Counted from the stretch's first letter, positions 1-35,238 are shown. The stretch: DNA of 35,238 nucleotides from Candidatus Muproteobacteria bacterium (GCA_003251795.1 QKEI01000161.1:1-35238), one strand, 5' to 3'. Numbers and translations are program-made. The notes: generated by a model from the sequence alone, not told the origin.

Positions 1-1901
1 CCCTTGCAAGAGACACACAGCGACATGGCGTCGGCCATACTCTGCGAAACCAGCGCATCGGGCCCTAGCTGTCCGGTGATCGCCAGGCGCAACGAGTTGG
101 CGCGGCCCCGGGTGACATGTTGTTCATCGTGCGTTACCCGATAAGAGGGGCACATCACGTTGGCATCCGACTTGCGACACGCTCCGTTGTTGTTGCACAT
201 CTCGATGGCGCCGGAGAAGCCGCCCCACTCGGACCAGTCGAGCGCGGTCTCGAGCTTAAGCGGCGCATAATCCGGCCGGTAGCGGAATAACTGGCGGTCA
301 TCCATGCGCGGGGCACGCACGATGCGATGCGGGTTGAAGAGACCCTTCGGATCGAAGCTGTCCTTGATCTCCTCCAGCGCTTGCACCAAACGTCGCCCGA
401 ACATGAACTCGTGGAACTCCGAGCGCACGATACCATCGCCGTGCTCGCCGGAATGCGAACCCTTGTATTCGCGCACCATGGCGAAGGCCTCTTCGGCGAT
501 CGCTCGCATCTTGCGCACATCGGTCCCGTCCTTCATGTTCAACACCGGCCGCACGTGCAAGCAGCCGACCGAGGCATGCGCGTACCAAGTACCCCTGGTG
601 CCGTGTTTGGCGAACACCTGGTTGAGGCGATCGGTGTATTCCGCGAGATCATCGAGGCCGACGGCACAATCTTCGATGAACGATACCGGTTTGCCGTCGC
701 CCTTCATCGACATCATGATGTTGAGCCCGGCCTTGCGCACCTCCCACACGGCGCGTTGCAAAGTGGGGTCGCTGATTGGCACCACGCTGCCTGGGAGACC
801 GACGGTAGCCATCAGATCTTCGAGCTCCTTCAGGTGGCGTAGCTGTTCGACATGATCATCACCGGCGAACTCTACCAACAACAATGCGTCGGGTTTGCCA
901 CGTACGACCTCGTCGACCGTAGCCCGGAACGCGGCGATATCTCGCGACAGATCGATCATGGTACGGTCTACCAGCTCCACCGCCGCCGGTTGCAGCTTGA
1001 CGATGTGACGTGTGCAGTCCATCGCCTGATAGAAAGTGGGGAAGTGGCATATGCCGAGCACTTTATGTTGCGGAATCGGCTGCAGTTGAAGCTCGATGGC
1101 CGTGAAAAACGCTAGCGTACCTTCCGAACCGACCAGCATGTGCGCCATGTTGTGACCCGCGGAGGCGATGCTGTCGATGTTGTAGCCGCCCACGCGACGA
1201 AGCAGCTTGGGCCAGCGCGTCTCGATCTCGTCGGCCTCGCGTGCCGCGATCGTGCGCAATCGCTGCACCAGCTGGCGATAAACGGGCTCGCCGTCCAGCT
1301 GTGCCAGATCCGCGGGCACCTCGCCGAAATGCCAACTCTCGCCGTTGGCCATGATGGCATCGATAGCGCGCACGTTGTGCACCGTGTTACCGTAGCGGAT
1401 GGAACGCGCACCACAACTATTATTACCCGCCATACCGCCGATCGTGGCGCGGCTGGCGGTGGAAGGATCGATGGGGAAGAACAGTCCGTGTGGTTTCAAC
1501 AAGGCGTTCAGTTGATCCAGCACGATGCCGGGTCCGGGTTGCACACGCACGCGCTGGCGCTCGATGTCGAGCTCGAGCACTCCATTTAGATACTTGCTGA
1601 CGTCGGCAACGATCCCGTTGCCTATGGTCTGACCGCACTGCGACGTACCGCCCCCGCGCGCCAGTACCGCTACGTCAGTGTCGCTCGCGATCTGGATCAG
1701 ACGCACGATGTCCTGCTCGTTTTTCGGCACCACTACACCGACCGGCTCGGCCTGGTAGATCGATGCATCGGTGCTGTAACGCCCACGCGTGAAGGCGTCG
1801 AACAACACTTCACCCTCGAGTTCGTGCCGTAGCCTCGCCGCTAGCGCAGGGTCGCCTGGGGTGGCGCCGCTCTTGGCTACCGGTGTGTCGGGAGCGTTCA
1901 T
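1..1901 (-). CDS. FAD-binding / 4Fe-4S hydroxyacid dehydrogenase (D-2-hydroxyglutarate/D-lactate dehydrogenase type), 3' end cut by window
   Basis: The frame is open from ATG at 1901 to the left edge (about 633 codons seen). This is the fused FAD-plus-iron-sulfur type of D-2-hydroxyacid oxidase (YdiJ/glycolate oxidase relatives, usually near 1000 residues), so roughly a third is missing. An FAD-binding segment with ARGGGTSQCG lies near residues 81-90. The FAD-oxidase C-terminal motif SGEHGDG is at 484-490. Ferredoxin-like cysteines follow: C569, C575 and C584 (CNNNGAC...C) and the start of a CxxCK motif at C629/C632. These enzymes oxidise D-lactate, glycolate or D-2-hydroxyglutarate and pass electrons to the respiratory chain; the exact substrate cannot be read from the sequence. 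It is divergent from the aminotransferase-crotonase-CoA transferase operon, which fits a shared role in hydroxyacid/glyoxylate turnover (inference). Confidence 0.85.
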   Translation of the reverse strand, partial: MNAPDTPVAKSGATPGDPALAARLRHELEGEVLFDAFTRGRYSTDASIYQAEPVGVVVPKNEQDIVRLIQIASDTDVAVLARGGGTSQCGQTIGNGIVADVSKYLNGVLELDIERQRVRVQPGPGIVLDQLNALLKPHGLFFPIDPSTASRATIGGMAGNNSCGARSIRYGNTVHNVRAIDAIMANGESWHFGEVPADLAQLDGEPVYRQLVQRLRTIAAREADEIETRWPKLLRRVGGYNIDSIASAGHNMAHMLVGSEGTLAFFTAIELQLQPIPQHKVLGICHFPTFYQAMDCTRHIVKLQPAAVELVDRTMIDLSRDIAAFRATVDEVVRGKPDALLLVEFAGDDHVEQLRHLKELEDLMATVGLPGSVVPISDPTLQRAVWEVRKAGLNIMMSMKGDGKPVSFIEDCAVGLDDLAEYTDRLNQVFAKHGTRGTWYAHASVGCLHVRPVLNMKDGTDVRKMRAIAEEAFAMVREYKGSHSGEHGDGIVRSEFHEFMFGRRLVQALEEIKDSFDPKGLFNPHRIVRAPRMDDRQLFRYRPDYAPLKLETALDWSEWGGFSGAIEMCNNNGACRKSDANVMCPSYRVTHDEQHVTRGRANSLRLAITGQLGPDALVSQSMADAMSLCVSCK

Positions 1902-1994
1902 ATCGGAGAGGAAGGGAATGGCATGCACCGATCATAACATCTCGCTAATGTTGCACGATGCGGGCACGCTTGAAATCAATGATTTGAGGGTGAA

Positions 1995-2024
1995 TTGCTA
2001 AGCCTTTGGCGTTGCGGGCATAAT
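1995..2024 (+). promoter_or_regulatory. candidate sigma70 promoter for the aminotransferase operon
   Basis: TTGCTA (1995-2000) and CATAAT (2019-2024) are separated by 18 bases, about 40 bases ahead of the start codon at 2066. An imperfect small palindrome, AAATCA-A-TGATTT (1973-1985), lies just upstream in the same divergent gap and could be an operator. Both are read by eye only. Confidence 0.35.
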
Positions 2025-2065
2025 CCAAGCTTTCTTCACTACCGCTCACCGTAGGAACGACGTCC

Positions 2066-3274
2066 ATGCCCAAGCAAGAAGGCCGACATTTTCTCCAAAT
2101 CCCAGGCCCGACCAACGTGCCCGACCGCGTGCTGCGCGCGATCGCTGCGCCCACCATCGATCATCGCGGCCCCGAGTTCGCGCGGCTCAGCAAGGAGGTG
2201 CTCGAGGGTCTGAAGGTGATCTTCAAGACTCAGGGTCGCGTCATCATCTTCCCGGGCTCCGGCACCGGTGCCTGGGAGGCCGCACTCGTCAATACGCTTT
2301 CTCCCGGAGACAAGGTATTGATGTTCGAGACCGGCCACTTCGCCACGCTCTGGTACAACATGGCGCAGCGTCTCGGACTGGCGGTGGACTTCGTGCCCGG
2401 CGACTGGCGCGGCGGCGTTGATCCTGCAGCGGTCGAGGTCAAGCTCGCCGAGGACCGCGGCCACAAGATCAAGGCGGTGGCGGTTGTACATAACGAAACC
2501 TCGACCGGTGTGGCGAGTCGTATTGGCGAGGTCCGCGCTGCCATGAACCGGGTCGGCCATCCAGCATTGCTATTGGTCGATACCATCTCTTCACTGGCAT
2601 CGATCGACTTTCGCATGGATGAGTGGCAGGTCGATGTGACCGTGAGCTGCTCACAGAAGGGTCTGATGCTGCCACCGGGCCTGGGCCTCAATGCCGTTAG
2701 CGACAAGGCATTGGCGGCCAATAAGTCGGCGGGATTTAAGCGCTCATATTGGGACTGGCAAGAAATGCTGGCGAACAACAAGACCGGTTTTTACCCGTAT
2801 ACGCCGGCCACCAACCTGCTCTATGGGCTGCACGAAGCGATCAACATGCTGCTCGAGGAAGGTCTGGAACGCGTATTCGCGCGCCACGACCGCCATGGCG
2901 AGGCGACGCGCCGCGCGGTCAGAGCCTGGGGGCTGGAGCTACTCTGCACCAACCCGGCGGAGTACAGCAGCTCGCTCACGGCGGTGCTGATGCCTGCGGG
3001 TCACGATGCCGACGCGCTGCGACAGCTGATCTTAAAGCGCTTCAACATGTCGCTTGGCACCGGCCTCGGCAAGGTCAAGGGCCGGGTTTTTCGTATCGGC
3101 CACCTGGGTGATTTCAATGATCTCTCGCTTGCCGGCACGTTGTCCGGGGTGGAGCTGGGACTGGCACTTGCCGGTGTGCCGCACCAAGCGGGCGGTGTGG
3201 GTGCGGCGCTGGCGTACCTCACTGAGGTCGCGCGCGAAGCCGGTGGCGGCAAGTCAAGCGCCTCCGCGGCCTGA
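2066..3274 (+). CDS. serine--glyoxylate aminotransferase family PLP enzyme
   Basis: This 402-residue class V aminotransferase has the usual family length. It opens with the substrate/cofactor segment IPGPTNVPD (12-20), has the glycine-rich PGSGTGAWE region (63-71), an aspartate in LLLVDTISS (about 172) that should contact the PLP ring nitrogen, and the Schiff-base lysine K198 in SCSQKGLMLPPG. Family members transfer the amino group of serine or alanine to glyoxylate, giving glycine plus hydroxypyruvate or pyruvate. It is first in an operon: 25 bases downstream, after a strong AAGGAG site, a crotonase begins, followed by a CoA-transferase. With the divergent hydroxyacid oxidase, which could make glyoxylate from glycolate, this suggests glyoxylate handling. 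The substrate assignment is inference; alanine-glyoxylate or a related specificity is possible. Confidence 0.88.
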   Translation: MPKQEGRHFLQIPGPTNVPDRVLRAIAAPTIDHRGPEFARLSKEVLEGLKVIFKTQGRVIIFPGSGTGAWEAALVNTLSPGDKVLMFETGHFATLWYNMAQRLGLAVDFVPGDWRGGVDPAAVEVKLAEDRGHKIKAVAVVHNETSTGVASRIGEVRAAMNRVGHPALLLVDTISSLASIDFRMDEWQVDVTVSCSQKGLMLPPGLGLNAVSDKALAANKSAGFKRSYWDWQEMLANNKTGFYPYTPATNLLYGLHEAINMLLEEGLERVFARHDRHGEATRRAVRAWGLELLCTNPAEYSSSLTAVLMPAGHDADALRQLILKRFNMSLGTGLGKVKGRVFRIGHLGDFNDLSLAGTLSGVELGLALAGVPHQAGGVGAALAYLTEVAREAGGGKSSASAA

Positions 3275-3299
3275 CGCCTTCCCAAGTTAAGGAGTAGAT

Positions 3300-4079
3300 A
3301 TGCCCGATACTATTTTGATCGAGCGCGTTGGACCGATCGCGACGGTCGTGCTCAACCGCCCGGAGAAGCTGAACGCACTGACCAAGCCCATGTGGCAGCG
3401 CCTCGGTGACGTCATCGCCGAGCTCTCGGCGGACGATGCATTACGTTGTCTGGTGCTACGCGGGGCCGGAGATAAGGCGTTCGCGCCCGGCAACGATATT
3501 TCCGAGTTCGAGAACGAGCGCGCCAATGTCGAACAGGCGCGCGCCTATGGCGCCATCATGCGCCGCACGCTCGCCGCTTTTGAACATTGCCGTCATCCGA
3601 TGGTGGCGCTAATCAAGGGTATCTGCGTCGGTGGCGGGCTCGAGATCGCCGCCAACTGCGATCTGCGCATCTGCGGCGAGTCGAGCCGTTTCGGTGTACC
3701 TATTAATAAGCTCGGACTGGTTATGGCGCACGCGGAGTTGCGCGGTTTGTTGAACCTGGTCGGTCGGGCGACCGCACTGGAGATTCTGCTCGAGGGTCGC
3801 ATATTCGGCGCGCACGAGGCGAAGGAGAAAGGCTTGATCACACGCATCGTGCCGGACGACAAGGTCGAGGAAGAGGCCTATGCGACCGCGCAACGTATCG
3901 TCGACGGCGCTCCCTTGGTTGCGCGCTGGCACAAGAAATTTGCCGAGCGACTCAGCGATCCGGCGCCGCTAACCGAAGCGGAGGTCGACGAAGGCTTTAC
4001 TTGCTTCGGTACCGAGGACTTCCAGATCGGCTACCGCGCGTTCCTCAAGAAGGTCAAACCGGATTTCAAGGGACGCTGA
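3300..4079 (+). CDS. enoyl-CoA hydratase/isomerase (crotonase) family protein
   Basis: This 259-residue crotonase-fold protein is full length. The oxyanion-hole segments are present: AFAPGNDISEF (60-70) and the GGGLEIAANCD block (111-121). E115 matches the first catalytic glutamate of enoyl-CoA hydratase (rat E144). The second catalytic glutamate (rat E164, in the QPEI motif) would fall at residue 135, where this protein has Ile in FGVPINKLG. It may therefore not be a simple hydratase; isomerase, lyase or other crotonase chemistry is possible. A good site (AAGGAG, seven bases before the ATG) drives translation. The stop is one base from the start of the next gene, so co-expression with the CoA-transferase is nearly certain. 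Confidence 0.88.
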   Translation: MPDTILIERVGPIATVVLNRPEKLNALTKPMWQRLGDVIAELSADDALRCLVLRGAGDKAFAPGNDISEFENERANVEQARAYGAIMRRTLAAFEHCRHPMVALIKGICVGGGLEIAANCDLRICGESSRFGVPINKLGLVMAHAELRGLLNLVGRATALEILLEGRIFGAHEAKEKGLITRIVPDDKVEEEAYATAQRIVDGAPLVARWHKKFAERLSDPAPLTEAEVDEGFTCFGTEDFQIGYRAFLKKVKPDFKGR

Positions 4080-4080
4080 A

Positions 4081-5277
4081 ATGGGCCCGCTCGCCGGCGT
4101 GAAGGTCATCGAATTCGCCCATGTCATGGCCGGGCCCACCTGCGGGTTGATGCTGGCCGACATGGGGGCGGACGTCATCAAGGTCGAGCGAGTCCCCGAC
4201 GGCGAAGACACGCGCCGCATGACGCCGCCCACCATCGACGGCGAGGCGGCGGCGTTCCTGATGATGAACCGCAACAAACGCGGTATGGCGGTCGATCTCA
4301 AGCACGAAAAGGGCAAGGCTATCGCTCGCCGCCTGCTGCGCACCGCCGATGTCGCGATCGAAAACTTTCGCAAGGGCACGATGGAACGCCTCGGCCTCGG
4401 CTACGAAGAGATGCGCAAAGACAACCCGGTCCTGATCTACTGTGAAGTCTCCGGCTTTGGGCGCACCGGGCCTTATGCGGATCGCGGTGGCTACGATCTC
4501 ATCGCCCAGGGCATGTCGGGCTTGATGAGCATCACCGGCGAGGGACCAGGGCGCCCGCCGGTGAAATGTGGCGCGCCCATGACGGACATCACCGCGGGCA
4601 TTCTTGCGGCCATGGGCGTACTCGCTGCCTATGCGCACAGGCTCAAGACGGGGGAAGGTCAGCGCGTGGACGTATCGCTGTTCGAGGCCGGTATCGTCCA
4701 CACCTATTGGCAGTCGGCAATCACGTTTGCGATCGGCAAGCCCCCGGGTCCAATGGGCTCGGCGCATCCGTTGAATGCCCCCTACCAAGCGTTCCAGGCG
4801 GCGGATGGCTGGATCACCATCGGCGCCGCCAACCAGCCGAACTGGTTTAAGTTGCTCGAGGCGCTAGAAGCCGGCGCGCTCAAGGATGATCCGCGCTTCG
4901 CCAGCAATGACGCGCGCATGACCAACTTGCCGGCGCTGGTGGATGTGTTGAAGCCGCTGTTCAGGCAGCGTACCTGCGCCGATTGGCTAAAGCGCCTGCA
5001 GGAGGCCGGTGTGCCGGCGGGACCGGTGCTCGACATCGCGCAGATGCATGCCGATCCGCAGACACTCGCGCGGGAAATGGTGGTCGAAGTGCCGCACAGT
5101 CGTCTCAAGAAGCACAAAACCCTCGGCGCACCCGTTAAATTCTCGGGTACGCCAAGCACTGTCGAACGCGGCGCGCCGCTGCTCGGCGAGCACACACGTG
5201 AGATCCTTAGCGAGTACGGCTATACCGAAGAAGTAATCGACGACCTGATCGCCGCGGGCGTTGTCATCGCCGCGTGA
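4081..5277 (+). CDS. CoA-transferase family III (CaiB/BaiF)
   Basis: This 398-residue protein has the family's typical length and landmarks. The start reads LAGVKVIEFAHVMAGP, followed by LADMGADVIKVE (25-36), NRNKRGMAVDLK (63-74), ENFRKGTMERLG (94-105), and the nucleophilic aspartate D169 in GAPMTDITAG, at the same number as in formyl-CoA transferase. Such enzymes move CoA between carboxylic acids through an aspartyl-CoA thioester. It is the last gene of the operon and begins one base after the crotonase stop, with AGGGA inside the end of the crotonase gene as likely ribosome site. The pair probably activates and then processes one organic acid; which acid is unknown. A second, separate CoA-transferase lies at 10618-11808. 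Confidence 0.9.
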   Translation: MGPLAGVKVIEFAHVMAGPTCGLMLADMGADVIKVERVPDGEDTRRMTPPTIDGEAAAFLMMNRNKRGMAVDLKHEKGKAIARRLLRTADVAIENFRKGTMERLGLGYEEMRKDNPVLIYCEVSGFGRTGPYADRGGYDLIAQGMSGLMSITGEGPGRPPVKCGAPMTDITAGILAAMGVLAAYAHRLKTGEGQRVDVSLFEAGIVHTYWQSAITFAIGKPPGPMGSAHPLNAPYQAFQAADGWITIGAANQPNWFKLLEALEAGALKDDPRFASNDARMTNLPALVDVLKPLFRQRTCADWLKRLQEAGVPAGPVLDIAQMHADPQTLAREMVVEVPHSRLKKHKTLGAPVKFSGTPSTVERGAPLLGEHTREILSEYGYTEEVIDDLIAAGVVIAA

Positions 5278-5281
5278 TCAT

Positions 5282-6493
5282 TCAGCCTGTGACCGGTGCA
5301 GGCACGGTGGCACGGTGGCGCATGCCCACATAGGTAACGCTTATCGCCAGCAAGGCGACCGCGGTGCAGCTTATCAGCGCAATGAACATCGGATAGGGCG
5401 TGCCGTTGTGACTAAAACCCACTAGTTGCACGACCAGAGCGCCAATCACCATCTGTATACCGCTCATCAAGCCCGAAGCCGAGCCGGCATGCTGCGGTTG
5501 CGCCGCCACGGCCTCGGCCTGCACCGGCGCGATGGCCAATGCCCCGAAGAAGCAAAGTGCAATCGTCGGAATGAACAACGCTGCGGTATTCCACCCCAAT
5601 ATGCTAGCCGCCGCCATGCCCGCGACTGCCGTTACCAGACAACCGATCCCGGAGAAGAGAATTAAGCCGGCACGCGGCACACGCTGGCCGAAGCGGCCGG
5701 TTACGTAATTGCCGGCGACATAGAAGATGCAGGCGACCGCGAACCAGATACCGTATTCAGTGGCGGAACGACCTAACACCTCCACCATGAGATAAGGAAT
5801 AGCTGCCTGTGTGGCGAAAAAGGTCGCCATGATACAGGCGAAGAACAACGCTGGCCCTAGGTAATAGCGGTCACGCAGCAGCGAACCGAAGGTGTGGAAC
5901 GTCTGGCGCAAACCGAGCTCGCTGCGCCGCTCGCGACTGGTCTCCGGTAAGTACAGCGCCAACAATGACAAGGCGACGACACCGAACAACACACAGACGC
6001 CGAAGATCGCGCGCCAACCGACATGATCCAGCAGTATGCCGCCGACGCTCGGGGACAGCATCGGCACGAAGATCATGACTGTGGTGAGATAAGCGATCAC
6101 CTGGCCACTGCGCTCGCGCCCGTAGACGTCATGGATGATAGTGCGCGGCAAAACGAGCCCGGCCGAGCTGCCCGCCGCCTGCACCATACGGCCGATGATC
6201 AGGAGCTCTGGGGTGGGTGCGAGGCCGGCGACAATGCTGCCGATGCAGAATAATCCGGTGCCCATCAGGATCACCGGGCGGCGCCCGAAGCGGTCGGAAA
6301 GCGGCCCGTAGATCAGCGTCATGAGTGCGATGGTGGCGAAAGACAAGCTGATCAGCGTTTGCGCAGCCGCCATAGGTATGGCGAAATCCCGGTGCACGAA
6401 CGGCACTGCAGGTGTCAATATCTGGGTGGCCATGGGCCCTAAGGCATAGGCGACCACAAGCGCCCCCAGGGCCAGCAAATGCAAGCGTTTCAT
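5282..6493 (-). CDS. MFS transporter, Bcr/CflA drug-resistance family
   Basis: This 403-residue inner-membrane protein has about 12 hydrophobic segments. The MFS signature between TM2 and TM3 is clear (GPLSDRFGRRP, 63-73). The next half shows the Bcr/CflA-type run GRMVQAAGSS, LPRTIIHDVYGRERSG and MLSPSVGGIL. Family members export small molecules such as bicyclomycin, sulfonamides or dipeptides by proton antiport. The real substrate is not predictable, and the genomic neighbours give no resistance context. A GAGAGGAGAG ribosome site lies just upstream of the start. The gene is convergent with the CoA-transferase gene (only four bases between stops) and divergent from the DapA-family gene. Confidence 0.88.
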   Translation of the reverse strand: MKRLHLLALGALVVAYALGPMATQILTPAVPFVHRDFAIPMAAAQTLISLSFATIALMTLIYGPLSDRFGRRPVILMGTGLFCIGSIVAGLAPTPELLIIGRMVQAAGSSAGLVLPRTIIHDVYGRERSGQVIAYLTTVMIFVPMLSPSVGGILLDHVGWRAIFGVCVLFGVVALSLLALYLPETSRERRSELGLRQTFHTFGSLLRDRYYLGPALFFACIMATFFATQAAIPYLMVEVLGRSATEYGIWFAVACIFYVAGNYVTGRFGQRVPRAGLILFSGIGCLVTAVAGMAAASILGWNTAALFIPTIALCFFGALAIAPVQAEAVAAQPQHAGSASGLMSGIQMVIGALVVQLVGFSHNGTPYPMFIALISCTAVALLAISVTYVGMRHRATVPAPVTG

Positions 6494-6710
6494 GAAATCT
6501 CTCCTCTCTACGGGTTGGCCCTTTGTTGATTACCGTGAAAGTCTAGGCAGCCGTTGTTTCCGACCGATTTCATGACAAAGGAGGTTTTGTTTCGATTGTT
6601 TCAGAGGGGCTGCGTCCCCACGAGGTTGACCGCCGGTCCTATGGCCGCCGTCCGGTCGGCGATACAATGGCAGCTTAGCGATGCAACAGTGTTACGAGAG
6701 ATGATGATCC
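6494..6710. other. divergent intergenic region between exporter and DapA-family gene
   Basis: These 217 bases hold the start regions of both flanking genes. A TACAAT hexamer at 6662-6667 is a plausible -10 for the rightward gene, but no clear -35 accompanies it. GAGAG at 6696-6700 is the likely ribosome site for the start at 6711. No palindrome or small gene stood out. Confidence 0.4.
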
Positions 6711-7622
6711 ATGGCTGATAAGAAACCCTTTGCTGGTGTGCTGTCACCGGTACTAACTCCTTTCAAGAAGGACCTGACTCCCGATAGTGGGCGCTTCGTG
6801 TCGCACTGCCGCTGGCTGCTCGAGCAGGGTGCAACCGGATTAGCGGTATTCGGCACCACCAGCGAGGCCAACTCGCTGTCGGTCAAGGAGCGTATAGAGC
6901 TGCTCGAGGCACTGATTACCGATGACATCGACCCGAAGTTGCTGATGCCCGGCACCGGCTGCTGTGCGCTGACGGATTCGGTGCGCTTGACCGCGCATGC
7001 GGTACGCAACGGCTGTGGCGGCGTGCTCATGTTGCCGCCGTTTTACTACAAGGGCGTTAGTGACGACGGGCTCTTCGCGAATATTGCCGAGGTAATCGAA
7101 CGCGTGGGGGACGGTCGCTTACGAATCTACCTGTATCATTTTCCGCAGATGGCAGTGCTGAGTTACAGCCTCGATTTAGTCGAGAGACTGATCAAGGCGT
7201 ACCCCACTATCGTCGTCGGCGTGAAGGACAGCTCAGGCGATTGGAGCAACACAGAAGCGATGCTAAAGCGCTTTCCCGGTTTCGATGTCTTCCCCGGATC
7301 GGAAGTCTTTCTGTTGCCGGCCCTGCGGGGAGGTGGTGCTGGCTGCATCACAGCAACCGCCAACGTCAATGCTGCCATGGTGCGCAATCTCTACGATAAC
7401 TGGCAGTCGCCGCAGGCCGATGCGTTGCAAGACGAAATCACGGCACTGCGTAAAGCCATTCAAGGCTATCCGATGATTCCGGCACTGAAGCAGATCATTG
7501 CGCACTATCGTAACGATGCGGCGTGGGCCACCGTGCGCCCACCGCTGGTGCGCTTATCCGAAGCGCAGGCGCGGTCCCTGATCGCCGATCTTGAGCAGAA
7601 GAAATTCGCGCTGGCCGCGTAG
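6711..7622 (+). CDS. dihydrodipicolinate synthase/N-acetylneuraminate lyase family protein
   Basis: This 303-residue class I aldolase-fold enzyme has the family's usual length. Seen are the phosphate/carboxylate loop FGTTSEANSLS (47-57; DapA has GTTGE), the tyrosine in IYLYHFPQ (Y142), and the Schiff-base lysine K172 in VVGVKDSSGD. The family joins or splits pyruvate and an aldehyde (dihydrodipicolinate synthase, N-acetylneuraminate lyase, KDG aldolase, 4-hydroxy-2-oxoglutarate aldolase) or dehydrates sugar acids. No lysine-biosynthesis or sialic-acid genes surround it, so a catabolic aldolase/lyase role is more likely than DapA proper; this is inference. It stands alone, divergent from the exporter and convergent with the lipoprotein gene. 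Confidence 0.85.
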   Translation: MADKKPFAGVLSPVLTPFKKDLTPDSGRFVSHCRWLLEQGATGLAVFGTTSEANSLSVKERIELLEALITDDIDPKLLMPGTGCCALTDSVRLTAHAVRNGCGGVLMLPPFYYKGVSDDGLFANIAEVIERVGDGRLRIYLYHFPQMAVLSYSLDLVERLIKAYPTIVVGVKDSSGDWSNTEAMLKRFPGFDVFPGSEVFLLPALRGGGAGCITATANVNAAMVRNLYDNWQSPQADALQDEITALRKAIQGYPMIPALKQIIAHYRNDAAWATVRPPLVRLSEAQARSLIADLEQKKFALAA

Positions 7623-7680
7623 CTCGTCGGAGTTAGGACGAAGGACTTAGAGCTAAGTTGTTCTGACGCTGCCGCTAAGG

Positions 7681-8424
7681 TTAGATCCCTCGCACGGCAA
7701 TGGTGCCATTGCCGGCATCGAGCGAGATCGTCCCGTCACCACCTCCAAGGGTTCCAGTCCGCGAGTTCGGCGTCACGGTTTCATTAGACAGCGACAGATT
7801 CGTGAGCGAGATGCTGCCGATTGCGACCGTGGCGGAGAATTGGGCTGAGGTTGTCTGCGGGATCCGAAGATCGATGTTTCCGTTCACGAGGCTCATGTCG
7901 ATCTCTCCCGCAGAAGGCAACGTCACCGAGGCGGTGATTTGACCATTCACAAGTCTCAGGAAAACGCTACCATGGATCGCATCGGCTTCGATCCGCCCGT
8001 TTACACTTAGGATCCTGCAATCGAAGTCCTGCGGTAGCGAGATCGTGTAGTTCACGATGTAATTCCGACCCGCTGAGAACTTGGGTTGAACCGTCTGGAC
8101 CAGGACCTCGTTCGCGGAACTGCTGACTTCAACATCGAGCTGGGCGAGATGGGCAGTGGCGTCCTCCAAGGTATTGGCTTGGACACGTTTTACGCCCGTG
8201 ATGGCGATGGAAGTTGCCCCAGGTGTTCCCGTCACCTCGATGGTCCCACTGACCCCTTGCAGTTGAAGTGCTGTTTGGGTCCCGACCGGTTCATTGAAGG
8301 AGAACGGCTCCTCCGCCCATGGACGGTTATCGACGAATCCACTGCTGCTACCCCCGCAACCCGAAGCGAGAATCAAACCGAGTAGCGAGGGGACTAGAAT
8401 GAGTCTACCTACGATAGGATACAT
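7681..8424 (-). CDS. DUF4097-like lipoprotein (beta-repeat adhesin-like domain)
   Basis: The start is set at 8424 because GAAGG lies six bases upstream and the protein then begins with a clean lipoprotein signal (MYPIVGRLILV..., lipobox LASGC with C23). An in-frame ATG at 8481 would add 19 residues and spoil the signal. The mature part (about 225 residues) consists of short beta repeats: LQGVSGTIEVTGTPG, LSVNGRIEADAIHGSVFLRLVNGQI, SLVNGNIDLRIP and ISLDAGNGTIAVRG. That is the DUF4097 pattern, predicted to form a stacked beta structure outside the inner membrane. The function is unknown. The gene is divergent from a CadC-like sensor-regulator, and the two may form one regulated unit. Confidence 0.75.
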   Translation of the reverse strand: MYPIVGRLILVPSLLGLILASGCGGSSSGFVDNRPWAEEPFSFNEPVGTQTALQLQGVSGTIEVTGTPGATSIAITGVKRVQANTLEDATAHLAQLDVEVSSSANEVLVQTVQPKFSAGRNYIVNYTISLPQDFDCRILSVNGRIEADAIHGSVFLRLVNGQITASVTLPSAGEIDMSLVNGNIDLRIPQTTSAQFSATVAIGSISLTNLSLSNETVTPNSRTGTLGGGDGTISLDAGNGTIAVRGI

Positions 8425-8455
8425 GGCTGCCTTCTTGGAAATTCGTTTTGTCGGT

Positions 8456-8483
8456 TGTGTACCGACTCGCAGAAGCGTCACAA
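8456..8483 (-). promoter_or_regulatory. candidate promoter for the DUF4097 lipoprotein
   Basis: On the minus strand TTGTGA (8483-8478) and TACACA (8461-8456) are separated by 16 bases, about 30 bases ahead of the start at 8424. Each hexamer matches the sigma70 consensus at about four of six positions, so this is a weak call. Confidence 0.27.
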
Positions 8484-8675
8484 TAAACCCGACCCTTTTA
8501 CTCTACTTACTGCCCCAGTCTCAGAGCACCGTGGTATCCTTTTGCATGACACAGGCACTTTCGTCTCCTTATCGGTGCTCGTTTTGAAGCATGGTGATTT
8601 CATCACAACCCTGGCGGAAAGACGTGACGAAAAGGTAATTCTTTTCCGCCGAAAACATGACGGTGTGCTAGTGAG

Positions 8676-8706
8676 ACCGTTCGATGCGAAATCTGGATCG
8701 AACGGT
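8676..8706. promoter_or_regulatory. perfect 10-bp inverted repeat ahead of the CadC-like regulator (operator or hairpin)
   Basis: ACCGTTCGAT (8676-8685) and its exact reverse complement ATCGAACGGT (8697-8706) flank an 11-base spacer. The half-site centres are 21 bases apart, two helical turns, as expected for a dimeric regulator. The repeat ends 23 bases before the GTG start at 8730, so it could be an autoregulatory operator or, in RNA, a stem-loop near the ribosome site. It lies in the 305-base divergent gap (8425-8729), in which no gene was found. Confidence 0.55.
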
Positions 8707-8729
8707 GTCAACCAACGAAGGTTGCGGGC

Positions 8730-10427
8730 GTGATTGGCAACGAACCTACGATCCAGTCATCAACCTCAGCCGACACACTCTCTATTGCCGGTTGGCGTAT
8801 TCATGTAGCCACCAACCGGATCAGAAAAGGCGAAAAGACCATCAAACTAGAGCCCCGGACCATGGGGGTGCTGGTATGCCTTGCCAGCCGCCCGGGCGAA
8901 GTAGTAAAGCGGGAGCAATTGGAAGCGGCAGTTTGGCCGCGGATGGTGGTTGGTTACGATGCGCTGAGTAACACCATTAAGAAGTTGCGCAAAGCCTTTG
9001 ACGATGACTCCAAGCACCCCAGAATTATCGAGACCATCCCGAAGGTCGGTTATCGGTTAATCGGGGAAGTTAGTCATTCTCCATCCGACACGGGGTCTGC
9101 GGCCGGGGCGCAAGCTGCGCCTGCGACATCCAACGTTCCCAAACACAAACTTGTTGTGACTTCCGCGGTCGCGCTCGTGATTGTGGTAGTAATCGTCGCG
9201 TGGCTGGTCCCGTGGGAACGAAGCGAACAAAAAGCACCCTCACTTCCGGACGGGCCTTCGATCGCTGTTCTGCCGTTCACAAATATGAGCGGCGACAAGG
9301 AGCAGGAGTATTTCGCTGACGGTATAACGGACGATCTCATCACGGACCTTTCTAAGATTTCAGGCCTATTTGTCGTCGCCAGAAACTCCGTGTTTGCTTA
9401 TAAGGGGAAGGCGGTAAACATTTCGGAAGTAGGGCGAGAGCTCGGTGTGAGGTATATCTTGGAGGGCAGTGTCCGCAAGGCCGAAGACAGGGTTCGGATC
9501 ACGGCACAGTTGGTGGATACATCCACCCATGGGCATGTATGGGCCGAACGATATGATCGCGATCTCAAAGACATTTTTGCACTGCAGGACGAGGTGACGC
9601 ACGAGATAGTAGAAGCTCTTGCAGTGACGGTGTCAGAGGATGAGGAAGAGCGTCTGGTAAAAAGATATACCGACAGCGTTGAAGCCTACGATTACTACTT
9701 GCGGGGATTGGAATATTTCAGCGATCCAACGAGGCAAGCGAATACTTTAGCGAGGCAAATGCACCAGAAAGCCATTGATCTGGACCCGAAATTTGCAGCG
9801 GCCTATGCGCTCTTAGGCTTTAGCTACAGTCAGGAATGGACCATGGGTTGGAGCCAAGATCCTCGATCGCTCGAGATTGCCTTTGAGCACGCCAAAAAGG
9901 CAGTTGCCCTAGATGATTGGCTGCCCGTTGGGTACGCGATTTTGGGCGAAGTCTATCTATGGAAAAAGGAACATGAGAAAGCTATCGCGGCGCAGGAAAA
10001 GGCCATCGCTCTAAGTAACAACGCCGCGGACCAGATTGCCGGTCTGGGGGGTATCTTGATTTGGGCTGGTAGACCGGAGAAATCCATTGAATTGGTAAGA
10101 AAGGCGATGCGGCTAAATCCGATGTACCCGATCGAGTATTTGTGGAACTTGGGTCACGCGAATTTCGTATTGGGTCGGTATGATGAGGCTATAGAGGCAC
10201 TGAAAAGAATTCGCGACCGTAATCCAGATTATCTTCCGGCCCACGCTTATCTAGCTGCCAGTTACAGCGAGCTGGGGCGGGACGAGGAAGCCAGGATCGA
10301 GGCGGCAGAAGTCAAGAGATTGAGCCCTCAAGCTTCTATCGAGACTTGGAAGCAACGGCTTCCCTACAAGGACCAAGCAATTCTAGAGCGCTTGGTGGCC
10401 AGCCTGCGGAGGGTTGGGCTGAAATGA
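8730..10427 (+). CDS. CadC-like membrane-anchored winged-helix transcriptional regulator with TolB-like and TPR domains
   Basis: This protein has 565 residues and a GTG start with GAAGG about eight bases before it. Residues 20-112 form an OmpR/PhoB-type winged helix (LEPRTMGVLVCLASRPGEVV, VWP, LSNTIKKLRKAF, IPKVGYRLIG). A linker leads to one membrane segment (about 141-160, LVVTSAVALVIVVVIVAWLV). Outside the membrane follows a domain seen in adenylate-cyclase-like/TolB-like regulators (SIAVLPFTNMSGDKEQEYFADGI, RYILEGSVRK, HVWAERYDR) and then TPR repeats from about 310 to 545. The architecture suggests one-component signalling: an envelope signal sensed by the TPR half directly controls DNA binding by the cytoplasmic wing. 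The gene is visibly poorer in GC (some 60-base stretches near 40-45%) than its neighbours, hinting at transfer. The likely target is the divergent lipoprotein gene or itself. Confidence 0.85.
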   Translation: MIGNEPTIQSSTSADTLSIAGWRIHVATNRIRKGEKTIKLEPRTMGVLVCLASRPGEVVKREQLEAAVWPRMVVGYDALSNTIKKLRKAFDDDSKHPRIIETIPKVGYRLIGEVSHSPSDTGSAAGAQAAPATSNVPKHKLVVTSAVALVIVVVIVAWLVPWERSEQKAPSLPDGPSIAVLPFTNMSGDKEQEYFADGITDDLITDLSKISGLFVVARNSVFAYKGKAVNISEVGRELGVRYILEGSVRKAEDRVRITAQLVDTSTHGHVWAERYDRDLKDIFALQDEVTHEIVEALAVTVSEDEEERLVKRYTDSVEAYDYYLRGLEYFSDPTRQANTLARQMHQKAIDLDPKFAAAYALLGFSYSQEWTMGWSQDPRSLEIAFEHAKKAVALDDWLPVGYAILGEVYLWKKEHEKAIAAQEKAIALSNNAADQIAGLGGILIWAGRPEKSIELVRKAMRLNPMYPIEYLWNLGHANFVLGRYDEAIEALKRIRDRNPDYLPAHAYLAASYSELGRDEEARIEAAEVKRLSPQASIETWKQRLPYKDQAILERLVASLRRVGLK

Positions 10428-10483
10428 TGTTAATCGCCCATGTTTTCGGAAAGTGCGAAAAGTTGCCTCCCTGTGAATCGGTG

Positions 10484-10512
10484 GCGGCGGGACTGCCGTC
10501 ACCTCCCGCCGC
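10484..10512. terminator. strong GC hairpin between convergent genes
   Basis: GCGGCGGGA (10484-10492) pairs exactly with TCCCGCCGC (10504-10512) around an 11-base loop, between the regulator stop (10427) and the CoA-transferase stop (10618). There is no following T-run on either strand, so it is not a classical intrinsic terminator, but the position suits transcript end protection. The rest of the 190-base gap shows nothing. Confidence 0.4.
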
Positions 10513-10617
10513 GAGCACCCTCCCTTCGGATAACCACGTCACTAGTCAGTAGTGGCCTCTGGATCCGCTCAGTCTCGACTTTTCAGTCCTCAGACCTGAG
10601 ATCAGCCCCTTCTTGTC

Positions 10618-11808
10618 TTATAACACTCCGTCTTCGCGCAACTTGCCTACTTGTGCCTCACTCATGTTCAACCATTCGCGCAGGATCTCCGCCGTGTGCT
10701 CACCGAGCACCGGCGGTGGCCGGTCGACGGCGCCGGGCGTCTCCGACAGCTTGATCGGCACGCCGGTTACGCGTATCGCTCCGGCTTTAGGGTGTTGCAA
10801 CCCGACGACCATCTCGCGCGCGAGCGTCTGCGGATGCTCGCAGACTTCTTGCACCGATTGAATGCTGCCGCTCGGAATACCGCGGGAGCGCAATGCCTTG
10901 ATCCACTCCTCGACGGTTCTTTGCATCATCACGGGTTCTAATACTGTACGCAGCTCATCGGCGTTTTCGACGCGATCCCGGTTACTGCGATAGCGCGGAT
11001 CCTCCGTTAATGCTTGTAGCCCGGCTTCCTCGCAAAAGCTGCGCCACAACGAATCATTGCCGCAGCCGAGATTGAGATAACCGTCTTTACAGCGGAAGGT
11101 TTCGTAGGGAACGATGGTCGGGTGGCGGTTGCCGGTTCGGGTCGGGCTCTTGCCGGTGGCAAAGTAAATGCCGGCTTGATACGTAAGCAAAGCGACCTGG
11201 CAGTCGAGCATACCGATATCGACCTTTTGGCCTTTGCCCGTTTGGTTGCGCGTGAGCAGCGCTAACAGTATTCCTTGGAAGGCCATCATCCCGCCGACGA
11301 TATCGGCCTGCGAGGTGCCGACCTTGTATGGTGGGCCATCCGGGTCGCCCGTCAGGCTGGCAACTCCGCCCTCGCCCTGGATGATCAGGTCGTAACCCGG
11401 CAGCTTGGCATCGGGACCGGTATGCCCGTAGCCGGAGATCGAGCAGTAGATCAGACGCGGGTTGATCTTCTTTGTCGCCTCATAACCGTAGCCGAAAGCC
11501 TCCATCTGCCCGGGGCGGAAGTTCTCCACTAGAACGTCCGCGGTCTTGATCAAATCACCCAGGATCTGTTGGCCCTGCTCGTGCTTGAGATCCACCGTCA
11601 GGCTGCGTTTGCTGCGATTGATGCTCATGAAATACGCGCTTTCGCCGTTAATGAACGGTGGGCCGTAGCCGCGCGTGTCATCGCCCGACCTGGGTCGCTC
11701 GAGCTTCACGACATCAGCGCCCATGTCGCCGAGCAACATCGCGCAGTAAGGGCCAGCCAGTACACGTGTGAGATCCAAAACCTTGAGACCCTTTAGCGGC
11801 TTGGGCAT
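10618..11808 (-). CDS. CoA-transferase family III (CaiB/BaiF), second copy
   Basis: This 396-residue protein starts with LKGLKVLDLTRVLAGPYC and has LGDMGADVVKLERP (26-39), NRSKRSLTVDLK (64-75), ENFRPGQMEAFG (95-106) and the nucleophilic aspartate D169 in GTSQADIVGG. The C-terminal block PPPVLGEHTAEIL is also typical. GGGGAG about eight bases before the ATG supports the start. It clearly differs from the CoA-transferase at 4081-5277 (about the same length, moderate similarity), so it is an old paralogue rather than a recent duplication. No CoA ligase, dehydrogenase or hydratase is adjacent; the next gene upstream on the same strand encodes a secreted DsrE protein 84 bases away. The acid substrate is unknown. 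Confidence 0.9.
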   Translation of the reverse strand: MPKPLKGLKVLDLTRVLAGPYCAMLLGDMGADVVKLERPRSGDDTRGYGPPFINGESAYFMSINRSKRSLTVDLKHEQGQQILGDLIKTADVLVENFRPGQMEAFGYGYEATKKINPRLIYCSISGYGHTGPDAKLPGYDLIIQGEGGVASLTGDPDGPPYKVGTSQADIVGGMMAFQGILLALLTRNQTGKGQKVDIGMLDCQVALLTYQAGIYFATGKSPTRTGNRHPTIVPYETFRCKDGYLNLGCGNDSLWRSFCEEAGLQALTEDPRYRSNRDRVENADELRTVLEPVMMQRTVEEWIKALRSRGIPSGSIQSVQEVCEHPQTLAREMVVGLQHPKAGAIRVTGVPIKLSETPGAVDRPPPVLGEHTAEILREWLNMSEAQVGKLREDGVL

Positions 11809-11892
11809 ACGTTATTCTCCCCGGATGTCAGGTTGTCTTGACGCCGCGATGATACCACTTAAGCAATGAGCGGCTCACGATTAGTCGGGCGC

Positions 11893-12414
11893 TCAATAGA
11901 CAGGCACGAGTTGGTATCCTTGTGATTGATAGCCTATTGCCGAGATGTAACCGTTGCCTACCGGTATTGCGTCGGCGATAAGTGCATCAGGCTGTACATC
12001 CATGCCGCGCAACGCGATGCCGCACACCTCGGTTCTGATACCCATGCGTTTCAGCTTACCGATGGCGTCATGGATTTGCGTCACCGATCGCTGGTCCGTG
12101 TACGGGATGCCGCGTCGGTCCTTGGTAAGGAAGGCCACGGAGCGACCGATAACCACCACGATCAACTCTGGCTTCACGCCTTGCTTGGTTATCCCCTCGC
12201 TGGTCTCGCCGATGACCTTGAGCACATGTGCCATTCTTCCCGGTTCTTTTGCGTCCATCATGAAGACACCCTTGGCGACCTTGGCACCGTGTAGTGCCTC
12301 GGTGTCTTTGAGCCCGCTGTCCGCGGCCGATGCGGCTGGTGCGCCGACCAAGAACACGAGGGGACACAATAGCAACGACAAAAAGGCATGAGCGGGATAA
12401 TTGCTGCGCTTCAC
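11893..12414 (-). CDS. secreted DsrE/DsrF-like protein
   Basis: This 173-residue protein starts with GTG and has TAAGGAG six bases upstream. Residues 1-31 form a signal peptide (KR, hydrophobic stretch, cleavage after AASA). The mature part has the DsrE-like alternating beta/alpha pattern: HVLKVIGE, ELIVVVIGRSVAFL, and the helix-strand unit IHDAIGKLKRMGIRTEVCGIALRGMDV with one cysteine, C131, at the place where DsrE-family proteins carry a sulfur-accepting cysteine. A periplasmic member could bind or relay sulfur or have a redox role; its target is not known. It is divergent from the SIMPL protein gene. The cytoplasmic DsrE at 33710-34108 is a separate, unrelated-looking branch with the cysteine in a similar place. 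Confidence 0.78.
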   Translation of the reverse strand: MKRSNYPAHAFLSLLLCPLVFLVGAPAASAADSGLKDTEALHGAKVAKGVFMMDAKEPGRMAHVLKVIGETSEGITKQGVKPELIVVVIGRSVAFLTKDRRGIPYTDQRSVTQIHDAIGKLKRMGIRTEVCGIALRGMDVQPDALIADAIPVGNGYISAIGYQSQGYQLVPVY

Positions 12415-12516
12415 AGTTGACTCCTTATTGTGAGAAGGGATGGAAAGAAATCGATGGTACCAGGATCAACAGTTAGGATTCTATTCCCATTATGGTTCAG
12501 TCGGACGAGCGTAGTG

Positions 12517-12522
12517 TTACAA
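12517..12522 (+). promoter_or_regulatory. candidate -10 element for the SIMPL gene
   Basis: TACAAT lies 33 bases before the start at 12555 in the 140-base divergent gap. A convincing -35 was not found at the expected distance. Confidence 0.28.
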
Positions 12523-12554
12523 TCGAGGCAAGACATTGTTTCGCGGAGTGTCTC

Positions 12555-13253
12555 ATGTCATCTTTTGCGCGCCTGCTGCTTACCGTACCCATTCTCGGTT
12601 TGGCCATCGCCGACAATGCAATCGCCGCCGAGGAGACTCCTCACTACAACCAGATCCACTTTCAGGTCGAACGCAGCCGTCCGGTCGAAAACGATCGTAT
12701 GCAAGCGGTGCTCAGCGTTACCGCCGAAGACGAGAATGCCGCGCGTCTCGCCGATCAGATCAACCGTACCACTGCCTGGGCGTTACAGACCGCAAAGGCA
12801 CAGCGCAAGGTAGATGTGCGCACTACTAATTATCAAACCTATCCAGTTTACGACAAGAGCAAGATACGCCGCTGGCGCGGTACCCAGGAGCTAGTACTCG
12901 AGGGCAGCGACTTCACTGCGCTCAGCAACCTGATCGGGCAACTGCAGGAGCGTCTGCAGGTCACCACGATCAACTTCTCGCTGTCGCCGATGCAACGCGC
13001 AGCAGCGGAGGATGAACTGATTACGCAAGCGCTCGAGGCATTCAAGCAACGCGCCGAGCTTGTGCGCAAACAACTCGCAGCCAAGGGCTATCGCATCGTC
13101 GATGTTTTCATCGACACCGGTGCTGCGCAACCGATGCCGATAGTCAGGCGTGCGGGGGCTATGGCCGCGGCAGAAGTGGTCGCACCCCCCGCGGTGCAGG
13201 GTGGCGCCAGCACGCTCACCGTGACCGTGCGCGGCGTGATCGAGTTGCAATAA
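12555..13253 (+). CDS. SIMPL (DUF541) domain exported protein
   Basis: The chosen start gives 232 residues with GGAG seven bases upstream. Residues 1-25 make a normal signal peptide (MSSFARLLLTVPILGLAI..., cleavage near AIA-AEE). An upstream in-frame start at 12492 would put 21 charged residues before the signal and is rejected. The mature protein has SIMPL features: an N-terminal strand ending in a VSVTAEDENAA-like segment (LSVTAEDENAA), the DVRTTNYQTYPVYD segment, YRGTQEL-like WRGTQELVLEG, a long helix EDELITQALEAFKQRAELV..LAAKGYRIVDV, and a final strand GASTLTVTVRGVIEL. SIMPL proteins are periplasmic or envelope-associated, with poorly known roles (oxidative stress, oligomeric rings). The gene is 23 bases from the aldo/keto reductase, likely one operon. 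Confidence 0.8.
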   Translation: MSSFARLLLTVPILGLAIADNAIAAEETPHYNQIHFQVERSRPVENDRMQAVLSVTAEDENAARLADQINRTTAWALQTAKAQRKVDVRTTNYQTYPVYDKSKIRRWRGTQELVLEGSDFTALSNLIGQLQERLQVTTINFSLSPMQRAAAEDELITQALEAFKQRAELVRKQLAAKGYRIVDVFIDTGAAQPMPIVRRAGAMAAAEVVAPPAVQGGASTLTVTVRGVIELQ

Positions 13254-13276
13254 CGATCCGAACAGCGGGGCAGGGC

Positions 13277-14284
13277 ATGGAATACAGAAATCTCGGACGC
13301 AGCGGTATCAAAGTCTCGGTGCTCTGCCTCGGTACCATGATGTTCGGTGGACGCACGAACGAAGCGGACTCCAAGGACATTATCGCCCGGGCGCGTGAGC
13401 AAGGGATCAACTTTCTTGATACGGCCGATGCCTACAACAAAGGTGAGTCCGAACGCGTCGTCGGACGCACGCTGCATGCTGACCGTGATCGCTGGGTGCT
13501 CGCGAGCAAGGCCTACAATCCGATGGGCGAGGGACCGAACGAGCGCGGCCTTTCGCGCAAGTGGCTGATGCAGGCGTGCGAAGCAAGCTTGCAGCGGCTC
13601 GGCACTGATTACATCGACGTATATTATCTTCACAAGGAAGACCTCGACACGCCGCTGGAAGAGACCGTGGCCGCGGTCGGCGATCTCATCAGGCACGGCA
13701 AGATTCTCTATTTCGGCGTGAGCAATTTCCGCGCTTGGCGTATTGCCGAGGTTTGTCGCTTGTGCGATGCGCTCAGTATTCCACGGCCGATAGTAAGCCA
13801 GCCCGTTTACAACCTGCTCAACCGCATGCCGGAGGTGGAGCACCTACCGGCGTGTGCCCACTACGGTCTCGGTGTTTATCCTTACAGCCCACTCGCCCGC
13901 GGCGTATTGACCGGCAAGTACACGCCGGACGCCGAGCCACCGCCTGATACGCGCGCAGCGGTCAAGGACAAGCGCATGATGGAGACCGAATGGCGCGCCG
14001 AGTCGCTCGTGCTTGCGCAAAAGATCAAGGCGCATGCGGAGTCGCGCGGAACTACCGCGGCTCACTTCGCCCTCGCCTGGGTGTTGCACAATCGCCTGAT
14101 CACCGGTGTCGTCGCTGGCCCGCGCACGATGGAGCAATGGCAAGGCTACGTGGACGGTCTTGCCTATCGGTTTACTGCGGAGGACGAGGCCTTCGTTGAT
14201 TTCCTCGTGCCAGCTGGCCACCCCTCCACCGCGGGTTACACTGATCCTGCCTATCCTATTGAAGGGCGGGTGGCGCGAGACTGA
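13277..14284 (+). CDS. aldo/keto reductase
   Basis: This NADPH-dependent (beta/alpha)8-barrel oxidoreductase has 335 residues. The catalytic tetrad is complete: D48 and Y53 in FLDTADAY, K78 in LASKAY and H119 in VYYLHKED. The cofactor-side signature YSPLARGVLTGKY is present at about 205-217, and the GVSNF strand near 165. The family reduces carbonyl groups on aldehydes, ketones and sugars; this one resembles the YajO/Tas-like group by its N-terminus (MEYRNLGRSGIKVS), but the substrate is not predictable. It is second in a two-gene operon with the SIMPL protein and convergent with the EamA transporter. Confidence 0.88.
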   Translation: MEYRNLGRSGIKVSVLCLGTMMFGGRTNEADSKDIIARAREQGINFLDTADAYNKGESERVVGRTLHADRDRWVLASKAYNPMGEGPNERGLSRKWLMQACEASLQRLGTDYIDVYYLHKEDLDTPLEETVAAVGDLIRHGKILYFGVSNFRAWRIAEVCRLCDALSIPRPIVSQPVYNLLNRMPEVEHLPACAHYGLGVYPYSPLARGVLTGKYTPDAEPPPDTRAAVKDKRMMETEWRAESLVLAQKIKAHAESRGTTAAHFALAWVLHNRLITGVVAGPRTMEQWQGYVDGLAYRFTAEDEAFVDFLVPAGHPSTAGYTDPAYPIEGRVARD

Positions 14285-14285
14285 G

Positions 14286-14318
14286 CGAAAAAGATCTGCG
14301 AATGCGCATTGCATTTGC
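14286..14318 (-). terminator. intrinsic terminator for the EamA transporter transcript
   Basis: GCGAATGC (14298-14305) and GCATTTGC (14311-14318) form an eight-pair stem with one G-U pair and a five-base loop. Read on the minus strand, the stem is followed by AGATCTTTTT (14297-14288), a T-run just after the EamA stop at 14332. It lies between two convergent genes. Confidence 0.5.
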
Positions 14319-14331
14319 GGCTGGACGAGGG

Positions 14332-15276
14332 TCAGGCCTTGGAGCGTGAGTTGAGCTCGCGCGGGGCGATAGATGGATGCGGGCGACTGCTGAGGTAGAT
14401 CCCTGAAAATATCAGCACGATACCGATGGCGTGATAGAAGCGGAGCACTTCGCCCAGCAATGCCATCGACAGGACGGCGGTAAATACCGGCATCAAATAC
14501 ATGAACGCACCTGCCCGACCGGGACCGACTTGCTCCACACCACTGTTCCAGAAGATATAGGCGAACACGGACGCGAACATCCCGACGTAGACAATTCCGA
14601 GAAGCGAAGCGGCGTTGACTTTCATCGTCGTGCCACTGGCGATTTCCAGGGCATAGAGCGGGGCCATGGCCACGACACCTATGGCCGCTATGCTGGTCAA
14701 GAACACCAGCGGATCCAGTTTGGCCGGACGCCACCGCAAACACACTGTGTAGCCCGCCCATGCAAGGGTCGCCAGCAACACCCACAAGTCGCCGACGTTG
14801 AAATTGAATGTCGCCAGCACGCCGACATCGCCCCTGGTTATGATCCAGAGAACGCCGCCGAGCGAAAGCACGATGCCGCTGATCGCCTGCAGGCCCAGCC
14901 GCTCGCCCAAAAAGATCCACGCTAGCAGTATGATGAAAATGGGGCTGGTGGCATTGAGTAGGGCGCCGTTGGTTGCGGCGGTGTACTTGAGACCGATATA
15001 GATCGGGATGTGCTGCAGCACGGTGGCAAGCAGGGCCAGCAGGCACAGCGGTTTCCAGGCGTACAACACTTGCCGCCACTGGATGCGCAGCGCGGCGGCG
15101 CTGAGCGGCAGGAGGATTACAAACGCGATCGTCCAGCGCCAGAATGCCAGCGCCACGGGCGGGACATCGAAGCGCAGGGCGCGCGCCATCACCCAGTTCC
15201 CCGCCCAGAACAGCACCGCTAGCGCGAGCAGAAGAAACGGCAATATGCCTGGTGTCCCCGGACTTTGCTGACGCAT
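14332..15276 (-). CDS. EamA/DMT-family transporter (10 TM)
   Basis: This 314-residue, very hydrophobic protein shows the two EamA repeats of five membrane segments each: the first runs from LLLALAVLFWAGNWVMARAL to about residue 150, the second from GDLWVLLATLAWAGYTVCLR to the end. Internal marks are the conserved LLNATSPIFIILLAWIFLGERLG at the end of repeat one and the matching LMPVFTAVLSMALLGEVLRFYHAIG in repeat two. The family exports amino acids, metabolites or nucleotide sugars; the substrate is unknown. No clear ribosome site precedes the ATG. It lies 46 bases after the acetyltransferase gene on the same strand, so the two are probably co-transcribed. Confidence 0.88.
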   Translation of the reverse strand: MRQQSPGTPGILPFLLLALAVLFWAGNWVMARALRFDVPPVALAFWRWTIAFVILLPLSAAALRIQWRQVLYAWKPLCLLALLATVLQHIPIYIGLKYTAATNGALLNATSPIFIILLAWIFLGERLGLQAISGIVLSLGGVLWIITRGDVGVLATFNFNVGDLWVLLATLAWAGYTVCLRWRPAKLDPLVFLTSIAAIGVVAMAPLYALEIASGTTMKVNAASLLGIVYVGMFASVFAYIFWNSGVEQVGPGRAGAFMYLMPVFTAVLSMALLGEVLRFYHAIGIVLIFSGIYLSSRPHPSIAPRELNSRSKA

Positions 15277-15322
15277 ACGCGGGCGCGACCTATGGAATCA
15301 TCGTGCGCAAGAAGAAAAGGCG

Positions 15323-16126
15323 CTATTTTGGCGGCGCATAGTTTTTTCGCAAATAGGCAGGTTCAAATCCCATCTTGAGGATGTTCTTGTAGGAGATCTG
15401 TGGGTCCCCGGGAACTTCCTCCCCGGTCGCGGTAACGATCAAATGGCAACCGAGATCGAGCGCGTCCAGTATGCGCCGACGCATCAGAGCGGACTGACTA
15501 CCTCGTCCGCGATAGGCCGGGGCCGTTGCCGCCCAATCGAGCCAGCCGATACCATGCTTCACGTAGAGCGCGCCGGCGCCGGCGGGTTTGTCGTCGTCGA
15601 AGCTCATATAGATGTGCCAGTCGGGTCGGCCGACCAGGCGCGCTAGTAGCGGCGCGCCAGCGGCGCCCACATCGAATGCGTCTGCTACGATCCGTCCGAA
15701 ACTCTCGGCATCGTCCGCGGAGGCAGCGCGAATAGTCAACGTCGTGGTCACCTCGGGCGGCGCCTTGCGGCCGCGGCGAAACTTCATCCAGCTGCGAGCT
15801 TGCTTGAGACCACGACTCAACAGCCAATCGCCGATTTCACCTGGTCGGGATTGCGGATGAACGTGGACGAAGTAGCGCGCCACACCGGCCTTGGCGTACA
15901 GATCGACCACGGCGTCGATGGTATCCTTGGTTTCCGGGTGCGAGAGACCGAGACCGATCGTTCGATTGACCACGATCGCCGTTGCCGGCAGCGCAGCGAA
16001 CAGGGAAACGAATGCCGAACCGAGAGTTGTGCTTTGTTTGCGTAACCCGGCAGTCAGGTCACCGGTCGCGGCCGCATTCAGGTCTTCGAGCGCCGCTCGT
16101 TCTACTTTTTCGATGTCATAGCTCAT
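15323..16126 (-). CDS. GNAT family N-acetyltransferase
   Basis: ATG at 16126 gives 267 residues (MSYDIEKVERAALEDL...); an in-frame start at 16168 would add 14 unlikely residues. The N-terminal half (about 1-120) resembles a degenerate GNAT lobe, and the C-terminal half carries the recognisable acetyl-CoA site: strand GAGALYVKHGIGWLDWAATAP followed by YRGRGSQSALMRRRI (205-219), a variant of the R/Q-x-x-G-x-G/A loop ending in Q. The end, SYKNILKMGFEPAYLRKNY, is typical of GNAT proteins. It likely acetylates a small molecule or protein amine; the target is unknown. It is probably the first gene of an operon with the EamA transporter. Confidence 0.8.
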   Translation of the reverse strand: MSYDIEKVERAALEDLNAAATGDLTAGLRKQSTTLGSAFVSLFAALPATAIVVNRTIGLGLSHPETKDTIDAVVDLYAKAGVARYFVHVHPQSRPGEIGDWLLSRGLKQARSWMKFRRGRKAPPEVTTTLTIRAASADDAESFGRIVADAFDVGAAGAPLLARLVGRPDWHIYMSFDDDKPAGAGALYVKHGIGWLDWAATAPAYRGRGSQSALMRRRILDALDLGCHLIVTATGEEVPGDPQISYKNILKMGFEPAYLRKNYAPPK

Positions 16127-16271
16127 GGCTGTTCCGTTCGAGATGATGCGCAGTGACCAGCATAACAAACGCCGCGCCTAGGCGGCAGCGTCAACTAGCG
16201 GGCGTTTCGGGGTTGGCAGGCAGGGCGTGATATCCTGCATGTCTGAATGCCGACAACATGGGGCGAACGCT

Positions 16272-17621
16272 ATGTACGAGGATGAACGAGGCCACCAAAT
16301 GACTACCGACAGCGCCGAGGCAGCAACGGCGGTGGATAAGACGATTCACAACTTTCTGCACTGGAAGGCCGATATTCTCCCGCATCTGAAAGTGGCGCTG
16401 AAGGCCGATCCGGATTTCGGCTTCGGACACGCCGTCAATGGTTTAATACTGCACGGCGCGCGCAATATAGGCTTTCGTCCAAAGATCGAGCATGCCCTGG
16501 CGGCGGCCAAGGCCGTCGAGTCCGGCATGACGCAACGCGAGCGTTTGTATATCAAGGCCCTGGAGCAGGCTGCCGTCGGAAAGATCGCCGACTCGGTTGC
16601 GGTGTACGAGACCATCCTTGCCCATTACCCTACCGATCTGCTCGCCCAACGGTTGAGCCAGATGGAGCTCTTCTGGATCGGCGAGATGAGATGGTCGGCG
16701 GAAATATCAGGTCGCGTGGCATCGCACTGGAACAAAGATGTGGCGAGCTATGGTGTCCATCTTTCTTGCCGCGCGTTCGACCTGGAAGAGACCCACCGCT
16801 TCGATGAGGCCGAACGGCTCGGCCGTCAGGCAGTCGAGATCGACCCGACGGACGTATGGGGGGCACATGCCGTGGCGCACGTGCTCATCATGCAAGGGCG
16901 TTACGACGAAGGCGTCGCTTGGCTGGACGGGCTCAAGCACAACTGGGCCGACGCAAACCAGATGGTGCTGCATCTGTGGTGGCATCGTTGCCTGTTTCAC
17001 CTGGAGCGCGGCGAGTTCGACGCGGTGCTCGACCTGTACGATTCTTGGGTGCGCAACCGCGAGCTGCCGTTGCTCAAGGCGATGCCCGATCTGTATATCG
17101 ACATGCAGAATGGTGCCTCCATGTTGCTCAGGTTAGAGCTGCGTGGGGTTGATGTCGGTAATCGTTGGGATGAGTTAGCAGAGCTAACGGTGAAGCGGCT
17201 GGAAGACCATACGAGTCCTTTCACCAGCGCCCACTTCGCTGTAATTCTCGCTGCCACCAGGCACTTCGACAAAGCCGAGCAGCTGCTACGTTCGATGCAC
17301 GAATTCGTACTGCATGACACGGGTACGCTCGGGCCACGCTTCGGTGTTGCGACGATCCCGGCGGCCGAGGCCGCCATCGCCCACCGCCGGGGGGAGCACC
17401 AACGCGTGGTCGACTTGTTGATGCCATCCCGACAAATGCTCTGGCAGATGGGTGGCAGCCACGCCCAGCGCGATCTGTTTTTCCTGTTACTAGCCGATTC
17501 GGCGCACAGGCTCGGTCGCCAAGACCTGGTCAGCATTGTTCTCGATGATATTGCCGCCGCCGGCTTTACTGACCCGGCCGGCCGCATCGGTTATCGACAA
17601 CCGGCGGCCAGCCTGCACTGA
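16272..17621 (+). CDS. TPR protein of the TTC38-like family
   Basis: The protein has 449 residues if translation starts at ATG 16272 (MYEDERGHQMTTDSAEAA), whose N-terminus matches the DR-x-G...T-S-x-x-A start of TTC38-like proteins. GTG 16227 and ATG 16239 upstream, or ATG 16299 (with GAGG seven bases before), are alternatives. Helical repeats fill the length. Recognisable blocks are ALKADPDFGFGHAVNGL, SGMTQRERLYIKALE, ILAHYPTDLLAQRL, VWGAHAVAHVLIMQGRYDEGVAWL, HLWWHRCLFHLERGEFDAVLDLYD and GGSHAQRDLFFLLLADSA near the end. No signal peptide or membrane segment is seen, so it is cytoplasmic. TTC38-like proteins have no established function. It is the first gene of an operon with the BtuF-like protein 20 bases downstream. 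Confidence 0.8.
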   Translation: MYEDERGHQMTTDSAEAATAVDKTIHNFLHWKADILPHLKVALKADPDFGFGHAVNGLILHGARNIGFRPKIEHALAAAKAVESGMTQRERLYIKALEQAAVGKIADSVAVYETILAHYPTDLLAQRLSQMELFWIGEMRWSAEISGRVASHWNKDVASYGVHLSCRAFDLEETHRFDEAERLGRQAVEIDPTDVWGAHAVAHVLIMQGRYDEGVAWLDGLKHNWADANQMVLHLWWHRCLFHLERGEFDAVLDLYDSWVRNRELPLLKAMPDLYIDMQNGASMLLRLELRGVDVGNRWDELAELTVKRLEDHTSPFTSAHFAVILAATRHFDKAEQLLRSMHEFVLHDTGTLGPRFGVATIPAAEAAIAHRRGEHQRVVDLLMPSRQMLWQMGGSHAQRDLFFLLLADSAHRLGRQDLVSIVLDDIAAAGFTDPAGRIGYRQPAASLH

Positions 17622-17641
17622 AACCCAGCGATTGCAGCGAC

Positions 17642-18439
17642 GTGACAGCACCGCAGCGCATCGTCTGCCTCACGGAGGAGACCGTCGAGACGCTCTATCT
17701 CTTGGGCGAGCAGCACCGTATCGTAGGCATCTCCGGCTTTACGGTACGCCCGCCGCAGGCGCGCAAGGAGAAACCCAAGGTATCTGCCTTTACGAGCGCG
17801 AAGATCGACAAGATCGTGGCGCTTGAGCCCGACTTGGTGCTCGCTTTCTCCGACTTGCAGGCTGACATTGTCGCCGCGCTGGTACGTGAAGGATTGGAAG
17901 TGCACGTCTTCAATCAGCGCTCTATCGAAGGCATCCTTGCTATGATCTTGCGCTTGGGGGCGATGGTCGGCGCCGCGACCAAGGCGGTGCAACTGGTGGA
18001 GCGGTATCGCTACGACATCGATGGTGTGCGCGCGCAGGCGGCACAATTACCACGGCGCCCGCGCGTGTACTTCGAGGAATGGGACGAACCTATGATTTCG
18101 GGCATCCGCTGGGTGTCCGAGCTGATCCGAGTTGCCGGCGGGGAAGATTGTTTCCCGGAGTTGGCGGCGCAGCCGTTAGCAAGGGGGCGCATCATCGCCG
18201 AGCCGCGCCAGGTAATCGATCGTCAGCCAGACATCATCATCGGCTCGTGGTGCGGCAAGCGCTTCCGTCGCGAACGGGTCGCAGCGCGCACGGGCTGGCA
18301 GCAAATACCGGCAGTGCGTCTCGGGCATCTGTACGAGATAAAATCGGCGGAAATTCTCCAACCTGGACCGGCCGCGCTCAGCGATGGGCTCGAGCGACTG
18401 CGTCGTATCATTTGGCAGTGGGCACAACAACCACAGTGA
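17642..18439 (+). CDS. BtuF-like (class III) ABC substrate-binding protein without signal peptide
   Basis: This 265-residue protein has a GTG start. It begins directly with the first strand of the fold (RIVCLTEETVETLYLLGEQHRIVGISGFTVRP), followed by KIDKIVALEPDLVLAFSDLQADIVAALVREGLEVHVF, a long linker helix, and the second lobe (RPRVYFEEWDEPMISGIRWVSELIRVAGGEDCF, RQPDIIIGSWCG, LYEIKSAEILQPGPAALSDGLERL). This is the periplasmic-binding-protein fold used for cobalamin, haem and siderophores. There is no signal peptide, and the upstream gene ends only 20 bases earlier, so a hidden leader is unlikely. No permease or ATPase gene is adjacent. A cytoplasmic role in cobalamin or metal-chelate binding is an inference. 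Confidence 0.8.
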   Translation: MTAPQRIVCLTEETVETLYLLGEQHRIVGISGFTVRPPQARKEKPKVSAFTSAKIDKIVALEPDLVLAFSDLQADIVAALVREGLEVHVFNQRSIEGILAMILRLGAMVGAATKAVQLVERYRYDIDGVRAQAAQLPRRPRVYFEEWDEPMISGIRWVSELIRVAGGEDCFPELAAQPLARGRIIAEPRQVIDRQPDIIIGSWCGKRFRRERVAARTGWQQIPAVRLGHLYEIKSAEILQPGPAALSDGLERLRRIIWQWAQQPQ

Positions 18440-18478
18440 CGCACGGCCGCCCCCATTCGAATCTGAGTCAGCGAGATC

Positions 18479-18895
18479 ATGTTCAGCGGTATTAGGCCCA
18501 AGGCCATATTGATAGGGATTGTCGCCGATATCGGCGCCACCTACCTGATCATGGCGGTACTCATGGTTTCGCTTGGCGCCGGGGCGCGGGATCTTTCCGA
18601 GGAAGAGGCGAGGCAGCTGATTGAAAGCGCCCTTCAGCAGCCATCCTATTTGCTGCTATCGGGCGCGTTGGGCTTGCTGGCGACGGCCTTAGGTGGTTTT
18701 GTCGCAGCAAAGGTGGCCACTGTCGCACCGCTCTTGAATGCCGCCTGTGTCGGCCTGTTCGACCTGATCCTCGGAATCCTGCTAGTTAGCGATGCCCCCC
18801 TATGGTTCAGCGCCATGGCATTATTGTTGACCCTGCCGGCAGCGATCATGGGGGGTGTGCTGTGGCGTCGAGCCGCGCCCGGGCAGTCCCGCTAA
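18479..18895 (+). CDS. small four-helix membrane protein, unknown function
   Basis: This 138-residue protein has four probable membrane segments at about 8-31, 56-77, 81-102 and 106-128 (for example LLLSGALGLLATALGGFVAAKVA and LNAACVGLFDLILGILLVSD). A short loop rich in acidic residues (DLSEEEARQLIESALQQ) follows the first segment. I do not recognise a named family. It begins 39 bases after the binding-protein gene on the same strand and may be the last gene of that operon. Confidence 0.65.
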   Translation: MFSGIRPKAILIGIVADIGATYLIMAVLMVSLGAGARDLSEEEARQLIESALQQPSYLLLSGALGLLATALGGFVAAKVATVAPLLNAACVGLFDLILGILLVSDAPLWFSAMALLLTLPAAIMGGVLWRRAAPGQSR

Positions 18896-18925
18896 CCGGA
18901 AACCCGGCGCTTGCGCACCGCGCAA

Positions 18926-18954
18926 GGGAATAAAACATCCTCAGCGGTGTTCAT
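18926..18954 (+). promoter_or_regulatory. candidate ECF-sigma promoter (GGGAATAAA ... GTTCAT)
   Basis: GGGAATAAA (18926-18934) resembles the GGAAT/GGAAC-type -35 of ECF sigma factors, and GTTCAT (18949-18954) sits at the right distance for a -10 (17 bases after GGGAAT). The pair lies about 46 bases before the gene at 19000 and upstream of an ECF sigma/anti-sigma pair, as expected for autoregulation. This is inference from spacing and resemblance only. Confidence 0.4.
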
Positions 18955-18999
18955 GACCGTGGTAGTTCCCTGTCACATCAACTGAGGAGGAGTAAAACG

Positions 19000-19278
19000 A
19001 TGAAACAATACCTTTTGGGCGGTCTTGTGGGTGTCCTGGTGCTGGCCGTAAACATGGTTTCGGCGCCGGCCTACGCGTTCCATTGCCCGGCACTGGTGAA
19101 GGAATGTCGCACCACGGCGGACATAGCCGCCAAGAAGGCCGGTACCGATCAGGATAAGATCGCGAAGGCGCGGAAAGATTGTGATGAGGCCGAAGCGCTG
19201 CACAAGGCCGGCAAGCACAAAGAGTCTGTGGAGAAGGCCGGTGAGGGCATTACCATGGCCGGCAAGGCTGTGAAGTAA
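19000..19278 (+). CDS. small exported helical protein, unknown function
   Basis: This 92-residue protein has a very strong ribosome site (GAGGAGGAG) before the ATG. Residues 1-26 form a signal peptide (MKQYLLGGLVGVLVLAVNMVS..., cleavage after APAYA). The mature part has about 66 residues, three cysteines (HCPALVKECR and DCDEAEALHKAG) and a lysine/alanine-rich helical pattern (KHKESVEKAGEGITMAGKAVK). I do not recognise a named family. The strong translation signal, ECF-type promoter candidate and position before the sigma gene suggest an abundant envelope protein that is a target of that sigma factor. Confidence 0.7.
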   Translation: MKQYLLGGLVGVLVLAVNMVSAPAYAFHCPALVKECRTTADIAAKKAGTDQDKIAKARKDCDEAEALHKAGKHKESVEKAGEGITMAGKAVK

Positions 19279-19437
19279 TAGTCAATTCCGTTCCTGCTTG
19301 TTTCGTCTTGCGGCCACGGGTGAAGATACGGATACCCGGCTATTTCGGGGGCTGTGTCAGCTCGCGGCTGCGAGGCGAAATTTCGGCAAGTCTGGCGGGT
19401 GCTGTGCCCCTGGGCTGCGCAACGGCAGGACGGAGGA

Positions 19438-19942
19438 GTGGAGAAACAACAGCGACTTATCATTGATCAGATCCCTGCACTCAGGCGTTATGCGCGCGCA
19501 TTGACAGGCGAACGCCACGCGGCCGATGAGCTTGTCCAGGACAGTCTCGAGCGGGCGTGGAGTCGCTTCCATCTCTGGCGGCCAGGGACTGATGTGCTGG
19601 CTGTTCACCATCATGCACAACCTCTATGCCAATGCCGTGCGCAAGGCCAAGCGTGCGCCGGCCTATGCTCCGTTGGCCGAGGTGGACCGCATGTCTCCCA
19701 TTCCGTCGAATGCGGAAGCCGGTATCGAGGTTTCTAACCTGATACAAGCGCTGGCCTCTTTGCCCGATGGCCAGAGAGAGGCGTTGCTGTTGGTTAGCTT
19801 AGAAGGCCTAACGTATGAACAGGTGTCGCAGGTATTAGACATACCGATTGGCACCGTCATGTCGCGGCTATCGCGCGCTCGCGAGCAACTGCGGCAGACC
19901 ATGTCAGGTGTCGGTGGCAAAGATGCTAAGAGGGCAAGGTGA
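19438..19942 (+). pseudogene. ECF RNA polymerase sigma factor, frameshifted
   Basis: Two overlapping frames together make one sigma-70 family protein. From GTG 19438 (AGG-rich site just upstream) frame one reads IPALRRYARALTG, AADELVQDSLERAW and FHLWRPGTD, which is sigma region 2. It then loses similarity. Frame two continues from about 19590 with WLFTIMHNLYANAVRKAKR (end of region 2) and ends with LASLPDGQREALLLVSLEGLTYEQVSQVLDIPIGTVMSRLSRAREQL, the region 4 helix-turn-helix. The change occurs at about 19587-19598 and shifts the frame by +1 (one extra base or two/five lost bases; intact relatives usually have about four residues between GTD/GSD and WLFTIMHN). It may be a true mutation or a sequence error. 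The gene overlaps the anti-sigma start by four bases (GTGA), indicating translational coupling. Confidence 0.8.
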
Positions 19943-20706
19943 CTAACGAGCACGATGCCGTTACTGAGTCAGATCTACACGCGTTCGTAGACGACTGTCT
20001 GCCGCCGCAGCGACGTGCTGAGGTGGAATCCTATCTTGCGGCGCATCCGCAAGAGGCGACGCGGTTGCAAGCTTACCGGGAACAGAGCGCCGCTCTGCAT
20101 GGTTTGTTTGACCCGGTGCTCGGCGAGGCGATTCCGACCGAGATGCTGCATGCGCCGCGCCGCTCGCCATGGCAACGGTGGCTGACTCACGGTATAGCTG
20201 CGGCCTTGTACGTCTTAGTGGGTATCGCCGGTGGCTGGTGGTTGCACGGTGTGCAATTGCGGGACGTCAATGTACCCGAGTCTCTCGTGAAACAGGCAGC
20301 GACCGCGCACGCGGTCTACACGCCCGAGAAGCGCCATCCTGTGGAAGTGACTTCCGATCAAGAAGCCCACCTCGTGAAGTGGCTTTCCAAACGCCTCGGT
20401 GCGCCGGTGCATGCGCCGAATTTGTCAGCGTTCGGCTATCAGCTCGTCGGCGGCCGGTTGCTGCCCGCTCCCAACGGTGCCGCCGCGCAGTTCATGTTTG
20501 AAGGTGCGCAGGGCAATCGGCTCACCCTCTACGTGGTTCAGAATGCCGCTGCTGGTGAGCCCACGGCGTTTCGCTTTGCTCGCAACGGCGACATCAGGCT
20601 TTTCTACTGGATCGAGGGACCGCTAGGGTACGCGCTGGTCGGCAAGCTTGAGCGCGCAGAGCTGCTCAAGATCGCTACCGCCGTCTATCACGATATCAGT
20701 CGCTAG
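19939..20706 (+). CDS. transmembrane anti-sigma factor
   Basis: This 255-residue protein has a GTG start overlapping the sigma stop by four bases. Residues 1-55 form an anti-sigma-like helical domain (SDLHAFVDDCLPPQRRAEVESYLAAHPQEATRLQAYREQ). The usual zinc ligands HxxxCxxC are not present: only H14 and C20 are near, and the CxxC site reads AAHP. One membrane segment lies at about 84-103 (HGIAAALYVLVGIAGGWWLHG). The roughly 150 residues after it should be periplasmic and include SAFGYQLVGGRLLP, AAAQFMFEGAQGNRLTLYV and IRLFYWIEGPLGYALVG, a pattern common in anti-sigma proteins of this type. It should hold the ECF sigma factor at the membrane until an envelope signal arrives. It is intact, whereas its sigma partner is frameshifted. 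Confidence 0.82.
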   Translation: MTNEHDAVTESDLHAFVDDCLPPQRRAEVESYLAAHPQEATRLQAYREQSAALHGLFDPVLGEAIPTEMLHAPRRSPWQRWLTHGIAAALYVLVGIAGGWWLHGVQLRDVNVPESLVKQAATAHAVYTPEKRHPVEVTSDQEAHLVKWLSKRLGAPVHAPNLSAFGYQLVGGRLLPAPNGAAAQFMFEGAQGNRLTLYVVQNAAAGEPTAFRFARNGDIRLFYWIEGPLGYALVGKLERAELLKIATAVYHDISR

Positions 20707-20736
20707 CAGTCGCCCTTTTCTCTGTTACAAAGCGCG

Positions 20737-21537
20737 TCAGTCGTTCTTGGGCGGTCCTGCCGCTTCGAGCATTTTCCGGTATTCGTCATACGATGGCGGG
20801 AACCCGCCGGTGTAGCTGAGCCAGTTGGTTACCGGGTAACGTGTGCCCGCCTTATGTGTCGCCTCGAGCCCTTCGAGGATCTCTTCCATCAGCGAGAACG
20901 GAAAACTGAAGGCTATTTCATGGTCCTGGACTTGCCCAAAGACGCGATCGCCGCTGCAGGGGATAATCATTTGCGGCTCTCCTTTGATCACTGGAGCGAT
21001 GGCAAGATCGGCGCAGTCGATGCGGCCACGGAACTCACTGTGCAACGTGCCGCCCCGTTTCCACAGGTAGGCTTGGCCGAGGCGCATGATCTGCGCACCG
21101 TTGCCGTAGATAACGATCGAATCAGGCGTATATGAAGCCCGGTTCAAAGGCCCGGTAACTACGCCTACATACTCACCCTCGGCAAAGCGCGGCACACTCT
21201 CTTCGCTGATGCGACCAGCACGCAGATTTTCCGTATAGAGATTAATGCAGAGATTGCCTTCCGCGTAGTGAGGCAGGCGCTTTTCGAGACCCAGCGCCAT
21301 GGCGCCAACGACACAACTACAATCCTCCCGCCCCAACGCCAGCACCCACCCGTAACGACGGGACACTGCGATCGCTTGGCAGGTGGTGAAACGATTGTTT
21401 AGATCCTTGGCGGGACGCTTCGCCCGTGCGGGCATCTCCTCCCAGCTGCGCAGGAACCGGACCGCGACCGGAAAGGTGTTGAGTCGTAGGTATTGATTGA
21501 GCTTCTCGTCGTATTCGCTTAGCTTCGCGGGTTCCAT
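20737..21537 (-). CDS. DUF169 family protein
   Basis: This 266-residue protein is recognised by the DUF169 layout: an N-terminal FPVAVRFL strand (22-29), a conserved cysteine region (C53 in TTCQAI; C73 and C75 in EDCSC; C97), TGPLNRASYTPDSIVIYGNGAQIMRL (128-152), and the C-terminal motif IIPCSGDRVFGQ with C194 plus C175 in RIDCADLA. The family is common in anaerobes and in metal- or cofactor-linked contexts, and its biochemical role is not established. The many conserved cysteines suggest metal or iron-sulfur binding, which is an inference. It is convergent with the anti-sigma gene and divergent from the glutaredoxin gene, and appears to stand alone. Confidence 0.8.
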   Translation of the reverse strand: MEPAKLSEYDEKLNQYLRLNTFPVAVRFLRSWEEMPARAKRPAKDLNNRFTTCQAIAVSRRYGWVLALGREDCSCVVGAMALGLEKRLPHYAEGNLCINLYTENLRAGRISEESVPRFAEGEYVGVVTGPLNRASYTPDSIVIYGNGAQIMRLGQAYLWKRGGTLHSEFRGRIDCADLAIAPVIKGEPQMIIPCSGDRVFGQVQDHEIAFSFPFSLMEEILEGLEATHKAGTRYPVTNWLSYTGGFPPSYDEYRKMLEAAGPPKND

Positions 21538-21654
21538 GGATACCTGACCTCGCTATCTATGCTCTTGCTACTACGTCGAAGGGTACAAGGCATTATACCC
21601 GCCACATCGGTGCTACGGAAAACGCACGGACCAAGCCGATGCTATGCTTCATTG

Positions 21655-22164
21655 ATGATCTGGACTTTATTGATGAGATTCGCCGCGCAGGCACGCCGTG
21701 CGGCCGACAGCATAGCAACCTTGATTGCCAGTATGCTGCTTGTCGGTGCCCTACTCGTCTGCGCTGAAGCACCCGCTAACCAGGTGTACCGGTGGCTGGA
21801 TGACACCGGCAAGGTACATTTCTCCGATCGACCGCCGGTGGGCGACAGTGCCGACGATATCGAAGTCAAGTCCTACAGGGGTAGCCCAGAAATATCCGCA
21901 GTCCCCGCAGAATCGGTCAGCGCCCAGGTAACTATGTTTACTACCAGCTGGTGCGGTTATTGCAAGCGGGCCCGCGCGTATCTCAACAAAATGGGGATAC
22001 CGTTCGTGGAATATGATGTGGAGCGCGACGAAATCGGTAAGCGGGAGTACAAGAAGCTCAACGGACGCGGTGTACCCGTGATTCTCGTCGGCAACCAGCG
22101 TATGAACGGTTTCAGCGCGCCGTCATTGGAGAAATTGTTGCGAAACGCCGGTTTGCTCAAATGA
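21655..22164 (+). CDS. DUF4124-glutaredoxin fusion protein
   Basis: From ATG 21655 the protein has 169 residues; ATG 21673 is equally possible and no clear ribosome site decides (an open frame extends back to 21559). Residues about 20-38 form a membrane or signal segment (ATLIASMLLVGALLVCAEA). A DUF4124 domain follows (NQVYRWLDDTGKVHFSDRPP, 42-61). Residues 90-169 are a glutaredoxin: MFTTSWCGYCKRARAYL with the redox pair C100/C103, then GIPFVEYDVERD, GRGVPVILVGNQRMNGFS and a final helix. It probably works in the periplasm or at the membrane as a thiol-disulfide or deglutathionylating enzyme. A DUF4124-glutaredoxin fusion is known in gammaproteobacteria and betaproteobacteria. It is convergent with the 2OG oxygenase. 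Confidence 0.85.
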   Translation: MIWTLLMRFAAQARRAADSIATLIASMLLVGALLVCAEAPANQVYRWLDDTGKVHFSDRPPVGDSADDIEVKSYRGSPEISAVPAESVSAQVTMFTTSWCGYCKRARAYLNKMGIPFVEYDVERDEIGKREYKKLNGRGVPVILVGNQRMNGFSAPSLEKLLRNAGLLK

Positions 22165-22213
22165 CGCGTTGCCAAGTTCGCCCCACGCTGTCACACCCTG
22201 CGAGAACGCCGAT

Positions 22214-22852
22214 CTATTGCTGCGGCAGATAACGGCTCGGCTGCTTGATAATTAGATTGAAGCTGATGCTGATACGCAGCTCCTGCGAGAGGTTCGGGTG
22301 CACAAAGTGCATCACGAACGCCGGCCACATGAGGATCGTGCCCGGGGTTGGTGAGACCGTGAACTCGGGCTCGACCTGGGGGTCATCCTTGATGGCGTTC
22401 ATGTTCACGGCGCTGCGCGGGTCGTAGAAGGTGATGCAACCCGGCCGCACATCGGCCCGATTTTGCAACGGTGCACGCGATTCCGGTACGCGTACATAAT
22501 AGGTACCGCTCAAGTAGGCGTGGGGATGGTTATGTGGGTCGTGATAGTCACCGAGGCGATTGACGTTCGCCCATGCTTGTAATGACCAGTCGATCGGATA
22601 ATCCATACCAGCGTGTTGGCAGTAATCGACGGCCGATTTGTGCACGCACTGGCGTAACCACTGGGCTGCCGGATTCTTGCTCGCCAGCAGATCTTCCCCG
22701 AGATAATCTGTCGTTAGGTTCTGATTCGCGGCCTCGCGCTCCAGTATCAGACGCTCAAGCTCAACATTGGCGTACTCGTGCCCTGGCAGTGTCCGCTGCA
22801 GGAACAACAGCGGCCACAGGAGGCGAAAACCGTCTTCAGCCTGCGTGTCCAT
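22214..22852 (-). CDS. 2OG-Fe(II) oxygenase family protein (TIGR02466-like)
   Basis: This 212-residue protein matches the pattern of the putative 2-oxoglutarate/Fe(II) oxygenases of the TIGR02466 type: SLQAWANVNRLGDYHDPHNHPHAYLSGTYYVRVPE (90-124), with candidate iron ligands among H104, H107, H109 and H111, then GCITFYDPR, and the distal part TPGTILMWPAFVMHFVHPN (169-187), with H182 or H185 as the second histidine and R193 in ELRISISFN as likely 2-oxoglutarate contact. Such enzymes hydroxylate proteins or small molecules, and the substrate of this family is unknown. It stands alone, convergent with the glutaredoxin gene and divergent from the metallo-beta-lactamase-fold gene. Confidence 0.8.
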   Translation of the reverse strand: MDTQAEDGFRLLWPLLFLQRTLPGHEYANVELERLILEREAANQNLTTDYLGEDLLASKNPAAQWLRQCVHKSAVDYCQHAGMDYPIDWSLQAWANVNRLGDYHDPHNHPHAYLSGTYYVRVPESRAPLQNRADVRPGCITFYDPRSAVNMNAIKDDPQVEPEFTVSPTPGTILMWPAFVMHFVHPNLSQELRISISFNLIIKQPSRYLPQQ

Positions 22853-22862
22853 AGCCCGTACT

Positions 22863-22868
22863 TTATAA
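22863..22868. promoter_or_regulatory. TATAAT element in the divergent gap
   Basis: TATAAT lies between the oxygenase start (22852) and the exported hydrolase start (23007). It is a perfect rightward -10 but lacks a clear -35; because TTATAA is self-complementary it could serve either direction. The rest of the 154-base gap shows only the ribosome site AGGGGGG before 23007. Confidence 0.3.
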
Positions 22869-23006
22869 TGCGCGCTTGCTACCCGCCATCCCTGAGGCGG
22901 CTTGGTCTATTCGGCTACCACTGTGCTGCTTCTTTGTGGTGCATTATGCTCGTATGCTTTTTGGTATTATCGGTTGGGTTTGCTTGTCCGCAGGGGGGCT
23001 CTGTTC

Positions 23007-23873
23007 GTGAGGATAACGTCAAATAAAGTCATCGCTGGGTTGTTTGCGTTAGTCGGTATGGGTATCGGCGTATCAGCGATTGCGCAGCAAGACGCGAAGC
23101 GCAGCATCAGTAATATCAGGGGTGATCTGTACAGATTTCAAAACAACTTCCACTATTCCGTTTTTCTTGTGACATCTGAGGGCATCATCACCACTGATCC
23201 GATCGATGCCAATGCTGCCCGCTGGCTCAAGGCCGAGCTGAAAAAGCGCTTTAACAAGCCGGTAAGGTACCTCATCTATAGCCATGATCACCGGGATCAC
23301 AGCTCGGGAGGTGAGGTGTTTGCTGACACGGCCACCGTCATTGCTCATGACAAGGCGAAGGCGACGATTCTCGGCGAGAAGCGACCGACAGCCGTGCCGA
23401 ATATCACGTTTTCCGATCGTCTCACCATCGAGCTCGGGGGCAAAGTGGTGGAGCTCATTTATGTGGGCCGGGGTCATTCCGACAACTTGATCGCCTTGCA
23501 CTTCCCGGCGGAACGGGCGGTTTACGCGGTCGATTTCGTCTCGGTGAAGAGCTTGCCGTACATGAACCTTTCGGACTCGTACTTTCCGGATTGGATAAAT
23601 GCGATCAAAGTAGTGGAAGCGATCGACTTCGACATCCTAGTTCCCGGCCACGGAGCCGTGGGCGTCAAAGCAGATGCCAGCGATCATCGCGCTTACATGG
23701 AAGACGTCTACGATGCCGTACTGGCAGCTGCCCGCGCCGGCAAAAGTCTTGACGAGATGAAACAAAGCATCAAGCTCGAGCGGTACAAGGACTGGGCGCA
23801 TTATGAAGAATGGCGGTCGCTCAACATCGAAGGTGTCTATCAGCGTATTAGCCTACAGCGACGCGGCAATTGA
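23007..23873 (+). CDS. exported metallo-beta-lactamase-fold hydrolase
   Basis: GTG at 23007 is preferred because AGGGGGG lies about nine bases upstream and the product then begins with a clean signal peptide (MRITSNKVIAGLFALVGMGIG..., cleavage after AIA-Q near 27). An upstream TTG at 22902 would add 35 odd residues. The 288-residue protein has the metal motif SHDHRDHSSG (H93, H95, D97, H98), H157 in GRGHSDN, D176 in YAVDF and H215 in VPGHGAVG, so both metal sites of the fold are complete. It should be a periplasmic hydrolase of the class containing quinoprotein-relay-associated and lactamase-like members. No substrate is predictable and no resistance role should be assumed. The DUF423 gene follows 27 bases later. 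Confidence 0.85.
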   Translation: MRITSNKVIAGLFALVGMGIGVSAIAQQDAKRSISNIRGDLYRFQNNFHYSVFLVTSEGIITTDPIDANAARWLKAELKKRFNKPVRYLIYSHDHRDHSSGGEVFADTATVIAHDKAKATILGEKRPTAVPNITFSDRLTIELGGKVVELIYVGRGHSDNLIALHFPAERAVYAVDFVSVKSLPYMNLSDSYFPDWINAIKVVEAIDFDILVPGHGAVGVKADASDHRAYMEDVYDAVLAAARAGKSLDEMKQSIKLERYKDWAHYEEWRSLNIEGVYQRISLQRRGN

Positions 23874-23900
23874 TGACCGTCCACGGAGCTGCGTTCAGAC

Positions 23901-24281
23901 ATGTCGCATTCAGCAAAATTACTGCTCACCATTGGCGGCGCTAATGCCGCGCTGGTGGTCATCCTTGGCGCTTTTGGCGCGCACGCGCTGAAGGCGCGGC
24001 TCGCGCCTGAAATGATGGCGACCTATCAGACAGCTATTCAGTACCACCTTTTTCACGGGGTGGGCCTGTTGATCATCGGTCTGTTGGCGCTATGGCTTCC
24101 TGCCTCCGTCTACCTGCGATGGGCTGGCTGGCTCATGCTCGCTGGAATCGTGCTGTTCTCGGGCAGTCTTTATCTGTTAAGCCTGGGTGGCGCGCGTTGG
24201 TTGGGCGCCATCACCCCCCTAGGCGGTACAGCGTTTATCGCCGCTTGGGCCTTATTCTGCCTTGGTGTGTTGAAGTCGTAA
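23901..24281 (+). CDS. DUF423 family small membrane protein
   Basis: This 126-residue protein has four membrane segments (about 5-24, 46-66, 70-91, 98-120). The DUF423 signature GAFGAHALKARLAPEMMATYQTAIQYHLFHGVGLL is complete near the start, and ITPLGGTAFIAAWALF near the end. YgdD of E. coli belongs here. The function is unknown. It is 27 bases after the exported hydrolase and likely in one operon with it. Confidence 0.88.
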   Translation: MSHSAKLLLTIGGANAALVVILGAFGAHALKARLAPEMMATYQTAIQYHLFHGVGLLIIGLLALWLPASVYLRWAGWLMLAGIVLFSGSLYLLSLGGARWLGAITPLGGTAFIAAWALFCLGVLKS

Positions 24282-24607
24282 TGCCCCCTTGCTTGGGTCG
24301 ACCCTATGCCTGCCCAGGGGTGGTGTCGCTGGGGCCGGCACCCATACCGCGCTGTTCGATTCCACGCCTGACGGCCGCGCGCCAAAATACCGCAAGCCAA
24401 CCCGCTTCTAACGCTCGCTGGCGCTCCAGGAAGTGCGGGCGACCTGTCTGCCGTCGGTCGATGGTGGATGGGGCGGTTAGCAGCGTTGTCGCACGCGACG
24501 TCGCGGGGCCTCGGGCGCGTTGCCACGGCATTGCCAAGTGACCTCGGGCACGTCGCGCCACCCGGGTGCATGGGGGATCGGGAGACTCCGGACCGCTCTG
24601 GTGGCGC

Positions 24608-24635
24608 TTGACGCAGTCGTAGAGGAGCCTATACT
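24608..24635 (+). promoter_or_regulatory. strong sigma70 promoter candidate upstream of the SET gene
   Basis: TTGACG (24608-24613) and TATACT (24630-24635) each match the consensus at five of six positions with a 16-base spacer. Transcription would begin near 24642, about 300 bases before the SET start at 24942, giving a long leader or a separate RNA. Confidence 0.5.
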
Positions 24636-24795
24636 TCGCGGCGAATCGTATGGAATTCGCGTTTAACGTGATCGCTCAGTGTCTCTCGCCCTGGTGGTGG
24701 CCGTATCGGCCATGCGGTCATGTCGCCGTTAGCATACCGACGTAGCTACTTGCGCCCGGCCTTGCATGACTCCCACGATACCGCCTGACCCTAGA

Positions 24796-24838
24796 TTGTT
24801 CCCGCTTACCGCGGGAACAACGGCATCCACAAATTTTT
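24796..24838 (+). terminator. perfect 10-bp hairpin with downstream T-run (terminator or attenuator)
   Basis: TTGTTCCCGC (24796-24805) and GCGGGAACAA (24811-24820) pair perfectly around a five-base loop TTACC. AAATTTTTC follows after a 10-base gap, longer than in a textbook terminator. Together with the promoter at 24608-24635 it would bound an RNA of about 180-200 bases. Alternatively the palindrome is a protein-binding operator for the SET gene. Confidence 0.45.
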
Positions 24839-24941
24839 CTCTTCGGAGCGTCTCAGCACCGATGTTTACGCGTGCTCGTTGCTTCCGTGCCAACCGGACT
24901 AACGATCACGGTGTCCTTGTTGAACCTATGGAGATAGACAG

Positions 24942-25595
24942 GTGATACATCCCCACTCAGAACTAAGAATGATCGATCAGAATATCGGATATGGCGTTTT
25001 TGCTACGAGCTTTATCCCGAAGGGTACGATTACGTACGTGAAGGATCCTTTGGAAATTGAGTTGTCGCAGACGTCATACGATTTGCTTGAGCCAGCCTAT
25101 CAGGTGATAGCCGACAAGTATTCCTATGTAGATGAGTATGGCACCAGAATAATAAGTTGGGATCACGCCAAGTATGTAAATCACTCGTGCGACTGCAATA
25201 CTATCAGCACCGGTTACGGGTTCGAGATCGCCATCAAGGATATAAAAGAAGGCGACGAGATCACCGATGAATATGGATTGTTCAATATGAAAGAGCAAAT
25301 GACGCTCAGCTGTGCTTGTCGGAATTGCAGAAAAGTACTAACTGCTTCCGATGTGGACGTTTACTACGCGGGATGGGACAGGAAAATTAGACGTGCACTC
25401 AGGGAATTAACGCATGTTACGCAGCCGTTGATCCCCTTTTTGGACAAGGCAACCTATGCCGCGTTGATGAAATTCATCAACGGTGAAAGCAAATATAAAT
25501 CAGTGTATTCGTTGAAGTACGTTCCGGACGTGGAGACGATACGCGAACCGGTATCCGTGGTCCCGATGTATTCCGCCGCCAATACCGTGGCTTGA
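24942..25595 (+). CDS. SET-domain protein (putative lysine methyltransferase)
   Basis: This 217-residue protein has a GTG start with GGAG eight to nine bases upstream (ATG 24969 is an alternative). SET landmarks run in order: SET-N GYGVFATSFIPKGTITY (16-32); WDHAKYVNHSCDCNT (73-87), with the cofactor motif NHSC at 80-83; the pseudoknot partner FEIAIKDIKEGDEITDEYG (94-112), with the catalytic-type tyrosine Y111; and a post-SET-like CACRNC (C124, C126, C129), which with C83 could bind zinc. SET enzymes methylate protein lysines with S-adenosylmethionine. About 90 residues follow that I do not recognise. Base composition is lower in GC (one 60-base line is 43%) than the flanking genes, and AGA/ATA codons occur, suggesting acquisition by transfer. 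No neighbour suggests the target protein. Confidence 0.85.
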   Translation: MIHPHSELRMIDQNIGYGVFATSFIPKGTITYVKDPLEIELSQTSYDLLEPAYQVIADKYSYVDEYGTRIISWDHAKYVNHSCDCNTISTGYGFEIAIKDIKEGDEITDEYGLFNMKEQMTLSCACRNCRKVLTASDVDVYYAGWDRKIRRALRELTHVTQPLIPFLDKATYAALMKFINGESKYKSVYSLKYVPDVETIREPVSVVPMYSAANTVA

Positions 25596-25646
25596 AGTGT
25601 GTGCTAACGTCGTTTTCGCACGACGACCTTCAAGCTCGCACCCGTA

Positions 25647-27968
25647 CTAGCGCCGATGCAGCGCCCTCCAGATGCGCTCTGCGCTAAGGGGCATGTCGAG
25701 GTGGGCAATGCCGTAATCACTGACGGCGTCGAGGACGGCGTTGACCACGGCTGGCGGTGCACCGACCGCACCCGCCTCACCCGCGCCTTTGATGCCGAGC
25801 GGATTGTTCTTGCACGGCACATCCTCGTTTAGCACGAGATCAATGGGAGGTACGTCATCGGCTCGGGGCAAGCCGTAGTCCATTAACGAGCCGGTGAGAA
25901 GCTGGCCATTGTGCTGGTCGTATACGCAGCGTTCGAGCAGTGCCTGACCAATGCCTTGGGCAACGCCGCCGTGGATCTGCCCGGCAAGCAATAGCGGGTT
26001 GACCACGGTGCCGAAGTCATCGGCCACGGTGTAGTGCATGACTTGTGTCGCACCCGTTTCGGGATCGATCTCAACCTCACACACGTGACAACCATTCGGA
26101 TAGGTGCGCAGGTTCGGGTTGAAGGTCTCAGACGCCGACAGCCCGGGTGTCTCGTCCTGCGGTAGATAACGTGGATCGAGCGCGGCGCCGGCGACCTCGG
26201 CGAGCGTAAGCCGCCGGTCTGTGCCGATTACCTCGAAACCGCCATTGTCAAAGCGGATATCGGCCACGGCGGTCTCGAGCACCTCCGCCGCGAAGCGTCG
26301 CCCTTTCTCAATCACCGCGTCGGTTGCCTGGGCGCACACTACACCACCCACCGGTAGTCCCCGCGAACCGCCGGTGCCGTTGCCGGTGGCGATCAGATCA
26401 GTATCACCTTGCACCACTCGTACCCGATCGATCGATACCCCGAGGCGGTCCGCAACAATTTGTGCCAGCGCAGTTTCATGTCCCTGTCCATTCGACTGAC
26501 TGCCAATCAATACCTCAATGCGACCGTCTCGGTCGACACGAACCTCAGCGGACTCGGATACCATGCCGCCACAGGCCTCGATGTAGTAAGCGATGCCGAT
26601 ACCACGCAAGCGGCCGTTAACGCGGGCAGCTTCCCGCCGGCCAAAGAACCCTTTCCAATCAGCTTGATCGAGCGCGATATCCAAGGTGTGAGCAAAAGCG
26701 CCCACGTCGTACTCCAGCTTCATGGGTGTGCGGTATGGCATCATCTCTGCCGAGATGAAATTGCGTTTGCGAATCTCCACCTGGCCTAGCCCGGTTTCTC
26801 GTGCCGCAGCGTCAACCATGCGTTCAAGCAGATATGCTGCTTCCGGACGGCCAGCACCGCGATAGGCGTCCACCGGTGCGGTGTTAGTGAATACTCCTGT
26901 CACCTCCGCGTGTACCGCGGAAAAGTTGTAGACCCCGGGAAGCATCATGGCGTAGAGGTCGGTAGGAATGTATGGCGCAAAGTTAGAGAGGTAAGCGCCC
27001 AGATTGGCGACAGTGCGCACACGTAATGCGAGGAAGTGTCCGTCAGCGTCAAGCGCGAGCTCTGCTTCAGATACATGATCTCGACCTTGAGTATCGGATA
27101 CGAAATCATCCGCTGAACGCTCACCATTCCACCTGACAGCACGGTTGAGGGCGCGCGCGGCGAACAGCACGAGCGCGTGTTCGGGGTAAAGAAAAATCTT
27201 CATACCGAAGCTGCCGCCGACATCTGGGGTGACCACACGGAAGCGATCTTTCGGCAGTTTGAAAATGTCATCGGCCAGCTGATCGCGCAGCATATGTGGT
27301 CCTTGCGAGGGTGTATGTAAGGTAAAACGTTCGCCGTCCCACTGACCAATGGCCGCGCGCGGTTCCAACGGATTGACGATAATGCGATTATTGACCAGTC
27401 GTTGTTTGACTACTCTAGCCGCACGTTCAAACGCGGCGTCGGTTTTACCGCGATCGCCTCTTTGCCAGCGAAAGCAAATATTGTCGGGCGCCTCTTGCCA
27501 GAGCGGCGGCGACTGCGCCGTCGACGCCATGGTCGTATCGACCACAGCGGGCAGCTCCTCGTAGTCGATCTCGATCAACTCGGCGGCATCATGAGCAGCA
27601 TCGACCGTCTCTGCCACAATCATAGCCACCGCTTCGCCCACGTGGCGCACTATGCCGTCGGCCAGTAACGGTCGTGGTGGCGTCACTAACGGCGTTCCAT
27701 CCGTCTGTTTCAGCGGAATGAGACAGGCAATCGTTCCGAGTCCCGCCGCTCGCACATTTTCCGCCGTGTAGACGGCGAGCACGCCGGGCGCTGCCCGGGC
27801 GGCGGTGCACTCGAGTGAGCGTATACGGGCGTGCGCGTGATGCGAGCGCAAGAAATAGGCCGGTGCCGCGTCTGTTATTTGGATGTCGTCGGTATAGCGG
27901 CCTGCGCCCGTCAGCAGTCGCAGATCCTCAACACGACGTACACCCTGGCCGATGCCAAATTGTCCCAT
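25647..27968 (-). CDS. molybdopterin-binding large subunit, xanthine dehydrogenase/CO dehydrogenase-like family (form II CoxL-like)
   Basis: This 773-residue protein has the usual length of the family's large subunit. It starts with GVRRVEDLRLLTGAGRYTDD (9-28), has the HVGEAVAMIVAE segment (109-120), the molybdopterin loop GGSFGMK (251-257), AYRGAGRPEA (368-377) and the catalytic base E731 in GIKGAGEAGAVG. AYRGAGR is the form II signature; true aerobic CO dehydrogenase has AYxCSFR, so CO oxidation is not indicated. The enzymes hydroxylate aldehydes, purines or aromatic heterocycles. The partner FAD (CoxM-like) and 2Fe-2S (CoxS-like) subunits are not in the window: flanking genes on both sides lie on the opposite strand. 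It must either use partners encoded elsewhere or be a decaying orphan. Confidence 0.9.
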   Translation of the reverse strand: MGQFGIGQGVRRVEDLRLLTGAGRYTDDIQITDAAPAYFLRSHHAHARIRSLECTAARAAPGVLAVYTAENVRAAGLGTIACLIPLKQTDGTPLVTPPRPLLADGIVRHVGEAVAMIVAETVDAAHDAAELIEIDYEELPAVVDTTMASTAQSPPLWQEAPDNICFRWQRGDRGKTDAAFERAARVVKQRLVNNRIIVNPLEPRAAIGQWDGERFTLHTPSQGPHMLRDQLADDIFKLPKDRFRVVTPDVGGSFGMKIFLYPEHALVLFAARALNRAVRWNGERSADDFVSDTQGRDHVSEAELALDADGHFLALRVRTVANLGAYLSNFAPYIPTDLYAMMLPGVYNFSAVHAEVTGVFTNTAPVDAYRGAGRPEAAYLLERMVDAAARETGLGQVEIRKRNFISAEMMPYRTPMKLEYDVGAFAHTLDIALDQADWKGFFGRREAARVNGRLRGIGIAYYIEACGGMVSESAEVRVDRDGRIEVLIGSQSNGQGHETALAQIVADRLGVSIDRVRVVQGDTDLIATGNGTGGSRGLPVGGVVCAQATDAVIEKGRRFAAEVLETAVADIRFDNGGFEVIGTDRRLTLAEVAGAALDPRYLPQDETPGLSASETFNPNLRTYPNGCHVCEVEIDPETGATQVMHYTVADDFGTVVNPLLLAGQIHGGVAQGIGQALLERCVYDQHNGQLLTGSLMDYGLPRADDVPPIDLVLNEDVPCKNNPLGIKGAGEAGAVGAPPAVVNAVLDAVSDYGIAHLDMPLSAERIWRALHRR

Positions 27969-28045
27969 GTTCCAACTAGCTCGTATGTCCAGTCACGTCG
28001 AGTCGAACCCAGCGGCGACCACGAGGCGCACAGCGGATACCCAGG

Positions 28046-28594
28046 ATGTGCTTGCCAGGGAGCGCGAAAACAGACATTCTATTTTTGTCCTGTGCCGCTG
28101 GTAACGCGACGTTGCTATACACTCTCAAAAGTAGACGTCGTAACCCAATTCGGACTTGGGTTGTCGTCTTGTTGTTGGTGGCTTGCTCCGATAACAGCAA
28201 CAAACCTTACGTCGAGTTTATCGGCGGCGGGTTTATTTTCAACTACCGCCTAGCCGAGGCCGACTACGGCTTTGTCGTGAAGCCCATACGGCGCATACCT
28301 ACAGGCACCATCCTGGAAGCACAGTTCGAGAACCCAAGCGGGGGTGAACCGATTGTTGTTCGCGATACCGCGAAATTCGGACGTCTGCAGTATGTTTTTC
28401 GCACTCCACCGGTGCACGGGGTGAAGGCCAACCACGATTACCAAGTGCACTTGCGCTTGTTGGATCCGGCTGACAAGCACGTGATCGCAAGCTACAGCAG
28501 GACCTTTCGCTCCGATGTCGACCAATCGATCCTGCCGGAACACCCCCCTGTGGTCGGACCCGGTTATCAGCGGGCGCCACCGAGGGGCGGTTGA
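28046..28594 (+). CDS. probable lipoprotein, unknown function
   Basis: The open frame has 182 residues from ATG 28046, but the true start is uncertain. A later start such as TTG 28112 would give a compact lipoprotein signal (basic RRRNPIRT, hydrophobic WVVVLLLVAC) with lipobox LVAC. The mature part begins SDNSNKPYVEFIGGGFIFNYRLAEADYGFVVKP and continues with strand-rich segments (IPTGTILEAQFENPSGG, RLQYVFRTPPVHGVKANHDYQVHLRLLD), ending in a proline-rich tail. This suggests an immunoglobulin-like beta domain. I do not recognise a family. It is divergent from the molybdopterin subunit gene, and no clear ribosome site was seen for any start. Confidence 0.6.
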   Translation: MCLPGSAKTDILFLSCAAGNATLLYTLKSRRRNPIRTWVVVLLLVACSDNSNKPYVEFIGGGFIFNYRLAEADYGFVVKPIRRIPTGTILEAQFENPSGGEPIVVRDTAKFGRLQYVFRTPPVHGVKANHDYQVHLRLLDPADKHVIASYSRTFRSDVDQSILPEHPPVVGPGYQRAPPRGG

Positions 28595-28806
28595 GTGGGC
28601 CGTTTGCGTCCCCGTCAGGGGTCAGGTCGTCGGTCTCCCATGAATGCGAACGAATGTTGTGCGCGCATTCGCAGGCGGGCGGAACCAACTTACCAGAATG
28701 AGCCAGATCGGCGCGTCGCGGTTGCCGATGGCGGTACAACATGCGTGGATCATGAGCCGATGGCTACGATAGGATGTAGCTCTTCGTTTGCCCGGAGGAC
28801 GCAACC
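28595..28806. other. 212-base intergenic region with two small hairpins
   Basis: CCCCGTCAGGGG (28610-28621) just after the lipoprotein stop may help end its transcript but has no T-run. GAATGCG (28642-28648) and CGCATTC (28664-28670) form a seven-pair stem. No gene or convincing promoter was seen. GGAGG (about 28795-28799) is the ribosome site of the next gene. Confidence 0.35.
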
Positions 28807-29769
28807 ATGCAGCTAATAAGCGTTGCGCTCGTCGCTATGTTGACGCTCGCTAGCACGACAGCGCGTGCCAATGAGCCGCGTGTGCAGGAGTATGCGGTGC
28901 CAAACGGCTCGCATCCGCACGACGTCGCGCCTGCGCGCGACGGCGGAGTGTGGTATACAGCGCAGCAGTCGGGCGAGCTTGGCTATCTCGATGTCAAAAC
29001 CGGTAATACCCGGCACATCGCGCTGGGGAAAAACTCCGCGCCGCACGGCGTGATCGTTGGGCCCGACGGCGCGCCCTGGATCACCGATAGCGGTCAGAAC
29101 GCTATAGTGCGGGTCGATCCGCAGACACACGAGGTGCAGGTGTTTCCGCTGCCGAAGGGAACGCCTTCGACCAATCTCAATACCGCCACCTTTGATAGCC
29201 GCGGCGTGCTCTGGTTCACCGGGCAGAGCGGCTACTATGGTCGGCTCGACCCGAAGAGCAGCAAGGTACAGGTGTTTGAGGCACCGCGTGGGCGCGGCCC
29301 GTACGGCATTTGCACCGCCCCGGACGGCAGCGTTTATTACGCGTCCCTCGCCGGCAGTCACATTGCTCGCATCGATACCGAGAGCGGCAAGGCAACCGTG
29401 TTCGAGCCACCGACACCCAATCAGGGCGCGCGCCGTGTTTGGGCGGACTCGAAGGGACGCATTTGGGTGAGCGAATGGCATGTTGGGCAGGTCGGTGTTT
29501 ACGATCCATCCAACGGTCAGTGGCGCGAATTCAAACTGCCCGGCGTAGGTCCACGCGCCTACGCCGTGTTTGTCGATAATAGGGACATGGTCTGGCTGAG
29601 CGATTTTGGTGCCAACGCTATGGTCCGCTTTGACCCCAAGAGCGAGCAGTTTAGCGTCTTCGAGTTAGCGAGCAAGGGAGCGCAGGTGCGCCAGATCCTC
29701 GGCAGACCGGGAGAGGTCTGGGGGGCGGAGTCGGGAACCGATAAGCTTGTGGTCGTTCGAGTTCCGTAA
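28807..29769 (+). CDS. exported Vgb-like (virginiamycin B lyase-like) beta-propeller protein
   Basis: This 320-residue protein has GGAGG close to the ATG. Residues 1-21 form a signal peptide (MQLISVALVAMLTLASTTARA). The rest is a run of about seven blades with the Vgb pattern: HDVAPARDGGVWYTAQQSGELGYLD, HGVIVGPDGAPWITDSGQNAIVRVD, NTATFDSRGVLWFTGQSGYYGRLD, YGICTAPDGSVYYASLAGSHIARID, RRVWADSKGRIWVSEWHVGQVGVYD and YAVFVDNRDMVWLSDFGANAMVRFD. Most members of this large family are not antibiotic lyases; they are periplasmic binding or catalytic propellers. The signal peptide argues against streptogramin inactivation in the cytoplasm. The decayed dehydrogenase follows directly. Confidence 0.87.
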   Translation: MQLISVALVAMLTLASTTARANEPRVQEYAVPNGSHPHDVAPARDGGVWYTAQQSGELGYLDVKTGNTRHIALGKNSAPHGVIVGPDGAPWITDSGQNAIVRVDPQTHEVQVFPLPKGTPSTNLNTATFDSRGVLWFTGQSGYYGRLDPKSSKVQVFEAPRGRGPYGICTAPDGSVYYASLAGSHIARIDTESGKATVFEPPTPNQGARRVWADSKGRIWVSEWHVGQVGVYDPSNGQWREFKLPGVGPRAYAVFVDNRDMVWLSDFGANAMVRFDPKSEQFSVFELASKGAQVRQILGRPGEVWGAESGTDKLVVVRVP

Positions 29770-29782
29770 AAATTGTGATCAC

Positions 29783-30014
29783 ATGGATAAGCCACGCATC
29801 CTGTTGTGGCTCGACGACGTCGAGGCCCCGAGAAGAGTCGTTGCCGTGCGAGCACTCCTTTTGGACAACCGAGGGGGTCACCGTGCTGCTGCACATCGGC
29901 GGACTACACCCGGCGCGCGACGAGATCGTTGCCGAGCTGTTCGTCGACAACGTCAAGCATTTTCTCAAGGGGCTACCGCTGCGGGCGTTAGTTGATTGCG
30001 CGCGCGGCTATTGA
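29783..30014 (+). pseudogene. remnant of a D-isomer-specific 2-hydroxyacid dehydrogenase (large internal deletion)
   Basis: The stretch from about 29832 to the stop at 30014 reads ESLPCEHSFW, GVTVLLHIGGLHPARDEI and VAELFVDNVKHFLKGLPLRALVDCARGY. This is the C-terminal end of a D-2-hydroxyacid dehydrogenase (intact relatives: EPLP..HPFW, VTPHIGG, ELF..N..R.L.G.PL...VD..RGY), including the catalytic histidine of the PHIGG motif, though the proline before it is Leu. In a different frame, ATG 29783 begins MDKPRILLWLDD, which looks like such an enzyme's N-terminus. Nearly all of the NAD-binding domain (roughly 200-250 codons) between them is missing. The gene is therefore dead. It lies 14 bases after the propeller gene. 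Confidence 0.7.
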
Positions 30015-30053
30015 GAGGTTAACCGCAAGCCGTTATACATTCGGTTGGACGAT

Positions 30054-30755
30054 ATGAACAAGAGCAACACCAAGAGCACCCACGCATGCCAGATCTGCGG
30101 CGAGCAACGCGTAGCTCGATTACGACCAGCAATCGTTGTGCGGCCACCGGTCGCCGAGCTGATAAGAGATGAAATAGGACACTGGTCGGAGAATGGCTGG
30201 ATCTGCCTCGACGACCTGCAGAAATACCGGCACAAGTACGTACAGCAACTGGTGCAGACCGAGAAGGGCGAGTTGACGACGCTCGAGCAAGAGGTAATCG
30301 ACAGCCTAAAGGAGCACGAGATCCTGACACGCAATCCGGAAGAGGAGTTTGAGGCGGCAGCGACATTGGGTCAGCGGATGGCGGATCGTATCGCCGATTT
30401 CGGCGGCAGCTGGCCGTTCATAGCTATTTTCGCCGTGGTGCTTTTCTCGTGGATGTTCGTTAATTCCTCGGTGCTTATAGCCCGTCCGTTCGATCCGTAT
30501 CCGTACATACTCCTCAATCTCGTATTGTCTTGCCTGGCGGCTATTCAGGCACCGGTGATCATGATGAGTCAGAACCGCCAGGAGGCACGCGATCGTCTGC
30601 ATGCGCTACACGACTACCAGGTGAATCTAAAGGCGGAGCTGGAAATTCGCCACCTGCATCAGAAGATCGACCATATGTTATTGCACCAATGGGAACGGTT
30701 AGCCGAGATCCAGGAGATTCAAATGGAGCTAATAAACGAGATACGGCGCAAGTAG
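30054..30755 (+). CDS. DUF1003 family membrane protein with N-terminal zinc-ribbon-like motif
   Basis: ATG 30054 gives 233 residues (TTG 30045 is an alternative start three codons earlier). The N-terminal part has CQIC (C12, C15) and, after about 35 residues, WICLDDLQKYRH (C51, H60), possible zinc ligands. A helical linker follows. The DUF1003 core comprises RMADRIADFGGSWPFIAIF (108-126), two membrane segments (about 119-142 and 149-171), FDPYPYILLNLVLSCLAAIQAPVIMMSQNRQEARDR and a cytoplasmic coiled-coil-like tail (LHQKIDHMLLHQWERLAEIQEIQME). The family is widespread and its function is unknown. The methyltransferase gene follows 62 bases later. Confidence 0.85.
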   Translation: MNKSNTKSTHACQICGEQRVARLRPAIVVRPPVAELIRDEIGHWSENGWICLDDLQKYRHKYVQQLVQTEKGELTTLEQEVIDSLKEHEILTRNPEEEFEAAATLGQRMADRIADFGGSWPFIAIFAVVLFSWMFVNSSVLIARPFDPYPYILLNLVLSCLAAIQAPVIMMSQNRQEARDRLHALHDYQVNLKAELEIRHLHQKIDHMLLHQWERLAEIQEIQMELINEIRRK

Positions 30756-30817
30756 GGTGCGCGCGCGCCACGATGGGCGCGGCTGCGCTCGGACGCAACC
30801 GAATTTCAAGAGGTGTA

Positions 30818-31426
30818 ATGAGCCGTAAGCAACACTGGGAAGGCATCTATCGGACAAAGGAGCCCGCTCAGCTCAGCTGGTTCGAGCCGCAGCCAATGGT
30901 GTCGTTGCGTTTTATCGAAGCAGCAGCACTTGTACGAGGCGCGCGTATCCTCGATGTAGGAGGTGGCACATCGACGTTGGTCGACTCGCTGCTTGAGCGT
31001 GGCTACCATCCAGGTGTGCTCGATATATCAGCGGCTGCGGTTGGCGTGAGCCAAGCGCGCCTGGGGGACCGTGCGGCGCAGGTTGAGTGGTTCGTTGGCG
31101 ACGTGACGGAGTTTCACTCACCTCATGCGTGGGATCTTTGGCACGATCGCGCGGTATTTCACTTTCTCACCGAGGAGACTGAACAGTTGGCGTACAAAGA
31201 GGTGCTCTTGCGGACACTCGACGAAAGCGGACAGGTCGTCCTTGGCACCTTTGGGCCGCAGGGACCGCTGAAATGCAGCGGCCTCGATGTTTGTCGTTAC
31301 GGTATAGCCTCGTTGGGGGAGCGTCTAGGCGATGGCTTCAGGCTACTACAGCACGAATTGGTAGAGCACGTCACGCCGCAGGGTGTCACCCAGCAATTCC
31401 TTTTCTGTCGGTTTCAGCGTGTTTGA
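30818..31426 (+). CDS. class I SAM-dependent methyltransferase
   Basis: The start at ATG 30818 is supported by AGAGG five bases upstream and gives 202 residues; an open frame extends back into the previous gene but is not needed. The N-terminus HWEGIYRTKEPAQLSWFEPQPMVSLRFIE is typical of small-molecule methyltransferases related to the thiopurine/tellurite-resistance-like group. Motif I is ILDVGGGTSTLVDSLLERGY (44-63), the acidic residue for the ribose is D69 in GVLDIS, and the FVGDVTEF segment is at 92-99. WDLWHDRAVFHFLTEE (motif IV region) completes the site. The substrate is unknown. It is convergent with the sulfur operon. Confidence 0.85.
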   Translation: MSRKQHWEGIYRTKEPAQLSWFEPQPMVSLRFIEAAALVRGARILDVGGGTSTLVDSLLERGYHPGVLDISAAAVGVSQARLGDRAAQVEWFVGDVTEFHSPHAWDLWHDRAVFHFLTEETEQLAYKEVLLRTLDESGQVVLGTFGPQGPLKCSGLDVCRYGIASLGERLGDGFRLLQHELVEHVTPQGVTQQFLFCRFQRV

Positions 31427-31505
31427 CAGGCCGCGCGACAAACTAATCCTGCCGGCCCTTAGAAAGGGCGCAATACTAACACTTCGGCGACTTCGTTAGT
31501 GCCGA

Positions 31506-32234
31506 TCAGGCCCGCTCGCGTAACTTACTGGCGAACGCAAGCAGAAAACCCAATGATGCCTGTGTTTCGGGCTTGGACAACATGCCAAGCGTCGCAAACA
31601 GACCACCCTTGTGTGACGTCTCTGCTGCCTCCGTGGCCGCTTCATGCAAGGCGCCCTTGGCCACACCGGCGAGTACCGCCACTTCCTCATTCGCCAGATT
31701 GTTCACCATCTGCTCGATAAATACCGCGCCGCGCTCGACGATATTGTCGGTAACGGCGTTGCGCATAGCGTTCAAGAAGTGGATGAGCTCGAACAGGGTG
31801 ATGATGCCGCCGTTGCGGTGCAACGTAGTCAATTCCTCCAGTAACGTGTGAATTGCTTCGCGCGTCTCAGGTTGAGTCATCTGATCGGCAAGCTCGAGCA
31901 CACTGGTGGTGGCGACAACGCCACGCTCGACTATGTTATCGCTTACGGCGTTACGGGCGGCGTTAAGCAGGTGACCCATGTCTAACAGGGCGGCCAAGCC
32001 GCCGTTGCGGTGCAATGCCGTGAGGCCGTCGAGTAACGTATGTACCGCCTCGCGTGTGGCTGGATCGTTTAGGCGGTCGACGACCTCAAGGGCGTTGCTT
32101 GCGGTTGTGGCACCGCGCTCGACCATGCCGTCAGTTAGCGCATCACCCAGGGCGGTGAGCACTTGCTGCATCGGTTCCGGTGGCACCTGCATCGGCACCG
32201 GTTCCGGTTGTTGACTCGCTTGCGCCTTGCTCAT
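31506..32234 (-). CDS. DUF1641 family protein with two exact-length internal repeats, last gene of sulfur operon
   Basis: The start is fixed at 32234 by a perfect AAGGAGGG site; the protein has 242 residues (a frame opening at 32291 is ignored). Repeat units begin at D35 (DGMVERGATTASNALEVVD), D99 (DNIVERGVVATTSVLELAD) and D163 (DNIVERGAVFIEQMV), a strict 64-residue period. The first two share P-TREA-HTLL--LT-LHRNGG and LNA-RNAV at matching places; the third is diverged. The C-terminal part (GALHEAATEAAETSHKGGLFATLGMLSKPETQASLGFLLAFASKL) carries DUF1641 features. DUF1641 proteins occur beside sulfide:quinone reductase-like genes; their function is unknown. It starts 10 bases after the SQR-like stop, so the two are translated together. 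The N-terminal 25 residues are proline/glutamine-rich. Confidence 0.8.
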   Translation of the reverse strand: MSKAQASQQPEPVPMQVPPEPMQQVLTALGDALTDGMVERGATTASNALEVVDRLNDPATREAVHTLLDGLTALHRNGGLAALLDMGHLLNAARNAVSDNIVERGVVATTSVLELADQMTQPETREAIHTLLEELTTLHRNGGIITLFELIHFLNAMRNAVTDNIVERGAVFIEQMVNNLANEEVAVLAGVAKGALHEAATEAAETSHKGGLFATLGMLSKPETQASLGFLLAFASKLRERA

Positions 32235-32244
32235 GATGCCCTCC

Positions 32245-33384
32245 TTACAAGAGACCCCGGGCCGATAGCCAGTATAGGCGGTTATAGGCAAGCTTGAACC
32301 AGTGAATCATTTGGGACGGCGGGCCCGGATTCGGCGGCGTTGTGTAGTTGAACCATACGTAGGTGCCCGTCTTGGTACCGGTCTCGACGAAACAATAAAC
32401 TTTACCATCGTACTCGCGCGCCATGCGGTCTTCTTGCAACAGCGACACGAGGTTGTCGACAATCGTGTCGGCCTCGAAATGCGCCGTCGATCCGGCCTTA
32501 GAGATGGGGATGTTAGTTGTATCGCCGACAACGAAAACGTTGTTCGAGCCTTCGCGATGCAAGGTTTTCGGATTGGTCGGTACCCAACCGCCTTCACCCA
32601 GTTTCGAATCCATGATTACTTGCGCCCCTTTGTGCGGCGGAATCGTCACCAGCAGATCGTAGGGCAGGGTGACACCTTCTTCGGAAGAAATGGTCTTGCC
32701 CTTGGCATCAACTTCCTTGGTATTAAAGAACGTTTCGTACTTGATACCAAGGCGCTCCATCTCCGGTTTTGCCCAGTTGGCGACTGGTTCCAGGGCGTGC
32801 AGGCGGCCGATGGGATAGGTATAGGTGATTTCCGACTTCTTCAACAGATCGCGCTCGCGCAGAAAGTCGTAAAGCATAAAGGTGATTTCTAGCGGTGCCA
32901 CTGGGCACTTGTGTGGCACGTTGGAGTTCACGATCACCTTGCCGCCGGCAAACGTGCCGAGCGTTTCACGCATCTTGCGCGCGCCCTCCAGATCGTAAAA
33001 CCAATGCGCACCTTCGGCGAGGCCCGGCACCTCTTGCGGCATGATACGAGAACCGGTGGCAATGACCAGATAATCGTAACCATAGCTCTTACCCGATTCT
33101 GTAGTCACCTTGTTGGCATCTACGTCGATACGAGTAACCGGATCAACAAAGAACGCGATGCGTCTATCGAGTACCTTGCGCTCGTCGCGAAACAGCTCCG
33201 CCTCGCGGATGCGCCCGAACGGTACGTACAAAAGACCAGGCTGATACATGTGTGTATCTGTGGCGCTAAGTACGGTAATGCTGAGTTGTCCAGACCGAAG
33301 CTCGTTGCCGAGCTGGCGGCACAGGCCATTGGCGACAATAGTTCCTGCTAGACCGCCGCCGACGATCAATACGTGTTTTGCCAT
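32245..33384 (-). CDS. sulfide:quinone oxidoreductase-like flavoprotein
   Basis: This 379-residue two-Rossmann-domain flavoenzyme begins with the FAD fingerprint HVLIVGGGLAGTIVANGL (4-21). YLVIATGS (105-112) and VFVVGDTTNIPISKAGSTAHFEAD (283-306) are the standard flavin-contact motifs. Cysteines C160 (NVPHKCPVAP) and C331 (VYCFVETG) match the two redox cysteines of sulfide:quinone reductases that line the re-face sulfur tunnel; a third cysteine of some classes is absent (C22 is elsewhere). The C-terminus (MIHWFKLAYNRLYWLSARGLL) is amphipathic, as expected for membrane attachment. It should oxidise sulfide or a persulfide and reduce quinone. GGAG precedes the start. Upstream genes encode TusA and DsrE, and DUF1641 follows, supporting sulfur trafficking. 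Exact type and direction of reaction are not proven. Confidence 0.85.
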   Translation of the reverse strand: MAKHVLIVGGGLAGTIVANGLCRQLGNELRSGQLSITVLSATDTHMYQPGLLYVPFGRIREAELFRDERKVLDRRIAFFVDPVTRIDVDANKVTTESGKSYGYDYLVIATGSRIMPQEVPGLAEGAHWFYDLEGARKMRETLGTFAGGKVIVNSNVPHKCPVAPLEITFMLYDFLRERDLLKKSEITYTYPIGRLHALEPVANWAKPEMERLGIKYETFFNTKEVDAKGKTISSEEGVTLPYDLLVTIPPHKGAQVIMDSKLGEGGWVPTNPKTLHREGSNNVFVVGDTTNIPISKAGSTAHFEADTIVDNLVSLLQEDRMAREYDGKVYCFVETGTKTGTYVWFNYTTPPNPGPPSQMIHWFKLAYNRLYWLSARGLL

Positions 33385-33460
33385 GACTAGGTCTCCAGCG
33401 GTTGCTGCGAGACTCGGCGGCCGCGCTGCGACTGTCTCCGGCTACCGGTTCCCGCCATCG

Positions 33461-33694
33461 TTATTTCAGTTTTTTGACCACGATACTCCAATAACCGTCA
33501 CGTTCCTCATTGCTTACGAGCTCGTGACCGACCTTGGCCACCCACTCCGGGATGTCCTTGGACGAACCTTTATCTGACGACCACACCTCGATTTCATCGC
33601 CGACCTGAGAAAGCTTAAGGGTGGCGATCATCTCCATCAGTGGACCCGGACAAAAAGCACCGCGGGCATCAATCTTGCGACGCTCGGCCATCAT
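33461..33694 (-). CDS. TusA-family sulfurtransferase
   Basis: This 77-residue protein has the length and motif of TusA: KIDARGAFCPGPLMEMI with the sulfur-carrying C15 in CPxP. The rest (LKLSQVGDEIEVWSSDKGSSKDIPEWVAKVGHELV and YWSIVVKKLK) follows the TusA fold. AGAGGA precedes the two adjacent ATG codons (33694 and 33691). TusA-like proteins pass sulfane sulfur as a persulfide between enzymes. Its place between DsrE (15 bases upstream) and the SQR-like gene (76 bases downstream) suggests relay of the sulfur released by sulfide oxidation rather than tRNA thiolation. Distinguishing those roles is inference from neighbours. Confidence 0.88.
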   Translation of the reverse strand: MMAERRKIDARGAFCPGPLMEMIATLKLSQVGDEIEVWSSDKGSSKDIPEWVAKVGHELVSNEERDGYWSIVVKKLK

Positions 33695-33709
33695 CGGTTG
33701 TCCTCTTGC

Positions 33710-34108
33710 CTAAAACGTTACCAAGTCGCCCGCCTCGGCGTCTGACAGAAATCTTGTCAAACCGAGATCACCGTCGAATAGATCGGTAACCAGGTTATCC
33801 ACCGTCCAGCCCAACAGGTCAAGTGCCATGGAGCACGCATGGATCTTGAGCTGCCCCAACTCCCTACCTTGCTGCAGGAGCTGCAGCGTGTCGGGGGCCC
33901 TTCTTTCTAAAAGTAATTTAGAAAAAGCGCCGCCTTTATAGCGTTGCCGCGGTTCGATGTCTTTTGCAAAGGCAAAAATGGCATTCATGCTTACAAAGAC
34001 TTCTACCGGCCGATCGGAGACGGCGGCGACAGAAGCCAGCATCGCCGCAATATGCAGTTTCTCGTGCTCGCCAGAAGATACGAGAACGAATAAGGGCTTC
34101 CCTGACAT
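33710..34108 (-). CDS. cytoplasmic DsrE-family protein, first gene of sulfur operon
   Basis: This 132-residue protein opens with the DsrE strand KPLFVLVSSGEHEKLHIAAMLASVAAV (4-30), followed by VEVFVSMNAIFAFAKD and the helix-strand unit KIHACSMALDLLGW with the cysteine C92 typical of sulfur-accepting DsrE-like proteins, then a C-terminal GDLGLTRFLSDAEAGDLVTF. DsrE-family proteins bind persulfide sulfur and exchange it with TusA-like partners, and here the TusA gene follows at 15 bases. The protein has no signal peptide. The ATG at 34108 lacks a ribosome site at normal distance, which may mean a leaderless transcript (see findings). The gene heads the operon dsrE-tusA-sqr-DUF1641. Confidence 0.85.
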   Translation of the reverse strand: MSGKPLFVLVSSGEHEKLHIAAMLASVAAVSDRPVEVFVSMNAIFAFAKDIEPRQRYKGGAFSKLLLERRAPDTLQLLQQGRELGQLKIHACSMALDLLGWTVDNLVTDLFDGDLGLTRFLSDAEAGDLVTF

Positions 34109-34114
34109 AGGATC

Positions 34115-34120
34115 ATCATA
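34115..34120 (-). promoter_or_regulatory. candidate -10 element of the sulfur operon promoter
   Basis: TATGAT on the minus strand (34120-34115) lies about 30 bases from the centre of the FNR box. This is close to class II spacing and would place the transcript start at or next to the ATG at 34108. Confidence 0.4.
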
Positions 34121-34143
34121 AGAAACTCCCAGCCAGTGCCTTC

Positions 34144-34157
34144 TTGATCCAGATCAA
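34144..34157. promoter_or_regulatory. perfect FNR/ANR-type binding site
   Basis: TTGATCCAGATCAA matches the FNR-family consensus TTGAT-N4-ATCAA at every defined position. It is centred at 34150.5, about 42 bases before the dsrE-type start at 34108. It could activate the leftward sulfur operon when oxygen is low or act on a rightward transcript. CRP-like proteins use a different half-site (TGTGA), so FNR/ANR/Dnr is the natural reading. Confidence 0.75.
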
Positions 34158-34238
34158 TGTTCTGCCTAATTGCCCTAGTCGCTAAAGTTTCTTGGCTGGT
34201 CAGGTAAGTGCCATCGACGAGGCTGTGAAGAGGCGTTT

Positions 34239-34466
34239 ATGAAGAAGACGCGAGACACGGCAGTGCATCGCCCCCTCGAGGTTGGACAGGAACGTCATTC
34301 CGGCGAACTGGACCGGATATCGGAATTGTTGCAAAGCACAATGCCCAACTCTTGTTGTGATAGCCGGCGCAGCTTGCAATGCACGCCGCTTGTCGGTCTT
34401 TTGCAACGGATCATCCGGTGGACTGTTAGTGAGCCGCGCAGAGCTTTACACTCGTCGTTCGCCTAG
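34239..34466 (+). CDS. possible small protein, doubtful
   Basis: A 75-codon open frame begins with ATG 34239 and an AGAGG-type site six bases upstream. The product (MKKTRDTAVHRPLEVGQERH...) shows no recognisable domain and its composition is not clearly that of a real protein. It lies downstream of the FNR box in the rightward direction, which is the only contextual support. It may be non-coding. Confidence 0.22.
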   Translation: MKKTRDTAVHRPLEVGQERHSGELDRISELLQSTMPNSCCDSRRSLQCTPLVGLLQRIIRWTVSEPRRALHSSFA

Positions 34467-34752
34467 AATAAGCGGAGAATAAGCTGCCAGTGATGGGGGA
34501 GTCGTTTCCGATCCCTAAATAACCAGCCGGGGCACCCAATGCGGCGGCCTGACTGGCGATTCAAGGCATAGGCCAAAGCCCCCAGCTTGTACACCGCGCA
34601 GGTTCTTGCCAGTGTGACAGCTGGTGCCTATACGCGGGCGTGAGTTAGCGCGGTGGTATTTTGATGGGGTGTTGGAGCGCGTGAGGCGCATGATGTTGTC
34701 GAGGTTAAGCACGTGGCGTGGCCGCACAGCGGCGTGTGCTCAAAGAAGGAGC
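34467..34752. other. 286-base region without recognised features
   Basis: No gene, convincing promoter or strong hairpin was seen. The last bases carry AAGGAG (34746-34751 region), the ribosome site for the lipoprotein at 34753. Confidence 0.3.
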
Positions 34753-35238
34753 ATGCGCCAATACGCAGTGCTGATCTTCGTTTGGCTGGCGCCTTGCCTC
34801 TTGTTCCTCGGATGCACTCTGGCCAAGGTGGTTGTGGTACACGAGCCCGAACAACTGCCGGCACCGCCGCCGCAGACGCAAGTCGAACCTGAGCCGCACA
34901 AACAGAAAGACAAGGCGGTACCAGCGCCTCAACAGCAAGCAACACGCGAACAAGCGCGAAGAAAAACATCCACTACGCAGTCTCGTACCGAGACCACCCC
35001 GTCCTCTCCCCCTCAGGCTCAACCGGAGCCCATGCCCGTACAACTCTTGCCGGGGGTGACCATTCTCGTAAGCCGCGACATACCCGCCTATACGCGCGTG
35101 GCCAGTGAAATTAGCAAGCACTTGACGAAGCGCAGTAAGGTTTACAACATCGACGGCGACGCCGACGCAATTGAAAAAACGCTGCGTGAAGCCCAGTGGT
35201 CCGAGCGCGAGCAGGTGGTAGCTATCGGTCTAGCGGCG
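34753..35238 (+). CDS. lipoprotein with ABC-type substrate-binding fold, 3' end cut by window
   Basis: The frame is open from ATG 34753 to the right edge (162 codons seen). AAGGAG ends three bases before the ATG. The start MRQYAVLIFVWLAPCLLFLGC is a lipoprotein signal with lipobox LFLGC (C21). A low-complexity linker rich in P, Q, E and T follows (about 30-95). The fold then begins with PGVTILVSRDIPAYTRVASEISKHL, VYNIDGDAD and VVAIGLAA. This matches the start of PF04392-type ABC substrate-binding proteins (YtxH/tryptophan-like binding), where VAIG.. ends the first half. The ligand is unknown. The linker would let the domain reach across the periplasm. Identification rests on the first third of the domain only. 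Confidence 0.6.
   Translation, partial: MRQYAVLIFVWLAPCLLFLGCTLAKVVVVHEPEQLPAPPPQTQVEPEPHKQKDKAVPAPQQQATREQARRKTSTTQSRTETTPSSPPQAQPEPMPVQLLPGVTILVSRDIPAYTRVASEISKHLTKRSKVYNIDGDADAIEKTLREAQWSEREQVVAIGLAA

Follow-up and report, generated by a model that had tools for sequence, protein, structure and literature searches.

Type III enzymes are, according to PMC10205796, the least-known type of sulfide:quinone oxidoreductase (SQR), and the same paper reports the closest described counterpart of the locus considered here, an SQR-III/TusA/DsrE2 operon of Methylacidiphilum fumariolicum SolV (MFUM_v2_0219-0221) that is up 1.7-fold on H2S. The orientation of type III SQR is disputed for cable bacteria, with two papers favouring either the cytoplasmic (PMC13047784) or the periplasmic side (PMC13293266), and a paper on the membrane binding of a Caldivirga type III SQR is cited in PMC11143483. 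Two further systems come from B. subtilis and involve DUF1641-type proteins. The formate dehydrogenase ForC1 needs the DUF1641 subunit ForE1 for menaquinone binding and reduction (PMC8808070), and YjlC pairs with the NDH-2 YjlD, as represented in PDB entry 9a63 (“Integrative model of YJLC-YJLD by crosslinking MS”).

The locus that we analysed lies in a 35,238-nucleotide stretch of Candidatus Muproteobacteria DNA, referred to as the window, and the source genome is assembled in 306 contigs (94.6% complete, 4.9% contaminated). Four genes follow each other on the minus strand, encoding a DsrE-family sulfur carrier of 132 aa (dsrE, 33710-34108), a TusA-family sulfur carrier of 77 aa (tusA, 33461-33694), a type-III-like SQR of 379 aa (sqr, 32245-33384), and a DUF1641 protein of 242 aa (31506-32234) that is predicted to be a membrane or quinone coupling subunit of the SQR. 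As the intergenic gaps amount to only 15 nt (dsrE-tusA), 76 nt (tusA-sqr) and 10 nt (sqr-DUF1641), a single transcription unit is plausible. Ahead of dsrE, on the same strand, are a candidate -10 element TATGAT (34115-34120) and an FNR/Anr-type box, TTGATCTGGATCAA (34144-34157), which is a perfect palindrome. The initial annotation had described four close genes, all on one strand and preceded by a perfect FNR box, and had pointed to C92 of DsrE, the CPGP motif of TusA and C160/C331 of the SQR; ORFs, families and box were all recovered at their positions, and the named residues are present and invariant in the aligned relatives. We consider it probable that the four genes constitute one operon for cytoplasmic sulfide oxidation, in which a membrane-docked SQR works together with the DUF1641 protein, DsrE and TusA serve as acceptors, the sulfur is delivered to Dsr or sHdr systems, and FNR control is a lineage-specific trait.

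The four-gene set is common to many sulfur-oxidising bacteria and some archaea. A genome scan with the SQR yielded 60 loci, mainly in Rhodospirillales and their relatives, with some in gammaproteobacterial MAGs and in Geoglobus/Archaeoglobaceae, and a search among relatives of the window genome added 29 more. The order dsrE-tusA-sqr is kept in nearly all loci that are long enough to judge, and an HMM derived from the set placed a DUF1641 gene directly downstream of sqr in 86 of 90 loci, covering Alpha- and Gammaproteobacteria as well as Archaeoglobales. Three of the four loci without this gene are contigs that end at sqr, and at the fourth the SQR is a remote one that has CBS domains and is not accompanied by sulfur carriers. 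When 298 other genomes, spread evenly over the phylum, were sampled, five of them carried the module, all with the four genes in order. With this order repeated across dozens of loci, the block is far beyond what chance would give. Clustering of the neighbours within 6 kb on either side gave mainly clade-specific genes, apart from loci that are linked to sHdr; otherwise, the module is mostly free-standing.

The assignment of the SQR itself is based on family models, fold and active-site residues. Its best NCBIfam model is SQR_III_seleno (NF049943), which is matched at 1.2e-101 with 340.6 bits and hence below the cut-off of 525, and Pfam Pyr_redox_2 is matched as well. Because of the score below this cut-off, the enzyme would be type-III-like, yet outside the selenoprotein subtype, and indeed there is no in-frame TGA in sqr, with cysteines standing in place of selenocysteine; the selenoprotein subtype was therefore rejected. 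C160 and C331 are invariant in 21 aligned sequences, and both align with the active-site cysteines of human SQOR, which corresponds to the two-cysteine pattern of type III enzymes. The AF2 model is of high quality (pLDDT 91, pTM 0.90) and shows an SQR fold with FAD domain. In Foldseek comparisons with this model, human SQOR was the closest solved fold (TM 0.89), the nearest group being formed by the human, Aquifex and Acidithiobacillus SQRs, with NDH-2 and FCSD enzymes coming next. The N-terminus begins straight away with the Rossmann motif, no signal peptide or other export signal was seen there, and a strongly conserved helix lies within the C-terminal 20 residues. The SQR would face the cytoplasm, an orientation that is favoured by the fixed operon with two cytosolic carriers and a coupling subunit of the YjlC/ForE type.

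The evidence for this coupling subunit comes from profile comparisons. With 22.3 bits versus a cut-off of 21, the window protein is barely above the Pfam DUF1641 threshold, and it contains the core GG-L...ML..PE.Q pattern. Its helical repeat occurs in three copies, whereas most relatives have two and some have one. Since the Pfam DUF1641 model is matched at E <= 0.01 by only 14 of 39 aligned members, most partner genes escape it and the association with SQR is easily missed in annotation. Against the PDB, the DUF1641 profile gave three matches below 0.001, namely YjlC (8.5e-7), an “NDH-2 membrane coupling protein” (1.7e-6) and ForE1 (6.7e-4). The SQR in turn resembles YjlD, the partner of YjlC, in sequence (9pxk_C) as well as in fold (9a63_B), and thus SQR and DUF1641 each have homologues that form one complex. 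As the core of the alignment with YjlC is short (28 columns, 85% probability versus a single YjlC sequence), and as the AF2 model of the DUF1641 protein is poor (pTM 0.31) and gave no usable Foldseek match, the transfer of function from YjlC and ForE is an inference. Could the DUF1641 protein instead be a regulator or a member of the sulfur relay? It shares its operon with sulfur carriers, and its subfamily lacks a solved structure, but the nearest solved relatives are dehydrogenase partners and the gene directly follows sqr, which makes such a function quite improbable. The window protein contains no cysteine at all, which argues against any persulfide role and led us to discard it as a persulfide carrier. 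The DUF1641 protein, which had been regarded as an uncharacterised partner, is therefore better described through ForE and YjlC, homologues that act as quinone- or membrane-coupling partners of dehydrogenases, and it most likely belongs to the SQR and not to the sulfur relay.

The two carriers are recognized more easily. DsrE matches Pfam DrsE_2 at 1.5e-6 (28.7 bits versus a cut-off of 25), which identifies a DsrE-type domain, and PDB entry 2qs7 at 6e-9; its single cysteine, C92, is kept in 89 of 89 aligned relatives. TusA matches its Pfam family at 3.7e-22 (78.4 bits versus a cut-off of 28.6) and carries the CPxP motif of this domain as CPGP, a motif that is, like its C15, invariant in 91 of 91 relatives. 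TusA has biosynthetic roles in other bacteria, E. coli TusA being an example, and in principle the SQR could be a sulfide-fed source of persulfide for tRNA thiolation or molybdenum cofactor synthesis. However, biosynthesis needs no dedicated SQR, and the TusA of the module travels with the SQR and is only 28-31% identical to the two further TusA homologues of the same genome, so that a biosynthetic supply function is highly improbable.

Where, then, does the sulfur go? The initial annotation had left this open, and at the genome level the question is largely answered by an oxidative dsr operon on contig C64, which contains dsrA, B, E, F, H, C, M, K, L, J, O and P in that order. DsrA scores 633 bits and is above its cut-off, as are DsrEFH, DsrC and DsrK, and a DsrL-like NAD(P)-binding protein reaches 719.6 bits, while dsrM, J, O and P were assigned from position and sequence only. 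With dsrAB, dsrEFH, dsrC, dsrMKJOP and dsrL, the genome thus encodes the oxidative (reverse) Dsr pathway. The dsr operon and the dsrE-tusA-sqr-DUF1641 genes sit on different contigs. Other sulfur genes of this genome include SoxB- and SoxYZ-type genes on C225, a second such set beside a RuBisCO-like large subunit gene on C148, DsrE2 and TusA on C216, and a TAT-exported FccB for sulfide on C239. Because of this FccB, the SQR route need not be the sole one. The sHdr system was rejected as sulfur sink in the source genome, in which no close sHdrB was found.

A link to dsrA or sHdrB is seen among the 46 hosts of the named loci, of which 43 are bacterial and three archaeal. Either dsrA or a close sHdrB is present in 42 of the 43 bacterial hosts, with dsrA in 36 of them (in one case as a 332-bit fragment). 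The two markers tend to replace each other, as sHdrB (E < 1e-160) occurs in six of the seven bacterial hosts without dsrA versus four of the 36 with dsrA (p = 2e-4, an optimistic value because genomes share ancestry). Among the sampled genomes of the phylum, four of five carriers had dsrA or sHdrB, versus 36 of 293 non-carriers (p = 0.001, optimistic for the same reason). At two loci, the module comes after HdrC-HdrB and DsrE2, and at two others an LbpA-like GcvH-family protein is encoded upstream of it. The module can serve as a genomic marker, given that hardly any bacterial carrier is without both dsrA and sHdrB. In the three archaeal hosts, neither dsrA above the cut-off nor sHdrB was found, and the sulfur destination is therefore not universal. 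These archaea would fit a pure detoxification unit, in which removal of cytosolic sulfide by the SQR would protect terminal oxidases while DsrE and TusA merely buffer persulfide, with no link to energy-yielding oxidation, and the homologous SolV operon is H2S-responsive and has been proposed to be part of a detoxification system (PMC10205796). Yet a detoxification function is at odds with how strongly the module is associated with dsrA or sHdrB (the background being about 13%), with the replacement of one by the other, and with the sHdr-type genes next to the module in several loci, and we regard it as unlikely.

As to regulation, the window contains a single perfect FNR box (TTGAT-N4-ATCAA), TTGATCCAGATCAA at 34144-34157. 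Genome-wide, there are 28 perfect boxes versus one match for the reversed control pattern, and the genes that lie near a box include hemN, UspA-type and Hsp20 genes. Contig C233 encodes an FNR orthologue that has C-x2-C-x5-C, a C122-type cysteine and the LETVSR recognition motif, and a further FNR-like protein with cysteines is encoded on C149, adjoining a box. Around the 28 boxes, -10-like hexamers are most frequent at a distance of 29.5 nt from the box centre, where 18% of oriented sites have one (versus about 3% at other spacings), and the TATGAT of the operon at 30.5 nt from the box centre has the spacing of a class II activator. The promoter thus combines a box at about -41.5 relative to the predicted transcription start, a -10 element and a genome-encoded four-cysteine FNR, as in FNR class II promoters. 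Judged from the sequence, the transcript would start on the ATG of dsrE with no Shine-Dalgarno sequence ahead, so that the mRNA would be leaderless. A scan for consensus promoters and terminators gave matches that were no commoner than in shuffled sequences. A chance match of the box without any role in the operon could be suspected, as a box with at most one mismatch is found upstream of dsrE in only three of 89 loci. However, the excess of boxes over the control, their neighbouring genes, the FNR orthologue and the class II spacing all speak against chance, and the nearest relative has a box with one mismatch, which together render a fortuitous match improbable. The proposed control by FNR at low oxygen is hence plausible in this genome, but almost none of the relatives has the box. 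The idea that the box is conserved along with the operon was consequently rejected; the box is lineage-specific, and oxygen control would therefore be a local addition that does not define the system.

From these observations, a mechanism of cytoplasmic sulfide oxidation can be proposed. At the cytoplasmic face of the membrane, the SQR would draw electrons from sulfide through C160/C331 and FAD, and the DUF1641 protein may dock the enzyme to the membrane and/or shape its quinone site, in analogy to the role of ForE for formate dehydrogenase and to the one that the name given to YjlC implies for NDH-2. The sulfane sulfur would then pass from the SQR onto C92 of DsrE and C15 of TusA inside the cell, and as the sulfur is handed over there, this route would need no sulfur importer. 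In the source genome, the sulfur most likely moves on to DsrEFH and DsrC and is then oxidised by reverse DsrAB, and in relatives without Dsr, sHdr/LbpA would be the acceptor. In the source lineage only, FNR probably boosts expression at low oxygen. The persulfide relay suggested in the initial annotation is thereby supported by the invariant cysteines, the gene order and the genomic oxidation pathway, except that DUF1641 is more likely the partner of the SQR than a member of the relay.

How does this system relate to those already described? With the SolV operon it shares the type III SQR, TusA and DsrE-type families in a single operon, which is sulfide-responsive in SolV, and as that operon is published, the trio as such is not new. 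The host there is a verrucomicrobial methanotroph, and the accessible text mentions neither a DUF1641 partner nor FNR control (PMC10205796). As far as we searched the openly accessible literature, we found no report of a DUF1641-SQR pairing, of its link to YjlC/ForE or of a dsrA/sHdrB partition of hosts, and within this scope the new part consists of the conserved DUF1641 partner of the SQR, its YjlC/ForE link, and this partition. The type III SQR of cable bacteria likewise has two catalytic cysteines (C159/C339) and no signal peptide, but it has extra cavity cysteines, and no dsrE-tusA-sqr-DUF1641 operon is described in the accessible part of that paper (PMC13047784). The candidate complex of the two proteins SQR and DUF1641 is amenable to expression and testing, and such a complex bears on the disputed orientation of type III SQRs. 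The sHdr-LbpA and rDsr systems similarly rely on cytoplasmic carriers, in the form of TusA/DsrE2 relays that supply sulfane sulfur to the oxidising complex, and the module co-occurs with either of the two, but SQR-III and DUF1641 are not fixed members of these systems. YjlD-YjlC of B. subtilis (PDB 9pxk, 9snk, 9a63) likewise pairs a monotopic FAD dehydrogenase, whose fold belongs to the same superfamily as SQR, with a helical protein related to DUF1641, whereas its substrate is NADH, its partner protein is shorter and without the extra repeats, and no sulfur carriers are involved. In ForC-ForE (PMC8808070, PDB 8rqz), a DUF1641 subunit again stands beside a cytosolic dehydrogenase and is required for menaquinone reduction, but the catalytic subunit is a molybdenum formate dehydrogenase that is unrelated to SQR. 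It is tempting to generalize from these cases, although we hold the following generalization to be slightly less than an even prospect: DUF1641-related proteins could be general “quinone dockers”, i.e. small helical subunits that link dehydrogenases, otherwise soluble in the cytosol, to the membrane quinone pool, and that are used by formate dehydrogenase, by NDH-2, and by a type III SQR, widespread in bacteria and archaea, whose sulfur passes straight to cytosolic TusA and DsrE.

The DUF1641 protein of the window module (31506-32234, minus strand) contains a repeat of about 65 residues, of which it carries three copies, and the copy number ranges from one to three among its relatives. Elsewhere in the same genome, a second TusA is encoded together with the sulfur carrier DsrE2 (301 bits, above the cut-off) at a locus apart from the module (contig C216, 5147-5897), and SoxYZ and SoxB occur with an FCSD-like flavoprotein in two similar sets, on contigs C225 and C148, the C148 set with a gene for a RuBisCO-like large subunit nearby.

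In genome G001, which belongs to the same family as the window genome, a remote SQR-like protein with CBS domains at its C-terminus is encoded next to a DsrC-like ORF (locus L090), and tusA, dsrE and DUF1641 are all absent beside it. The four-gene module is also present in Geoglobus/Archaeoglobaceae (loci L056, L057 and L058), in whose genomes neither dsrA above the cut-off nor sHdrB, the markers of the Dsr and sHdr pathways, was found.

At module locus L017, a putative transporter of the YeiH family (3415-4476), possibly a sulfur or sulfite exporter, is encoded upstream of the module between HdrB and DsrE2. Within the window's order, five genomes (G013, G014, G017, G021 and G051) contain two type-III-like SQR copies each, and every copy examined is accompanied by its own dsrE and tusA.
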